Assembly: GCA_002698785.1 (NCBI GenBank)
Contig: PAAG01000049.1
Span: 62,001 to 126,000, forward strand
Direction: 5' to 3'
Length of the DNA: 64,000 bases
DNA from: Verrucomicrobiales bacterium
GTDB lineage: Bacteria > Verrucomicrobiota > Verrucomicrobiia > Verrucomicrobiales > DEV007
A program made the translations under genes and the position numbers. Under the pieces are notes generated by a model. It ran no database searches. It worked only from the letters and a program-made list of their open reading frames with translations, and was not told where the DNA came from. Shown here piece after piece: positions 1-64,000 of the stretch (its first letter is position 1; each line of letters opens with the position of its first letter).

Positions 1-2
1 AG

Positions 3-794
3 CAGCTCCTGGAGAGCGAGCTATTCGGTCATGAACGTGGAGCTTTCACCGGCGCAATGGAGAGAAGAATCGGACGATTCGAAGAAGCCAACGGAGGCAC
101 ACTCTTTCTCGATGAGATCGGCGAGATCGATCTCAATGTGCAGGTCAAGTTGTTGCGCGCCATTGGCGAACGTACCATTGAACGCCTGGGCTCGAACAAG
201 CCGATCAAGGTCGATGTTCGCGTGGTAGCAGCAACGAACAAAGACCTGAGCGAGATGGTGAAGGAAGGGACATTTCGCGATGACCTTTTCTTTCGCCTGA
301 ATGTGGTGTCCATCCACATGCCTCCACTCCGGACACGGAAAGAAGACATCGTGCTTCTCGTTGATTCATTCCTGAAGGAGTTCGCCGAGGAGAATGGAAA
401 AGGCACCATGGAGTTGACCAACGACGCCCTCCAGCTACTGCTGGAATACGACTGGCCCGGTAACGTCCGAGAGCTGCGCACCGCAATCGAGCACGGGGTC
501 GTCATGGCCAACGGAAGCAAGATCGGAATCCGGCATCTTCCTACTTTCCTCACCGATGACTCCCATCGAGGATTTCGCCAGAAACCCGCTGCCGGCACTT
601 CGGCTCCCTCCACTAAGAGCGACGAGTCCCTCATCGATTCGGATGATCTAAACCTCGCCCGCATCGAGCAGAAAATGATCCGCATTGCCCTCGACCGCAC
701 GGGTGGCAATCGCACCGAGGCCGCTACATTACTGGGAATTTCCCGACGCACGATGCAGCGAAAACTCAAAGAGATGGGCCTCATCGATGGCTGA
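3..794 (+). CDS. sigma-54 dependent transcriptional activator, C-terminal part (5' truncated by window)
   Basis: Enhancer-binding activator of the NtrC/AtoC kind that uses ATP to open sigma-54 promoters. The frame is open from base 3, so the receiver domain and Walker A lie outside the window. Visible are the sigma-54 contact loop GAFTGA (fragment residues 13-18), Walker B (LFLDE, D37-E38), the sensor region [11 protein letters not shown], the conserved WPGNVREL segment, and a Fis-type helix-turn-helix in the last 30 residues ([20 protein letters not shown]). The family is normally about 450 residues; about 263 are here. A hairpin follows the stop codon within 10 bases. Regulon unknown; assignment of the family is secure. 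Confidence 0.93.
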
Positions 795-801
795 ACGTGG
801 T

Positions 802-823
802 AAAATCGTCACTTTACGATTTT
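802..823 (+). terminator. hairpin after the sigma-54 activator, likely terminator
   Basis: Perfect 8-bp inverted repeat (AAAATCGT / ACGATTTT) with a 6-base loop, starting 8 bases after the stop and ending in T's. The stem is AT-rich, so termination is probably weak. Its right edge abuts a consensus -35-like TTGACA (823-828) that could serve the next gene, although no good -10 is seen at normal spacing. The repeat could instead be an operator. Confidence 0.45.
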
Positions 824-865
824 TGACAGCTATACGGACCAAACGCGATTAGACAGCCTGACATC

Positions 866-1120
866 ATGACTGACGACATCCCCGAAACTTCTGCAGCGCG
901 TAGACTCACAGCATATTCCTACCTGGTAGTATTCGCCAACGATGGGACAATCGATGAGGGGGAACTTGCCCTTCTCAAAAAGATCGCGCTCGAAGACCAC
1001 ATCGTCGATGAAGCAGAAAAAGATGTTCTTCGCCGAATCTTCTCTCGTGTCTCCAAAGACACGGTAACTGAGAAAGTCTGGGAAAAGATCGAGGCTTTCC
1101 GGTCGAAACACGAGATCTGA
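866..1120 (+). CDS. small TerB-like helical protein
   Basis: 84-residue acidic protein, predicted all-helical, without signal peptide or membrane segment. The pattern FANDGTIDEGELALLKKIAL, followed by a second acidic turn (VDEAEKDVL) and a helix, resembles the metal-binding repeats of TerB/DjlA-type domains, but it is half the usual TerB length, so the assignment is tentative. It lies 121 bases upstream of, and codirectional with, the AAA+ release-factor-like fusion gene and could be its partner. No catalytic motif is visible. Confidence 0.6.
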   Translation: MTDDIPETSAARRLTAYSYLVVFANDGTIDEGELALLKKIALEDHIVDEAEKDVLRRIFSRVSKDTVTEKVWEKIEAFRSKHEI

Positions 1121-1241
1121 TCCCGACTTCACTTTTCCCGGGACAAAACCTCATTACAGCCTTGCCCGGGCCAGTGGCAATTTCGTTGAATTGTGCCTTA
1201 TTCCCTCCCGAACCTGCTGGGAATTCCGCATTCTTTGACTC

Positions 1242-4127
1242 ATGCCGCTTGATGACAGCATCCGAAATACTCTGGAGAGTTACGGAATCGTTCGGGACGA
1301 TTTCGACGAGTTCCCCATAGCACTGGGATACGAGACCCAGGTCGATCAGCTGGTCGACCACATCGAGAAGTCGGCGAAAAAATCGCTCATTCTGATGGGC
1401 GAATCCGGAGTTGGTAAATCGACAATTCTGCGAGAGGCTTTTCGCCTTCTCAGCTATACCGGATGGAGCGTGGTAGAGACCTCGACGGCCGAGATCATGC
1501 GCGGCACGAGTTATCTGGGCGAGTGGCAGACCCGAACGACCCAGCTCGCCGACATAGCTTCCGCCGATCTGCAGGTGCTGATTTATGTGACGGACATTCA
1601 CAACCTTCGCGACACCGGAAAGAGTTCGGCAAGTAAGGACAACATGGCCGATGCCCTCATGCCCTATCTGCAGCGCGGAGACATTGTCCTGGTGGGAGAG
1701 TGCACGCCAGAAACCTTCCGCCACGGTTTCGAAAGCTCCCCTACTCTTCAAAGGCAAGTCAGTGTATTCCGAGTGCCTCCGGTAGAGAAAGAAAAAGCGA
1801 GAGAGATTCTCCACTCCGCCTACGAGACGATTCGGTCAGAATTTGAATCCACCTGCGGATGCAGCCTGGAACTCTCCGCAGTAACCCTGACAAGCCTCGA
1901 ACAACAGGGCGGGATCTACTTTCCCTCCATCGCTCAACCGGGCGCATCGATTGAGCTCCTCCGAAAAGTCGTGGAGACAAAACGAAGGGAGATCGAAGCA
2001 ATACCACAGAGAAAACGCCCCGCTGTCGTCGACCTGACGCAGGGTGATATCGTCAATACCCTGCACGAGATTTCCGGCCTGCCCGTTCATCTGCTCGACG
2101 ACCGAATTCCCCTCGATCTGAAAAAGACTCGTGAGTTTTTCGACACCCGTATTATCGGGCAGAACGAAGCCGTCACGACAGTGATCGACATCGTTACGTT
2201 AGTGAAGGCTGGACTTACCGATCCGGGCAAGCCGACCAGCATCATGATGTTCGCGGGGCCGACCGGTGTCGGCAAAACCGAGCTAGCCAAAGCACTCGCC
2301 GAATTCCTCTTCGGATCTCCGGATCGCATGATCCGTTGCGATATGTCCGAGTACAAGGACTACCACTCGTACGAGAAATTTATCGGTGCGAAGAGAGATG
2401 AGAATGATTCCACCAGCCTTATCAGCCAGGTTCGGCGCCAGCCATTCTCCGTTGTCCTACTCGACGAGGTAGAAAAAGCGAATCCCAACATTTTCGACGT
2501 GCTACTGCAGGCCTTCGATGACGGGCGACTAACCGATGCACAGGGAAATACCGGAGACCTGACCCAGACGATCATCATCATGACGTCGAACCTGGGAAGC
2601 GACCTTTCGGCTCCGCCGCCTGTGGGTTTCGATTCCGAACTCCCCGATTCATCCGAGCTTGTCGGCAAGGCGCTGCGCAATTTCTTCCGCCCCGAGTTTC
2701 TCAATCGCATCGATCACGTCGTTCGCTTCCAGCCGTTAAAACGCGAAGACATCCGCACCCTCGCAAAACGCGAACTGGGCAAAGCGCTTCTTCGAAACGG
2801 AATCGTGCGCCGAGAGCTTCGCGTAACCGTCGATCCCGAGGTCCACGATCTTCTGGCAGAGAAGGGCTACGATGCAAAATTCGGTGCTCGCCCGCTGCGC
2901 CGTCAGGTTGAGAAACTCGCCATTCTTCCCGTGGCGAGGGAGATCATTGCCCTGGAGGAGATGGACAAGGGCTCCCTTCTTCGCCTTCAGGTGAAAGAGG
3001 GGGCGATCGACGTCAATATCCTAGCAGACCGACAAACTCACACAGCGCGCAGAATTGCCGGAGGCGTCCCTGTAGAGGATCCGCTGCATGGAACAAAGAA
3101 GAAAATCCGCCCTGTCGATCTGGCGGAAACGCTGAAAAAATTCGAAGGCCATATCGAAGCCCTGGAAGACCGCAGTGACGAGGAGGAACTCGCCGAACGG
3201 AAATCCGAATTGCTTGCTCTATCAGGTAAAGCGGACTTCTGGGACGATCAAGCGAGGGCGCGCGAAGTCCTCAGTGATATCTACCGCCTTGAGAGATTGA
3301 TCGAAGCCATCGCAAAATCCAAGCAGCGGCACGAGGCCCTGACAAGGCAACTCGAAGCCATCCAGAGGAATCCAACCGAATCCGCGTTCAAGAAGCTCGC
3401 GCTCGACCTTCGCTCCCTCGGTCATTTCGTGGAACTCGTTCGCTTTGCCATGGAATGCCAGGATCGCGAAGACAGGCGCGACACCTTTATTGCGATTCGA
3501 CTGGTCGACGAATCATCTGAATCTGATCTGGTTTTCAAACTAGCAGAGACCTACCTGCAGTGGGCGTCTCGCATGCAGTATGGTTTTCGCGTGATTCACG
3601 AAGAAGAAGCCAACGCCACCTGCCTCCGGGAAGTGGTGCTCGAAATTTCCGGACCTGCTGCCCATGGCATTTTCCATGGCGAAGAAGGCGAGCACGAATT
3701 CGTGTTTGGGAAAACGAGCCGCCAGCCGCGGCGAAATCGCTTTGTCAGTGTTCGTGTCCTCGGCACCCCTGCCACGGAGGACTTGCAGTCAGTGCAGGTG
3801 AGAAAGAAAGCGGCGAAAGCGAAATCGCGATTTGGTAAGGGGATCCGCACCCGCACTACTGCCACGCAGGGGCAACGCAGCGTCGAGATACTCAATTCTT
3901 TCCAAGGCACCGAAGCTGATGAAACCGCCGAGGCACTCCTTGCAGCAGAGGTAGAGCACTGTGACAAATCGAAGGACTCTTCGACCGTCATTCGGAAATA
4001 TCAGATGAGCCCCACGGCCTCAATCAAAGACCAGCGGGTTCCTGATGTCGATATCTCACCACGCTCTTTCTGGCGTGGTGACATCGATGAGCTTCTCCAT
4101 GCCGTGATCTCTTCTCAGAGTGAATAG
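1242..4127 (+). CDS. ClpA/B-type double AAA+ ATPase fused to an RF2-like release-factor module
   Basis: 961-residue protein. Residues about 20-270 form a Clp D1-type AAA domain with Walker A GESGVGKS (53-60) and an altered Walker B, IYVTDIH (114-120), where Clp proteins have a D-E pair. Residues about 295-600 form an intact Clp D2-type AAA domain: Walker A GPTGVGKT (339-346), Walker B VVLLDEVEKA, sensor MTSNLGS, and the D2 small domain (GARPLRRQVE). The ClpB middle coiled coil and N-domain are absent. Residues about 620-961 follow the layout of class-I release factor 2: helical PCRF segment with the RF2-like FWDD (666-669), a GPAAHGIFHGEEGEHEFV stretch matching the RF2 core strand, then RFVSVRVL, then a segment aligning to the GGQ loop but reading QGQ (876-878), and a terminus (IKDQR...GDIDELL) matching RF2's. 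The RF2 codon-reading SPF tripeptide is not preserved. Known: Clp AAA+ rings unfold proteins and RF2 binds the ribosomal A site. Inferred: a ribosome-directed unfoldase that cannot hydrolyse peptidyl-tRNA. Confidence 0.85.
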   Translation: MPLDDSIRNTLESYGIVRDDFDEFPIALGYETQVDQLVDHIEKSAKKSLILMGESGVGKSTILREAFRLLSYTGWSVVETSTAEIMRGTSYLGEWQTRTTQLADIASADLQVLIYVTDIHNLRDTGKSSASKDNMADALMPYLQRGDIVLVGECTPETFRHGFESSPTLQRQVSVFRVPPVEKEKAREILHSAYETIRSEFESTCGCSLELSAVTLTSLEQQGGIYFPSIAQPGASIELLRKVVETKRREIEAIPQRKRPAVVDLTQGDIVNTLHEISGLPVHLLDDRIPLDLKKTREFFDTRIIGQNEAVTTVIDIVTLVKAGLTDPGKPTSIMMFAGPTGVGKTELAKALAEFLFGSPDRMIRCDMSEYKDYHSYEKFIGAKRDENDSTSLISQVRRQPFSVVLLDEVEKANPNIFDVLLQAFDDGRLTDAQGNTGDLTQTIIIMTSNLGSDLSAPPPVGFDSELPDSSELVGKALRNFFRPEFLNRIDHVVRFQPLKREDIRTLAKRELGKALLRNGIVRRELRVTVDPEVHDLLAEKGYDAKFGARPLRRQVEKLAILPVAREIIALEEMDKGSLLRLQVKEGAIDVNILADRQTHTARRIAGGVPVEDPLHGTKKKIRPVDLAETLKKFEGHIEALEDRSDEEELAERKSELLALSGKADFWDDQARAREVLSDIYRLERLIEAIAKSKQRHEALTRQLEAIQRNPTESAFKKLALDLRSLGHFVELVRFAMECQDREDRRDTFIAIRLVDESSESDLVFKLAETYLQWASRMQYGFRVIHEEEANATCLREVVLEISGPAAHGIFHGEEGEHEFVFGKTSRQPRRNRFVSVRVLGTPATEDLQSVQVRKKAAKAKSRFGKGIRTRTTATQGQRSVEILNSFQGTEADETAEALLAAEVEHCDKSKDSSTVIRKYQMSPTASIKDQRVPDVDISPRSFWRGDIDELLHAVISSQSE

Positions 4128-4128
4128 G

Positions 4129-5556
4129 TCACGCGAGGAGGTCGTGAATCACATGCCCTTCAACATCGCTGAGACGAACGTCGCGCCCCGCATAGCGGAA
4201 TGTCAGGTCTTCGTGCTCGACTCCCATCAGGTGAAGCACTGTCGCCCAGAGATCGTAAACGCTCATCTTGTTCTCCGTCACATGGTAACCGAACTCATCG
4301 GTGGCACCGTAAATTGATCCCGCTTTCGATCCTCCCCCTGCCATCCAGATGGAAAAGCCGAACGGATTATGGTCCCGACCATCACTCCCCTGACTGAACG
4401 GGGTCCTACCAAACTCTCCAGCCCAGATCACAAGAGTCTCGTCGAGCAATCCGCGCTGTTTCAAATCGGTCAATAATCCCGCGATCGGTTGATCGACCTG
4501 CTCCGACATATTGCGATGCCCTGACTCCAACCCGCCATGTTGGTCCCATGGATTTGCCGCCTGACTTCCGCCCGGCTTCTGGGGGAGACAGCTCAGTTCA
4601 ATAAAGCGAACTCCCCGCTCTACCAATCGCCGAGCCAAAAGAGCCTGACGCCCGTACGCGCGAGTCATGGGATTCTTTGCTTCAAAACCATAGAGCCGCT
4701 TCGTCGCATCCGACTCGCCGGTGATTTCGCACAGTTCCGGAACTGCGGACTGCATCCGGTAGGCCGTTTCGTAATTTCGAATGGCGGCTTCCACTTCAGC
4801 ATCGTGGCCGGTCTGAGTCATGAACTTCGAATCTACTGATCGAATGAAATCCAATCTCGAACGCTGGATTTCATCCCGCTCGCGAGGAAGGACGTTTCGC
4901 ACAGGCTCTTCCGCATCGACTTGAATCAATGAAGCCTGATGCTGTGCCGGCAGAAAACCACTACTCCACTGCCCCACCCCACCATGAGGAATACCGGACT
5001 CTCCGCTACGGAGAACGACGTAGCCAGGCAGGTTATTATTTTCCGTTCCGAGCCCGTAACTACACCATGCACCGGCACTGGGATGACCGATAAAGGGAAA
5101 ACCCGTATGGAAGAAGAAATTCCCCTGCGCGTGCTCATTGACGTTGCTCGTCATGGAGCGAATCACACACAGATCATCCGCACACTGTTCGCGAAGGTGG
5201 GGAAACATCGTTGAAATGGGAATCCCGCTTTGGCCGCTTTCTTTAAACTCAAACGGACTGCCGAAGATGTTCCCGTTGTTGTTGAACTGCGTCCGCTCGA
5301 CTTTTACTGGCATCGGCTGGCCATGCATCTCGCGCAGTTTTGGCTTCGGGTCGAAAGAGTCAATGTGAGAGACTCCCCCGGACATGTAGCAGAGAATGAC
5401 GTGCTTCGCCTTCGGTTTGAAATCGGGATTGGTCGCCATCTTCCCGATCGCCGCCGCTGAATTCTCACGCCCGAGCATTCCTGACAGAGCCATCATTCCG
5501 AACCCGGAACTCACCCGGCTCAGCATTTCTCTTCGTGAAGGGTTGAAAGTGTTCAT
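4129..5556 (-). CDS. DUF1501 secreted protein (sulfatase-fold)
   Basis: 475 residues. The N-terminus carries a twin-arginine-like signal ([20 protein letters not shown]), as in the DUF1501 family, which has an alkaline-phosphatase/sulfatase-like fold and is greatly expanded in planctomycetes and verrucomicrobia. Family landmarks seen are [17 protein letters not shown], the internal GEFGRTP motif and DHNPFGFS. The gene begins 4 bases after the end of the PSD1 cytochrome gene, the standard partner of DUF1501 proteins, so the two are cotranscribed and probably act together at the cell surface. Substrate is unknown; the genus-level literature suggests sulfated polysaccharide breakdown for such pairs. 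It ends tail-to-tail, 1 base from the AAA+ fusion gene. Confidence 0.9.
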
Positions 5557-5560
5557 GGGA

Positions 5561-8500
5561 TTACTGGAGGTAGATAAATTCTTTCAGGTTGAAGATCGCA
5601 TGAGCGAGATCCTGCCATCGCCGCTCTTGAAGTGGCTGGTTAGAACCGAGCGCCACGAGTTTGTCCCGCCGGGATTCCAGCTCGGAGATTTTGGCTTCCA
5701 GAGCCGACCGTTTTTCCAGAGCTTCCGGGCTGAGCGCTTCTGTCACAGATCTTTCCGAAACGAACAATCTGGCCGAAGAAAACGATGCCATCACCTCGTC
5801 GGCCGCAAGAGCCCGATCATACAATCGCGCTTCAAAAATACGTCCCTGAATCGGCTTATTCCCCTGCACTCCTTTTCCGTGGCGAAGCCCGAAGAGAACC
5901 TCCGACTGGTTCGCCGGGTAGACTTTCACAGGCGCTTTTCGAATCGGATCCCCCCACTTCTCTCCATCACGATAGCAGGTGATCGTTCCGTCTTTTTCGT
6001 AGGTAATTGTCAGGTGCACTGGCCGCTCTAACGCTTCCATCTCGGCAGGCGCGCCGAAATCCAGAGTTCGAACGTGGCGTTCACTACCTGACAGCCATTC
6101 CCCGTTTTTGCGCTCCGCAAATACTATGCTGTCGAATTCGTTTCCTCCGAGATTTTGGACTGTCATTACGCCGCCGCCCTTCTGCGTGAGGTTGTCCAAT
6201 TGAACCACCGCCTCGAGCGTCTTCTCGGTAAGATCAACGTCCAACGGCTGAGTACTCACAAATCCATTTCCGTCTACTACGAGAGCGCCTTCCTCCAAGC
6301 GAGCTGTGCCGTGCAGAGTTCCGCTCATTTCCCCGACCTTGTCTGCCACATCATCTTCAAAATCCCAGAAAGCAACCGGCTCCAGCCCGATGGCAGGGAA
6401 GGCATCTTCACCCAACTCAGCAAAGGCTTTCTTTTTCTCTTCCAGCAGTCGAGCACGAACCGGATCGACGATTCCCGCGAGTGCCTCCCGTGCGTGAGAA
6501 AGCTCGCTCTCTATCTGGGTGAACTTCTCCGCATTCACGGCGTGATCTGCATCGATCGCCTCAAGAAATGCGATTGCCTTTTCGAGCTCCAGCTCACTCG
6601 GCTCCCGGTTCAGAGCCTTCAGGAACATCGTGCGGATTTTCTCTTTCTCGCTCGCTGTTTCAGGAAGTTTCTTTGCCCAACTACCCGCTTTCTTGATGAT
6701 AAACGGATCGTTCAAAAGAGTCAGTGACTGCGCGGGAACGTTTGTTGAATCCCTGCGACCTACCGTCGAAGCCGGAGTGGGGAAATCGAAGGTCGTCAGC
6801 AGCGGGTCGAGATTATTTCGCTTCACCTTGAGATAGATGGAGCGGCGGGGCGTGTCACCACCCACGGGTCCACCAAACATCTTCTCATCCAGATCACCTG
6901 ACACAGCCAGAATCGAATCGCGAATTGCCTCCGCTTCCAGACGCTGAACGGAATAGTGGGACAACAACTTGTTTCCCGGATCCTGCGCAAGGCTTTCCTT
7001 GCTCGGCAAACTCGCCTGCTGCCACGTATCCGAAAGAACGATTTCTCGGATGAGGGATTTCATCGACCAGTCCTGCTTCTCACGAAACTGCGAAGCGAGA
7101 TAATCCAGAAGCTCAGGATGAGAAGGCTCTTCCCCCAGGCGACCGAAATTATCCGCAGTGGGAACCAAACCCTGTCCGAACAGGTGATGCCAGATGCGAT
7201 TCACGATCACCCTTGCCGTAAAAGGGTTGTCGTCACGGAGCATATCGCGAGCGAAATCCAATCGTCCTGACCCAGACGGGTTATACGGCGTCGAATCAAG
7301 TTCCTCCAGAAACCTGCGAGGAACAGGATCGCCCGGTTCCTTATGATTGCCGCGAACAAAAAGTGGATAGTCTCGCCCAGGGCGCTCAATCAGCCCGGGC
7401 GCACGAGTCGGCTGAGGGATTTCCCCCTCAAGCTTTCGATACTCAACGACAAGCGCCTTCAAACTCCCTTTCAAGTCGCTCATGCGGTTTGGCAAAACAC
7501 CCGCTCGAACGATCCCATCCAGAAACAGCGCCTCGGAGTCCGTCAATTCCTGACCGGCTCCCCATTTTTCGATGACCAAAGCGAGAGCTCTTTGGTAATG
7601 CTGTACGCCTTCTTCAAAAGTCGTGGGGACTTTTGTTTCCCTACCAAAAACAGGAGCGAGTTTCTCATCTTTCGAAGGCGCAGGGGCCTCCGCACCCTTT
7701 TCTACCAACCAGGCCTCGCGGATTCCGAACCATGACCGCTCTTTGCTGCTGGTGTGAATTGGCGCCTCCCCTGCCGTCGTCAGTTCCAAGTGAACCCGGT
7801 CACCATCCCAGTAGTCCAATCGATCGTATTTCACCCATCGCCAATCCCCTTTTTCCAGCTCAGTGATTGGGTAAACGGTCCCACGACGAGGATAGTGCTG
7901 CACAGCGTAGCGGGCCGTGGCAGCATCTCCCGCGACCGATAGAAACAGGTCATACTTGCCGTCCAGATCGAGCGGTGGAGAGGCAAGCATACCGCGGTGT
8001 TTCGTTGAAAACTGGTGGGAATAGACTCCGGCAGGAAGCACCGACTGAATGACGGCATCGCCAGATCCCACCACAAATTCTCCGGCCCTGGCAAACGCAC
8101 TTTTTTCCAGACCTTCTCCAACAGCTGTCCATTCGGTCACTTCATCAGGATCAGACAATTCCCACTTCCGCCGAACCTTTGTTTCACTTTTCTTTTTGTC
8201 TGCTTCCGACTGACGATCATGATAACGCTGCTCAAACATCTTCCACCGCTCCGCCACATCTTCCGGCCCGTTCGCCGACTCCAGATAGTGTAACGCGTGA
8301 AGAACGTGTTCGGTCGAGAACGCCTCCTTGGCTGCCTTTTTCCAACGTTTGCTATCAGAAAAGCTCTGGCTCCAATACTTCGCGATCTCTTTCCTGATCT
8401 TCGGCTTCAGCTCCGCGAGAGCATCCCGATTCGTTTCCAACACTCCGGGAGCATCTACTGCAACCGTTGCCGGAAGAGCTGCGGTAAAGATGCCGAACAG

Positions 8501-9625
8501 AGAATAGTAATCCGCCTGACTGATCGCATCAAACTTGTGGTTATGGCAACGAGCACACGACACGGTTAGCCCCATAAATCCTTTGGTCACCGAGTTGATC
8601 TGATCGTCCGTAAAACGCACCCGTTCGTCCAGCGCATCGGTAGGAGCGAATCCGTGAAAGACCATTCGCAGGTGAGCCGTTCCGATAGCACTCTCATTGA
8701 GACCCAGCTCTTCGTTAATTCTTGGGTTTTCCAGGAGATCACCCGCGAGATGTTCGAGCACCAACTGGTCGTAGGGAATGTCCTCGTTCCAGGCACGAAT
8801 GAGATAATCTCGATATCTCCATGCGTGGGGAATGTCAGGATCGCCCTCACTGCCATGCGAATCCGCATAGCGAGTCCAATCCATAAAATGACGCGCCCAC
8901 TTTTCTCCAAAAGCAGGATCATCCAGATAGCTTGCGACCCGTTCTTTAATGGCTTTGTCAGGATCTTTTTCCCACGCGGCAAGGAATGCCTCGGACTCCT
9001 CCCTAGTTGGTGGAAGACCGACCAGATGAAAGGCAAGACGACGATGAAGTGTTCGCGGGTCAGCTTTGGGAGAAACGGACAATCCTTCCTCATTCAATCG
9101 TTTCTGGATGAATCGGTCGATGGGTTCTTCACTCGTCCCCACCTGAGGCACTTCCGGCTTTTTGATCGGTTGGAAGCTCCACCACTGGGCACGTCGAGCA
9201 GATATCGCTTCCCAGTTGGTATCTTTTTCCAACTGCTCTTTCGTCGGAGGAGCATCCCTCGGATCAGGAGCACCCATGGAAATCCACTTTCGGAAATCGC
9301 TCACGATCGACTCATCCAACTTTGCCCCGGCTTTCGGCATCTGGAGATCTTCCAGCTCGTGCGAGATAGTCTGCAAGAGAAGGCTCTGCTCAGGTGAGCC
9401 GGGCACAATCGCATCGCCAGACTCCCCTCCTTTTTGCCACCCAACTCGTGAATCGAGTAGCAGCCCTCCTTTCGACTTCGTTGCTTCCGAATGACACTCG
9501 TAACATTCCTGAGCCAGGATCGGACGAATCCGCGACTCGAAGAATTCGACTTCGTCCGGCTTCAGTTCCACTCCGAAGGCCGGAGCGAAGAGAAGCATTG
9601 TCAGGGTAAAAGCCAAACCTCTCAT
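5561..9625 (-). CDS. PSD1 / planctomycete cytochrome c protein with DUF1549, DUF1553 and LamG-like domain
   Basis: 1354-residue exported protein with a signal peptide (about residues 1-18). Order of parts: planctomycete cytochrome c domain with haem motif CYECH (41-45); DUF1549 (PSCyt2) from about residue 165, containing a second CxxCH (CARCH); DUF1553 (PSD1) from about residue 770 ([19 protein letters not shown]); and, inserted near the C-terminus (about 1120-1290), a concanavalin/LamG-like sandwich starting FWDFEDD. The LamG-like part suggests glycan binding. It overlaps the IclR gene by 4 bases (ATGA) and is followed after 4 bases by DUF1501, so the three form one operon. The reaction catalysed is unknown; two c-type haems imply periplasmic redox chemistry. 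Confidence 0.9.
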
Positions 9626-10428
9626 GCGCGCAACCTCGTTTCAATATTTCTCGCCGCCTTCTGACAAAGAGAAGCAAATTCGGGAAACTCTGTTTCGGTC
9701 AGTCGAGCGGCGGGAGCCATCACGGTGATCGCACCAACAGGCTGTTCGTAGACATCTCTTATCACGACGGCGACGCAGTGAATTCCCTCCACGCCCTCGG
9801 CTCTGTCGACGGCATAACCTTGAAGGCGAATGGTCTTGAGTTCTTTCTCAAGGTCCTCTCTGCGGCAAAGTGTGGTTGGAGTGAACGACTTGAGAGTCTT
9901 CCCTCGGCCACGATACCATTCCGAAAGGCGTTCTTCATTCCAAGATGCCAGAATCGCTTTTCCCGGCGCGCAGGAATAAAGAGGAACCCGCATACCGACT
10001 TCACCGCTCACTTGAAGAGCATGCGTTCCACGAAACTGCTCCAGCACGAGAGTCTTCCCATCGGCTTCCATGATGAGCTGTACCGTTTCGCCTGTCGCAT
10101 CCCGCAACTCTCGCAATGCTTCATGTGAGCAAAGAGCCAGACTCTTTTCACCCAGCCTGGGGGCGGACAGTTCGAGCAATCGCTGGCTCAGTGTGTAAAG
10201 TTTGTTGTCTTCTCGCTGCACGGCGAACCCCATCTGGACGAGGGTTTTTAAGATCCGGAATACCAGATTTTGAGTGAACCCGGATCGCCGAGATGCCTCT
10301 GAGGCGGACAATCCTTCCGGATGATGAGAAAGCAGGTCCAACAGGGCCAAGGTTTTCGCTCCCGTAGGAGACGGCATGGAATCGTAATCGATGCCTGCTT
10401 CGATGGAATCAGTGACAGAGCTTTTCAT
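9622..10428 (-). CDS. IclR-family transcriptional regulator
   Basis: About 268 residues. Winged helix-turn-helix (ALLDLLSHHPEGLSASEASRRSG... VFRILKTL) followed by an IclR effector domain with the family features GETVQLIMEADGK, LYSCAPGKAILA and GYAVDRAEGVEGIHCVAV. The start is set at ATG 10428; a GTG 13 codons upstream (10467) is also open but neither has a convincing ribosome site. The stop overlaps the PSD1 start (ATGA), so the regulator is transcribed with the cytochrome/DUF1501 pair and probably controls that operon in response to a small carbon metabolite. Confidence 0.9.
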   Translation of the reverse strand: MKSSVTDSIEAGIDYDSMPSPTGAKTLALLDLLSHHPEGLSASEASRRSGFTQNLVFRILKTLVQMGFAVQREDNKLYTLSQRLLELSAPRLGEKSLALCSHEALRELRDATGETVQLIMEADGKTLVLEQFRGTHALQVSGEVGMRVPLYSCAPGKAILASWNEERLSEWYRGRGKTLKSFTPTTLCRREDLEKELKTIRLQGYAVDRAEGVEGIHCVAVVIRDVYEQPVGAITVMAPAARLTETEFPEFASLCQKAARNIETRLRA

Positions 10429-10548
10429 CGTATAATAGACAATGCTCTCAAATAAGAATTCCGTCACTGGCGCATTTGGGCGTGTTTTGCTTGTAAAAGC
10501 TTAACAAAACAGAAACTTATGTGTTAAATTGAACAGCACTCCACTGCA

Positions 10549-11613
10549 TTGATCGACTCCTCCCAATCCCTGCGCAAAATCATCCATGTCGACATGGATT
10601 GCTTCTACGCAGCCATCGAAATGCGCGAGCAGCCGGAGTTGGTCGGGAAACCCATCGCTGTGGGCGGGCGGAGTGGAAGAGGAGTTCTCACCACCTGCAA
10701 CTACGAGGCTCGCAAATACGGCTGCCGCTCGGCAATGCCTTCGTTCAAAGCCCGGGAGCTGTGCCCTCACCTCATTCTTCTCCCCGTTCGCTTTGACCTC
10801 TATCGACAGGAATCGGCCCGCATTCGAGAGATCTTCTCCCAGTTCACCTCTCTTATTGAACCACTCTCGCTGGATGAAGCCTATCTCGACGTCTCTCACT
10901 TGAGGTCCGACGCAGCCTCGGTTGCCTGGGAAATTCGGGAACGCATCCGGCAGGAGACTCAACTCACTGCTTCGGCGGGGATCGCCTCGAATAAGTTTCT
11001 CGCCAAGATCGCGAGCGACTGGAGAAAACCGGACGGCCAGTTCGAAGTGAAAGATCGCGAAAAGCTCGATTTCCTGGCAGAACTGCCCGTTGAGAAAATC
11101 TGGGGAGTCGGCAAACGCACCGCCGACCGACTCCACATGCACGGCATCCCGACCTGCGGGGTAATGCGAGAGAAAAGCGAGCTGGAGTTGACCCAGAAGT
11201 TCGGCAAATTCGGAAGCTCCCTGTATCGGCTGTGCCGAGGAATCGACGATCGCCCCGTCAATCCGAACCGCGAACGCAAATCGCTGGGGAACGAACGGAC
11301 CTTTCACCACAACCTTTCATCGATCGACGAAGGCATTGAAAAACTCGACGAGATCGTCGCCGAATTGCAGGATGACTATTCCGGCAGGCACACGGGTCGA
11401 ACCATTCGGGAGTGCGTCGTGAAGTTGAAGTTCGAAGATTTCCAGATCACCTCAGCCCAGACGGCTTCCTCCACTATCGAACCGGACCTCTTTCGTGAAC
11501 TACTCGCCGAGGCGTGGGAACGTGGGGAAGGAAAGTCGGTTCGCCTGATCGGAGCGGCAGTTCGATTCAAACCCGTAGTCAAAGGAGCGGTCGAACAGCT
11601 CGAAATGTTTTGA
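10549..11613 (+). CDS. dinB: DNA polymerase IV (Y-family translesion polymerase)
   Basis: 354 residues. Y-family hallmarks are present: N-terminal IIHVDMDCFYAAIE with the first catalytic aspartate, SYR-like RLxYR region, catalytic LSLDEAYLDVS, thumb helix-hairpin-helix (VEKIWGVGKRTADRL) and a little-finger domain. It ends ...VEQLEMF, a plausible sliding-clamp binding peptide (QLxxF type). The start is placed at TTG 10549 because the stop at 10525 leaves no ATG before the catalytic core. It copies past damaged DNA with low fidelity. No LexA box was recognised upstream. Confidence 0.95.
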   Translation: MIDSSQSLRKIIHVDMDCFYAAIEMREQPELVGKPIAVGGRSGRGVLTTCNYEARKYGCRSAMPSFKARELCPHLILLPVRFDLYRQESARIREIFSQFTSLIEPLSLDEAYLDVSHLRSDAASVAWEIRERIRQETQLTASAGIASNKFLAKIASDWRKPDGQFEVKDREKLDFLAELPVEKIWGVGKRTADRLHMHGIPTCGVMREKSELELTQKFGKFGSSLYRLCRGIDDRPVNPNRERKSLGNERTFHHNLSSIDEGIEKLDEIVAELQDDYSGRHTGRTIRECVVKLKFEDFQITSAQTASSTIEPDLFRELLAEAWERGEGKSVRLIGAAVRFKPVVKGAVEQLEMF

Positions 11614-11658
11614 ATTGAGCCTCCCGCCGATGCACCTATCGTTCCCGCCATCTCCCCT

Positions 11659-12633
11659 ATGGATTACCTGGAAAAAGCGCGTCGAGTCATTTCGCTGGAA
11701 ATCGAAGAGCTGCAACAGCTTCTCGAGAGTGTCGGCGATGGCTTTATTGCCGCTGTCGATACGCTGAAAGCCAGCGTAGACAGTGGAGCAAAAGTCATCA
11801 TCGTCGGCGTGGGCAAATCCGGTAACATCGGGAGCAAGCTCGCCGCCACCTTCAATTCTACTGGCGCCCCATCCATCGTGCTGAATTGCCAGGACGCACT
11901 CCACGGAGACCTCGGCATCGTGAATGATGGCGATACCATTCTGGCCTTGAGCTACTCCGGCGAGACTGCCGAGCTGCTCGGCCTTCTCCCTCACCTGAAA
12001 CGGAAAAGAGTCTCCATCGTGGCGATCACCGGAAAACCAGAATCCACTCTCGCCAAGGCAAGCGATGCGGTTGTCAATGTGATGGTCAGCCGCGAAGCCT
12101 GCCCGCTGAATCTTGCTCCGACCTCTTCGACGACCAACACTCTGGTTGTCGGAGATGCCTTGGCGATGGTCCTGCTCGAAGCGCGAGGTTTTACCAAAGA
12201 GAGATTCGCAGAGCTACATCCAGGAGGCTCTCTCGGTCGAGCCCTCCTGATGAGAGCCGCAGACATCATGCGATCGGGAGATGATTTCGTAACCGTTTCT
12301 CCGGATACCCCGATTCTTGACGTAATTTCCAAAATGACGAAAGCACGGGCGGGAGCCGTCGTTGTTGTCGATGATTCCGGGAAGCTTGCCGGGGTTTTTA
12401 CTCAGGGCGACTTTGCCCGCTCCTTCCAGGAAGACTCTTCCAACATCGCCGCCGTCCCCGTCGGCGAGATCATGACAAAGAACCCGAAGTTCGTTGTCGT
12501 CGATCAATTGGTTGGAGAAGTCCTTCGTTTTCTCGAAGAATACCGCATCGACGATCTGGTGGTGGTCGACGCCGAAGGTTCTGCCGTCGGAATGATCGAT
12601 ACCCAGGACCTCACCCGCCTGCAAATCGTGTAG
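11659..12633 (+). CDS. kdsD: D-arabinose 5-phosphate isomerase (KpsF/GutQ family)
   Basis: 324 residues: SIS sugar-isomerase domain (about 35-170, VIIVGVGKSGNIGSKLAATF and SYSGETAELL) and two CBS domains (about 200-320). It converts ribulose 5-phosphate to arabinose 5-phosphate, the first step to Kdo for lipopolysaccharide, consistent with a Gram-negative outer membrane. The family motif MVSREACPLNLAPTSST is intact and includes the catalytic-region histidine-rich HPGGSLGR further on. It follows dinB by 45 bases and ends 3 bases from the convergent manA. Confidence 0.95.
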   Translation: MDYLEKARRVISLEIEELQQLLESVGDGFIAAVDTLKASVDSGAKVIIVGVGKSGNIGSKLAATFNSTGAPSIVLNCQDALHGDLGIVNDGDTILALSYSGETAELLGLLPHLKRKRVSIVAITGKPESTLAKASDAVVNVMVSREACPLNLAPTSSTTNTLVVGDALAMVLLEARGFTKERFAELHPGGSLGRALLMRAADIMRSGDDFVTVSPDTPILDVISKMTKARAGAVVVVDDSGKLAGVFTQGDFARSFQEDSSNIAAVPVGEIMTKNPKFVVVDQLVGEVLRFLEEYRIDDLVVVDAEGSAVGMIDTQDLTRLQIV

Positions 12634-12636
12634 TTC

Positions 12637-13599
12637 TCAAGACGGCCAGGTCGTAAGGAGAAACTCACATCCTTCTCCCGGTGACCAGCCGGCAGCACTG
12701 GTTCTTGCCGGGACGATGACAAAGTCTCCCTCCACAAAAGAAGTCTCGCCATCGGTCAGACTTCCGGAAATCATTGTCAGGATCGCAAAACGCCCCCCAA
12801 TGGCGGCACCAAGTGACTCAGCATCGGCAACGCTGTGCTTCTCGAGACGAAAATGCTCACACTCGGTCAGTAAATCGCCCACCGGCTCATCCATTGTTGG
12901 CTCCACATCTTCAAAATCGATACACATCAGCGATTCCGTGATGTGGAGATCTCTCGGCTTTCCATCGAGACCCACTCGATTCCAATCGTAAACCCGATAG
13001 GTCGTATCTGAGTTCTGTTGGATCTCATAAATCAGCAAGTCCGCCCCGATCGCATGCAGGCGGCCGCTTGGTATGAAAATATGTTGCCCGGTCTCCACGG
13101 GAATCGCATGTACGCAATCTTCCGCAGTTCCTTTCTCAAGCGCCTCGCGGAAAAGGTCGCTTGTGACTCCAGGCTTCAGACCCACGTAGAGCTTTGCACC
13201 CGGTTCGGCATGGGCAATGTACCAGACTTCCGTTTTTGGCTCGCCCCCAAGTTCCGGCGCCACCGCCGCGGGGGGATGCACCTGAATGGAGAGCTTATCT
13301 TTCGCGTCGAGAATCTTGCAAAGCAGCGGAAAACGCTCTCCATCTGGAGCCTTTTCCCCGAAGATTTCTTTCTTCAGTTCAGGATCTCTCCAGAGCTCGG
13401 TCAGAGTCTTTCCTTTCCAGGGCCCAGATTCTACCGGCGAGTCGGCTTCTTCCCGAGCCGAGACCTCCCAAGCCTCTCCGAATGGGGATTCTTTGTCTGG
13501 TAATTCCCTTCCAAATCTCGTTTCGAGAGTCCTGCCACCCCAAACCCGCGTTTGATAAATCGACTCGAAGGGAATAATTGACTCTGACATAGTAGACAT
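12637..13599 (-). CDS. manA: mannose-6-phosphate isomerase, class I
   Basis: 320 residues, the short bacterial form. Zinc-site motifs are visible: LSIQVHPP, the GEPKTEVWYI segment with its glutamate, and the later IPSGRLHAIG histidine. It interconverts fructose 6-phosphate and mannose 6-phosphate, feeding GDP-mannose synthesis for surface glycans or mannose catabolism. It is divergent from the Fur-family gene, with an 83-base shared upstream region holding a GATA-rich Fur-box-like repeat. Cytoplasmic, no signal peptide. Confidence 0.94.
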   Translation of the reverse strand: MSTMSESIIPFESIYQTRVWGGRTLETRFGRELPDKESPFGEAWEVSAREEADSPVESGPWKGKTLTELWRDPELKKEIFGEKAPDGERFPLLCKILDAKDKLSIQVHPPAAVAPELGGEPKTEVWYIAHAEPGAKLYVGLKPGVTSDLFREALEKGTAEDCVHAIPVETGQHIFIPSGRLHAIGADLLIYEIQQNSDTTYRVYDWNRVGLDGKPRDLHITESLMCIDFEDVEPTMDEPVGDLLTECEHFRLEKHSVADAESLGAAIGGRFAILTMISGSLTDGETSFVEGDFVIVPARTSAAGWSPGEGCEFLLTTWPS

Positions 13600-13614
13600 G
13601 GGTTAGTATTCTCT

Positions 13615-13625
13615 GATACTGATAC
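13615..13625. promoter_or_regulatory. possible Fur-type half site between manA and the Fur gene
   Basis: The direct repeat GATACTGATAC resembles the repeated GATAAT hexamers of a Fur box (two changes), and it overlaps a short inverted repeat AGTAT/ATACT. Position in the manA-fur divergent region fits autoregulation. The match is short and could be chance. Confidence 0.25.
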
Positions 13626-13682
13626 AGAAAAGGGGAAGCAGGAACTTCTCCGATTTCGACACTTTTTCGATACCGCAAATAT

Positions 13683-14165
13683 ATGAACGCAGAGGTGAAA
13701 GAGAAGTTTGACGCATTCATTCGAAATCGAGGGATGCGCCGCACGGCTCAACGAGACGTCATCGTGGAAGCCGCTTTCGCCAGCGACGACCATTTTACAG
13801 CGGAAGAATTGCTAGCGAAGTCAAAGAAGATCGATCCCACGACTTCTCGAGCCACTCTTTACCGGACCATTTCCCTGCTGGTGGAGTGCGGCCTACTTCG
13901 AGAGATCGACCTTGGTCGTGATGAACGGGTCTACGATCCGAATTTTCTCGAATCTCCCGATCACAGTCACCTCATCTGCGTCGATTGCGGTAAGGTAATC
14001 GAATTTGAAGACGAAAACACGAGTGTGTTGATCGACTGCATCACAAGGCGACTTGGATTTCGCCCTTCCTCGAAATCAATGCGCATCGAGGCCTGCTGCG
14101 ACAAACTTCGCACCGAGGGTGTTTGTGAAAACTTGATCAAAATGCGTCTCGGTAAGTCCGGGTAA
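13683..14165 (+). CDS. fur: Fur-family metal-responsive regulator
   Basis: 160 residues. Winged-helix DNA-binding domain (MRRTAQRDVIVEAAF ... TSRATLYRTISLLVECG) followed by the dimerisation/metal domain with HSHLICVDCGKVIEF, which supplies the histidine-cysteine metal ligands. The presence of the CxxC and the EF(E/D)D stretch fits Fur more than Zur or PerR, but the metal is not provable from sequence. A C-terminal cysteine (EGVCENL) could complete a second site. Divergent from manA and followed by argH after 49 bases. Confidence 0.88.
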   Translation: MNAEVKEKFDAFIRNRGMRRTAQRDVIVEAAFASDDHFTAEELLAKSKKIDPTTSRATLYRTISLLVECGLLREIDLGRDERVYDPNFLESPDHSHLICVDCGKVIEFEDENTSVLIDCITRRLGFRPSSKSMRIEACCDKLRTEGVCENLIKMRLGKSG

Positions 14166-14214
14166 CCCAGAAAATCGCGGTTGAAAACATTCCGCCGCAC
14201 GACGAAGGCAAAGC

Positions 14215-15594
14215 ATGTGGAAAGGCCGATTCCAAACTGACACGTCCAATCTTTTGCAGAAATACGGAGAATCTATCTCCTATGACTGGCGCCTCTATGC
14301 CTATGACATTGAGGGGTCGATAGCGCACGCCGCGGCTCTCCAGGACGCCGGCATCCTGACAAAAACCGAGGAACGGGCTATTGCACGTGGGCTACGTGAG
14401 ATTCGTGCGGAGATTGAATCGGGTGAATTCCGGTTCAAGACGAGCCTGGAAGATATTCACATGAATATCGAGCGAGCTCTCACGGAAAAGATCGGGCCGG
14501 CCGGAGCAAAGCTTCACACCGCCCGTAGTCGAAATGACCAAGTCGCTCTTGATGTTCGTCTTTACTGCCGAGCAGAATCGGAAGCCATTTTGCATCGCCT
14601 TTCGGCCCTGCAGAATGCCCTGCTCACGTTAGCCGTAAACCATCCTGACGCGGTCCTCCCCGGCTACACCCACCTTCAGCGGGGCCAACCTGTGCTCTTC
14701 GGCCACCACATGCTCGCTTACATCGAGATGTTGGAGCGGGACAAAGACAGAATCAAAGATGGCTACAAGCGAATCAATGTGATGCCTCTCGGGTCTGGAG
14801 CGCTGGCAGGATCTACTATCAAGCTCAACCGGGCATTGGTTGCGGAAAAGCTGAAGTTTCCCGCCATCACCCAGAACAGCATGGATGCGGTCAGTGATCG
14901 CGACTTCATCGCCGAACTCCTTTTCACCATTTCCATGGTCGGAGTTCACCTTTCCCGCCTGAGCGAGGATGTCATTCTTTGGGCGTCTGCAGAGTTTGGA
15001 TTCATTGAACTCAGCGATGCACATACAACGGGCTCAAGCCTGATGCCCCAAAAGAAGAATCCCGACATTGCCGAACTGACCCGAGGAAAAACCGGCCGCC
15101 TGATTGGCAATCTCGTCTCTCTCCTGACAACCATCAAGGGGCTCCCGATGACTTACAATCGAGATCTGCAGGAAGACAAAGAGCCGCTCTTCGATTCCAT
15201 CGACCAGATCAAGCTCGCTCTCGAGATTTTCGCCGAAATGATGGGGGCCGCGAAAGTGCGCGAGGAGAAGACTCTTGCCGCGACGAGCGATCCCTTTCTT
15301 CTCGCAACGGATATCGCTGATTACCTCGTTCTGCACAAAGTGCCATTCCGCGATGCCCACGAAATCGTCGGAAAACTTACGGCCTTCAGCCTCCAGGAAA
15401 AACGGGATTTCCCTGAGCTGACACTCGATGAGTTTCGCCAGTTTTCGGATGCATTTGAAGAGGATGTTTTCAAAGTTCTCGACGTAAAGACCGCTCTTCG
15501 AGCACGAAAAGCGATCGGAGCTCCATCACCATCGAACGTGAGCAAACAAATCACTCGGTGGCAGAAGCGTCTCGACGCTTCCAACACACTCTGA
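14215..15594 (+). CDS. argH: argininosuccinate lyase
   Basis: 459 residues, full family length. The fumarase/aspartase superfamily signature GSSLMPQKKNPD is present with the catalytic serine loop, as are TARSRNDQVALDVRL and the histidine of PGYTHLQRGQPV. It cleaves argininosuccinate to arginine and fumarate, the last step of arginine synthesis. No other arg gene is in the window. The start ATG at 14215 opens MWKGRFQTDTS, the usual N-terminus of this enzyme. Confidence 0.97.
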   Translation: MWKGRFQTDTSNLLQKYGESISYDWRLYAYDIEGSIAHAAALQDAGILTKTEERAIARGLREIRAEIESGEFRFKTSLEDIHMNIERALTEKIGPAGAKLHTARSRNDQVALDVRLYCRAESEAILHRLSALQNALLTLAVNHPDAVLPGYTHLQRGQPVLFGHHMLAYIEMLERDKDRIKDGYKRINVMPLGSGALAGSTIKLNRALVAEKLKFPAITQNSMDAVSDRDFIAELLFTISMVGVHLSRLSEDVILWASAEFGFIELSDAHTTGSSLMPQKKNPDIAELTRGKTGRLIGNLVSLLTTIKGLPMTYNRDLQEDKEPLFDSIDQIKLALEIFAEMMGAAKVREEKTLAATSDPFLLATDIADYLVLHKVPFRDAHEIVGKLTAFSLQEKRDFPELTLDEFRQFSDAFEEDVFKVLDVKTALRARKAIGAPSPSNVSKQITRWQKRLDASNTL

Positions 15595-15637
15595 TTTTTT
15601 TAAACAGAAATCATCACGAGACTCGCTCTATCAGTAA

Positions 15638-16153
15638 ATGAGCGAGCAACATTCTCATCCTGGCCACAATGGTCCTGATGAAGAGTTGGAGGCCCTCCTG
15701 AAAAAATTGGAGCCTACATCTCTGGACCCGGATCTTATGGCCCGACTACAACGGGATCACGAGGCTGTGTCCACGTCGAACGCTTACGATCCGACGCGAG
15801 TGCACTGGCGTCGTGTGATTCCGCTCACCCTCGCCTGCTGTGCGGTAATGGCGGGTTATATCTTCTATCAATCTCGCCCTCCTCAGGAACAAGCGCAGCC
15901 AACCGTGGCAGAACGAGGCCCAGTCCCAGTGGAAACTACGTCCTCGATCGAGCGCTTCGAACCCGTTTCAGCCCAAGGTTACCTGATCAACACTTCTTCG
16001 GGTGGAGTTGTCCACACGGAGGAAGGGCCCCAAGAGAAGATGGAGCTCGAATATCGCGATGCCTACCATTGGCGAGACCCTCAAACAGGCACAAACATCC
16101 GATTTTTTCAGCCTCGCAAAGAAGAGCTGATTGTCCCCATTCCAACAGACTAA
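15638..16153 (+). CDS. single-pass membrane protein, anti-sigma-like layout
   Basis: 171 residues: a charged cytoplasmic N-terminus (about 1-60), one membrane helix (about 63-82, VIPLTLACCAVMAGYIFY), then a periplasmic part of about 90 residues. The layout resembles membrane anti-sigma factors, but no zinc HxxxCxxC motif or adjacent sigma gene is seen, so the role is unproven. It is followed after 27 bases by a PDZ protein; the two are probably cotranscribed and both extracytoplasmic. Confidence 0.65.
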   Translation: MSEQHSHPGHNGPDEELEALLKKLEPTSLDPDLMARLQRDHEAVSTSNAYDPTRVHWRRVIPLTLACCAVMAGYIFYQSRPPQEQAQPTVAERGPVPVETTSSIERFEPVSAQGYLINTSSGGVVHTEEGPQEKMELEYRDAYHWRDPQTGTNIRFFQPRKEELIVPIPTD

Positions 16154-16180
16154 CACGAAACCTTACTCCCCAGGAAAGCA

Positions 16181-17080
16181 ATGAAACCCTCCCCCCTATT
16201 CTATCTGGCAGCCTCTGCGCTCTTGCTGCCATTCGCACCTCTGCACGCGGAGGATACAGAGGCAGAGAAAACATCTGACACACAAACCTGGCTTGGCGTC
16301 GGAACGACTCCTGTTGCGTCCGTTCTTCGCGATCACCTTGAAATCGAAGAGGGATTCGGAATCCAGATTCAACAGGTCATGAAAGATTCTCCAGCTGCAA
16401 AAGCCGGGCTCACTGAGAACGATATCCTTGTAAAATTCGAAGACCAACTTTTGATCTCCCCAGAGCACCTCTCTTTGTTGGTAAAGCGTCTGGAAAAGGG
16501 CGAAAACGTCTCCCTCACTCTCATCCGTAAAGGTGCCGAGCAAACCGTCGATGTGACACTAGGAGGTATCAAAAAAGATCAACTGGTCCGAAGAGGTGGA
16601 TTTACCAATCCCCACCGGCCGTATGGAAGAGACTGGGAGGAAGCCATGAAGCGCCAGCAGGACCACTGGCAGGACATGATGCAGAAGCAGCGCCCCAAGA
16701 ATCCAGCCCCCCCCAAGAACGAAGAATCCAAGCGAGACGAGTCCAAGCGACCACCTGCCGTTTCCGTCAGACCGGGGTTTCCTGTCCAAGTCTTCGGCTC
16801 AGAAGGAGTGATTAAAATCGATAACCAGGAAGGTGAAGTTACCATCACGCGCAAAGAGGGCGATCACCATATCGAGATCCGGGACCGTGATGGCAAAGTA
16901 GTACACGAAGGTGCCTATGACCCGGAAGCGGGAGTTGAAAGCCTTCCTGAGGCAGCCCGCGAGCAACTCAAGACGATGAAATTGGACGATCTTGAAGTTC
17001 TTGCTCCTCGAAACTCAAAGAAAGAGCCGGAAAAAACCTCGGCACCGAAGCCATCGACAAACGAGGGAGAAGTTCTGTAA
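16181..17080 (+). CDS. exported PDZ-domain protein
   Basis: 299 residues with a signal peptide (MKPSPLFYLAASALLLPFAPLHA). One PDZ domain spans about residues 55-130 (GFGIQIQQVMKDSPAAKAGL ... SLTLIRKG). There is no trypsin-like protease domain, so this is not a complete DegP/HtrA; it may be an adaptor. After a low-complexity, charged, proline-rich linker comes a second small beta-rich segment (VQVFGSEGVIKID ... GEVTITRK). The start has a good ribosome site (AGGAAA, 5 bases upstream). Cotranscribed with the preceding membrane protein. Confidence 0.82.
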   Translation: MKPSPLFYLAASALLLPFAPLHAEDTEAEKTSDTQTWLGVGTTPVASVLRDHLEIEEGFGIQIQQVMKDSPAAKAGLTENDILVKFEDQLLISPEHLSLLVKRLEKGENVSLTLIRKGAEQTVDVTLGGIKKDQLVRRGGFTNPHRPYGRDWEEAMKRQQDHWQDMMQKQRPKNPAPPKNEESKRDESKRPPAVSVRPGFPVQVFGSEGVIKIDNQEGEVTITRKEGDHHIEIRDRDGKVVHEGAYDPEAGVESLPEAAREQLKTMKLDDLEVLAPRNSKKEPEKTSAPKPSTNEGEVL

Positions 17081-17160
17081 AATCCCTTTTTCGAAGATCA
17101 AACCCCGGAGAGGCCGAAGCACTCGCTCCGACCTCCCCGAACTCTGAACCAAACGAAAAA

Positions 17161-17991
17161 CTATTTCTGCTCGCCTTTTTCAGATGCCCAGATCAGGGCT
17201 TTGGCGAGCATTCTCGTGAAGACGGGATCGTCGAAAGTGGCATCTGAATGCCCGTAGGTGGTGCCTACGATCCGAGCCTGACCATATTGATTTGCCCAGA
17301 TGACCGGGTGCTCCTGCTTGTCCTTCTCACTTACCGAAGTGGCCAGCACGGTCGTATTAGGCCAAACCTTTTCGATGATATACAGTTCGTCTTTGGGAGT
17401 AACCCAGTCAGAAGGAAAGGTTTCCATGACTGGATGATCAGCAGCCACGACTGAAACCGGGTAATTGCTCTGGTGGTCATGGCGGCGACTCGTCACCCCG
17501 AGAAATTCGCGCCAGTCGTCTACCTCTGCTGCACGATAGGAGTGCATGGCACAGTGGATCACGAGTGCAGGCACCCCATCTCGATGTGCTTTTGTAATTT
17601 TCTCGATGTATTCCGGGTCTGCCGTATTCGCGAAACATTCGTTGTGGATGACCACGTCGTAAGGCTTGGCCCAGTCCGGGTTGTTGTAGAGATCGATCTT
17701 CGCTTCGGTTCCTTTTCCGCCAACGTTCACGATTTCAAAATCGACGTTCGCGACCTTCTGAATTCCCGACCCCATCGCGAAGGTCTGGTAGAGGTAATTG
17801 TGACAGCAACCGCCAGTAATGATGAGAGCCTTAATCGGCTCGCCTGAATAGAATTCTTTCTTCGGCCAGGATTTCTCCTTCTTTCCTTTCTTATTCTGGG
17901 CATACCCAACGCCGACGACCAATGTCGCAATCAGTACAAGAAAAAGAGGGTAACGGAACCGATTCATGGAGGATGGCAAGGTTCCTACCAC
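17161..17991 (-). CDS. ThuA-like domain secreted protein
   Basis: 276 residues, N-terminal signal or anchor (YPLFLVLIATLVVGVGYA). The ThuA/trehalose-utilisation fold is a glutamine-amidotransferase-like domain: KALIITGGCCHNYLYQT, VIHNECFANTADPEY, VIHCAMHSYR and the HPV(M/I)xxFPSDW segment are family features. ThuA-like proteins are abundant in planctomycetes and verrucomicrobia and are linked to sugar modification; substrate here unknown. It lies downstream of gnd but is separated from it by a strong hairpin terminator, so it is probably transcribed on its own. Confidence 0.85.
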   Translation of the reverse strand: MVGTLPSSMNRFRYPLFLVLIATLVVGVGYAQNKKGKKEKSWPKKEFYSGEPIKALIITGGCCHNYLYQTFAMGSGIQKVANVDFEIVNVGGKGTEAKIDLYNNPDWAKPYDVVIHNECFANTADPEYIEKITKAHRDGVPALVIHCAMHSYRAAEVDDWREFLGVTSRRHDHQSNYPVSVVAADHPVMETFPSDWVTPKDELYIIEKVWPNTTVLATSVSEKDKQEHPVIWANQYGQARIVGTTYGHSDATFDDPVFTRMLAKALIWASEKGEQK

Positions 17992-18030
17992 AAACCCGTT
18001 TCCAAGACTATGGCTTGATCAAGGCGAAAG

Positions 18031-18060
18031 AAAAAGGGAGGCCGTTTGACCTCCCTTTTT
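18031..18060 (-). terminator. rho-independent terminator after gnd
   Basis: Perfect 11-bp inverted repeat (AAAAAGGGAGG / CCTCCCTTTTT) around an 8-base loop, ending in T's on either strand. It lies 28 bases past the gnd stop, and, read on the minus strand, would end gnd transcription before thuA. It could also work on the plus strand, but no plus-strand gene ends here. Confidence 0.85.
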
Positions 18061-18087
18061 GAAATAGAACGATTTGTATCCTGGTTC

Positions 18088-19533
18088 TCAGTCTTCGACA
18101 ACGTCGGGCCAATCGGTGTGGAAGAATTCCCCTTCCGGCTTGTCCAGACGCTCGTAGGTGTGAGCTCCGAAGAAGTCGCGCTGAGCCTGCAGCAAGTTTG
18201 CTGGCAAACGCTCGGAACGATAGGAATCGAAGTAAGAGAGCGATGCAGAGAACGCTGGAACAGGAATCGCATTGTTCACCGCAAGAGTCACCACTTCGCG
18301 CCAGCTGGACTGCGAACGGTTCAGGATGTCAGTGAAGAATGGATCGAGCATGAGGTTGGTGAGATCTGCATCCCGCTCGAAAGCTTCAGTGATACGATTG
18401 AGGAAACGCGCACGAATGATGCAGCCTCCGCGCCAGATCTTGGCGATACCACCGAGGTTCAGATTCCAGTTCTGACGCTCGCCAACTGTCTTGATCAGAT
18501 CCATGCCCTGGGCATAGCTGATGACCTTGGAAGCGTAGAGCGCGTCGTGAACTTTCTGGATCAACTCTTCCTTAGGAATATCGATCTTCACTTCGGGCTT
18601 CTCAAACACAGGGGCCGCTGCAAGGCGCTGGTCGCGAATAGCGGAAAGGATTCGAGCTTCTACAGCAGCATTGATCGTGGAAGCGACGACCGCGTTGTCG
18701 ACGGCGTTAAGAATCGTCCAACGGCCCGTTCCCTTCTGACCGGCACGGTCGAGAATGACATCGACGAGTGGCTTGCCTGTCTCGGCATCCTTCTCTTCAA
18801 AGATCTTGCTGGTGATCTGGATGAGGTAGCTTTCCAGCTCACCCTTGTTCCAGTCAGCAAAGACTTCTGCCATCTCGTCTGCAGTGAATCCGGCAGCTTT
18901 GAAAATCTGATACGCCTCGCAGATCAACTGCATGTCGCCATATTCGATACCGTTGTGCACCATCTTGACGTAATGGCCCGCACCGCCCTCACCGATGTGA
19001 GTCACACAGGGATCGTCGCCAACTTTGGCGGCAATCGCTTCGAAGACTGGCTTGATGATTTCCCAGGAAGCCTCAGGACCACCAGGCATGATAGAAGGTC
19101 CCTTCAGCGCTCCTTCTTCTCCACCGGAGACGCCGGTTCCGATAAAGAGGATTCCCTTTTCACCGAGATCTTTGGCGCGGCGATCGGAGTGGATGAAATA
19201 GGTGTTACCACCGTCGATAAGGAGATCCCCCTCTTCCAGAAGCGGGATGAGTGACTCGATGACTGCGTCGACAGCATCGCGATCGTTGATGTCTGTCGCA
19301 GCCGTCGACTTGACCATGATCATGATCTTGCGAGGGCGCTCGAGACTGGCGACGAAATCTTCGAGAGTTTCGGCTCCGTAAAGTTTCTTTCCGGGGTTTG
19401 CCTCGACGAATTCCTTCATTGTCGAGGTGGTCCGGTTATACACTGATACCTGAAAGCCGCGGCTTTCCACGTTCAGCACGAGATTTTGCCCCATCACTGC
19501 GAGGCCGATTAATCCGAAATCACTCTTGCTCAT
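18088..19533 (-). CDS. gnd: 6-phosphogluconate dehydrogenase (decarboxylating)
   Basis: 481 residues, full length for the homodimeric enzyme. N-terminal Rossmann GLAVMGQNLVLNV, cofactor and active-site segments GTGVSGGEEGALKGPSIMPGG and KMVHNGIEYGDMQ, and the C-terminal tail expected for the long form. It makes ribulose 5-phosphate and reduced NADP in the oxidative pentose phosphate pathway. Ribulose 5-phosphate is also the substrate of the nearby kdsD product. An AGGA lies about 12 bases before the ATG; a strong terminator follows the stop. Confidence 0.97.
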   Translation of the reverse strand: MSKSDFGLIGLAVMGQNLVLNVESRGFQVSVYNRTTSTMKEFVEANPGKKLYGAETLEDFVASLERPRKIMIMVKSTAATDINDRDAVDAVIESLIPLLEEGDLLIDGGNTYFIHSDRRAKDLGEKGILFIGTGVSGGEEGALKGPSIMPGGPEASWEIIKPVFEAIAAKVGDDPCVTHIGEGGAGHYVKMVHNGIEYGDMQLICEAYQIFKAAGFTADEMAEVFADWNKGELESYLIQITSKIFEEKDAETGKPLVDVILDRAGQKGTGRWTILNAVDNAVVASTINAAVEARILSAIRDQRLAAAPVFEKPEVKIDIPKEELIQKVHDALYASKVISYAQGMDLIKTVGERQNWNLNLGGIAKIWRGGCIIRARFLNRITEAFERDADLTNLMLDPFFTDILNRSQSSWREVVTLAVNNAIPVPAFSASLSYFDSYRSERLPANLLQAQRDFFGAHTYERLDKPEGEFFHTDWPDVVED

Positions 19534-19624
19534 GTTACCTGTTCCTTTGAATGTTGAGCCCCAAGACTACTCACGTTTCGATAATGGCAAGCGTTGATTT
19601 TGTCTCGTGAAATTCGGATTACTC

Positions 19625-20023
19625 ATGGAGAACCAAGGTTTTATTTGTTCGATTTCGGATGAACCCATCACATCCGTGGAAAATTCGTTCGCTCCGTCAA
19701 CGACTCACGGCGCAGATATTCGCTTCCACGGAGTTGTGCGAGACAGGGAAGATGGTCGACTGATCTCTGGCATTGACTACTCGCAGTACGAGAAAATGGC
19801 ACTCCGGGAACTCGAAAAAATCGGAGAAGCGATGACATCCGAGTTTCCCGATCACCTGGCTCACGTTCACCACAAGGTAGGTTTTGTAGCTGCCGGTGAA
19901 GCCTCTCTGCTCATACGGATCCAAACGGCACATAGCGCAGAGGCCTTCGAACGGTGCCTAGAATACCTGAAGCGCATCAAAACGACGGTGCCTATCTGGA
20001 AGAAACCAATCTTCGTGGAATAG
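19625..20023 (+). CDS. moaE: MoaE-like molybdopterin synthase large subunit
   Basis: About 132 residues from ATG 19625 (a GTG at 19607 is also open). Family features: ADIRFHGVVRD, DYSQYEKMA, a histidine-rich VHHKVGFVAAGEASLLIRI, and LKRIKTTVPIWKKP, which holds the lysines used for sulfur transfer. It would convert precursor Z to molybdopterin with the MoaD small subunit. The glutamate that normally follows WKKE is a proline, and the protein ends soon after. No other moa, mog or molybdenum gene is in the window. Ends 6 bases from the convergent dgt gene. Confidence 0.8.
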   Translation: MENQGFICSISDEPITSVENSFAPSTTHGADIRFHGVVRDREDGRLISGIDYSQYEKMALRELEKIGEAMTSEFPDHLAHVHHKVGFVAAGEASLLIRIQTAHSAEAFERCLEYLKRIKTTVPIWKKPIFVE

Positions 20024-20029
20024 CCATCC

Positions 20030-21304
20030 CTACACGAGATCCACTATCGAACCAAAATCAGCGTCAAAGAGTCGCTTGTAGGTCCTGCTGGCGATACCAT
20101 CCGTCATTTTTGCGAGCACATCGCACACGATACGGGCTCGGCCCGATTCATCCCACTGTTCAGAAATGAGCGATTCCTCTTCTTCGGAGAGAAGGTGAAA
20201 CTGATCGACTCCCTTTTGTGGAGATCTGATGTATTGCTCGGTGAATACTTCGAATAATCGGGAAAGAATGAAATCCGACTTCCGATCCAGCTGCTGCAAT
20301 TGACGACTCTTGAAGACGAGATCGAGCGATAGCCGCTTGTAAATCTGACAAATGGTATCGATGGCGGGATCGATCGTGAGTCGGTAGGAATGCCGGGCGG
20401 TGAGGTCACTCAAAAAACCGGTGCATTCTTCCAAGTCTACCGCTCCGATAAATGAGCCGATTTTTTTTCCGATCGTTGACTCAACCCGTCCGCGTTTGAT
20501 CGCGTCGAGGATTTCGCTCAACGCTCTCCCCTCCTCATCACTGCAGTCGTTCACTTCTGCCCAGCGTTCGATCTTGTCTGTGGTAATGAACCCGGCCTGA
20601 ATCCCATCAGCTATATCATTCAGCGAATAGGCGGTGTCATCTGCCCAATCCATGATCTGACACTCGATAGAACGAAATTTGTTCCTGACTTTTCCGGGGG
20701 TAAGTTCGTCAGGGAACTCCGACGAGCCAGTGACGAAATCGAGCACATGTGCCTGATCCGCGTAGAGAAAGTGGTTCTTCTGGTCCGGCACTTCGCCAAA
20801 AAGGGTTTTGTACTTCAGCACACCGTCGATCAGGGCACGAGTGGGGTTCATCCCTCGCTCAGGACCGAACAGGATCCTGCACAGGATTCGCAGCGTCTGA
20901 GCATTGCCCTCGAATCCCCCAAACTCGACCATCAGTTTGTGAAGAGTTCTTTCTCCCGTGTGCCCAAATGGCGGATGCCCGATATCGTGAGAAAGACATG
21001 CAGCTTCCACTAAATCTGCATCAATTTCATACCCGGGCCGAAGGTAGGTCGAGACCTGATTGATGCGGTTGCAGATACTTCTACCAATCTGAGCGACCTC
21101 AATCGAGTGGGTCAGCCGGGTACGGTAGAAATCGTACTCTCCACTGAAGAATACCTGCGTCTTGTTCTGTAGGCGACGAAACGCAGAAGTGTGAATGATC
21201 CGATCCCGATCGATCTGAAATGGAGTCCGATATTCGCCTGGAATCGCCTTTGCTTCTCCATCAATTCGCTCCAGATCGAATCGGCCATAAAACTCGTTCT
21301 CCAT
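20030..21304 (-). CDS. dgt: deoxyguanosinetriphosphate triphosphohydrolase (HD family)
   Basis: 424 residues. HD-domain metal site: RLTHSIEVAQIGRS (first histidine), CLSHDIGHPPFGHTGE (HD pair) and DWADDTAYSLND (last aspartate). The opening RTPFQIDRDRIIHTSAFRRLQNKTQVF is typical of bacterial dGTPase-like enzymes. It splits dNTP to nucleoside and triphosphate, tuning nucleotide pools; some relatives restrict phage, which cannot be inferred here. Divergent from the Ser/Thr kinase gene across 169 AT-rich bases. Confidence 0.93.
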   Translation of the reverse strand: MENEFYGRFDLERIDGEAKAIPGEYRTPFQIDRDRIIHTSAFRRLQNKTQVFFSGEYDFYRTRLTHSIEVAQIGRSICNRINQVSTYLRPGYEIDADLVEAACLSHDIGHPPFGHTGERTLHKLMVEFGGFEGNAQTLRILCRILFGPERGMNPTRALIDGVLKYKTLFGEVPDQKNHFLYADQAHVLDFVTGSSEFPDELTPGKVRNKFRSIECQIMDWADDTAYSLNDIADGIQAGFITTDKIERWAEVNDCSDEEGRALSEILDAIKRGRVESTIGKKIGSFIGAVDLEECTGFLSDLTARHSYRLTIDPAIDTICQIYKRLSLDLVFKSRQLQQLDRKSDFILSRLFEVFTEQYIRSPQKGVDQFHLLSEEEESLISEQWDESGRARIVCDVLAKMTDGIASRTYKRLFDADFGSIVDLV

Positions 21305-21473
21305 CGATAATTAATAACTCAGCAAACACATTCTCGCGTTTGCACCAACGAACAACTCCGATCTACAGGCGCTTGCAGCAAATGCCAAACCACAAATTTA
21401 CAATCTAGTTTTAATTAAATATTTTGAAAATTATAAAAAATATGTTAAGTTTTCGCATCTTTTCCTTTCTCAT

Positions 21474-23549
21474 ATGTCTGAGCGGTACCAGATCAAAGGC
21501 AGAATCGGACGCGGCGGTATCGGCGCGGTCTATGAGGCTTTTGACCGTCGACTGGAAAGAGACGTGGCTATCAAGCGACTCCTTCCCATCGAAAGTACGC
21601 ATCTAAACGATCCGGCTACCGGCACTCTGGAAAAGGAAGCGCGTGCACTCGCTAAATTTCAGCACCCCAATGTGGTTTCGATCTACGAATTCTCTGAGGA
21701 TGACGATGGTCCTTACGTGGTTTTCGAACTGGTGCGCGGCGATACCATCAAAGCGATCGTTAAGAACGTCGCCTTTTCCTACGAAGATTTCACTTCTCTG
21801 GTAGAACAAAGTCTCGATCCGCTCATCGCCGCTCAGGGGTTGAACTTGCTCCATCGAGACATCAAGCCAAGCAACATCATGATCTCCTGGCTGCCCTCCG
21901 ACCGGTTCCAGGTGAAGATTCTCGACTTTGGCCTCGCCAAATTCAGCCAGACACCATCGACCCAGACACTCGACCAGAGCGGGTCGTTTCTAGGTTCCAT
22001 CGATTACATTGCCCCGGAACAGATTGAGGTTCGTCCTTTGGATCAGCGCACCGACTTGTATTCCCTGGGCTGCGTCTTTTACTTTACCCTCACTCAACGA
22101 GCTCCCTTCACAGGCCAGTCCATTGCCGAGACAATGGACAATCACCTGAAGCACAACGTAATCGACCTCAGCCAGCTCCGTCCCGATCTGCCGAAACCAG
22201 TTTCGGACTGGGTCATGAAATTGATTTCAAGAGACCAGGAGAATCGGCCCGCTAATGCTACCGAAGCTCTCAGCCTCTTCAAAAGAGCAAGAAAGGAGAA
22301 CGCCGACGAAAGTGTCTCTACGCATGCAGCGCCCCCCGCTCACAAGCCAGAGCCATCTCCCGATCCCGTAAAGGCACCAGTTGCCAGAGTACCAGTCGCA
22401 AAAGCAAGCCCAGCTTATGAACAGCGCACTCTGGAGACGACCCGACAGCAGGTTTCCCGCTCTATCATCACCGCTCCTTACGATCCCACAACTCGCAGGA
22501 CTCGGTCGACTCGTCCAAACTCGCGCCCGGTTCCATCTTCTAGGTATAAGGTAGAGAAGAAAAATTCGCTGAAGCAAAAAATCGCGATGGGCACAGTCGC
22601 CGCCGGTCTGGTGGTTGGCGTTATCGCCACAGTTTCAATCCAATCTTACAATACGCCAGAGATCGCGGTCAAAAATGCGGGAGTAAACCTCAACTCCCCG
22701 TCCCCATCAACTCCTCCACCGAAGGCACCAAAGGAATATGTTCCGCAAGCGCTCCCACTCTCTGACCTGAACAATCACAAGCCTGAACCGGGCCCCATTT
22801 CCCAACTGCCCATCGCTGCCAGTCCGATTGCCCGTTATGCTATTGAAAACGGCATGCTCGATACTTACGGGCGACACACAAACATGCGAGGCATCTTGAT
22901 CGCCGCGCTTCAAAACAGGGCACTAGGCACTGGCGACGACCATCTCCTTCTCGCCCAGGGGCCGGGAGAAGATCGCCCCAGATACGTCAGAGGACCGGAC
23001 AGTCGTAGTTATCTTTCTTTCAAAAAAGGCACCAAACTGAAGGCCGATTCGAGTGCCGTACGAAACGATCTCATTATCGTCGATAGCCTTTCCTTTGCTT
23101 TCACGCTTCGAGTCGAACCCGGGATGTCAGGGACTGTCGGCCGTATCAATCTTCTTGGTCCCGGAGGTGACAGTGATCGCGTTAACATCCGTCTCTCCTA
23201 CTCAAGAGGAAAACTCCACCTGCATAATCAGAAAGGGAAAAGGACCGTCACCACTTCAATCGGTATCCCGCCCAACCAAGCGGCTTCCATTGCCGTCTCC
23301 TGGGATGCGGAAAAAGGAAAAATGTCTCTCGCACGCAAGTTTGATAATGGAAACGAGCAGACGAGCCGAATAGTGAATACTGTGCAACGAGGTAAGCACA
23401 CACTCGATAGCTACGAATTTGGTTTCCTCGCTTCCCCCAATGGACCAGCAGCTTCTAAAACGGTCTTCATCGGCGACGAAATCGTGCTTTTCCGAGGACT
23501 CGTCGAGAACTCTGATCGAGTTCCCCTTCTGACGTACCTTCTGGATTAG
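21474..23549 (+). CDS. membrane Ser/Thr protein kinase with extracellular LamG-like domain
   Basis: 691 residues. Hanks-type kinase domain (about 1-275): glycine loop [13 protein letters not shown], lysine in VAIKRL, catalytic [13 protein letters not shown] (LDFGLAK) and the APE-equivalent YIAPEQIE. A proline- and arginine-rich linker (about 280-370) leads to one membrane helix (about 372-391, [14 protein letters not shown]). The outside part ends in a concanavalin/LamG-like beta sandwich (about 520-690, [14 protein letters not shown]). Inferred: a receptor kinase sensing a glycan or surface ligand. An FHA-domain membrane protein at 52002-52535 is a possible phospho-threonine reader. Upstream is very AT-rich, likely a promoter. 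Confidence 0.92.
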
Positions 23550-23640
23550 GCTTGCTGATTGAGGCCGGAAGCCTGTCATTTCCGATTGCACAACGGCAGT
23601 TCTCCATGTTTGAGTTGCGGCGCTCATCCGTCTAACTCGT

Positions 23641-24105
23641 ATGCCTTTTCAACCACTGCCGGATAATACTCCAGGAAAACCCGCGTCTTTTGATCTGGGG
23701 ATTCTTGTCATCCGGTTGATTACCGCGTTTGCATTCATTTACTACGAATTGGCCTCAGAACTCAGGAATGCGGTGCAATATGTGTGGGAGCAAAGCGAAT
23801 GGTCGCTCATCGATCAGTTCGCGGAGAAAGGCTTACCTCTCCCCAATGTCCTGAGCGTGGTCTTTGTCGCCCTGATAACAGTTGCTCTTCTCGGGGTAGC
23901 CATAGGCATCTTTTCCCGAATCAACGGCATTCTTCTGACACTCGCTACCGGTGTACTGCTCTTGGTCCCCATCGATTTCGGCGCCGCACCTACACCGCAA
24001 ACACTGGTTCTGTTCCTTGGAATTTTCCTTGGCATCGCTCTCGGCGGAGCCGGTAAGATCTCGCTCGACTTCATTCTCGCAGGAAGAAAGGCAAAAAGGA
24101 AGTAA
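23641..24105 (+). CDS. DoxX-like integral membrane protein
   Basis: 154 residues with four hydrophobic segments (about 20-40, 70-95, 100-120, 122-140) and the DoxX pattern LVIRLITAFAFIYYEL. Small DoxX proteins are inner-membrane proteins, some linked to thiosulfate oxidation or membrane redox balance; substrate unknown. Short basic C-terminus (GRKAKRK) in the cytoplasm. Lies between the kinase (91 bases upstream) and the helicase (80 bases downstream), all in one direction. Confidence 0.78.
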   Translation: MPFQPLPDNTPGKPASFDLGILVIRLITAFAFIYYELASELRNAVQYVWEQSEWSLIDQFAEKGLPLPNVLSVVFVALITVALLGVAIGIFSRINGILLTLATGVLLLVPIDFGAAPTPQTLVLFLGIFLGIALGGAGKISLDFILAGRKAKRK

Positions 24106-24185
24106 CCCGCGAAGATTCCAGAATGCGCAGGAAATCGCGGAGATTTTCCCCTTGAAACGTAGGGAGTAAGCCTCGTTTATCGGGG

Positions 24186-25382
24186 ATGCCATCATTTGCA
24201 GAACTAGGATTGTCCGGTCCCGTACTTCGCGCCGTTACCAAAGCGAATTACGAAGAACCGACCCCCATTCAGGCCCAGGCGATCCCGGAGGCGTTGAACG
24301 GTCGCGACATTGTCGGCGCCTCTCAGACAGGAACCGGAAAAACCGCTGCGTTTTCCCTTCCCATTATTTGCCGGATGGGTCTTTCGACTCGCCCGCAATG
24401 CCTCATTCTTGAACCAACCCGCGAGCTTGCCGCCCAAGTGGAAGATCAACTGAACCTTTTCGCCTACTACAAGGCGCTCAACGTTGTGCTTCTTCACGGA
24501 GGAGTTGGCTACGGTCACCAGATCGAGGGACTCGCGAACAAACCAGACGTAATCATCGCAACTCCAGGCCGCCTTCTCGATCATCTTGAAAAAGGCAATA
24601 TCGACCTCAGTGAGATGAAGTTTCTCGTTCTCGACGAAGTGGACCGCATGCTGGACATGGGCTTCCTGCCAGATGTGAAGCGAATCATCGATCAATGTCC
24701 GAAAGAGCGGCAGACACTTTTCTTTTCCGCCACCATGCCTGGCGCAATTCAAACCCTGGCAAACTGGGCTCTGAAAGATCCCGTGGAAGTAGAGATCGGT
24801 GAACGCCGTTCACCTGCCGAGACCGTAACCCACGCTTTCTTTCCTGTGGGAATGGATCAAAGAGACGACCTCATTCTCAAGCTCGTGGAAAAGACCGGCT
24901 TCGAAAGCATGATGATTTTTACGAGGACCAAGAAGGAAGCCGACGCACTTCTTGCTCGTCTCAAGGAAATTGAAGGAACGCAGCCCACCGCACTTCACTC
25001 CGACATCAAGCAAAGCGACCGAACCAAAGCATTGCAGGGATTCCGCGACGGGACTTTCAACATTATCGTGGCCACTGATATCGCGGCTAGAGGTCTCGAC
25101 ATTTCCGGAGTCACCCACGTCATCAATTACCGGGTTCCGGAGAATCCTGAAGACTACGTGCACCGAATTGGACGGACGGGCCGAGCCCAGCAGGAAGGGG
25201 ACGCATTCACCATTCTCACCGCCGACGAGCTCGAACAAGCCGCCGCGGTAGAGCACTACATCGACCAGAAGATTGAGCGGAAGAAACTCGAAGACTTCGA
25301 CTACAACTACACCGCTCTCCTCGACGACAAACCGGCCAAGCCGCGCCGCAGGCCTTCCGCCCCGAAAAGACGCCGTCGTTAA
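24186..25382 (+). CDS. DEAD-box RNA helicase (RhlE-like)
   Basis: 398 residues. All DEAD-box motifs are visible: Q motif (YEEPTPIQAQAIPEAL), motif I ASQTGTGKT, Ia PTRELAAQ, II written DEVD (VLDEVDRMLDMGF) rather than DEAD, III SATMP, IV-VI including ATDIAARGLD and HRIGRTGRA. It ends in a basic tail (PRRRPSAPKRRRR) usual in RhlE types, for RNA binding. DEVD in motif II still supplies the acidic pair. Probably remodels structured RNA or ribosome assembly intermediates. Confidence 0.95.
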   Translation: MPSFAELGLSGPVLRAVTKANYEEPTPIQAQAIPEALNGRDIVGASQTGTGKTAAFSLPIICRMGLSTRPQCLILEPTRELAAQVEDQLNLFAYYKALNVVLLHGGVGYGHQIEGLANKPDVIIATPGRLLDHLEKGNIDLSEMKFLVLDEVDRMLDMGFLPDVKRIIDQCPKERQTLFFSATMPGAIQTLANWALKDPVEVEIGERRSPAETVTHAFFPVGMDQRDDLILKLVEKTGFESMMIFTRTKKEADALLARLKEIEGTQPTALHSDIKQSDRTKALQGFRDGTFNIIVATDIAARGLDISGVTHVINYRVPENPEDYVHRIGRTGRAQQEGDAFTILTADELEQAAAVEHYIDQKIERKKLEDFDYNYTALLDDKPAKPRRRPSAPKRRRR

Positions 25383-25406
25383 CATAGCTCTTCCTGACAA
25401 ATCCCC

Positions 25407-26225
25407 ATGAAATACGCCGTCTGTAACGAGACCTTCCAGGATTGGCCTTTTGAAAAGGCATTTCAGTATGCCCGCGAAGTTGGCTACACCGGTATCGAGA
25501 TCGCTCCTTTTACCCTCGCTCAATTCGCCACTGAAGTGACTCCCGAGCAACGCGCCACGGTGAAGCAGCAGATCAAAGATGCTGACCTGGAATGCGTTGG
25601 CCTCCACTGGCTGCTGGCAAAGACAGAAGGATTTTACCTCACCACCCCGGACGAAGCTGTGCGGAAAAAGACTGGTGACTACCTCGCAGATCTCGCGCGC
25701 CTTTGCCGCGATCTCGATGGTAGCATCATGGTCCTTGGATCACCCCAGCAGCGCAATCTCCTTCCGGGCGTCAGCCACGAGCAGGGAATGGAATTTGCCG
25801 CCGAAGTGATTAAGCAGGCCATGCCTGTGCTGGAGGACTGCGGCGTTACTCTCGCTCTTGAACCACTGGGCCCCGGTGAAGGCGACTTTCTCAATACAGC
25901 CGAACTCGGCATCGAGCTCGCGAAGATGGTCGACTCACCGAACTGCAAACTGCACCTCGACGTGAAAGCCATGTCCAGCGAAGAAAAGCCCATCGCCGAC
26001 ATCATTCGCGACAGCAAAGACTGGACCGCTCACTTTCATGCGAACGATCCGAACCTGCTCGGCCCAGGAATGGGCGAAGTAGAATTCGATCCCATCTTCG
26101 CTGCACTGAAAGAAACCGAATACGACGGCTGGGTCAGCGTCGAGGTTTTCAACTACGAGCCTGGCATTGAGACGATCTGCGAAAGCAGTATGCGGTATAT
26201 GCGTGAGGTGGAGGCGCGAGTGTAG
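25407..26225 (+). CDS. sugar phosphate isomerase/epimerase (xylose-isomerase-like TIM barrel)
   Basis: 272 residues, no signal peptide. AP-endonuclease-2/xylose isomerase-like barrel with metal residues in LALEPLGPGEG, LHLDVKAMSS, HFHANDPN and VSVEVFNYEPG. The family includes tagatose/psicose epimerases and inosose isomerases; substrate undetermined. It starts 24 bases after the helicase stop, but a functional link is unlikely. A second, distinct member of the family is at 46993-47829. Confidence 0.88.
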   Translation: MKYAVCNETFQDWPFEKAFQYAREVGYTGIEIAPFTLAQFATEVTPEQRATVKQQIKDADLECVGLHWLLAKTEGFYLTTPDEAVRKKTGDYLADLARLCRDLDGSIMVLGSPQQRNLLPGVSHEQGMEFAAEVIKQAMPVLEDCGVTLALEPLGPGEGDFLNTAELGIELAKMVDSPNCKLHLDVKAMSSEEKPIADIIRDSKDWTAHFHANDPNLLGPGMGEVEFDPIFAALKETEYDGWVSVEVFNYEPGIETICESSMRYMREVEARV

Positions 26226-26234
26226 GGAGATGGA

Positions 26235-29183
26235 TCAGCTTGCGGACTTGTTTGCAGATTTCCATTGATCTACGATTTCTTTCGGAATGCCAATGGCTTT
26301 GTCGATCTGTCGCGCTTTGTTGAAGTCTGTTTCGCGAAGATATGCCGTGCTTAGGTCTGCTCCACGGAGGTTTGCACCAATGAGTTTAGCCCCGCTAAGG
26401 ATTGCTCCACGGAGGTTTGCTCTACCGAGGTCTGCTCCACTGAGATCTGCGTCTGTGAGGTTTGCTCTGATCAGGTTTGCGTCGACGAGGTATGTGCGAC
26501 TGAGGTCCGCTTCAATGAGTTTTGCTTCGCGGAGATTTGCTCCCAGGAGTCGAGCCCGGCTGAGATTCGCTCCGACGAGGTTAACCCTACCAGTGAAGTT
26601 TGCTCTAGGGAGGTTTGCTTTCAGTAACTGTGCTCCACAGAGATTTGCTTCGCGGAAATATGCTCCGTAAAGGTTCGCACCCGAAAGGTTGGCTCGAACA
26701 AAGGTGGTCAGACCGAAAATCTCCAATTGCATTCTTTCTCCCGAAAGGTCAATACCGTCCATAAATGCCTTAAACAACCGCTCTCCGTCCGGGCGCCTCC
26801 CAACCGCGTCGATCCTACCAATAATCGATCTCATAAATCGATCTTTTCCACCTGGTCGGAATCGACAAAATTTTTCATCTTGCGACCAGGATTGATATGT
26901 ATGACCCACTCGATCAGTTGGCAGCTCTTTTGAAACATTACGTAATTCCCAATGCACCAAAGCCGTTAATTGCATCAGCGCATCACCCAAGTGCCCGTCT
27001 AACGTCGTACTGCGCATTGGAATCGCATCGCTGGTCAACGGATGACTCCACTGCATAAGTTCATCGATATAGGGCAACTGAAATCTCTCGATCCGAAGTC
27101 GTTTCTCCCGAGGCATTCGCAAATGCACCCCCTCCGCCCACCATCCATACACTTCTGCCAATAAATCCCTAAGGCCTATCCAGCGCTCCGGATCTTCTTG
27201 AATGTCCGATTGCAACAACCAGAAAAGATTTCGCCTCTCTTCAGGCTTCTGCCATTGCGGCGCAAACAGACGAGAAAGGGAACGGGACAATCGATACTGA
27301 GCACTCCCCACCGGGAAATCTTCCCAATACTTCAGATCCGGCAGTCTTGGCGCCACGGGATTTTCCTCGGCGAATCGTTTCAAAAGCGAAAAGATCGCCT
27401 CGGCGAAAAAGTACTCGCGGAAACTCTTGTGGAGGAATTCGCAACCCAGGTCGGTTTTTCCGCCTTTAAAATAAAAATTGATCACCAGGTTCGAAAGCGG
27501 TTTCGCATCGGTACATTTCCTTACCGTTTCCTGCAAATCGCCATCGCTCTCCTCCTTCAAACGCGCGTCGAGTTCCTCGTATGTAATCGTCTCACCCTCC
27601 AGGATACTGATCATCGCCGCCGTCTGCTGTAACAGCTTTCGAAGTTCTGCTCCGGGGATGCGAGCCGCGTCTTCCAGGCCCTCTACTTCCTGCGCTTGGC
27701 CATGGTGTTCCACGGTCTGGTCGACCAGTGCCTTGTACAAGGCGGCAGGTTCCTCCAACAACTTTGAGATTGGTCCGTCGTATCCGGCGATCGTACGGAA
27801 GGTAAGCAACCCAAGCAGAGGTAAACCCATCATCTCGAAGCTCCGCAACTCGTCCGGAACCGATTCTTCGTTCCGCTTATCAAACCACTTTTCGTAGACG
27901 GATATTGCTTCGTTCGCCTTTTCCTCGGTCAGTTCCCAATGCTCGCTCGATTCCATCAACGAGCGGGAAAAATCCGTGAGTTGCTTGGGACGGAGCGGTC
28001 GCAGGGTAAGAACTCGACTGTTCGCGTGAAGGATACCAGCACTACCGACTTCGACTGAAGGACGCCCGGTCAGAACAAGTCCGATTTTCAGCCCTGGCCT
28101 CCGAAAGAAATAGTCTCTCAATTTCGGTAGCAGCACCTCCAATTGTTGTTGGTAGCTCTGCGTTCCGGTCAACGCAACCTCGTCCCATCCGTCAAGAATG
28201 AACACGTGTCGACACATTCCGGGAACACTCTCGGCTTCCTGACGAAGTAGCTCATCATTGATGAGGAAGTCCTTCAGCGACGGAGGAATATCGTCATCGG
28301 GTCCTGTGCGGACTGCACCGGACAGGATTTCCTCGATCGGATTCGATTGCAGTCGTGTCAGGGTCAAATTTCGAAAACGAATGAAAATCGGCGACAATCC
28401 ATGGGAATCCATCAGTTCCTGCGCGAGGCGAAGACTGAAACTACTCTTTCCGGCCCCCGCCGGACCTCGTACCACAATTGGTTCCTTACGAAAATCGGGA
28501 TCGAGCAGGTACTTGCAGGCCGCAGCGATCGCATTCTCCCTGCCTCCATGCTTCTCTTTCTCAGGATCGATCTTGTCCTTTTCCGGATCGGTGCGGTCGT
28601 GGGAAAGATCTCCCCAGGCCAAGTCACCGCATTCCGTTTCCTGATAAATATCGGCCAGGGTAAAGTTCTCCTGGCCGAGGGCTGGCGACGAGCGGAATTG
28701 GTATCGAACCCAGGCATGATGAAGCACCAAATAATCTTCCATGCCGATTTCGTGAGGAGGCACGACCTCCTCCAGCATCTTGATTACTTTATCCTCTATC
28801 CCCTTTTCCCCTGCCGGAAAGCTCTGCAGGCCAGTGAACGGAAGGGAAGCGAGTTCTCCACCGGAAAAATCGTCTACCAAAATCGGAATAACAGGTAATC
28901 TCGACGCAGTCGCCCGGGCTACGAGAATTTCCCACTCCCGCCGACACCAGACCGACTCATCTCGTGCCGCGCGGCTGGCAAAGATGATGGCACCCTGACA
29001 ATGGAGCAACGCCTCGTACAACTGCGCGTCCCAGGGACCCATTTCCACCGATCGCTCGTCAATGTAGGGCTCATACCCCTCCTTGCGAAGGCGTTCGACC
29101 AGAGGCTCCATCGCCTCGGCGGTCTCGGGATGCTCCCGTTTATAACTGAGAAAAATTTGAGCACCGCGACTGAATGAAGACAT
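26235..29183 (-). CDS. TIR-NACHT-pentapeptide repeat protein, candidate NLR-like immune receptor
   Basis: About 982 residues from ATG 29183 (a TTG 13 codons upstream is also open, but the ATG precedes the domain cleanly). TIR domain about 5-150 (QIFLSYKREHPETA, ERSVEMGPWDAQLYEAL, SVWCRREWE with the glutamate expected for NAD-cleaving TIRs). NACHT/STAND ATPase about 200-600, Walker A RGPAGAGKSS (about 236) and Walker B VFILDGWDE (about 326). C-terminal pentapeptide repeats about 820-960 (ANLSGANLYGAYFREANLCGAQ-type units). Known: bacterial NACHT proteins and TIR-STAND fusions defend against phage. Inferred: the pentapeptide helix senses and the TIR is the toxic effector. No companion gene; preceded by about 580 noncoding bases. 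Confidence 0.88.
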   Translation of the reverse strand: MSSFSRGAQIFLSYKREHPETAEAMEPLVERLRKEGYEPYIDERSVEMGPWDAQLYEALLHCQGAIIFASRAARDESVWCRREWEILVARATASRLPVIPILVDDFSGGELASLPFTGLQSFPAGEKGIEDKVIKMLEEVVPPHEIGMEDYLVLHHAWVRYQFRSSPALGQENFTLADIYQETECGDLAWGDLSHDRTDPEKDKIDPEKEKHGGRENAIAAACKYLLDPDFRKEPIVVRGPAGAGKSSFSLRLAQELMDSHGLSPIFIRFRNLTLTRLQSNPIEEILSGAVRTGPDDDIPPSLKDFLINDELLRQEAESVPGMCRHVFILDGWDEVALTGTQSYQQQLEVLLPKLRDYFFRRPGLKIGLVLTGRPSVEVGSAGILHANSRVLTLRPLRPKQLTDFSRSLMESSEHWELTEEKANEAISVYEKWFDKRNEESVPDELRSFEMMGLPLLGLLTFRTIAGYDGPISKLLEEPAALYKALVDQTVEHHGQAQEVEGLEDAARIPGAELRKLLQQTAAMISILEGETITYEELDARLKEESDGDLQETVRKCTDAKPLSNLVINFYFKGGKTDLGCEFLHKSFREYFFAEAIFSLLKRFAEENPVAPRLPDLKYWEDFPVGSAQYRLSRSLSRLFAPQWQKPEERRNLFWLLQSDIQEDPERWIGLRDLLAEVYGWWAEGVHLRMPREKRLRIERFQLPYIDELMQWSHPLTSDAIPMRSTTLDGHLGDALMQLTALVHWELRNVSKELPTDRVGHTYQSWSQDEKFCRFRPGGKDRFMRSIIGRIDAVGRRPDGERLFKAFMDGIDLSGERMQLEIFGLTTFVRANLSGANLYGAYFREANLCGAQLLKANLPRANFTGRVNLVGANLSRARLLGANLREAKLIEADLSRTYLVDANLIRANLTDADLSGADLGRANLRGAILSGAKLIGANLRGADLSTAYLRETDFNKARQIDKAIGIPKEIVDQWKSANKSAS

Positions 29184-29767
29184 AACGAAGAAATCCCTAG
29201 TTATATATATTTCGGTAATCAAGCTATATTCGGGCTTCCACGCATACGCCTGCCCAAATTCCTCTTCCTTCGTTGGGAAGGTTCGCCGGATTTCTCAATT
29301 CTCAAAGATCTGTAGCTCCTATCCAGAACACTCTCGACTTGGGCAAGTCTTTATGCTATTGTTAGTCTATTTCTCTCGACCGCGAAAGGCCGTTCGAAAC
29401 TTCCCGCTTATTCTAAAAAATTGTCCAACAGCCCCGCCCAAAGAGTCTCGCGGAGAGCACCGAATCTCCCTGAAATGAGGGGAGAAAGCACGAAAAGGCA
29501 TCCAAATGAGGGAAAATGACAGACTCCCATCATTTTAAAAACCAACATAACCAGCTAATAACCAACACATAGCAATGAAAACAGTGTTCTATTCGGGTCA
29601 TAAAACAGAAAACCCATCATTTCCCTTCATTGCCCATTGCGGAATCAGGTCGCTCCGGAAAGTGATCAGAGGCTGCAATTCATTTTCTGTCATTTCAGAA
29701 CTGACTTGGAATCACTGACTCGCTACTCTGCTCGAATCTTTCGAGATCGAAGCAACTTGAAGTATCA
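29184..29767. other. noncoding region between divergent TIR-NACHT and NHL genes
   Basis: About 580 bases with no credible gene. The 35 bases next to the TIR-NACHT start are AT-rich (ATATATATA) and probably promoter. A 10-base direct repeat CCCATCATTT occurs at 29526-29535 and 29613-29622, and AAATGAGGG occurs twice near 29472-29516; too short to call. No tRNA, terminator or CRISPR-like array was recognised. Confidence 0.5.
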
Positions 29768-32380
29768 ATGAATCTGGGATTTCACGGAACACTGGCTTGG
29801 CTTTTTTTCTGCAGCGCGCTGCTTTGCCTCGATCATTCATCTGCCGCCCCAAACGACCTCAGCACGATTGCGGGAGTAGGTCTTCCCGGATACACCAACG
29901 ATGGCGGGGCTGCGACGCAGGCCCGAATCAGCAGCTCGGCAAATGGCATCGCCACGGATTTCGAAGGAAACATCTATTTCGCAGATACCGGTAACCACTG
30001 CATTCGACGGATCAATGCGACCACCGGGATCATCTCCACGGTGGCTGGCGACGGGAGCAACGGGTTTGGTGGCGATGGCGGCCTTGCTACTTCAGCTCAA
30101 CTGAATAGCCCCACCGACGTGGCAGTCGATGAGGCTGGCAATCTCTACATCGCCGATCTGTTTAATCATCGGATTCGCATGGTAGAAAAAGCCTCGGGCA
30201 ACATCTCGACCATCGCCGGATCAGGAGCGACGGGCGAGGCCATGGGTAGCTTTTCCGGCGACGGCAGTGCTGCAACCAGTGCTACCCTCGACACGCCAAG
30301 CAGTGTTGATGTTGACTCGGAAGGCAATGTTTATGTCTCTGACACGTTCAATCATCGCATTCGAAAAATTGACAGTTCAGGAGACATCTCCACTGTCGGC
30401 GGTTCGGGTAGCACCGGTGAAGGGAATGGTGGCTATGAGGGAGACGGCGCCGCCGCGACCTCTGCTCTCTTAAATGAGCCCGCAGGCATTTCTGTCGATG
30501 ATTCTTTCCTCTACATCGCAGACCGACTGAACAATCGCATCCGCGTCATCAACCGCATGAGCGGAGACATCTCAACCGCCCTCGGCGATGGCTCAAATTC
30601 CGACTCGAACGGCCTTCCCGCCACCGTGAGCGGTCCGTTTGATGTCGCCGTCGATTCGCGTGGGAATGTGTATTTCACCAGCCCAACGATCAGCAACGTT
30701 CGTAGACAAAACGCTTCGGATGCCTCCGTGGAAACGATAGCCGGAACAGGAAGCGCTGGATTCAATGGTGATAATGCCGCGACAGAATCGAGCTTGGCAT
30801 CGCCCCAAGGTGTAGCCGTCGACCGAGGGGGAAACCTTTTCATCACCGACACCGGAAATCTACGCATTCGCAGAGTGGAAGCTGCCTCGGCCTTCAATCT
30901 CATTACTACCATTGCCGGGACGACTCAAGGGTATAGCGGCGACGGCGGAGCGGCCACCGCAGCCCAACTTGACGACCCTTTCGGCATCTCCGTTGATCTA
31001 AAAGGAAATGTCGCCTTTTCGGATCGCAGCAATCTGCGCATACGTCAGGTCGAAGCAGGCACGGGCCTCATAGCAACCATCGCAGGTGATCCAATCGCGA
31101 GCCCAAATACCGGAGATGGTGGCCCTGCCGTCGATGCTGGAATCTCCGGCGTCACCGATGTGGCATTCGATCCGGCTGGCGATCTTTACATCGCTGATCG
31201 ACTCGACAGAGTTGTCAGAAAGGTGGACGCCTCAACCGGCATCATCCGCCGATACGCCGGAGACGGAACGACTGGTTACTCCGGAGATGGAGGTCTCGCA
31301 CTTGAAGCCTCCATTAATCTTCCCTCCGGGCTCTTCTTCGACTCCAAAGGTTTTCTCCTTATCGCTGAAGATACAAATCATGTGATTCGTCAAGTAAACC
31401 TGAGCACTAACATTGTATCTACCATCGCGGGAGACAATTCGGCTGGATACAGCGGAGACGATGTCGCAGCGACATCAAGCTCACTTCAGGCACCCTTTTC
31501 CATGGTTCGTGACTCGGAGGGAAATCTACTCATCGCCGACACCATGAACCACCGCATTCGTCAGGTAGATGCCGTAACCGGCGTAATCACTACCATCGTC
31601 GGAACAGGGGTGGCCGGGTTTACGGGGGACGAAGATCTGGCGGTATCCGCACAGATCGATTCACCAATGGGCCTGGCAATCGATGCCGACAACAACCTTT
31701 TCGTCGCGGACACCGGCAACCACGCAATACGCTGGATCGAAAAGACCACAGGGTTCATCTACACTCTGGCAGGTGATGGTAGTGCCGCGCTGAAGGGGGA
31801 CGGGGGAGACTCACAAGCTGCCAGACTCGATTCCCCAACGAGTCTGTCTTTCGACTCGGAAGGCAACCTCTACTTCACCGATTCCGGCAATCATCGTGTT
31901 CGGAGAATTGAAAATGTCGGGGTAGCCGTAACTCTTTTGGCGGACGGAATGATTGGCAATAAGTTGAGCAGGTTGAAAGGGAACGGAATCTACAACACCG
32001 CCGGCGCCGGACAAAAAGCAAAGATCAAAGGTGACAGCAAACGCCCACTGAAATTCTTCTTCGCGATCGAAAACGACTCAAATATGCGTAGCCTTCAAGG
32101 GTCTGATTCGATTCAGATATCAGCGAAAAAAGGAAATCGTTTCCTGCAGACAAAGTACATTCAAATTGGCAAGGGTAATGTCACCGCAGCGATTACACGC
32201 GGGAACCTGGTCCTTCCACACCTGGGTCCCGGAGACAGCGCCAGCTTCAAGACTATCATAAAACCTAAGTTTGATCGCGGCGGTAAGGGTAGGACCTATT
32301 TGATCAACGCAAAGTCCCTTCGTGACCAATCCAAGCGCGACGTATTGAAAGCCAAAGTGAAAGTGAAAATCAAAAAATAG
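29768..32380 (+). CDS. secreted NHL-repeat beta-propeller protein
   Basis: 870 residues with signal peptide (about 1-26). About a dozen NHL units follow, each built on (V/A)D..GN(L/I/V)Y.AD..NHRIR(K/R)(I/V) followed by a glycine-rich turn (IAGDGS.GYSGDGGAATSA), running from about residue 35 to 720. That is enough for two six- or seven-bladed propellers. The last 150 residues are a different basic, beta-rich domain (KAKIKGDSKRPLKFFFAIEN ... KAKVKVKIKK). No catalytic residues are evident; a surface binding role is inferred. DNA in the repeat region has diverged, so the units are old. Confidence 0.9.
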   Translation: MNLGFHGTLAWLFFCSALLCLDHSSAAPNDLSTIAGVGLPGYTNDGGAATQARISSSANGIATDFEGNIYFADTGNHCIRRINATTGIISTVAGDGSNGFGGDGGLATSAQLNSPTDVAVDEAGNLYIADLFNHRIRMVEKASGNISTIAGSGATGEAMGSFSGDGSAATSATLDTPSSVDVDSEGNVYVSDTFNHRIRKIDSSGDISTVGGSGSTGEGNGGYEGDGAAATSALLNEPAGISVDDSFLYIADRLNNRIRVINRMSGDISTALGDGSNSDSNGLPATVSGPFDVAVDSRGNVYFTSPTISNVRRQNASDASVETIAGTGSAGFNGDNAATESSLASPQGVAVDRGGNLFITDTGNLRIRRVEAASAFNLITTIAGTTQGYSGDGGAATAAQLDDPFGISVDLKGNVAFSDRSNLRIRQVEAGTGLIATIAGDPIASPNTGDGGPAVDAGISGVTDVAFDPAGDLYIADRLDRVVRKVDASTGIIRRYAGDGTTGYSGDGGLALEASINLPSGLFFDSKGFLLIAEDTNHVIRQVNLSTNIVSTIAGDNSAGYSGDDVAATSSSLQAPFSMVRDSEGNLLIADTMNHRIRQVDAVTGVITTIVGTGVAGFTGDEDLAVSAQIDSPMGLAIDADNNLFVADTGNHAIRWIEKTTGFIYTLAGDGSAALKGDGGDSQAARLDSPTSLSFDSEGNLYFTDSGNHRVRRIENVGVAVTLLADGMIGNKLSRLKGNGIYNTAGAGQKAKIKGDSKRPLKFFFAIENDSNMRSLQGSDSIQISAKKGNRFLQTKYIQIGKGNVTAAITRGNLVLPHLGPGDSASFKTIIKPKFDRGGKGRTYLINAKSLRDQSKRDVLKAKVKVKIKK

Positions 32381-32408
32381 CAGGGCCTCACCGTCTCGTT
32401 CTCCTACC

Positions 32409-33545
32409 CTACAAATCACTCTGTAGAACTTCCTCGTAAAAGTCCAAGGTTAGCCTTGCCGTTTTTTCCCAAGTAAATTTCCCTGCCTGTTGTCGCCCTA
32501 CCTTCGCCAGATCCGTTACCAGCGCTGGATCTTTCTCTAGCCTCAACATCGCCTCGGCTACGCTCTGTGGTGACTGCGGATCAATGTAAACGACAGCATC
32601 TCCCCCTACTTCCGGGAGACTTGTTCGGTCGCTCGTTATGACCGGGCATCCTGCTGACATTGCTTCCAAAATAGGCAGGCCGAATCCCTCATACCAACTG
32701 GGAAACACGAACGCGATGGCTCCCTGATAGAGTTCCGAAAGCTGCTCTTCCGTCACATAATTGAGGTAGTTTAGCAACCCTCGCGATTCCAGGTCGGCAA
32801 TTCTTCTTTTCAACTCATCGGTCTCGCAACCATCTCCACCAGCGAGCTTCAAAGGAACCGGGTCATCACTCAATTCCCAGTAGATCTCAAGCGCACTCAA
32901 CAACGTTCCAATATTCTTCCTGGGTTCTAACGAACCAACAAAAAGCCAGAAGTTCTTTTTCTCTGATACTCCATCCTGCTTCCCAGAATCACTTTGCCAG
33001 TCCCTTGGCCCCAAGGGCGTTACTTTCCAGGGAACACCTGACGCGGAAAGCCACCCGGGGAATACCGTCTCGAATTCGTCGTGGCAACTCTCCGAAATAA
33101 AGAGAAGCCCCTTCGCGGCGGCCATTGCGTCGAGAGTTCCTTTCTGACACTTCGCACGGTTCACTTCGAACGTGTATTGCGGCACAACCCAGAAGGTGAC
33201 GTCAAATACCGTGTAGACCAGCTTCGTGTGCTGCAAAGTTGGTGCCTGAAAACTGGTGGCATGAACAATATCTGGATTTCCATAGAGCGCTTTTCCCTCT
33301 CGAACTCGCTTCCACTCCTCCCCCGATTGAATCGGATCAAGGCCTGGGTAAGCAACGTGCCCCTCTCCGTTGGGCAATGCCGTGCCTTTGGAGGGATCAC
33401 CAAGGTGAGTATCGCCAAACCGATGATAGAGGATATACTCGTTTTCCGGAGCGACCGCCGCAATCGATCGAACTAATCGATCAGCATACCATCCAACGCC
33501 GGTCTTTGGACCACATGTCTCAGAGACGTCGAAACCAATTTTCAC
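32409..33545 (-). CDS. glycosyltransferase family 4 (GT-B)
   Basis: About 378 residues from GTG 33545, which opens MKIGFDVSETCGPKTGVGWY; this start overlaps the stop of the upstream glycosyltransferase (GTGA) and is preferred over one 13 codons earlier. GT4 features: LFVGSLEPRKN, FPSWYEGFGLPILEAMSAGCPVI with the EX7E motif, and SDRTSLPEVGGDA. It transfers an activated sugar during surface glycan assembly. It is last in a four-gene minus-strand set (FkbM methyltransferase, GT4, GT2, this gene). Confidence 0.92.
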   Translation of the reverse strand: MKIGFDVSETCGPKTGVGWYADRLVRSIAAVAPENEYILYHRFGDTHLGDPSKGTALPNGEGHVAYPGLDPIQSGEEWKRVREGKALYGNPDIVHATSFQAPTLQHTKLVYTVFDVTFWVVPQYTFEVNRAKCQKGTLDAMAAAKGLLFISESCHDEFETVFPGWLSASGVPWKVTPLGPRDWQSDSGKQDGVSEKKNFWLFVGSLEPRKNIGTLLSALEIYWELSDDPVPLKLAGGDGCETDELKRRIADLESRGLLNYLNYVTEEQLSELYQGAIAFVFPSWYEGFGLPILEAMSAGCPVITSDRTSLPEVGGDAVVYIDPQSPQSVAEAMLRLEKDPALVTDLAKVGRQQAGKFTWEKTARLTLDFYEEVLQSDL

Positions 33546-34405
33546 AGCGCAGCTCCCTTCAAGTGATTCTCCAGCTCTCGGCATTCGCTGAGAGGCAGCG
33601 CAATTCCGAACTCATCTGCAAACTGGAGAGTCCGCTCTATAAACCGGATCGTGAATTCTCGAGTCTCCGGCGTGACATTCTCGTCCCTCTCTTCTTCGAT
33701 ACTGATGTGTGCTAGCGCCTTCAGCCACCGAAAAGGTGACCGGCCGTATTGAAGCGCAATTTTCAAGATCTCCCGATGAGCCTCGAACCTCCGGCTCATG
33801 GTTTTGTTCTCCTGATACATTCGAGAACCCGCCAGCGATGCCCCCTCGATAAACGCAAAGTCAATCCCCCGCCCGACGCGCAACCAGTATTCGTAGTCCA
33901 TCGCGTAATTCAACCGATCGTCGAAAAGGCCATAACGTTCAATGACCTCGCGTCGCCAGAAAACTGTCGGCTGGCAGAGATAGCAAATTTCTCCCAACCT
34001 ATCATAATCCCAAGGCTCAGAACCGTATCGCTCAATAAATCCCCCTTCTTCATCGATATGATCGCCGTGTCCATATAGGATCAGTGAGTCTGTATTCTCC
34101 TGGAAGTGAGATTCTACCCTTTCCAGAGCGCCAGGATAATAGACATCGTCTGAGTTAAGATAAGCTAACACATCCCCCTTTGATTCTCGAAGCCCTCGAT
34201 TAATCGCATCGGCCTGACCTCCATCCTCCCCGGATTTCCAGGAAATTTTTTCATCATATTTCTGCAGAATAGAGACCGTCTCATCAGTAGATCCCCCATC
34301 CACAACAATGATCTCAAGATCCACATTTTGCCCCAGGACACTCCTGAGCGTCCGCTCAATGAAACGCCCCTGGTTGTAGGATGGAATGACGATACTGAAT
34401 CTCAT
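33542..34405 (-). CDS. glycosyltransferase family 2 (GT-A)
   Basis: About 287 residues from ATG 34405 (MRFSIVIPSYNQGRFIERTL), chosen because the GT2 fold starts here; an earlier start would run into the upstream gene. Nucleotide-sugar motifs: VVDGGSTDET, YLNSDDVYYPGAL (DxD-like SDD), and the acceptor region ERYGLFDDRLNYAMDYEYWLRV (ED-like acidic). The upstream GT4 ends 1 base before this start and the next gene overlaps by 4 bases, so translation is coupled. Confidence 0.92.
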   Translation of the reverse strand: MRFSIVIPSYNQGRFIERTLRSVLGQNVDLEIIVVDGGSTDETVSILQKYDEKISWKSGEDGGQADAINRGLRESKGDVLAYLNSDDVYYPGALERVESHFQENTDSLILYGHGDHIDEEGGFIERYGSEPWDYDRLGEICYLCQPTVFWRREVIERYGLFDDRLNYAMDYEYWLRVGRGIDFAFIEGASLAGSRMYQENKTMSRRFEAHREILKIALQYGRSPFRWLKALAHISIEEERDENVTPETREFTIRFIERTLQFADEFGIALPLSECRELENHLKGAAL

Positions 34406-34406
34406 C

Positions 34407-35918
34407 TCAAACCTTGTAGAGTTCGATAACTTCTCCATCCTCGCTTTCCAAAATGACTGAAAGCAACCTTGCGCCCAGCAGGCGTTCATCCTCTTTACTC
34501 AACTTGGCGGGATTTGCCACAGAAAGCCGGATGTTTCCCGTGATGTCACGCACCCAAAATTCAAAACCTACTGTCTCGTGATTAGGGATATCGTAGGATC
34601 CGAATGGATTTCCTGACACAAACACCGCAACCTTTGTGAACCGATCGCGACCAGCTATCGAGAACGCCAACCTCCACCTTCCTCTAACCGCCGGAACCCC
34701 TATCAGGCAATGTGCTGAAAACCAGCCATCATCATAGATCCCCTTATTCCACGCTTTTTTTGCCTCTGTTGTAAGAAAGGCATAACTGAGCTTCTTCAAT
34801 TCTCTTTCGATATCAAATTCAGCTAATCGCTTCTCTCCTTTCTCTACCAGCTCGCGCCGTAACGACGAGTCCGAATGAATCCTGAGGAAATTGTCTGCAA
34901 GCGTAAGGGGCTTTCTCGGATCAAAAAACAGGCAGGCATCGCCTCCGACTTCCGGCAGACAGCAGACGTTGCTGGAAAGGATTGGTTTTCTGAAACGCAT
35001 CGCCTCAAGCAACGGAATTCCGAACCCTTCATGCAAAGATGGAAAAACCAAAGCAGAGCAGTGTTCCCAAAGTTTGCGAAGGAAGGACTCTTCTACAAAC
35101 CCAAGAAAATGCACCGTATCCGTGATGTTAAGCATCTCTGCATAACGACGAATTTCCTCCGTCCTTTCGTCCTCGCTACCCGTTAAGACGAGGTGCCATG
35201 GTTCGTCTCCCACTCGCCTTCGGTAGTTTTGATAGGCAATCAAGAGAACCTCGTGGTTTTTGTGAGGCCAGAAATTGGAGGGAAAGAAAAAATAATTCTC
35301 ACAAGGAGTCTCACGGTCGCTATCAGGAAGATTCGAAAATCGATCCTGCACTGCATTATACGTGTAAAAGACCTCTCCGCTATATTCCGGGTAGCACTCC
35401 AAAACCCTACTCACGACATGGAGACTGATACAATTGAGGCTTTCACTGACCCGCATGGTCTCGCGCAGATACCCTTCACGATAGGCTATCTCCACAGAGG
35501 AAAGAGAACCAGGGTAATCGATGTGAATCAGATCGACAATGCAGGCGATCGTAGGAATTCCGGGAGTTGCCAGCGGAACGGCACCGAAGGGACAATAGAG
35601 AACATCGACCTTATGATCGACGAGAAGCATCAAATCACCCTGCTCTCCACAAGTTTCCCGAATGGGGAGCAAGGCCGCATCAGGCATGGGGACGTTGCCA
35701 GTTTTCGAAATGCAAACGAGTTCATCCCCGCCCCGAGCCAAGTCGCGAACTTCTTGGTGTGTTTCCGAATTTGTGAAAAAGACAAACTCTGCTTTCTCCG
35801 ACAATTGCTCACGGACGATCTTTTGAGCCTGAAAAATCAAAGGCTTCACCCCACCATTCGCACCTCCCGGAAGAAGAGGCGTAAGATCGATACCAATTCG
35901 CTTTTTGATGCAAGGCAT
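34407..35918 (-). CDS. glycosyltransferase family 4 with C-terminal extension
   Basis: 503 residues, about 120 longer than its GT4 neighbour. GT4 core about 1-375 (PSNFWPHKNHEVLL, HFLGFVEESFLRKLW, FPSLHEGFGIPLLEAMRFRKPIL, CLPEVGGDACLFFDP). The extra region (about 395-503) has regularly spaced hydrophobic strands (GRWRLAFSIAGRDRF, KVAVFVSGNPFGSYD, RLLSVILESEDGEVIELYKV) and resembles a small beta domain, possibly carbohydrate binding. Part of the polysaccharide gene set. Confidence 0.88.
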   Translation of the reverse strand: MPCIKKRIGIDLTPLLPGGANGGVKPLIFQAQKIVREQLSEKAEFVFFTNSETHQEVRDLARGGDELVCISKTGNVPMPDAALLPIRETCGEQGDLMLLVDHKVDVLYCPFGAVPLATPGIPTIACIVDLIHIDYPGSLSSVEIAYREGYLRETMRVSESLNCISLHVVSRVLECYPEYSGEVFYTYNAVQDRFSNLPDSDRETPCENYFFFPSNFWPHKNHEVLLIAYQNYRRRVGDEPWHLVLTGSEDERTEEIRRYAEMLNITDTVHFLGFVEESFLRKLWEHCSALVFPSLHEGFGIPLLEAMRFRKPILSSNVCCLPEVGGDACLFFDPRKPLTLADNFLRIHSDSSLRRELVEKGEKRLAEFDIERELKKLSYAFLTTEAKKAWNKGIYDDGWFSAHCLIGVPAVRGRWRLAFSIAGRDRFTKVAVFVSGNPFGSYDIPNHETVGFEFWVRDITGNIRLSVANPAKLSKEDERLLGARLLSVILESEDGEVIELYKV

Positions 35919-35940
35919 TACCTGCTTTTAGACCTGTCTT

Positions 35941-37071
35941 CTAGACTTCCTTCAACCAAGCCTGATCTGCTCTTTGGAACCTCTCCTTCAGTTCCAATCG
36001 CAACTTGGAAAGTCGTTCGTCCAGCTGTTCCCGAGTTACGGGACTCTCAGCTTTTCCAGAACCAGAGACTCGATGCAGGAGGGCGCGAAACCGGCTCTGC
36101 TTCGGCATCTGTTCGAGTATCCGCAAATTCATCTCCGCCAGTTCCACAATCTCGGTATCTCGACTCAAGATGATATCCTTCATTTCCCTGCATTGCGCCC
36201 GTAATTCATCCTCACGTGCGCTTGGTTCGTCCTTCTCCGATTTACCCAGCCATTCTTCATCCGGTGGGGCCGAATGGGAGATGCTTTTGATGATTTCAGC
36301 ATGACGAGCCCGCTGTCCTTCTACTCTTGTCAGGCTTTGACGCAGTCTATTGCACTCCTCAGAGAACAGGTGCTCTGGATACGTAATAAAATCATCGAAT
36401 ACACAGGCAGGACTGGAAAAGGAATCCATCAACTCGGCATGCTCCTCAGCCACATAGTAACGATTCAAACCATCAAAAAACGCAAATTGGTAGTCCTTCG
36501 AAAGGATCAAACTCTCCCATTCCTGGTGATTCTGCTCCCTCGAATTCGGCAAAGTAGCCTCGACAATGATAATCCAGGGACGGAACTGGGAAAAATCGGC
36601 AGACTCCAATACCTGACGCTCCGCGCCTTCCGTGTCGATCTTCAGGAAATGAACCTCCTGTTCTGCAATGGACTCTACAATCGAGGCCAACTTCCTACTC
36701 TCAACCTTCCGCTTATGGATCACATCACCTTCTGCCGTGTATCTCTCTCCCAATTCGGCCATGATCGTTGAGTTTCCTGTTTCAGGTATATCCCAGAACG
36801 TCACCTCCCCCTCTTTGTTCGAGATAGCACAGTCGAAGTTTTCATCGCGCTCCCTTTCCTCTTTCAAAAGAGGAAAATACTGCGTGGAAGGCTCCACATT
36901 AATTCCCGACCACCCCCGCTCGTAAAAGGCCTTCGTTACCGAGTCGACGGTTGGATGAGCTGCCCCAATGTCTACGTAAAAGCCCTTTTCAATGTGACCA
37001 AGCGCTCGAAATAGCAGTACATCCTCACGGTTCTGCGCATACGAAACGAATGGAGTCTGCGAAATGGTCAT
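35941..37071 (-). CDS. FkbM-family methyltransferase with coiled-coil tail
   Basis: 376 residues. N-terminal half is an FkbM SAM-dependent methyltransferase (about 1-220): SYAQNREDVLLFRALG, GFYVDIGAAHP (SAM-binding glycine-rich turn), VEPSTQYFPLL, and FLKIDTEGAERQVLES. FkbM enzymes O-methylate sugars and related hydroxyl groups. Residues about 235-376 are charged and heptad-like (ECNRLRQSLTRVEGQRARH...), predicted coiled coil. First gene of the minus-strand glycan set; methylation would modify or cap the glycan. Confidence 0.88.
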   Translation of the reverse strand: MTISQTPFVSYAQNREDVLLFRALGHIEKGFYVDIGAAHPTVDSVTKAFYERGWSGINVEPSTQYFPLLKEERERDENFDCAISNKEGEVTFWDIPETGNSTIMAELGERYTAEGDVIHKRKVESRKLASIVESIAEQEVHFLKIDTEGAERQVLESADFSQFRPWIIIVEATLPNSREQNHQEWESLILSKDYQFAFFDGLNRYYVAEEHAELMDSFSSPACVFDDFITYPEHLFSEECNRLRQSLTRVEGQRARHAEIIKSISHSAPPDEEWLGKSEKDEPSAREDELRAQCREMKDIILSRDTEIVELAEMNLRILEQMPKQSRFRALLHRVSGSGKAESPVTREQLDERLSKLRLELKERFQRADQAWLKEV

Positions 37072-37260
37072 TGTTCCCTGGACTTAAATTTACTGAAACT
37101 TCTCCACTGATCTCTAAGACCGGGCACTCTCTTTTTCAACCTGCTCGCAGCCAAACCGTTCGCCATAACTCATTCAAACCCATCGAGGAAATTCGCGGCG
37201 AATTTCCCATTGCCCAAAGCCCGATTCGTGCGAGAGACTCCCCCTAAGTCAGCACGAAAT

Positions 37261-37755
37261 ATGCGGGTAGCGATTATTGGGCACGGGTGAGGACGGCCAA
37301 ATCCTCTGGGATCGACTCTTCCAGGACGGGCATACCCCGGCAGGGGTAAGCAAAACCTCCAGTCAAGCGCCACCCCAAATGGATTGCCCCCTCCACCCTC
37401 GCTTGAAGACGCAAATGCCTGGAAAAGTTGGATCAGAGAATTCCAACCGGATGAGATCTACTATCTCGCAGCATTTCAGCCAATCTTGAGAGCTCCTGAA
37501 CCAGATGATTTTATTATCGCAACGGGCGAAAGACACACCGTTGCCGACCTCGTGGCCATTGTATTTTCGCACCTGGGCCTAAATTGGGAAGAACATGTCG
37601 AGGAGGACTCAACAATCCTCATCAGGCCAGGCGTCACTCGTATCGGTGATTACTCTCATTTGAAAGAGGTGACAGGGTGGGCCCCGAGTTGTGATTTCGA
37701 GACAAGAATCCAGGGGATTGTGGAAGAAACGCCGGGATTTGCGGACGAGCCCTAA
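37261..37755 (+). pseudogene. decayed GDP-mannose 4,6-dehydratase (gmd) remnant
   Basis: Three pieces of a GDP-mannose 4,6-dehydratase lie in order but in different frames. MRVAIIG (37261) runs to a stop; the next frame continues GTGEDGQILWDRLFQDGHT, the NAD-binding turn; from about 37384 a third frame gives FQPDEIYYLAA, which jumps directly to APEPDDFIIATGERHTV and the normal C-terminus (EDST...RIGDYSHLKEVTGWAP). At least two frameshifts and an internal loss of roughly 150 residues, including the catalytic Ser-Tyr-Lys region, make it nonfunctional. It lies between the glycan genes and tRNA-Thr, implying the block once made GDP-6-deoxy sugars such as fucose or rhamnose. Confidence 0.85.
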
Positions 37756-37797
37756 TTTCGCCCCTATAACAATCCCGTAACCCGTTGCAAATCAGGA

Positions 37798-37870
37798 AGC
37801 CAACTGTCGGACTCGAACCGACGACCGGCTGATTACAAATCAGCTGCTCTACCAACTGAGCTAAGTTGGC
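37798..37870 (-). tRNA. tRNA-Thr (anticodon UGU)
   Basis: 73-base cloverleaf read on the minus strand. The acceptor arms GCCAACT and AGTTGGC pair fully, and the T-arm contains GGTTCGAGTCC. The anticodon stem closes GCTGA/TCAGC around loop TTTGTAA, giving UGU (complement at 37835-37837). The 3' CCA is not encoded. Its 3' end faces the decayed gmd and the glycan cluster, the side on which integrative elements insert, though no integrase gene is seen in the window. Confidence 0.97.
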
Positions 37871-37937
37871 CCGTGATTCACTCTCAACGAGCGGGCGGGA
37901 ATCTACTCGTTTTCTCCCTGTCCGCAAGACCGGTTTT

Positions 37938-39383
37938 TTACTTCCTTAACCAGAGCGTGATTCGACCCTTTCTTTCCAGGGGCCCGGGGACATGCATTCC
38001 CCCACCCAGAATGTCGACTTTTCCATCCCCATCAATGTCCCCAATCGCTATTTTGGCGAGATTCGTAGGCGCATAGGCAATCCGCCTGGGAATGAAACTT
38101 CTAAATCCTCCCTGATTCTCCAGCCAAGCCAAGCTGGGAAAATCATGCTCCTGCCACATGAAGTTGAGTGATGAAATGACGACATCAAGATCCCCATCGC
38201 CGTCCATATCAACCGGTTCCGCATCATAGCACCCCGGCATTCCGGCAAGATAATGGAGCGTGTAGTTCCCGTGCCCGTCATTTTCCAGCCATCGAACTCC
38301 GTGATATGGCTTCGGTTCGGGATTCTCGTCCATCATATCTCCATTGGTGTAGAGAATGTCTTCATCACCGTCCTGATCGAGGTCGTGAAGGTTAATGCTG
38401 GAAGAACCAAAAGCGGGATGATTCGCCCGAGTGATGAATTTCATTGAGAATTGACCTTCACCTAGGTTCAAGAATTGCAAAATTGCCTCGTGTTGCTGCG
38501 TCACCATGGCGACAAAATCGGGCAATCCATCGCCATTAGCGTCATTTTGCAGCACTTTCATGCAGCCATTGATGTCTAAAATCGTCTGCAGGGCAAAACT
38601 GCCATCATCTTTCTGTTCGAGAAATCCAACTCCCCCAGTCGTTCGCCAACCGAACATCGAAAGGATGAAATCCATATCTCCGTCGCCGTCCATATCGGCT
38701 GCGACTGCCTCGGTGATTCTCGGAGTACCCTCCACGAGCACTCGATGCTCGAATTCACCTTTTCCATTATTCAAGAGAAGGTGAAACGATCCGATAAGGT
38801 CATCGTTGGGATGCATCACCCCCATGGAAGAGACTCCAATGTCTGTGTCTCCATCCCCATCAAAATCGAACGTAACCGTTTCCACAGCAGCATCGATCTT
38901 CGCCAGAATGGTTTCCCGGAAATCTCCGCTCTCGTCCATGCTGATCCATGTCACCCGCCGGAGGCTGTTATCCGTTACTATCAGGTCGTCTTTCGCTCCA
39001 TCCCCATCGATGTCAGCAAAGCGCAGACTGGTCACCTGCGGGCGCTCTGCCGTATCCATGACTCCGATCGAATAGGTCTGAAAATCAATATTCGAATCCG
39101 CATAGTTATCCGGAATCTGCGAGAGAACGGGAGGACTATTGGAAACGTAATAGTTGGTGATTTCTTTCAGTTCCGCCTCCGTCACTGGGACTTTTGACCG
39201 TTCCATCAGGAATGCCATCGTATTCATCACGTTCGGCCATGCCGGGGACGGAATCGCCGTGGGGCGTGGAATAGGATGACAGATGGAGCACTTCGCCGAG
39301 ATCAGCGGAGGCACGGATTGCGCCTCCACTTTTGGAGCCATCTCCAAAATAACGAGAATCAACAGGATAACATAGGCTCGCAT
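37938..39383 (-). CDS. exported FG-GAP/VCBS repeat protein with one haem-binding motif
   Basis: 481 residues, signal peptide about 1-21. A single CxxCH (CSICH, about residue 32) with a downstream methionine-containing helix (WPNVMNTMAFLM) forms a short cytochrome c-like domain. It is followed by about seven FG-GAP/VCBS units with calcium-type DxDxDGxxD loops (DGDGDTDIG, DGDGDMDFI, DQDGDEDIL, DGDGDLDVV, DIDGDGKVDI). Predicted calcium-bound beta-propeller with electron-transfer head; family common in planctomycetes and verrucomicrobia. Function unknown. Confidence 0.87.
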   Translation of the reverse strand: MRAYVILLILVILEMAPKVEAQSVPPLISAKCSICHPIPRPTAIPSPAWPNVMNTMAFLMERSKVPVTEAELKEITNYYVSNSPPVLSQIPDNYADSNIDFQTYSIGVMDTAERPQVTSLRFADIDGDGAKDDLIVTDNSLRRVTWISMDESGDFRETILAKIDAAVETVTFDFDGDGDTDIGVSSMGVMHPNDDLIGSFHLLLNNGKGEFEHRVLVEGTPRITEAVAADMDGDGDMDFILSMFGWRTTGGVGFLEQKDDGSFALQTILDINGCMKVLQNDANGDGLPDFVAMVTQQHEAILQFLNLGEGQFSMKFITRANHPAFGSSSINLHDLDQDGDEDILYTNGDMMDENPEPKPYHGVRWLENDGHGNYTLHYLAGMPGCYDAEPVDMDGDGDLDVVISSLNFMWQEHDFPSLAWLENQGGFRSFIPRRIAYAPTNLAKIAIGDIDGDGKVDILGGGMHVPGPLERKGRITLWLRK

Positions 39384-39429
39384 CGGTTCGGCAAATCTCG
39401 TCTGGGATTACTCGGTTGGCAATCCGCAC

Positions 39430-40701
39430 TTAACCAGTGGGATATCGCAATCCAGTGATAATTCTGGCTCCACGGCGGTAGCGCACATAGGCATAGAACC
39501 ACTGCATCAGGACGGCCAAACGGTTACGGAAGCCCACAAGAAACATCAGGTGGATAAACAGCCACATGAGCCATGCAATGAACCCCTCGAACTTCATTCC
39601 TTTGCTTTCAGCAACGGCGCTACTACGCCCGATTGTGGCCATACTGCCCTTGTCGAAGTATCGAAACTGCCGGCGAACGGGATACTTCGGGCTGTTTTTC
39701 CCCTCGATCTCATCAATGATCACTTTGGCCGCATGTTTCCCCATCTGCATCGCCGCAGGGCACAGACCAGGGACACGCTTGCCTGCCTGATCAATACAGT
39801 GGGCAATATCGCCAGTTGCGAATACCTCGGGGTATTCTTTCAGACTAAGGTCGGTTTCCACCATGATTCGGCCTCCACGGTCTATTTCAACACCGGGAAT
39901 ATCCGTGAGTTTTGAAGTTTCCACTCCGGCAGCCCAAACAATGTTTGCCGCGTGAATGGTCTCGTCTTCCAGGACGATTTCCTCGTCCTTCAGGTCTTTC
40001 ACTGGGCAATTCGTCTTCACCGTTACGCCCATTTTTTCCAGCGCTCCCCTGGTGTACTCCGATAGATCCTCGTCGTACATCGTGAGCAGCCGCGGCGCAG
40101 CTTCGATGAGATAAATGCGAGCCTCGTCCGTATTGATGTGCTTGAAGTCCCGCTGCAAGACGTGTCGATCCAGCTCAGCGAAAGCCCCGGCCAGCTCTAC
40201 TCCCGTCGGGCCTCCCCCAATTACGCCTATGGTCATCCATTTCTCCCTCTCCACAGGGTCGCTACAAGCTTCCGCTCGCTCAAATGCGTAGAGAATGTCT
40301 CGACGTATCGCAGTTGCATCGTCGAGAGTTTTCAGCCCTCTACCGTGCTCCTCCCAAGCATGATTTCCGAAATAACCGGTTTTCACCCCTAGCGCGATGA
40401 CGAGATAGTCGTAATCGATTTCGTCTCTTCGAGTCACCACCTTCTTGTCTTTTAGTTCCAGACTCGCGACCTCATCCATCAGAACGGTGACGTTATCCTG
40501 ATTGTTAAATATACTTCGTATCGGATGGGCGATCTCAGGAGCAGCTAGCCCCGCCGAGGCGACCTGATAAAGGAGCGGTTGGAATAGGTGATGATTTTGC
40601 CGGTCGATTAAAACAACTTCGACAGGCTTGTTCTTAAAAGCTTTGGCACATTCGATCCCGGCGAATCCACCGCCAAGGATCACCACTTTGGGTGTCTTCA
40701 T
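39430..40701 (-). CDS. ndh: type II NADH:quinone oxidoreductase
   Basis: 423 residues from ATG 40701, where the FAD-binding turn VVILGGGFAGIECA begins; the longer frame adds 43 unconserved residues. NADH-binding glycine motif GVIGGGPTGVELAGAFAEL, quinone-site region, ATGDIAH and AMQMGKHAA (second FAD contacts) are intact. The C-terminus has hydrophobic segments (FIAWLMWLFIHLMFLVG) anchoring it to the membrane. It feeds electrons from NADH to quinone without pumping protons. Upstream carries a palindromic sequence (40774-40812). Confidence 0.94.
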   Translation of the reverse strand: MKTPKVVILGGGFAGIECAKAFKNKPVEVVLIDRQNHHLFQPLLYQVASAGLAAPEIAHPIRSIFNNQDNVTVLMDEVASLELKDKKVVTRRDEIDYDYLVIALGVKTGYFGNHAWEEHGRGLKTLDDATAIRRDILYAFERAEACSDPVEREKWMTIGVIGGGPTGVELAGAFAELDRHVLQRDFKHINTDEARIYLIEAAPRLLTMYDEDLSEYTRGALEKMGVTVKTNCPVKDLKDEEIVLEDETIHAANIVWAAGVETSKLTDIPGVEIDRGGRIMVETDLSLKEYPEVFATGDIAHCIDQAGKRVPGLCPAAMQMGKHAAKVIIDEIEGKNSPKYPVRRQFRYFDKGSMATIGRSSAVAESKGMKFEGFIAWLMWLFIHLMFLVGFRNRLAVLMQWFYAYVRYRRGARIITGLRYPTG

Positions 40702-40773
40702 AAAAATTCTTATCTGTTTCTGGTTCAGTAAATAGGGCACCGGCTTCAAAAAACCGGCAGAGAAGCGAGCTTT

Positions 40774-40812
40774 ATGAGCATCGGGATCGATCCCGTGAAA
40801 GGATACGCTCAT
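40774..40812. promoter_or_regulatory. nested palindrome upstream of ndh
   Basis: A 14-bp perfect palindrome CGGGATCGATCCCG (40782-40795) lies inside a wider 6-bp inverted repeat ATGAGC/GCTCAT (40774-40779, 40807-40812). It is 73-112 bases before the ndh start and could be an operator for a redox regulator or an RNA hairpin in the leader. No family of binding site was recognised. Confidence 0.35.
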
Positions 40813-40955
40813 GACTCCCGGGGAGAACAAGACACCGGGAAATCGGATATTCGCCTTCTGTGAACAGATAGAGCATTAGCGCTAGAATTTACGACGAATG
40901 AGTCCGCTCAGATACGCAGCTTTTCACCAGACTTTTTCCAGTTTATGCTCTGAGC

Positions 40956-41684
40956 ATGGTTCGAACCATATCTGTCATCCTTCTTCTCTTTTTCTCCGTG
41001 ACCTCTTCGGTTGCGCAGGAGGAGCTCGCGAAAGAAGACCAAAGCCGCCCGGAGATCACAAAAATCGGTGACTACCGCTATCGCCTCGCGGGAATGACTT
41101 TCGACTCCCAGACCCGTGAAGTTTTCATTCCGGTGGCGGTGAACATGCGAGAAGGCGGACCAATCGAATACATCCTCGTTCACGAAAACGGGAAAGTGCA
41201 CGAATCAATTTTCGTAACGAAAGAATCCCCTTATCAACTCCAGGTCATACTGAAGCTTCTGAAATACAATACCGGAAAAGGCGATGTTTTTAATCGGATG
41301 TATCCGCCTGAAGTTCTGGAAAAAGAAGGAGGCACCGAGGCCGAGCGCGGAGACGCCGTGCAGTTTTTCTTTCAGGAGAAGGGGGAAGTCGACACCTTAC
41401 CCGTAACAGACCTGATGCTCGACGCGAAAACCAGCGCCCCCATGACTCCCGGAAGCTGGATCATCACGGGATCAAAAATTCAGGACGGCAATTTCCTTGC
41501 CGAAGCAGAAGGCTCCATCCTTGCCGTTTACCTGGACGAAATTTCTCTATTTAATATGACGCGGGACGGTGCCGACAATGATGAGCGCTGGGGAGCCTTT
41601 TCAAAAAACATTCCTGAAATCGGAACGCAGGGCCTCCTCATCCTCAGCCCCGCTTCTAACTCAGCCACAAAGCCAACAGAATAA
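40956..41684 (+). CDS. exported YdjY-domain protein
   Basis: 242 residues with a signal peptide (MVRTISVILLLFFSVTSSVAQ). The YdjY-like pattern appears: REVFIPVAVNMREGGPIEYILVHENGK followed by VHESIFVTKESPYQLQVILKLL, then a second beta-rich half (TPGSWIITGSKIQDGNFLAE). Periplasmic or surface; YdjY proteins often accompany metalloproteins but the function is unknown. Followed after 25 bases by the squalene-cyclase-like gene, so probably cotranscribed. Confidence 0.82.
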   Translation: MVRTISVILLLFFSVTSSVAQEELAKEDQSRPEITKIGDYRYRLAGMTFDSQTREVFIPVAVNMREGGPIEYILVHENGKVHESIFVTKESPYQLQVILKLLKYNTGKGDVFNRMYPPEVLEKEGGTEAERGDAVQFFFQEKGEVDTLPVTDLMLDAKTSAPMTPGSWIITGSKIQDGNFLAEAEGSILAVYLDEISLFNMTRDGADNDERWGAFSKNIPEIGTQGLLILSPASNSATKPTE

Positions 41685-41709
41685 AACAAGCCCAACACCC
41701 GAATTCACC

Positions 41710-42897
41710 ATGAAGAAAGTTCTCATACATTCTCTCACCGCGTGCATCGCCCTTGCCGGTGCGCAAGCACAGCAACCTCTCGCTCCAAGTGCAGATGACA
41801 ATGTCTCGCTGAAACTGGAAATCGAGAGAGCCGTCGAAAAAGGAGTCGAATACCTCAAGTCACAGCAGGATCCAGAAACCGGCTCCTGGAGCGATCCCAA
41901 ACTCCCTGCACTGACCGCACTTCCCGTATCGGCCATCATGGGAGCCCCGAACCTCGATCTTAGCGAAGGATTACCAGAGGCCGCAGAAAAGGGATACGAC
42001 TTCATCGTCTCTAATGCGAAACCCGATGGCGGAATCTACGGGAAAGGCTTGGCCACTTACAACACTGCCCTTTCCATCATGGCACTCGTCCAGTCAGGCA
42101 AAGAGGAGCATCTGCCCATCATCGCCAAGGCTCGCCGCCTGCTGGTTAATCAGCAGCAGGACTTCGACAAGCGAGGCGTCACAGACAACCTCTTCGATGG
42201 CGGAATCGGATACGGCGGCAGCTACGCACACTCCGACCTATCAAATACACACTTTGCACTCGAAGCACTCTACTACTCGAAGAAAGTTCTCGCCGATACC
42301 GAGTATGACGAAACCAGCGAATTCGACCTCGACTGGGACGCAGCCATTGAGTTCGTGAGCCTGACACAGAACTCAAAAAACACCGTTGAACGCCTCGGCG
42401 ATTCTTACGCTCTGCGCGACGAAGACGAGGGTGGCTTCATCTACTTTCCAGCGGACACCAAGTCTGACGAAATCGAACTCAAAACAGATGATGGAGAGAA
42501 AACCGCCCTCCGCAGCTACGGCAGCATGAGCTACGCCGGACTCCTTTCATTCATCTATGCTGAGATGGATCGCGACGATCCCCGAATCGCAGCTGCGATG
42601 AAGTGGCTTCAGGAAAACTACACTCTGAAAGAAAACCCCGGAATGGATGCGCAGGGTCTCTATTACTATTACCACACCATGGCAAAAGCTCTCGCCATCA
42701 CCGGGACACAAAAGCTTGTCACCCCAGACGGGAAAAAGATCGATTGGAAAAAGGATCTCGCACTGGAGGTCATGAGCCGCCAGAACCAGGACGGTTCCTG
42801 GATCAACGAAGAATCCAATCGCTGGATGGAGGATGACTCCGCGATGGTAACTGCCTATGGCATGCTCGTCCTCGAGCACATCTACCGGAATCTCTGA
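41710..42897 (+). CDS. exported prenyltransferase/squalene-oxidase-repeat protein
   Basis: 395 residues from ATG 41710 (a longer frame overlaps the YdjY gene; this start gives a clear signal peptide, MKKVLIHSLTACIALAGAQAQ). Terpene-cyclase-like alpha-toroid repeats are visible: EYLKSQQDPETGSWSD, GIGYGGSYAHSDLSNTHFALEAL, and MSRQNQDGSWINE ... MVTAYGMLVLEHIY. The DXDD acid of true squalene-hopene cyclases is not seen in the expected context and the protein is short and exported, so it is a non-cyclase relative. Role unknown. Confidence 0.85.
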   Translation: MKKVLIHSLTACIALAGAQAQQPLAPSADDNVSLKLEIERAVEKGVEYLKSQQDPETGSWSDPKLPALTALPVSAIMGAPNLDLSEGLPEAAEKGYDFIVSNAKPDGGIYGKGLATYNTALSIMALVQSGKEEHLPIIAKARRLLVNQQQDFDKRGVTDNLFDGGIGYGGSYAHSDLSNTHFALEALYYSKKVLADTEYDETSEFDLDWDAAIEFVSLTQNSKNTVERLGDSYALRDEDEGGFIYFPADTKSDEIELKTDDGEKTALRSYGSMSYAGLLSFIYAEMDRDDPRIAAAMKWLQENYTLKENPGMDAQGLYYYYHTMAKALAITGTQKLVTPDGKKIDWKKDLALEVMSRQNQDGSWINEESNRWMEDDSAMVTAYGMLVLEHIYRNL

Positions 42898-42949
42898 TCC
42901 CCGATATCCGGTATTGCAGCCGAACAACCGTCTGTGATTTGCTGGCGCG

Positions 42950-43849
42950 ATGGACCCCCATCGCGCCTTTTTCTTTTCCTTCGCCTTCCTTTTCACCTCT
43001 GCACTTCTTCAGGCTGGTGAGTCTATTCCCGTTTGGCCCGATCTCGCTCCTGAAGAAACGACACGCAAAACAGGCACTCCCCTTCCCCCTCGCGAAACGG
43101 ACAGCGCTCCCATCACGCGAGTCGAGAATATCACATCCCCCACTCTGGACCTGTATCCTGCCGATCCAAAGATCGCGAACGGAACAGGCGTTCTCATTCT
43201 TCCGGGCGGTGGCTTTGGAAAAGTCGTTCCCGACCTGGAAGGCTCCGAAGCCGCTAAGTGGTTAAACTCACTCGGCATCAGCGCTTACGTTCTGAACTAC
43301 CGAACCACCACGGGGGCCGACGCGGAGATTAAAGAGGATCCATGGCTGCGGCCGGTTCAAGATTCAGAGCGCACCCTGCGTTTACTCAGAGCCAAAGCCG
43401 AAGAGTATTCTCTCGAAACTGACAAAATCGGATTGCTCGGATTCTCCGCCGGCGGTCAGGTCGCGGCGATTCACGCAACCAATTCGACAGCTCACTACGA
43501 TCCCATCGATGAGATCGACAAGACCTTACAGCGCCCCGATTTTCTCTTACTCGTTTATCCCTGGCGAGTCTACATCGAGGGAAAAGAGGAACTGATGCCG
43601 CAAATCACACCATCGCCAGAGACTCCCCCGTCATTCATCGTTCACACCCACGACGATCGCTCCTCATCCCTGGGAGCGGTGCTGATCTACCTGGGGCTGA
43701 AGCGACACAACGTCCCCGGAGAAATACACGTCTACGAAACGGGAGGCCACGGATACGGGACCCGCGACCGTCCCAATTCATTCATTGGGACTTGGACAGA
43801 GCGTGCCACCGACTGGTTGCGTCTACGTGGACTGGCGAATCAGCCGTGA
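42950..43849 (+). CDS. exported alpha/beta hydrolase (acetyl-xylan-esterase-like)
   Basis: 299 residues, signal peptide about 1-22 (AFFFSFAFLFTSALLQAG). Oxyanion turn LILPGGGFGKVV, nucleophile GFSAGG (about residue 165), an aspartate in VHTHDDRSS and a catalytic histidine in TGGHGYG. This is the layout of the BD-FAE/esterase-lipase family seen in sugar-ester removal from polysaccharides. Ends 4 bases from the convergent lipoprotein gene. Confidence 0.85.
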   Translation: MDPHRAFFFSFAFLFTSALLQAGESIPVWPDLAPEETTRKTGTPLPPRETDSAPITRVENITSPTLDLYPADPKIANGTGVLILPGGGFGKVVPDLEGSEAAKWLNSLGISAYVLNYRTTTGADAEIKEDPWLRPVQDSERTLRLLRAKAEEYSLETDKIGLLGFSAGGQVAAIHATNSTAHYDPIDEIDKTLQRPDFLLLVYPWRVYIEGKEELMPQITPSPETPPSFIVHTHDDRSSSLGAVLIYLGLKRHNVPGEIHVYETGGHGYGTRDRPNSFIGTWTERATDWLRLRGLANQP

Positions 43850-43853
43850 TCTT

Positions 43854-44930
43854 TTATCGAACCGGTATCGTCAATACCGGAGCCGCCTGCTTCACATCGC
43901 CCGCCAGCAGATTGAACAGCTGGCTGATGAGCATGAAGGTCGACTTTGATTTCAAGTCATTGTCAGGAACGTAGAACCAGGTGCCCCGGTAATGAACCTT
44001 CACGAACGCGTTGGTTGGTGGAGTCGGTGAATTTTTAACACTCATCAGATCCCCCGATACATCGCACCAATCAAATTCGGACCCGTCCGGGTTCTTAGTG
44101 ACGGTTACGAGTCCCTTTTTGATATGCTCCTCTGGCACTTCCACGTTGTGAGAAAGGAAGAATAGCGCACCGATCAAAGACCTCGTTTGCAGGTACACCT
44201 CATCCGAATCTCTCTGGCTGCGTGGACGAGCACTCACCACTACGTAGTTTCGACCGGGATCTCCGCCAAGAATAGAAATCAATCTACGTCGATCTGCAGA
44301 GGGAACACGGGATTCATCGAAAAGAATCGCCACTTCTTCCCCCTCAAGGACTACATCGAGTGCCTGCTTCTTTTGGAGCTCCCTCAATTGAAGGGAAAGA
44401 TTTTTGAAGTCCTCATATTCGGGCGGGTCCTCAGGAGTGGGCCCGGAAGCACTCGGCGCATTGTGCAGGTGATTTGCCTGCTCCACGGCAATTCGGAAGA
44501 CGCGGCTCACACTCCAGCCCGACTGGGTCAACTTTAGCAATCCCTCCATCGGGATTGGAGCCATCAACTTTTTCAGGAAATCCTCACCCTGCAGCGGCTG
44601 AAAAGCGATCGTCGGACTGTCCGAATACAGAACTCCTCCTCCAACACCGATGTCTCGCAGCTTGGAAGTAATGAACGGCAAGCTACCAGATGCTGCCGCG
44701 GTAGTCTCCAGCGTCTGCTGGGCAGTGATGCTCGACACCTCAATGAAATACGGATTATCCCGATACTTCAATCGAACCAGATTGAGCAGGAGCTGTTCGT
44801 TCAACGTCTGCACAACCGAATCATTGTACGGACGGTGAGCGTTCTTGATGGTCCCCGGACCGAGCCGGGTCGCACAGCCGGAGAGACAGAGAAGGCTTCC
44901 GAGCAAGCCGACTCTTAAGAAAGTGGTCAT
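43854..44930 (-). CDS. outer-membrane-type lipoprotein of unknown function
   Basis: 358 residues with a lipoprotein signal (LLGSLLCLSGC, lipid cysteine about residue 19). No known domain recognised. Features: a repeated polar helical region (YNDSVVQTLNEQLLLNLVRLKYRDNP) with serine/threonine-rich strands after it, and two later beta-rich segments (RNYVVVSARPRSQRDSDEVYLQTRSLIG, VKVHYRGTWFYVPDNDLKSK). The LVRLRY.D pattern is seen in widespread proteobacterial and planctomycete lipoproteins of unknown role. Upstream is AT-rich. Confidence 0.75.
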   Translation of the reverse strand: MTTFLRVGLLGSLLCLSGCATRLGPGTIKNAHRPYNDSVVQTLNEQLLLNLVRLKYRDNPYFIEVSSITAQQTLETTAAASGSLPFITSKLRDIGVGGGVLYSDSPTIAFQPLQGEDFLKKLMAPIPMEGLLKLTQSGWSVSRVFRIAVEQANHLHNAPSASGPTPEDPPEYEDFKNLSLQLRELQKKQALDVVLEGEEVAILFDESRVPSADRRRLISILGGDPGRNYVVVSARPRSQRDSDEVYLQTRSLIGALFFLSHNVEVPEEHIKKGLVTVTKNPDGSEFDWCDVSGDLMSVKNSPTPPTNAFVKVHYRGTWFYVPDNDLKSKSTFMLISQLFNLLAGDVKQAAPVLTIPVR

Positions 44931-45019
44931 ACCTTCTTTTTATGGAAATTTCATAAATGTCAATTAATTTTTAAGATTTATTAACAATATAAAACTCGCT
45001 TCACTGGCCCGAAACGGCA

Positions 45020-45829
45020 CTAGCACATCGTTTCACGCCACCGGGAAGGCGTCTGCCCGGTCTCCCTTCGGAACCATCGGGAGAAGTAATTCTGATCGTC
45101 GAAACCAGCATCTGAAGCCACAGATCCGATCAAAATATCAGCATTGCTCAATCCTCGTTTCGCCACATCAAGTCGCTCCTGGCTGATCAATTGGCCAACT
45201 GTCATCCCCGTCTCTTCTCTCAACATTCGATTCACATGGTCGAGAGACTTTCCCATTTCCTCCGCCACCATCCCTGCCGTTATCCCCTGGAGGCCATGGC
45301 GTTGAATCACTCGCACCGCGCTTCGATACAAGGGCCCCCGAGTTGTTTCATCCACAGATCGAGTGAGAACCTGCTCAACCAACTCGATGATGCGCAAAAC
45401 AACTGCGGCAATAGAGAATAGCACCGCCTCCCTGCGCCTCTCGAGTTCATGAAGCTCCAACAACCACCGCTCCGCTTTGACCAACTCTTCCCCCGTTAGA
45501 GCACCAACCTGATTCCATTGCTCCGAATTCCCACCCTCAAAATCGAGAGCCAGGCACACCGGTCTTCTCGTATCGGCTTTTTCAAACCGATGAGACAAAT
45601 TGGCTGGAACGAAGAGTACCGTCCCTCTTGAAACAGGCACCGCCTCACCTGCCAAGTGCTGAACGCCATGCCCTCGCAGATAAATAAGCACCTGCGAGAA
45701 ATCGTGCACGTGCTCACTCAATCGCTCGACTCTCGGCATGTGTTGATTCAAAGCCACACGCCGCAGGGCAAAATCCGGCCAACTGATTCTCAAGTCCTCC
45801 AGCAGGACTGATTGCAATTCATCTGCCAT
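45020..45829 (-). CDS. AraC-family transcriptional regulator
   Basis: 269 residues from ATG 45829. N-terminal cupin-like sensing domain (HVHDFSQVLIYLRGHGVQHLAG, SRGTVLFVPANLSHRF) and C-terminal double helix-turn-helix (ITAGMVAEEMGKSLDHVNRMLREETGM, then the second helix region ending DAGFDDQNYFSRWFRRETGQTPSRWR). Divergent from the DapA-like/isomerase/dehydrogenase operon, with repeated ACAAAA/TTTTGT boxes between; it most likely controls that operon and itself in response to a sugar. Confidence 0.92.
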   Translation of the reverse strand: MADELQSVLLEDLRISWPDFALRRVALNQHMPRVERLSEHVHDFSQVLIYLRGHGVQHLAGEAVPVSRGTVLFVPANLSHRFEKADTRRPVCLALDFEGGNSEQWNQVGALTGEELVKAERWLLELHELERRREAVLFSIAAVVLRIIELVEQVLTRSVDETTRGPLYRSAVRVIQRHGLQGITAGMVAEEMGKSLDHVNRMLREETGMTVGQLISQERLDVAKRGLSNADILIGSVASDAGFDDQNYFSRWFRRETGQTPSRWRETMC

Positions 45830-45872
45830 CACAAAATCGACATCGGTTTTGTGCTAATCTCGACGATTTTGT
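45830..45872. promoter_or_regulatory. candidate AraC operator boxes
   Basis: A perfect 7-bp inverted repeat CACAAAA/TTTTGTG (45830-45836, 45847-45853) adjoins the AraC start, and a further copy of TTTTGT at 45867-45872 lies exactly 20 bp after the second arm, two helical turns, in direct orientation. Spacing like this is typical for AraC-type activators. All fall in the 84-base region between the divergent genes. Confidence 0.45.
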
Positions 45873-45913
45873 TCTCACGACAAATCCGAAATGATTGCAT
45901 TATCCTTCCCATC

Positions 45914-46996
45914 ATGATCACGGATCCGAACGAACTGTCTCCCGACACCCCCTGGAGCAACACAGTCTGGGCACACACACCCGAAGAATCACTCGTCGAC
46001 CATTCCAACAATGCTCGACTCTGCGTCGCCACCCTTCTTCCCTTCAAAAACCAGCAACCTGACTGGGAAGGTTTCGAAAAGAGCATCGCCTGGATGCAAT
46101 CCTGCGCAGACACCTACGGAGTAGAGATCGCGTATGTCCTTAACGCGGACACCGGTTACATCTTCAATCTCAACGAAGATCTCTACGCCGAAGTCATCCG
46201 GCGTTTTCGCTCCGCCTTTCCCGATCCTACCATCATCTGCGGAACGACCGCAGTGGGAGCCACCGGAGACACCTTCCAGGCAGACTGGTATCGCCCCCAC
46301 CTCGATATCGCCCAGAGCTTCGACAACGTAGAGGTCATGCTTATGACTTCGAAGCTACTCAACGAACTTCCCACAGAAGCTCGTCGAGATGCCTACTTCA
46401 ACATTCTCGAAAATGTATCCGTCCCCGCGATTGTCCACGCTTTGGAACCGTCCTTTGTTCCCTGGGCTACTCCGTTCAGTCCCTGGCTTCTTCGCGAACT
46501 CGCCAATCATGACAAAGTGGTAGGCGGAAAAATCTCCACCCTCGACGAACCACATTTCCTCTACTGGTCCGCGATGGTAAAAGACCTCGGCCTCGATTTC
46601 TCTCCCCACAGTGGAGACGACTATGGAATCGCCTCAGCCATCAAACTCGGTCGCGCCCTTCTCATCGGCGCCGGAGTTTCAGCCTGCCCGCTCATTTGTG
46701 CCGCAAAGAAAATGTGGACCACTGAGCCCCTCGACACACGCGTCTACAAACTCTTCGAAGCATTCCAGTCCTTGGAAGACGCCGTCTTCCGACTCGACTC
46801 CAAGGGAAGCGCAGCCGCTTACAAGCACAGCACCGCTCACGTGCTCAAACACCTCGGCCTCATAGACTCCACTGAAGTTCATCCCGAGTGCCCCGACATC
46901 CGTCCGGACGACGAATCCGACCGGATGAAAGAAGCCATGCTCCGCCCCCTGCGCGTGGCGGAACGTCTCGGTATCGATCTCTTCAAACTTGCATGA
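45914..46996 (+). CDS. DapA-like dihydrodipicolinate synthase/N-acetylneuraminate lyase family protein
   Basis: 360 residues from ATG 45914; the longer frame runs into the AraC gene. TIM-barrel aldolase family: LCVATLLPFKNQQPDWEGFEK at the N-terminus, then VVGGKIST with the Schiff-base lysine and the downstream HSGDDYG. Longer than typical DapA (about 290). In an operon with an isomerase and a dehydrogenase it more likely cleaves a keto-sugar or keto-acid than makes lysine. The stop overlaps the next start (ATGA). Confidence 0.86.
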   Translation: MITDPNELSPDTPWSNTVWAHTPEESLVDHSNNARLCVATLLPFKNQQPDWEGFEKSIAWMQSCADTYGVEIAYVLNADTGYIFNLNEDLYAEVIRRFRSAFPDPTIICGTTAVGATGDTFQADWYRPHLDIAQSFDNVEVMLMTSKLLNELPTEARRDAYFNILENVSVPAIVHALEPSFVPWATPFSPWLLRELANHDKVVGGKISTLDEPHFLYWSAMVKDLGLDFSPHSGDDYGIASAIKLGRALLIGAGVSACPLICAAKKMWTTEPLDTRVYKLFEAFQSLEDAVFRLDSKGSAAAYKHSTAHVLKHLGLIDSTEVHPECPDIRPDDESDRMKEAMLRPLRVAERLGIDLFKLA

Positions 46997-47829
46997 TGAG
47001 CCCCACCTCCCTGACAGACCACTCAAAGCTCTGCGTCCACACGATCACGACCAAGCCATGGTCCGTCGAAGAGTCGATGGACAAATACACTGAAGCGGGA
47101 ATCGGTGGAATCACCGTCTGGCGCCAATGGCTTGAAGGGCGGGACATCGCTAAAGTCGGCGATCAGCTTCGAGACAGAAACCTCGAGATCGTTTCGCTCT
47201 GCCGTGGCGGGTTCTTTCCCTCAAAAACAGAGCCGGGCCTAAAGGAAGCCATCGAAGACAACAAGCTTGCCATCCGGGAAGCTGCAGAACTCGGTGCACC
47301 TCTCATCGTTCTCGTTTGTGGAGCCGTCCCCGGACAGCCCCTAGAAGAATCACGAAAACAGATCGCCGATGGCATCGCCGCCGTTCTTCCCCTGGCAGAA
47401 GAACACAACATCAAGCTCGCCATTGAACCGCTGCACCCCATGTATGCTGACGATCGCAGTGCCATCAACACCATGGCATCTGCCAACGAAGTCTGCGATC
47501 AACTCAACCACCCTCTCGCGGGCATTGCCGCCGACGTCTATCACATCTGGTGGGACCCGGACCTAGAAGAACAGATCCGAATCACCGGAGAAAAGGACCG
47601 CCTTTTCGCCTTCCACATCTGCGATTGGATGACGCCCACCGCTGACCTCCTCAACGACCGAGGACTCATGGGAGAGGGCTGCATCGACATCCCCGGCATC
47701 CGCGCCATGGTCGAAGCCACTGGATTCGATGGCTTCAACGAAGTCGAAGTTTTCTCTGACCGATGGTGGTCTCAGGATCAAGACACATTTCTCAAGGCCA
47801 TCAAGGAGGCCTATCTCAAACACAGCTAA
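46993..47829 (+). CDS. sugar phosphate isomerase/epimerase (TIM barrel)
   Basis: 278 residues from ATG 46993, coupled to the preceding stop (ATGA). Xylose-isomerase-like metal residues: [27 protein letters not shown] (D and H), FAFHICDWM and FNEVEVFSD. Second gene of the AraC-controlled operon; probably isomerises or epimerises the sugar or keto-sugar intermediate. Only distantly like the isomerase at 25407-26225. Confidence 0.9.
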
Positions 47830-47851
47830 AACCCTTTCTAACAAACACTCA

Positions 47852-49006
47852 ATGAAAACACATCGCATCGGCATCATTCTCAACGGCGTCACCGGACGCA
47901 TGGGAACCAACCAACACCTTATCCGTTCCATTCTCGCCATTCGCGAAGAAGGAGGCATCCGGGTATCTCCCGACGAAGTCATCGAAGTCGATCCCATCCT
48001 CACTGGGCGCAACGAGAACAAACTTCGAGAACTCGCCGAGAAGCACAACGTCGAGCGCTGGACCACCGATCTCGATGCCGCCCTCGCCGACGACTACAAC
48101 CAGATCTTTTTCGACGCCAGCTCCACGCTGCACCGTGCCCGCTTCGTCGAGATGGCAGTGAAAGCCGGTAAAGCCATCTATTGCGAAAAGCCCACCGCGG
48201 TAGAAACCGACGAAGCTGTCCGCCTCGCGAACCTCTGCCGCGACGCGGGAGTAAAGAACGGGGTCGTCCATGATAAGCTCTGGCTCACCGGAATCCGGAA
48301 GCTCAAGATGCTCATCGATCAGGGATTCTTTGGCGAGATCCTTTCCGTCCGCGGTGAGTTCGGCTATTGGGTATTTACTGGACACGACGGCGACCAGCCT
48401 GCCCAGCGCCCCAGCTGGAACTACCGTAAGGAAGACGGCGGCGGCATCATCATCGACATGCTCTGTCACTGGCGCTACCTCGTCGACAATGTCTTTGGCA
48501 ACATCAAGAGCGTCTCCTGCCTCGGCGCGACTCACATCCCCGAACGTATCGATGAGCAAGGCAAAGCCTATGCCGCCACAGCAGACGACGCGTGCTACGC
48601 CACCTTTGAACTGGAAAACGGAGTCATCTGCCAGTTCAACAGTTCGTGGGACGTCCGAGTCCGCCGAGACGACCTCTTCGTCATGAACGTCGATGGCACC
48701 AAAGGTTCCGCAGTAGTCGGCCTTCGAAAGTGCCGCGTCCAGTCACTCGGCATGACTCCGAAACCCGTTTGGAATCCCGACATCGATCAGCCCATCGACT
48801 TCTACGAAGGCTGGCAGGAAGTCCCCGACGCCACCAATTACGACAACGCGTTCAAGATTCAATGGGAGCTCTTCATACGCCACGTCGTCCTCGACGAGCC
48901 ATTTCCCTACGACCTCATGGAAGGAGCAAAGGGCGTCCAACTTGCCGAAGCAGGACTCCAATCCTGGGCCGAACGGAAATGGGTGGATTTGGGAGAGCTA
49001 GGCTAG
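47852..49006 (+). CDS. Gfo/Idh/MocA-family oxidoreductase
   Basis: 384 residues from ATG 47852, 22 bases after the isomerase. Rossmann NAD(P) turn [13 protein letters not shown] and the family EKP motif ([19 protein letters not shown]) with the active-site lysine. The C-terminal alpha/beta domain carries the usual [21 protein letters not shown] with its histidine. It oxidises or reduces a sugar or inositol-like alcohol. Last gene of the operon; with an aldolase-like and an isomerase gene it defines an uncharacterised sugar acid pathway. Confidence 0.92.
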
Positions 49007-49146
49007 CGATCCCAGAAAACATGTTTTCACAGGCCCGGTTCGGGAATCTTCACCTGGCAGTGAATCTACCGGGTCGAAAATCTATTTGTTCCGGCACCGG
49101 AACAAAGTCTGTTTGGCCCATGGATTAGTTGTTCCATTTTCTGCGA

Positions 49147-49181
49147 TTCACCAAACACGTGTTTGATGTTATAATCACTCA
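49147..49181 (+). promoter_or_regulatory. promoter and palindromic operator of toxin-antitoxin pair 1, probably leaderless
   Basis: -35 TTCACC (49147-49152), 17-bp spacer, consensus -10 TATAAT (49170-49175). Expected transcription start falls on or next to the antitoxin ATG (49181), so the message would have almost no leader. The spacer contains a perfect 12-bp palindrome AAACACGTGTTT (49153-49164), placed to let the antitoxin block polymerase. Confidence 0.7.
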
Positions 49182-49408
49182 TGACAATCAAGCATCAGAC
49201 CGTTTTCGACTCGGATGGCAAACCGACCGCAGCTCTGATTCCTTGGGAAGAGTTTGAAACACTACGCGATCGACTCGCTACTTTGGACGACGAGCAATTG
49301 AGTCCGGAGTGGAAAGAAGAAATTGACAGGCGCGCAAAGGAAATCGACGAAGGAACAGTCGAACTCATCGATGGAGAAGACTTTCTGAATCGTTTACGAA
49401 ACGTGTAG
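49181..49408 (+). CDS. antitoxin of pair 1 (Phd-like N-terminus)
   Basis: 75 residues. The N-terminal part (HQTVFDSDGKPTAALIPWEEFETL) resembles the beginning of Phd/YefM DNA-binding antitoxins. The C-terminal half (LSPEWKEEIDRRAKEIDEGT ... LNRLR) matches the pattern of helical toxin-binding antitoxins (addiction module component type). It should bind the ParE/RelE-like toxin encoded 92 bases downstream and repress its own palindrome-bearing promoter. Confidence 0.75.
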   Translation: MTIKHQTVFDSDGKPTAALIPWEEFETLRDRLATLDDEQLSPEWKEEIDRRAKEIDEGTVELIDGEDFLNRLRNV

Positions 49409-49500
49409 CAGAAGATTTCTTTTTCCTCACACTGATTGAGCATCAAGGCCCCGCAACCATCTGTGAAGGATCGCTCTGATTTGACACAGGCGGAATAGTA

Positions 49501-49821
49501 ATGAGCAAAGATAAGTTACCATTCCGACTACATCCTGAAGCAGACCGCGAAGCCATTGCAGCCACAAAATGGATCACAGAAGATGATCCTTACCAAGGAA
49601 GCCTATTCAAGGACGCACTAACAAGTGCAATCAGAAAGGCGCAAGAACAGTGGACGATCTATCGTGTATTCGATGGTGAATACCGAAAAATACGTGTCGG
49701 GAAATTCACCTACGCCATCATTTTTCGAGTTCAAAACGAAGAGATTCAAATCCTGGCAGTGATGCACCTGCACAGAAAACCCGGTTATTGGAAGGAGCGA
49801 TCCGAAACTTGGTCTGAGTGA
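49501..49821 (+). CDS. RelE/ParE-superfamily toxin of pair 1
   Basis: 106 residues with the RelE/ParE order of strands: LHPEADREAIAATKWI, then FKDALTSAIRKAQEQW, then YRKIRVGKFTYAIIFRVQNEEIQILAVMHLHRKPGYW. The conserved region around RKIRVGKFTYAI and the final H-x-H-R-x-P are typical. RelE members cut mRNA on the ribosome, ParE members poison gyrase; which applies cannot be told. Unusual 92-base gap from the antitoxin, where most such pairs overlap or nearly touch. Confidence 0.82.
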   Translation: MSKDKLPFRLHPEADREAIAATKWITEDDPYQGSLFKDALTSAIRKAQEQWTIYRVFDGEYRKIRVGKFTYAIIFRVQNEEIQILAVMHLHRKPGYWKERSETWSE

Positions 49822-49824
49822 AAT

Positions 49825-50553
49825 TCAAAGCCCCCCGTACCGCCGATGCCGCCTTTGATAATCGGCAATGGCAGCTTCCAGATTCGGCCGACGAAAATCC
49901 GGCCAGAAGACATCGGTAATGTGGATCTCTGAATAGCTGATCTGCCAGAGAAGAAAGTTCGATATCCGAAATTCGCCACTCGTCCGAATCAGCAAGTCCG
50001 GATCCGGCGTTCCTGCCGTGTCCAGATAATTCGCAAACATGTCAGGATTCAACGCCTCGGGAGACACCTTCCCCTCCTTCGCCTCCACCATCAGCTTTTT
50101 CGTCGCTCGGACGATCTCCTCTCTCGATCCATAACTCAGCGCGACGGAAAGGACGAGGCGATCATTGCCAGACGTCTTCTCCATTGTTTTCAGCAACGCT
50201 TTTCGATTTGAATCGGGCAGACGATCAATTTCCCCGATCACTTTCAGGCGAATGCCATTTTCCATCAGCAATGGCAGCTTCTCTCTGAGAAAGAGTGCCA
50301 GCAACCCCATCAGGGCACTCACTTCGGCTTCTGGCCGCTTCCAGTTCTCGGAACTGAACGCGTACAGCGTCAGATATTCCACACCAATGTCACCGCAGGC
50401 TTTCAGACACTCTTCCACAGACTCAGCGCCCGCCCTGTGCCCGTCCCTCCGTGGGAGGTCGCGAGATTTCGCCCACCTGCCGTTGCCATCCATAATGATG
50501 GCGATATGCCGCGGGATCTCCTTGTCGGGATCGTATGCGGCGACGGTGCTCAT
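49825..50553 (-). CDS. uppS: undecaprenyl diphosphate synthase (cis-isoprenyl transferase)
   Basis: 242 residues from ATG 50553 (the longer frame adds 53 unconserved residues overlapping the purA end). Catalytic IIMDGNGRWAKSRDLPRRDGHRAG, then YLTLYAFSSENWKRP, and the substrate residues DLLIRTSGEFRISNFLLWQISYSE. It makes the C55 carrier lipid for peptidoglycan and polysaccharide export. It begins 11 bases past the purA stop on the same strand, so is probably cotranscribed. Confidence 0.95.
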   Translation of the reverse strand: MSTVAAYDPDKEIPRHIAIIMDGNGRWAKSRDLPRRDGHRAGAESVEECLKACGDIGVEYLTLYAFSSENWKRPEAEVSALMGLLALFLREKLPLLMENGIRLKVIGEIDRLPDSNRKALLKTMEKTSGNDRLVLSVALSYGSREEIVRATKKLMVEAKEGKVSPEALNPDMFANYLDTAGTPDPDLLIRTSGEFRISNFLLWQISYSEIHITDVFWPDFRRPNLEAAIADYQRRHRRYGGL

Positions 50554-50564
50554 CGGAATGTACG

Positions 50565-51851
<1,287 letters not shown>

Positions 51852-51929
51852 TTATTTCAAACGCAGCGGTTAAGCAGTTCCTTCCGTCAATTGAGGGCGG
51901 AATGCAATCTCAATCACCTGACACGCAAA

Positions 51930-51962
51930 TACCCTCACCCCCGAGCACTCGCACCGAGGGTA
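51930..51962 (-). terminator. possible hairpin terminator after the FHA gene
   Basis: Inverted repeat TACCCTC/GAGGGTA (7-bp arms, 19-base loop) 40 bases downstream of the FHA gene on the minus strand, followed there by TTTG rather than a full U-tract. It could instead be in the leader of purA. Confidence 0.3.
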
Positions 51963-52001
51963 AGATTTGGCCATTCGCCAGTGTGGTCGAGCGAATCAGC
52001 C

Positions 52002-52535
52002 TTAGGCTGCTTTCATCGTAAAAGCAAGAGCAGCCACAGCGATAGCCGCGAGAATCGCTACTACTCCCAAAATCATCGCCAACTGACCGACCACATCTTT
52101 CTTCACGACTTTTTCGATCGGAGAGAGATCGGTAAATCCAGAAGGCTTATTGGAAACGTCTGCCAAATGCGCCTGATGGCCGCTGGCGTATCCGCTTCCA
52201 CCTCCGCCGGCAGCAAAACCAGCGTCGCCCTCTTCTCCCTCGGCAGCCTCATCAGCGAAAACAGATTCCACGCTCCCGAACATGACTCGCGCACCATTGG
52301 AAAGAACCCCTTCCGAAATCGGTTCACCGTTCAGAAATGTGCCATTGGTCGACCCCTGGTCGTTGACTTGGAAAGTGCCCCCCAGATTATAGATCACCGC
52401 ATGTGATCCAGAAATGGAAACGTGGTCGATCACCACATCGTTGTCGGGTCCACGCCCGATTGAAACCTGCTCGTAGCCGTCAAGAGCGAGCTCAAGAGGT
52501 TCCTGGTCGGGAACATAAATCGTGATGGTTGCCAT
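52002..52535 (-). CDS. FHA-domain protein with C-terminal membrane anchor
   Basis: 177 residues. FHA phosphothreonine-binding fold (about 1-92): SIGRGPDNDVVIDHVSISGSHAVIY and DQGSTNGTFLNG are the conserved FHA motifs. An acidic, glycine-rich linker follows, and one membrane helix lies at the C-terminus (about 152-174, LAMILGVVAILAAIAVAALAF). It would be tail-anchored with FHA in the cytoplasm, a possible reader for Ser/Thr kinases such as that at 21474-23549. It ends 162 bases before the purA start and follows carA by 21 bases. Confidence 0.88.
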   Translation of the reverse strand: MATITIYVPDQEPLELALDGYEQVSIGRGPDNDVVIDHVSISGSHAVIYNLGGTFQVNDQGSTNGTFLNGEPISEGVLSNGARVMFGSVESVFADEAAEGEEGDAGFAAGGGGSGYASGHQAHLADVSNKPSGFTDLSPIEKVVKKDVVGQLAMILGVVAILAAIAVAALAFTMKAA

Positions 52536-52556
52536 ATGTGGGGGTTTTACTACGAA

Positions 52557-53744
52557 TTATCGAGTTTGATCAATGAGATTAGCAAATTCTTCAAAGAAAT
52601 ATGAGGCATCGCTCGGGCCAGGTGCAGCCTCCGGGTGATACTGAACAGAAAATACAGGATAATCCCTGTGGCGCATGCCTTCGACCGTATCGTCGTTCAG
52701 ATTCACATGGGTGACTTCAATGTGAGAAGGGAGCGACATACCGTCTGCAGCAAAACCATGGTTCTGCGAAGTAATGGCAATCTTGTCTGTCCTTAGATCC
52801 TTCACGGGGTGGTTTCCACCACGGTGACCAAACTTCAGTTTAAAAGTCTTTCCACCGAATGCATGAGCCAGAACCTGATGCCCGAGGCAAATCCCGAACA
52901 CCGGCTTCTTGTCGATGATTTGCTTCACTTCCTCGTGAATGTAATCGAGCGCAGCTGGGTCACCGGGTCCGTTGGAAAGGAAAACCCCGTCAGGATTTCG
53001 ATCCAGCACCTCCTTGGCGGGAGTTCGTGAATTCACCACCTCGACCTCGAACCCCTGCTGTCGCAGATTCCGAAGAATATTCCTCTTAATGCCAAAATCA
53101 TAAGCCACGATCCGATACTTTGGATCTTGCAGAGGGTGATACATTTCCCCCTCATGCTCCACCAGCGGCTCATTGCTTGAAGGGTTCACGATCGTCCACT
53201 GACGGCTCAAAACACCTTCCGGGTCCCACTGGTAGGTCTCCCCGGTTGTTACCTCTTTCACGAAATCAGATCCCGCCATGGGAGAGGCATTCTTGGCCGC
53301 CTCAACAGCTTCCGTAGCATCCATGGAACCATCAGTGCAAAGAGTGGCACGCATAGAACCTTCCACGCGGAGACGCTTCGTCAGTGCACGCGTATCGATT
53401 TCTTCGATTCCGGGAACACCCGCAGACTCAAGATACTCGTGCAGGGTCTGCTCGCTACGCCAGTTGCTGGGTATGTCGCAAAGCTCCTCGACTACAAATC
53501 CACGAACATGGACTTCTGAGCTTTCCGCATCGACTTCTGACACCCCGTAATTCCCGATCAGAGGACATGTCATTGTGACAAATTGCCCCCGGTAGGATGG
53601 GTCAGTCAGAATCTCCTGATACCCCGTCATAGAGGTATTGAAGCAGATTTCGCCCGTTTGCGTTGTTGCTGCGCCGAATGCGATTCCTTCAAAAACCGTC
53701 CCGTCTTCGAGCGCTAGAATTGCCGTTTTCCTTTCTCTTCCCAT
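52557..53744 (-). CDS. carA: carbamoyl-phosphate synthase small subunit (glutamine amidotransferase)
   Basis: 395 residues. N-terminal CarA domain (LALEDGTVFEGIAFGAATTQTGEICFNTSMTGYQEILTDPSY) and class-I amidotransferase with nucleophile cysteine in FGICLGHQVLAHAFGG, plus the histidine-glutamate pair in YHPEAAPGP. It supplies ammonia to CarB for carbamoyl phosphate, shared by arginine and pyrimidine synthesis. carB is not in the window. Followed on the same strand by the FHA gene. Confidence 0.97.
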   Translation of the reverse strand: MGRERKTAILALEDGTVFEGIAFGAATTQTGEICFNTSMTGYQEILTDPSYRGQFVTMTCPLIGNYGVSEVDAESSEVHVRGFVVEELCDIPSNWRSEQTLHEYLESAGVPGIEEIDTRALTKRLRVEGSMRATLCTDGSMDATEAVEAAKNASPMAGSDFVKEVTTGETYQWDPEGVLSRQWTIVNPSSNEPLVEHEGEMYHPLQDPKYRIVAYDFGIKRNILRNLRQQGFEVEVVNSRTPAKEVLDRNPDGVFLSNGPGDPAALDYIHEEVKQIIDKKPVFGICLGHQVLAHAFGGKTFKLKFGHRGGNHPVKDLRTDKIAITSQNHGFAADGMSLPSHIEVTHVNLNDDTVEGMRHRDYPVFSVQYHPEAAPGPSDASYFFEEFANLIDQTR

Positions 53745-56329
<2,585 letters not shown>

Positions 56330-56470
56330 TTCTCTCCCTGTAGCGCAGAACGGACTCTACAGGTCCGTTTCGCGCTGGAGCACGACCGTATCCAATTCGA
56401 CAATTGGACGCAAAAATCCGTACGCAAAACGGCTCTTCCCCTTCACGCCATCGTGCGGTTCAATAAGAGC

Positions 56471-57970
56471 ATGAACGAACGCCCCCTGGATCGTCGAAAT
56501 TTTGCCAAACAGTTTACTACCGGAACCGCCGCTCTTGCAGCAGGATTAACGGGTTCACAAGCTCAGGAAAAAGTAAATCCTGACAACCGACCCAAGCCAA
56601 TGCGACCCACCGTCGGGAAAAATGGCGACCAGGTTTTTGGCACCAACGAGCGTATGCACGTTCGCACCTCCGGCACGCTCAAAGGGGACTGGTTTGCCGA
56701 AGACGCTCGCGACATCCCCGTCCGCGAAGGATACGACGTCATCGTTTGCGGGGGCGGTCCCGCCGGATTCGCCGCTGCCCTGGCCGCCGCACGTAGCGGA
56801 GCCAAAACCGCCCTTCTCGAAGTCCACGGCTGCATTGGCGGCATCTGGACTGCCGGGATGCTCTCGTGGATCCTCGACGGATTCAACAAGCCCGGCATCA
56901 TGGCCGAACTCATCGAACGCCTGAAGGAGCAGAACAACGGCCACCGAATGAACGCAGCGTGGGTATACCACCCCGAGCCCATGAAGCTTCTCCTCGAAGA
57001 CATGCTTCTCGAAGCAGGTGTGAACATTCGCCTCTTTACCCGTGTTGTAGGTGCCGTGCCTGACGACAAAAACCGACTCGCTGCCGTTCTTACAGAATCA
57101 AAATCTGGTCGCGAAGTCTGGACAGCGAAATCCTTCATCGATGCCACCGGCGACGGAGACCTTTCAGCTCAGGCTGGTTGTGGATTTGATTTCGGCCGCC
57201 CCGGCGACGGCATCACCCAGCCAATGAGCCTCATGGTCCTCTTTCACGGAGTCAAAACCGACGACATCGCACCGTTCGTCAATCACCTAGCGGCAAAGCG
57301 GGGTCTCGGTCGCGGAAAAGCAAACTTCCTCGCAGAGCTGCGCAGCGCCGGAATCGATCCCTCCTACGGAGGCCCGTCCATTTTCGAGATTCATGACGGC
57401 CTGTATGCAATGATGGCGAACCACCAATACAACGTCTCCGCCATCGACGCAGACGACGTTTCTCGCGCCACCCTTGAAGCCCGACGTGAAAATCACGCCA
57501 TGATCAACGCCCTCCGGAAAAAAGGAGGACCATGGAAAGACGTCGAGATCATCTCCACCGGCGAACAGATCGGCACCCGCGAAGCCCGACGCATCCACGG
57601 ACGCTACTCCGTCTCCGACGAGGATTTGAAAAACGGTGCGCGCTTCGACGACGGAATCTGTCGCGTCACGTTCCCCATCGACGTTCACTCCACAGACCCC
57701 GGCAAAACCAAAGCCATCGAAAGCAAACCTTTCAAATCCCAGCCCTACGACATTCCACTGCGCTCGCTTCACGCAAAAGATATCGACGGCCTCATGCTCG
57801 CCGGACGCAATATCAGCGGAGGCTTCATCGCCCACAGCTCCTACCGCGTCACCGGTAACTCAGTTGCAATGGGCGAAGCGGCCGGAGTCACCTGCGCCGT
57901 AGCCGCCAAAAACAAAGCGCTCCCCCACGAAGTGCCTTTCGAAGACCTCGGCGTCAAACCGGTCGCGTAA
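56471..57970 (+). CDS. Tat-exported FAD-dependent oxidoreductase
   Basis: About 499 residues from ATG 56471 (a GTG at 56453 is also open). Twin-arginine signal RRNFAKQFTTGTAALAAGL, then FAD-binding Rossmann VIVCGGGPAGFAAALAAARSGAKTALLEVHG with the CIGGIWTAGM flavin motif, and the C-terminal LMLAGRNISGGFIAHSSYR FAD contact. Belongs to the FAD_oxidored family widespread in planctomycetes/verrucomicrobia, in which exported members are common. The last 171 bp (57800-57970) are repeated at 58543-58713 with 13 changes, mostly silent. Confidence 0.9.
   Translation: MNERPLDRRNFAKQFTTGTAALAAGLTGSQAQEKVNPDNRPKPMRPTVGKNGDQVFGTNERMHVRTSGTLKGDWFAEDARDIPVREGYDVIVCGGGPAGFAAALAAARSGAKTALLEVHGCIGGIWTAGMLSWILDGFNKPGIMAELIERLKEQNNGHRMNAAWVYHPEPMKLLLEDMLLEAGVNIRLFTRVVGAVPDDKNRLAAVLTESKSGREVWTAKSFIDATGDGDLSAQAGCGFDFGRPGDGITQPMSLMVLFHGVKTDDIAPFVNHLAAKRGLGRGKANFLAELRSAGIDPSYGGPSIFEIHDGLYAMMANHQYNVSAIDADDVSRATLEARRENHAMINALRKKGGPWKDVEIISTGEQIGTREARRIHGRYSVSDEDLKNGARFDDGICRVTFPIDVHSTDPGKTKAIESKPFKSQPYDIPLRSLHAKDIDGLMLAGRNISGGFIAHSSYRVTGNSVAMGEAAGVTCAVAAKNKALPHEVPFEDLGVKPVA
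57800..57970 (+). repeat. duplicated gene end, copy A (in the intact oxidoreductase)
   Basis: 171 bp coding AGRNISGGFIAHSSYR... to the stop. It matches copy B at 58543-58713 at 158 of 171 positions by eye; only two amino-acid codons differ in meaning (Ala/Val and the last residue Ala/Ser). The copies flank toxin-antitoxin pair 2. Confidence 0.95.
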
Positions 57971-58013
57971 CAGAGAATTGCGCACTCACTTTACAGAGCG
58001 TAATGTTCAAGCA

Positions 58014-58238
58014 ATGGACTTGGCTATTCTCCAGAAAGAAGCACTCCAACTCTCTGAGACAGATCGCGCATTACTAGCCGATCAGTTGCTGTCCAGCCTG
58101 GATTCGATTCCAGAGGAAATCTCCAGCACCTGGGTTCAAGAATCGCGTGATCGGGTCACAGCCTACAGGGCAGGAGAAATCGAAGCCGTCGACGGCCCAT
58201 CCGCTATGGATGCCCTCCGTGATCGGTTTTCGAAATGA
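58014..58238 (+). CDS. antitoxin of pair 2 (addiction-module-component type)
   Basis: 74 residues from ATG 58014 (the longer frame adds 12 residues). Helical ILQKEALQLSETDRALLADQLLSSL followed by a tail STWVQESRDRVTAYRAGEIE and MDALRDRF: the TIGR02574-like antitoxin layout. Its C-terminal pattern matches that of antitoxin 1, while the N-terminal part is unrelated. It overlaps the toxin start by 4 bases (ATGA), the standard coupling. Confidence 0.82.
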   Translation: MDLAILQKEALQLSETDRALLADQLLSSLDSIPEEISSTWVQESRDRVTAYRAGEIEAVDGPSAMDALRDRFSK

Positions 58239-58528
58239 CCTACCGTTTCCTTACCCCCGCACTCTTCGAACTCACGGAGGGAGCGGAATATTACGGTGAT
58301 AGGGTTCCCGGTCTCGGAGCCGATTTCATAGACGAGACAGATCGCACGATCCAACGAATCCTGCGGTTTCCCGAAGCCTGGGGACGAATCTCCGATGAGT
58401 TTCGCCACTGCAATCTTCGCAGATTCCCTTACACGATCGTCTATTTGATAGAATCCTCAGAAGAAATCTTGATAGTTTCTGTCTTTCATCAAAATCGTCG
58501 ACCGCTCTCGTGGAAAGACAACCTGTGA
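58235..58528 (+). CDS. RelE/ParE-superfamily toxin of pair 2
   Basis: 97 residues with the RelE/ParE strand order: LTPALFELTEGAEYYGDRV, FIDETDRTIQRILRF, CNLRRFPYTIVYLIESSEEILIVSVFHQNRRPLSW. The LRRFPYTIVY segment and final HQNRRP are the family landmarks. Starts within the antitoxin (ATGA). The stop is followed after 14 bases by copy B of the duplicated oxidoreductase end. Confidence 0.85.
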   Translation: MTYRFLTPALFELTEGAEYYGDRVPGLGADFIDETDRTIQRILRFPEAWGRISDEFRHCNLRRFPYTIVYLIESSEEILIVSVFHQNRRPLSWKDNL

Positions 58529-58542
58529 CTTCCAATATCATC

Positions 58543-58713
58543 GCGGGGCGAAATATCAGCGGAGGCTTCATCGCCCACAGCTCCTATCGCGTCACCGGAA
58601 ACTCCGTCGCCATGGGCGAAGCCGCCGGAGTCACCTGCGCCGTAGCCGCCAAAAACAAAGTGCTCCCCCACGAAGTGCCTTTCGAAGACCTCGGCGTCAA
58701 ACCGGTCTCCTGA
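58543..58713 (+). repeat. duplicated gene end, copy B (orphan oxidoreductase C-terminus)
   Basis: 171-bp copy of the 3' end of the upstream FAD oxidoreductase, open to a stop but with no start of its own except inside the toxin gene, so a gene fragment. Differences from copy A are mainly at third codon positions, which indicates a diverged paralogue (or old duplication under selection) rather than a fresh direct repeat. Confidence 0.93.
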
Positions 58714-59348
58714 TACCGGAAACCGAAGGCTGATCCTCCCATCCATCTTCCAACGATCCCCAGGGAATCGCCGCCACCACCTTTTCGCTATTGTGTGGAA
58801 ACACAGGACCAGGCTGAACGGGAAGATCCCCTATCCAGTCTCCTCTTTCTTTCCGGCGCCTGTACACTTCACGCTGCAAACTCTCCTCGCCTTTGATCAT
58901 TCCATAATCATGATTCCAATGGAAAATGGGATCAATAAATCTAGGCGCCTTTCGAAGCATCTAAGTACGATTCGAATTCAATCTCCACTTCATCCCCCCT
59001 CTCAACAATTCGGGCAATAGCTCGCCCTGCAAGATCTCCCCGAAACTCAATCGCATATCGCGAATAGTGTTCCACCGCAACGAGACTCACCATGGAACGC
59101 AGGCAGTAAGGAAAGAAGCCCTTTGTCAGGATTCTGACCACCCTGCCGACCCCATCGGCGTCACCTTGAGACACAACGTCGCTCCTGAGGAAATTCGACC
59201 TCCACCACTTATGAGCGTCGTCGTACCGAATGAAAATTCCGGCCGCCTCTTCAGCCGTGCCTACAATTTTCCAGTGATCCACAAAATGAAACCTGGCGGA
59301 AGAAAGTTCCTTCATCCACGACTTGAATGGAAACGAAGAAGTAGCCAT
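58697..59348 (-). pseudogene. SRPBCC (polyketide-cyclase-like) gene broken by a single frameshift
   Basis: From ATG 59348 the frame reads a START/SRPBCC fold (MATSSFPFKSWMKELSSARF ... WRSNFLRSDVVSQGDADGVGRVV) as far as ESYLDASK, then hits a TAG at 58941. One extra G in AAAGGCG (about 58946-58952) explains this: dropping it gives LDASKAPRFIDPIFHWNHDYGMIKGEES, the normal family C-terminus, open to 58697. Either a real +1 inactivation or a sequencing error. Its last bases overlap copy B tail-to-tail. Function of this subfamily is unknown. Confidence 0.7.
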
Positions 59349-59457
59349 ACAGTTTAACAAAGTTCCGCTTCTTAGTATTCTCTATCGAAGGTTTTTCGCA
59401 CGCATAAAAACTTTCATCCCACACTCTCTATCGACTTTTTCACAAGAGCGCGAATAT

Positions 59458-59480
59458 TGTGATACCATTTTGTTATCACA
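59458..59480. promoter_or_regulatory. candidate operator of the GntR-LacI regulator
   Basis: Perfect inverted repeat TGTGATA / TATCACA with a 9-base spacer, centred about 50 bases upstream of the regulator ATG (59520). The size fits a homodimeric regulator and suggests self-repression. Confidence 0.5.
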
Positions 59481-59519
59481 GGGTGACAGGATACGATCTA
59501 CCTTGCACCCGTTTCCCCA

Positions 59520-60611
59520 ATGGACAAAACACTCGATCGAAAGCCGCTCTCCGATCGCCTCGCCGATCAGATCCAGCTACGCATCCAGCAGGGTTACTGG
59601 GACAAAGAACTCCCCGGCTACCGCGTCCTCGCCGAGGAATTCGGCGTGAGTTGGCGAACGAGTCGCTCCGCCCTGAAAACGCTGGAGAACAGAGGTATCC
59701 TCCACCCATTCGAACACGGCAAACCCCGTCGCATACGAGAATCGGGCCTCTACGATAGGCATTCGCCCGAAAGCCTCCTTCTGATTACTTCCGCAACCAC
59801 ACATCACGACATTGCAGAACTCGAACTTATTGATGAAATTATACTAACATGGCTAAAATTAGGTGGCCGAAGTCAGCAAGTTCGAGTTGATTTTCGTCGT
59901 CACAAGAACCCCGCCTTTCTGCTCAACAGACTCATCGAGAAAAATGGAGCCGAGGTCCTCGTTATCCGAGAACCTTCCAAACCTTGGGTCGAAGCTGCAA
60001 GAGACCTCAGCATTCCTGTTTATTTTCTTGGCGGTGATATCCCTGTCTCGGAGCGCCCCACGGTCAGCGGATTCGCAGTATCTATCATTGCAATGGTTTC
60101 AGAATCGGTTAGCCGACTCCGCAAACTGGGACACCAACGAATCCTCATTCCGGACGAAGGTTTCGGCACACTCGCCCGAGATGCTGTCCTGACAGGCATG
60201 CAAAATGGATTTGGCGAAGCCGCTATTCCAGACCCCGCTCTTTGTTGTCCTGGATTTCCCGAGGTGGAACCGGAAACTTGGCAGACTTACTGGAATCGTG
60301 CCTTCCGCAATTTTCACCCGACCGCTGTCATCGTTCGAAAAGAATCCAGCTACCTGTCATTGTTCAGTTTCTGCTACGAGAACTCTATAAAAGTTCCTCA
60401 CGACCTCTCTATCATCTGCCATTCCGCCAGTGAAAACCTACAGTGGTGCCACCCTCAGCCAGACCGTTCGACCTTTCCCAAGAAGAGAGCTGTTACCTTA
60501 TTTCGCCGCTGGATCAAAAACAGCTTCCCTCTGACAGGGATGAAGATCCTCCCGGTCAATTTTATCGAAGCCGGGACCGTTTCCAAGCCAGCTCGACAGA
60601 AGCAATCGTGA
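59520..60611 (+). CDS. GntR-type DNA-binding / LacI-type sensor hybrid regulator
   Basis: 363 residues. N-terminal GntR winged helix (LSDRLADQIQLRIQQGYWDKELPGYRVLAEEFGVSWRTSRSALKTLENRGIL), then a periplasmic-binding-protein-like domain (about 80-350) in LacI fashion: VSRLRKLGHQRILIPD, FPEVEPETWQTYWNRAFR, PTAVIVRKE, and KVPHDLSIIC are its landmarks. This hybrid type is frequent in verrucomicrobia and senses sugars. No sugar operon adjoins it; the downstream gene is an M1 peptidase. Confidence 0.88.
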   Translation: MDKTLDRKPLSDRLADQIQLRIQQGYWDKELPGYRVLAEEFGVSWRTSRSALKTLENRGILHPFEHGKPRRIRESGLYDRHSPESLLLITSATTHHDIAELELIDEIILTWLKLGGRSQQVRVDFRRHKNPAFLLNRLIEKNGAEVLVIREPSKPWVEAARDLSIPVYFLGGDIPVSERPTVSGFAVSIIAMVSESVSRLRKLGHQRILIPDEGFGTLARDAVLTGMQNGFGEAAIPDPALCCPGFPEVEPETWQTYWNRAFRNFHPTAVIVRKESSYLSLFSFCYENSIKVPHDLSIICHSASENLQWCHPQPDRSTFPKKRAVTLFRRWIKNSFPLTGMKILPVNFIEAGTVSKPARQKQS

Positions 60612-60789
60612 GCAAAACCGGCCAACTGAGCCACAAAAGGTATCACCTGAATCAACCGTAACGACATTGTCTCTTTTCCGGCGACTTCTATCATGTTCGT
60701 TATCGACATTCTCGGGAAGAATATATGCACCCTTCCCGCAGGCTCATTCTCATTGGCCTGGCGCAGGCCAACTCCGAAATACATCCAAC

Positions 60790-63162
60790 ATGAAAGCTCG
60801 CCCTACCTTTGCGAAAGGTTACCACCTCTTTTTCGCAGCGTTCCTGACATTTCCTCTTTTCGTAAAAGCTCAGCTTCCTACCTACGAGCAAGACCCTTTC
60901 CGGCAACTCGAAGAAGTCCTCCCCACTCCGAACGACTACCGATCCGCTTCGGGTGCACCCGGTCACGAATACTGGCAGCAGCAGGCGGACTACGATATCG
61001 AAGTCACCCTGGACGACGAAAACCAAAGCATTTCAGGGAAAGAGAAAATCACCTATCACAACAACTCTCCCCTGGCCCTGAATTACCTCTGGTTCCAATT
61101 GGACCAGAACCGCTGGAAGTCCCATTCATTCGGAGAGAAAGCCCGCCCCGCCCCTCGCACACTAGGAGCCAACACCCTCTCCTACAAAGAGCTGAAGGTC
61201 GAAATGGCATTGCAGGACATCGACCACGGATTCGACATTCAGTCTGTAAAGTCCCCAGACGGCACAGACATCGACCACACCATCGTCGACACCATGATGC
61301 GTGTTGATCTGCCCGAACCGCTCAAGCCCGGTGAGAAGACAGAACTCGTCATTGAGTGGAATCACAATCTGAAAGATGCCGTCCTCTACGCGCATCCCGC
61401 CGAGTTTTCCGGAACACGCGCCGGCTTCGAATATTTCGAAGAAGACGGCAATTACATTTATGAGGTCGCCCAGTGGTACCCACGCGTCGCCGCCTACACG
61501 GACGTCAATGGTTGGCAGCACAAACAATTCCTCGGAGGCGGTGAATTCACCCTCGAATTCGGAAACATCAAAGCAGCCATCACCGTGCCTGCCGATCACA
61601 ACGTCGCCGCCACAGGAGACTTTCTCAATCACGAGGAGATCCTGAGCGACACTCACAAACAGCGTCTTGCCGAAGCATGGGAGTCCGAGAAACCGATCTT
61701 CATCACCACCCCCGAAGAAGCAAAAGAAGCCCTCAAGAGCAAGTCCGAGGAAACCCGCACCTGGATCTTCGAGGGAAAAAACGTACGCGACTTTGCCTGG
61801 GCCAGCTCACGCCGATTCATCTGGGATGCCGCAGCCGTACAGATTGGTGAAAACAAGGTATGGGCCATGAGCTTCTACCCTCCCGAAGCCGAGCCGCTAT
61901 GGAGCACTTACTCGACACACGCCATCATTCATACCTTGCAGGTATACTCCCGCCTTTCGTTCGACTACCCCTACCCGAAAGCAATGAGTATCAATGGACC
62001 CGTCAACGGCATGGAATATCCCATGATCTGTTTCAACGGCCCCCGACCGCAGCCCGACGGAACCTACAACCAGCAAAAACGGGACTCCCTCATTAGTGTC
62101 ATCATTCATGAGGTGGGCCACAACTTCTTCCCAATGATTGTCAATTCCGACGAGCGACAGTGGGGCTGGATGGACGAAGGGCTCAACTCCTTCCTCGAAA
62201 CCGTCGCCGAGCAGGAGTGGCACGAATCCTACAATTCCAACTACGGAAACCCCATTCTCCTCGCTCATGTCATCCGGGCTGCTCCCTACGACTTCCGTAT
62301 CATGGAGAGCGCCGACGACCTCCTTAACCTTGGTTACTCTGCCTACATGAAGCCCGCCACCGCACTCATCATCCTTCGGGAAACGATCATGGGCCGCGAG
62401 CTCTTCGATTTCGCCTTCCAGGAATACTCCAAACGCTGGGCATTCAAGCGTCCCGAACCTGCCGACTTTTTCCGTTCAATGGAAGACGCCAGTGGAATGG
62501 ACCTCGATTGGTTCTGGCGAGGATGGTTCTACAGCGATAAGAAAGTGGACCTTTCGATCGCTGGCGTAGCTCAGTACGAAATCGATACCAAAGATCCCGA
62601 AATCGAGAAACCAAAGCAGAAGAAAGCGAAAGAGGAAGAAAAGGCCCGCAATATCACCACGAAGCTCAACAAGGGAGTCACTCACTACACGGACAAATTC
62701 CCCGAGTTGAAGGACTTCTACGAAACCTACGACAAATTTGCTGTCACCGATCAGGACAAGAAGGCCTACGAAGCATTCCTCGCTACCCTCTCCGAAGAAG
62801 ACAAAGAAATCCTCAAATCGCCGAAGAACATCTACCTCATTCAATTTGGTAACCCGGGAGGGCAAGTGATGCCCCTCATCCTGAAAATCACCTACAAAGA
62901 CGGCACTTCGGAGGTGAAGCGCTACCCGGCTCAATCCTTCCGCTACAACTCGGAGTCCGCCAGCAAGTTCCTCCTGACGGACAAAGAAATCACCACGCTC
63001 GAACTCGATCCTTTTCGAGAAACAGCCGATGTCAATGTGGATAACAACTACTGGCCGTCACGCCCCCTTCGTAAGCCCCTGCAGATCACCCCCGAGCCTC
63101 CTACTCCGCCAAACCCCATGCAGCTGCAAAAGGCGGCAAGGGAAGCAGAAAAGGAGCAGTAG
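60790..63162 (+). CDS. exported M1-family metallopeptidase
   Basis: 790 residues from ATG 60790 (MKARPTFAKGYHLFFAAFLTF..., a signal peptide; the longer frame adds 41 residues without one). Gluzincin zinc site HEVGHN (440-445) with the third ligand glutamate at 463 in WMDEGLNSFLE, spacing 18, as in M1 peptidases. Upstream NGPVNGMEYPMI stands in for the GAMEN substrate loop. A lysine-rich, charged insert (about 605-640) separates the catalytic part from a C-terminal beta domain. Periplasmic or surface aminopeptidase-like; specificity unknown. Confidence 0.93.
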   Translation: MKARPTFAKGYHLFFAAFLTFPLFVKAQLPTYEQDPFRQLEEVLPTPNDYRSASGAPGHEYWQQQADYDIEVTLDDENQSISGKEKITYHNNSPLALNYLWFQLDQNRWKSHSFGEKARPAPRTLGANTLSYKELKVEMALQDIDHGFDIQSVKSPDGTDIDHTIVDTMMRVDLPEPLKPGEKTELVIEWNHNLKDAVLYAHPAEFSGTRAGFEYFEEDGNYIYEVAQWYPRVAAYTDVNGWQHKQFLGGGEFTLEFGNIKAAITVPADHNVAATGDFLNHEEILSDTHKQRLAEAWESEKPIFITTPEEAKEALKSKSEETRTWIFEGKNVRDFAWASSRRFIWDAAAVQIGENKVWAMSFYPPEAEPLWSTYSTHAIIHTLQVYSRLSFDYPYPKAMSINGPVNGMEYPMICFNGPRPQPDGTYNQQKRDSLISVIIHEVGHNFFPMIVNSDERQWGWMDEGLNSFLETVAEQEWHESYNSNYGNPILLAHVIRAAPYDFRIMESADDLLNLGYSAYMKPATALIILRETIMGRELFDFAFQEYSKRWAFKRPEPADFFRSMEDASGMDLDWFWRGWFYSDKKVDLSIAGVAQYEIDTKDPEIEKPKQKKAKEEEKARNITTKLNKGVTHYTDKFPELKDFYETYDKFAVTDQDKKAYEAFLATLSEEDKEILKSPKNIYLIQFGNPGGQVMPLILKITYKDGTSEVKRYPAQSFRYNSESASKFLLTDKEITTLELDPFRETADVNVDNNYWPSRPLRKPLQITPEPPTPPNPMQLQKAAREAEKEQ

Positions 63163-63199
63163 AACCGACAAAAACTCGTCCTGACAAACCCGTCACAAA

Positions 63200-63958
63200 A
63201 TGAAAACATCACTTCTTATCGCAACAGTAGGAATGCTCCTCCTCGGCATCGCCTCCACAGCCCTTTCCCGCGAGCCATTTCGCAAGGAATACTCTTTGCA
63301 GGGAATCACTTTCCGGGTCGTTTCACCCAACGTTGACACAGGCAACACCGTTCGCGTGAATCCCGAAGGGCTCAGTAGAGATGATCGTGCTGTTGAAACT
63401 CGAATCCGAGGCTGGGTACAGGGCGCTCGCGTTGCCGACCTCAATCAGGACGGCTTTCCCGAGATCTACGTGATGTGCCGAAACATCAACAATGAGAAAG
63501 GCACCATCGTCGCCTTCGCCTGCAACAAGAGACGCTCCATGAGCCAGATCTCCGTTCCCGACATCAGCGACCTCGATGGCTACGCAGGAAGAGAAGAAAT
63601 CGCAATCGAAGGCCTCTATCTCACTCGGTCATTTCCTGTCAAACACCCCAATGGCGATTGGGGCGAGACACGCAAACTCTACTACGCACTCAAGCCCGGA
63701 GCCAACAGCTGGATGCTCGTCCGCGACGATGGAAAGGGCAACCCCAACGCAAACAATCACAACAACCGCCCCAACCGCAACACCATCGAAATCCGCCCTC
63801 GGACCAACGGACAGCTCGAAGTCCTTGTTCCGGGTGGCGGAGTGCTCCTCTACGGTCGTTCTGGCAACCTCATCCAGAAAGGCAACTCCGTCTCCAACGA
63901 CGAACTTCACGAAGCGAACAAGGCCGTCCGTCAGTATCGACGAGAGCAGGGCTTGTAA
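63200..63958 (+). CDS. exported PliI-like (I-type lysozyme inhibitor family) protein
   Basis: 252 residues, signal peptide MKTSLLIATVGMLLLGIASTALS. The fold signature RIRGWVQGARVADLNQDGFPEIYV, with a calcium-like DLNQDGFPE loop, and the following strand ISVPDISDLDGYAGREE match the PliI family that inhibits invertebrate-type lysozymes. The C-terminus (RTNGQLEVLVPGGGVLLYGR) is an added beta region. Asparagine-rich linker (NPNANNHNNRPNRN). 37 bases after the M1 peptidase stop, so likely cotranscribed. Confidence 0.72.
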   Translation: MKTSLLIATVGMLLLGIASTALSREPFRKEYSLQGITFRVVSPNVDTGNTVRVNPEGLSRDDRAVETRIRGWVQGARVADLNQDGFPEIYVMCRNINNEKGTIVAFACNKRRSMSQISVPDISDLDGYAGREEIAIEGLYLTRSFPVKHPNGDWGETRKLYYALKPGANSWMLVRDDGKGNPNANNHNNRPNRNTIEIRPRTNGQLEVLVPGGGVLLYGRSGNLIQKGNSVSNDELHEANKAVRQYRREQGL

Positions 63959-64000
63959 CCGCTTCCCTAAAGCGTTCTGGCTATCTTTTTATATTTATGT

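Follow-up and report, generated by a model that had tools for sequence, protein, structure and literature searches.

The locus and the reality of the join

The DNA analysed here, a stretch of 64,000 nucleotides from a Verrucomicrobiales bacterium (the window), carries an uninterrupted open reading frame (ORF) of 961 residues. As the original prediction had proposed, it encodes a Clp-type ATPase joined to a module derived from release factor 2 (RF2): a two-ring Clp core is followed by an RF2-descended tail. A TerB-like gene had also been claimed just upstream. The ORF is there, and its identity as TerB is tentative because the Pfam match falls below the cut-off.

866..1120, + strand: small TerB-like ORF, 84 aa, 121 bp upstream of the fusion gene (Pfam TerB, E 0.015, below cut-off)
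1242..4127, + strand: Clp-RF2 fusion protein, 961 aa; unbroken ORF that recurs in relatives

The source genome is a 60-contig assembly with a contamination value of 4.97, which could favour an artefact of assembly or annotation that merged two genes. However, the ORF is unbroken and lies about 63 kb inside a 262-kb contig, and related operons sit in single-contig genomes (G744 and G748). Because the same join recurs in 12 single-gene members (the window protein and 11 others), an assembly error is ruled out. The artefact reading is refuted, and we give it a negligible chance; the fusion is real and is part of a conserved family.

Single-gene members and three-gene operons

The 12 single-gene members that were read are the window protein, L072–L075, L136–L139 and L183–L185. 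A thirteenth locus (L140), broken by a contig end, was left out of all alignments, and the N-termini of L072, L073, L139, L183 and L185 were set by hand at an inner Met. The members have three shapes. The window protein has no N-terminal domain. Six members carry HEAT-like repeats, which were assigned by Pfam HEAT_2 in L072 and L073, by a PADLOC HEAT model in L136, and by alignment in the rest. The other five have a hydrophobic N-terminus (hereafter TM-anchored), with maximal 19-residue Kyte-Doolittle means of 2.08–2.74 compared with at most 1.47 in the rest, values that depend on start codons partly chosen by hand.

In a related form, three Clp-like genes (A, B, and C) stand in a row; this row is whole in L076, L077, L078, L143, L144, L186, L187, L189, L190, and L192; those of L186 and L187 are the operons in single-contig genomes. 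The C proteins have about 50 residues beyond the GARPL motif. In an unrooted tree of 48 cores, the single-gene members lie on one side of a branch with a support of 96/88, and the A, B, and C copies form one branch each (100/99, 100/99, and 100/100). A branch of length 1.05 with a support of 100/100 lies between the family and the 19 reference rows. The exact place of the window protein in the tree is unsure because its row is long (1.1).

Clp core and motor residues

Residues ~27–590 of the window protein form a two-ring Clp core, as also judged from alignments to ClpB chains in the PDB. The following features were located in it.

1320..2009, + strand: D1 AAA ring, residues ~27-256; Walker A (GESGVGKS) and the pore-loop tyrosine (SYLG) are kept, and Walker B is VTDIH
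1575..1607, + strand: D1 Walker B position, residues 112-122 (VLIYVTDIHNL), without the Asp-Glu pair
2028..3011, + strand: D2 AAA ring and small domain, residues ~263-590; Walker A (GPTGVGKT), Walker B (LLDEVEKA), FRPEFLNRID, and GARPL are kept
2379..2435, + strand: place of the D2 pore loop, residues 380-398 (FIGAKRDENDSTSLISQVR); GYVG is missing
2622..2630, + strand: VGF tripeptide, residues 461-463, in the same place as VGF/LGF in ClpC-like references and absent in ClpB-like references

Pfam AAA_2 matches residues 331–492 (E 5e-43), ClpB_D2-small also matches, and the ClpA and ClpB models span both rings, which confirms the two predicted AAA domains. The altered Walker B of D1 (VTDIH) and the intact one of D2 were likewise found as described.

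The motor residues differ from those of the references throughout the family. The D1 Asp-Glu pair is present in none of the 50 members (29 in the first set and 21 read later), and the same is true of the D2 aromatic pore loop of the GYVG type, whereas the Asp-Glu of the D2 Walker B is kept in 50/50. All 19 references (16/16 ordinary Clp proteins and 3/3 of the X group; L105 was left out of the set by a length or motif filter) keep the D1 Asp-Glu, the D2 Asp-Glu, and the D2 loop, the latter as GY[V/I/K]G. At the D1 Walker B, most B copies have Asp-Asp, and those of L189 and L190 have Glu-Asp. All 12 single-gene members retain the pore-loop tyrosine of D1. The family, including its three-gene relative, thus has a new motor pattern in which the D1 Walker-B Asp-Glu and the D2 aromatic loop are lost and the D2 Walker B is kept.

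The ATPase had been read as an unfoldase. Its two rings stand, but this functional reading is weakened because the D2 aromatic pore loop and the D1 Asp-Glu pair are gone family-wide.

An xGF tripeptide between the MTSN and FRPEF motifs is present in 11/12 single-gene members, 10/12 A copies (three further ones, L188, L189, and L191, were not parsed and were left out), 11/12 B copies, 8/11 C copies, and 3/3 X-group proteins. Its place is that of a candidate ClpP-docking loop of the ClpA/C type. Among the references, the script counted the tripeptide in 6/16. Five of these have it in the same place. The sixth (L071) was rejected as a docking-type loop, its tripeptide lying directly beside FRPEF.

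Descent of the tail from RF2

Behind the core, the original prediction had traced an RF2-like region from FWDD to a terminal GDIDELL, and both motifs are present.

3180..3824, + strand: RF2-like domains 1 and 2, residues 647-861 (Pfam PCRF, prfB model, and RF2 profile)
3981..4115, + strand: RF2-like C-terminal strand and tail, residues 914-958 (IRKYQ...IKDQR...GDIDELL; alignment to RF2)

Pfam PCRF matches residues 652–819 of the window protein above its cut-off (E 7e-14). TIGR00020 (prfB) matches residues 632–858 with E 7e-25, a score below that model's cut-off for the full protein. RF1 models reach 6e-10 and weaker values, so RF2 is the better match. The curated prfB model also matches L136, L073, and L185; in L184 it did not reach E 0.01.

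The window tail reaches 70.9 bits against an RF2 profile, compared with at most 7.0 bits for its shuffles (among those reported of 200). The tails of eight other members score 9.5–30.1 bits, and seven of them beat all reported shuffles (200 each). The exception is L075 (9.5 bits compared with 12.4 for a shuffle), which is counted as a member on the basis of the alignments, the tree, and L074, a twin with 96% identity. The whole ORFs of L183, L184, and L185 score 10.1, 12.1, and 23.5 bits, respectively, with no shuffles run. In hhalign, the C-terminal tail profile matches RF2 with P 7e-21, and with 4e-17 when the window was left out; the reversed control, with the window included, gives 0.1. 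When the nine-tail profile (alignment A4) was compared with all PDB sequences, solely class-I release factors were matched down to E 0.0021 (best 2.4e-26), and the first chain of another kind appeared at E 0.018. Judged from these profiles and alignments, the tail is related by descent to domains 1 and 2 and the C-terminal part of class-I release factors.

A structure model from the single sequence was unusable (pLDDT 44.8). A second model resembles RF2, but it is biased and is no independent proof of the fold because four release factors were in its alignment.

The source genome encodes other release-factor proteins: two of 359 and 360 aa with both release-factor domains, and one of 180 aa with the GGQ domain. 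The 360-aa protein carries SPF and GGQ and is RF2; the 359-aa protein is presumably RF1. The fusion tail is therefore an extra copy. At E ≤0.001, Pfam RF-1 (PF00472, the GGQ domain) matches the genes of these three proteins and not the fusion; it is also absent among the best 25 of 48 Pfam families for the window protein.

Loss of GGQ and SPF and erosion of domain 3

The original prediction regarded QGQ as the replacement of GGQ. We found no support for this assignment. GGQ is present in none of the 12 tails, and QGQ occurs at that region in the window protein alone; the other QGQ among the tails, in L139, is at a different place (domain 2). QGQ is therefore not a conserved replacement of GGQ.

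3822..3830, + strand: K861-S862-R863, opposite GGQ in one profile-profile alignment; register uncertain
3867..3875, + strand: QGQ, residues 876-878, more likely in the hairpin after the lost GGQ loop; two alignments disagree

When nine tails were aligned to RF2 with hhalign, K861-S862-R863 fell opposite GGQ, and QGQ fell opposite H-F-P in the next hairpin. A MAFFT alignment of nine members likewise puts QGQ in the hairpin that follows the GGQ loop. An HMM that was built from six relatives and excluded the window protein places QGQ after the strand 'WRVTAF' with posteriors of about 0.7, 0.6, and 0.5 for the three residues, and with high posteriors before QGQ; HMMs built from four alignments gave the same result each. 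In the biased structure model, QGQ lies between strands 869–876 and 879–885, both with pLDDT <50. The MAFFT alignments A1 and A4 instead put QGQ before 'WRVTAF', near the GGQ loop. QGQ is thus more likely part of the hairpin after the lost GGQ loop, with an ambiguous register.

The predicted absence of the codon reader SPF was borne out. The aligned stretch in the window protein reads FGKTSRQPRR, and neither SPF nor the GAGGTE stretch of RF2 is found in any of the 12 tails. Domain 3 shrinks stepwise from RF2 through the HEAT-repeat members and the window protein to the TM-anchored members, as measured by the distance between GxH and IRxY (125 in four RF2s, 112–119, 100, and 40–61, respectively). 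In the TM-anchored members, nearly all of the GGQ domain is deleted and most of domain 3 is gone. The expectation that the module cannot release peptide is supported by the loss of GGQ from 12/12 tails and the shortened domain 3, and the RF2-derived module should be release-dead. Because SPF and GAGGTE are lost in 12/12 and domain 3 is mostly lost in the TM-anchored members, little of the known ribosome-contacting parts is guaranteed to remain.

In all three pairs examined, the tail is maintained by purifying selection. The dN/dS values of tail and core are 0.11 and 0.17 in L074/L075, 0.27 and 0.26 in L183/L184, and 0.25 and 0.12 in L073/L136, the last pair being near saturation at synonymous sites.

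After its capture by gene fusion, the module could be a retired scaffold that does not touch ribosomes and helps the Clp ring to oligomerise, regulates it, or serves it as an adaptor. This would fit the absence of GGQ, SPF, and GAGGTE from all 12 tails and the near-complete deletion of the GGQ domain in the TM-anchored members. It would also fit the operons, in which hhalign detects only a faint trace of RF2 in the A tails (P 2.7e-5, reversed 0.28) and gives P 0.012 (reversed 0.52) for the B tails. However, in six members the tail still closely resembles the C-terminus of RF2 itself (for example, IRRYDLGIGSRIKDLRTG in L137), and the tail evolves under constraint, although a scaffold would do so as well. 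We consider a scaffold role plausible, at less than even confidence.

Spread and genomic neighbourhood

The family emerged only when the full-length protein and alignment A1 were used as queries. In 384 genomes of the class, the full-length protein finds single-gene relatives with E 1e-105 to 1e-129 and operon members with E 1e-79 to 1e-95. Alignment A1 finds 4/5 genomes of one taxonomic family and 9/50 of another at E 1e-150, 26/288 genomes of the order at E 1e-160 or better (window included), and 381/387 genomes of a phylum sample at E 1e-100, counts that come from differing thresholds and overlapping samples; nearly all of the last pass through ordinary Clp proteins. Among the matches listed for the phylum sample, only G000, G040, and G050 have a whole-length match to A1.

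Queries restricted to the tail region were less productive. The tail gave no match below E 1e-13 besides the window in 56 relatives, and the tail plus part of D2 gave none among the matches listed for 387 phylum genomes. Three long frames (G375, G427, and G502) were examined as candidate fusions, with G126, G219, and G477 among those left out. All three were rejected: each holds a normal RF2 that has both GGQ and SPF, and none contains a Clp core. Among the matches listed for the A4 tail profile in the 384 class genomes, all outside five fused genes score at most 87.7 bits and are mostly frames of RF2 size (360–430 aa), so these matches include no free-standing decayed module. The plasmids searched yielded nothing, the viral contigs searched contained no Clp-RF fusion, and a scan of genome contigs with short exact peptide patterns returned one ordinary ClpB and nothing else.

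In a domain scan of ten neighbouring proteins, plus two in the window, those near the fusion gene are a response regulator, the product of the TerB-like ORF, a DUF1501 protein, and, two genes upstream, a histidine kinase. DUF1501 was rejected as a linked partner; its adjacency is background because the genome has 52 matches to this family (51 over the cut-off). Elsewhere, two neighbours are suggestive, a tRNA synthetase gene that adjoins the L076 operon and a PIN-domain gene that adjoins L072; neither is recurrent, and the recurring neighbours among the loci read are common or unrelated genes only. No sigma-54 promoter was found near the fusion gene, the pattern occurring at chance level. The neighbours neither support nor exclude a link to translation.

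These data also bear on a Clp-based conflict or stress system, with the A-B-C operon as its alternative form and with invader or aggregated proteins, not ribosomes, as substrates. The patchy spread, the varying N-terminal parts of the single-gene members (HEAT repeats or a membrane anchor), and the PIN-domain gene beside L072 would suit such a system. The PADLOC model DolB, which we take by its name to be the ATPase of the Dodola defence system, matches the D2 ring with E 1.9e-32, but any Clp ring would do so, and in the window protein PADLOC models match AAA sequence only. The few scanned neighbours of the window gene, listed above, likewise speak against this reading, which we regard as unlikely.

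Relation to known systems

The fusion shares with the Hsp100/Clp proteins (ClpA, ClpB, and ClpC) the two AAA rings, Walker A in both, the D2 Walker B, FRPEFLNRID, and GARPL, with about 35–45% identity over D2 to ordinary Clp genes among the matches listed; the xGF loop is shared with ClpC-like references. Unlike them, the family has lost the D1 Asp-Glu and the D2 aromatic loop and has gained an RF2 tail. In the window protein, D1 starts at about residue 27, and no Clp N-domain is found among the best 25 of 48 Pfam families. The likeness to RF2 (PrfB) lies in domains 1 and 2 and the C-terminal strand and tail, whereas the fusion tails have neither GGQ nor SPF, their domain 3 is shortened or missing, and a Clp core is attached in 12/12 members read.

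In the survey by Burroughs and Aravind, the bacterial release factors of the class-I fold include RF1, RF2, ArfB, and PrfH (PMC6514570). ArfB and PrfH are paralogues that work outside normal termination; in contrast to the fusion, they are described as active or as release factors, with no Clp fusion (PMC6514570). The survey also describes Dom34/Pelota, a release-factor paralogue that has lost catalysis and works on stalled ribosomes (PMC6514570). It is a parallel in idea only and belongs to another, structurally unrelated release-factor superfamily, aeRF-1. The term 'clp' does not occur in the main text of the survey, and its passages on these factors describe no Clp fusion (PMC6514570); the main text of PMC7159879 has no occurrence of 'release factor'. 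We take the Clp-RF2 fusion as new among Clp ATPases because none is named in the titles and abstract openings searched, a scope outside which most subscription papers fall. This suggests that the fusion family is a variant of Clp ATPases that is undescribed in the literature searched.

Proposed mechanism and implications

Our preferred reading, held tentatively and at somewhat less than even confidence, is that the family is a dedicated Clp-type AAA+ motor positioned by its C-terminal release-dead RF2-derived module, perhaps on stalled ribosomes, and that it remodels its target and does not thread it. The mechanism starts from what is observed, namely a Clp core fused to a tail of RF2 descent that has lost GGQ, an altered set of motor residues, and constraint on the tail. 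Because its Walker A is kept and its Walker-B Asp-Glu pair is gone, D1 probably binds ATP and drives assembly. D2, which keeps the hydrolysis residues and has lost the aromatic pore loop, would hydrolyse ATP.

We infer that the tail may dock the motor. It would do so at the site of RF2, either on ribosomes with a free A site or on another partner of RF2, and peptide would not be released. The ribosome, as the binding place of RF2, is the first-guess target, but the tail has lost what RF2 uses to read the codon and reach the peptidyl centre. ATP hydrolysis in D2 would then remodel or pull apart the docked complex. The motor would grip at most through the D1 loop, with no processive threading by two rings, and the kept xGF loop might allow a hand-over to ClpP.

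A more specific version, which we consider unlikely, is that the dead RF2 puts the Clp ring on stalled ribosomes, where D2 hydrolysis extracts the nascent chain, hands it to ClpP, or splits the ribosome, all without peptide release. The system would then be a bacterial functional counterpart of Dom34 plus Cdc48, built either from one protein or as a hetero-ring encoded by three genes.

If the tail of this dedicated motor still finds ribosomes, the fusion would physically couple a Clp motor to stalled translation directly, and a separate adaptor would not be needed. Without ribosome binding, too, the family is a defined branch of Clp in which the usual division of labour is broken, with a D1 that probably binds ATP and a D2 that would hydrolyse it without grip. 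This branch makes it testable what a Clp ring does without two threading rings.

Genes flanking the Clp-RF fusion

The TerB-like ORF upstream of the fusion gene is directly preceded, on the same strand, by genes for a sigma-54 response regulator and a PAS-type histidine kinase. A search for a sigma-54 site near the fusion gene found none.

Window 3-794 and locus L082 14168-16795, same strand as the TerB-like ORF: PAS-type histidine kinase and sigma-54 response regulator
Window 4129-9625, minus strand: DUF1501 gene and adjoining 1354-aa gene
L072 (single-gene Clp-RF locus) 6799-7356: PIN-domain gene, immediately preceding the Clp-RF gene
L076 (three-gene operon locus) 15662-17017: gene for a class I tRNA synthetase, immediately preceding gene A of the operon

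In L074 and L075, too, the pair formed by the DUF1501 gene and the 1354-aa gene lies close to the Clp-RF gene, but with 52 DUF1501 matches in the window's genome this association is at background level.

Release-factor regions within and outside the family

The GGQ domain is deleted nearly in full from the Clp-RF proteins of L074, L075, L183, L184, and L185, which are probably membrane-anchored versions.

Many viral contigs (L146-L179) code for short GGQ proteins of approximately 120-220 aa that are relatives of release factors, along with a few proteins as long as a full release factor. At three further loci (L199, L200, and L201), normal RF2 frames are preceded, without a break, by lengthy open frames (1164, 866, and 641 aa, respectively); reading these long frames revealed no Clp core.

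Related Clp-like ATPases

A further group of Clp-like ATPases (781-801 aa) has unbroken motor motifs, and the neighbouring genes differ among its loci.

L079 8488-10893: Clp-like ATPase
L080 8954-11335: Clp-like ATPase
L081 9287-11632: Clp-like ATPase

The consecutive Clp-like genes A, B, and C form operons at ten loci (L076, L077, L078, L143, L144, L186, L187, L189, L190, and L192). All of these genes alike have a broken D1 Walker B motif and lack the D2 pore loop. Their products may assemble into a hetero-ring ATPase.
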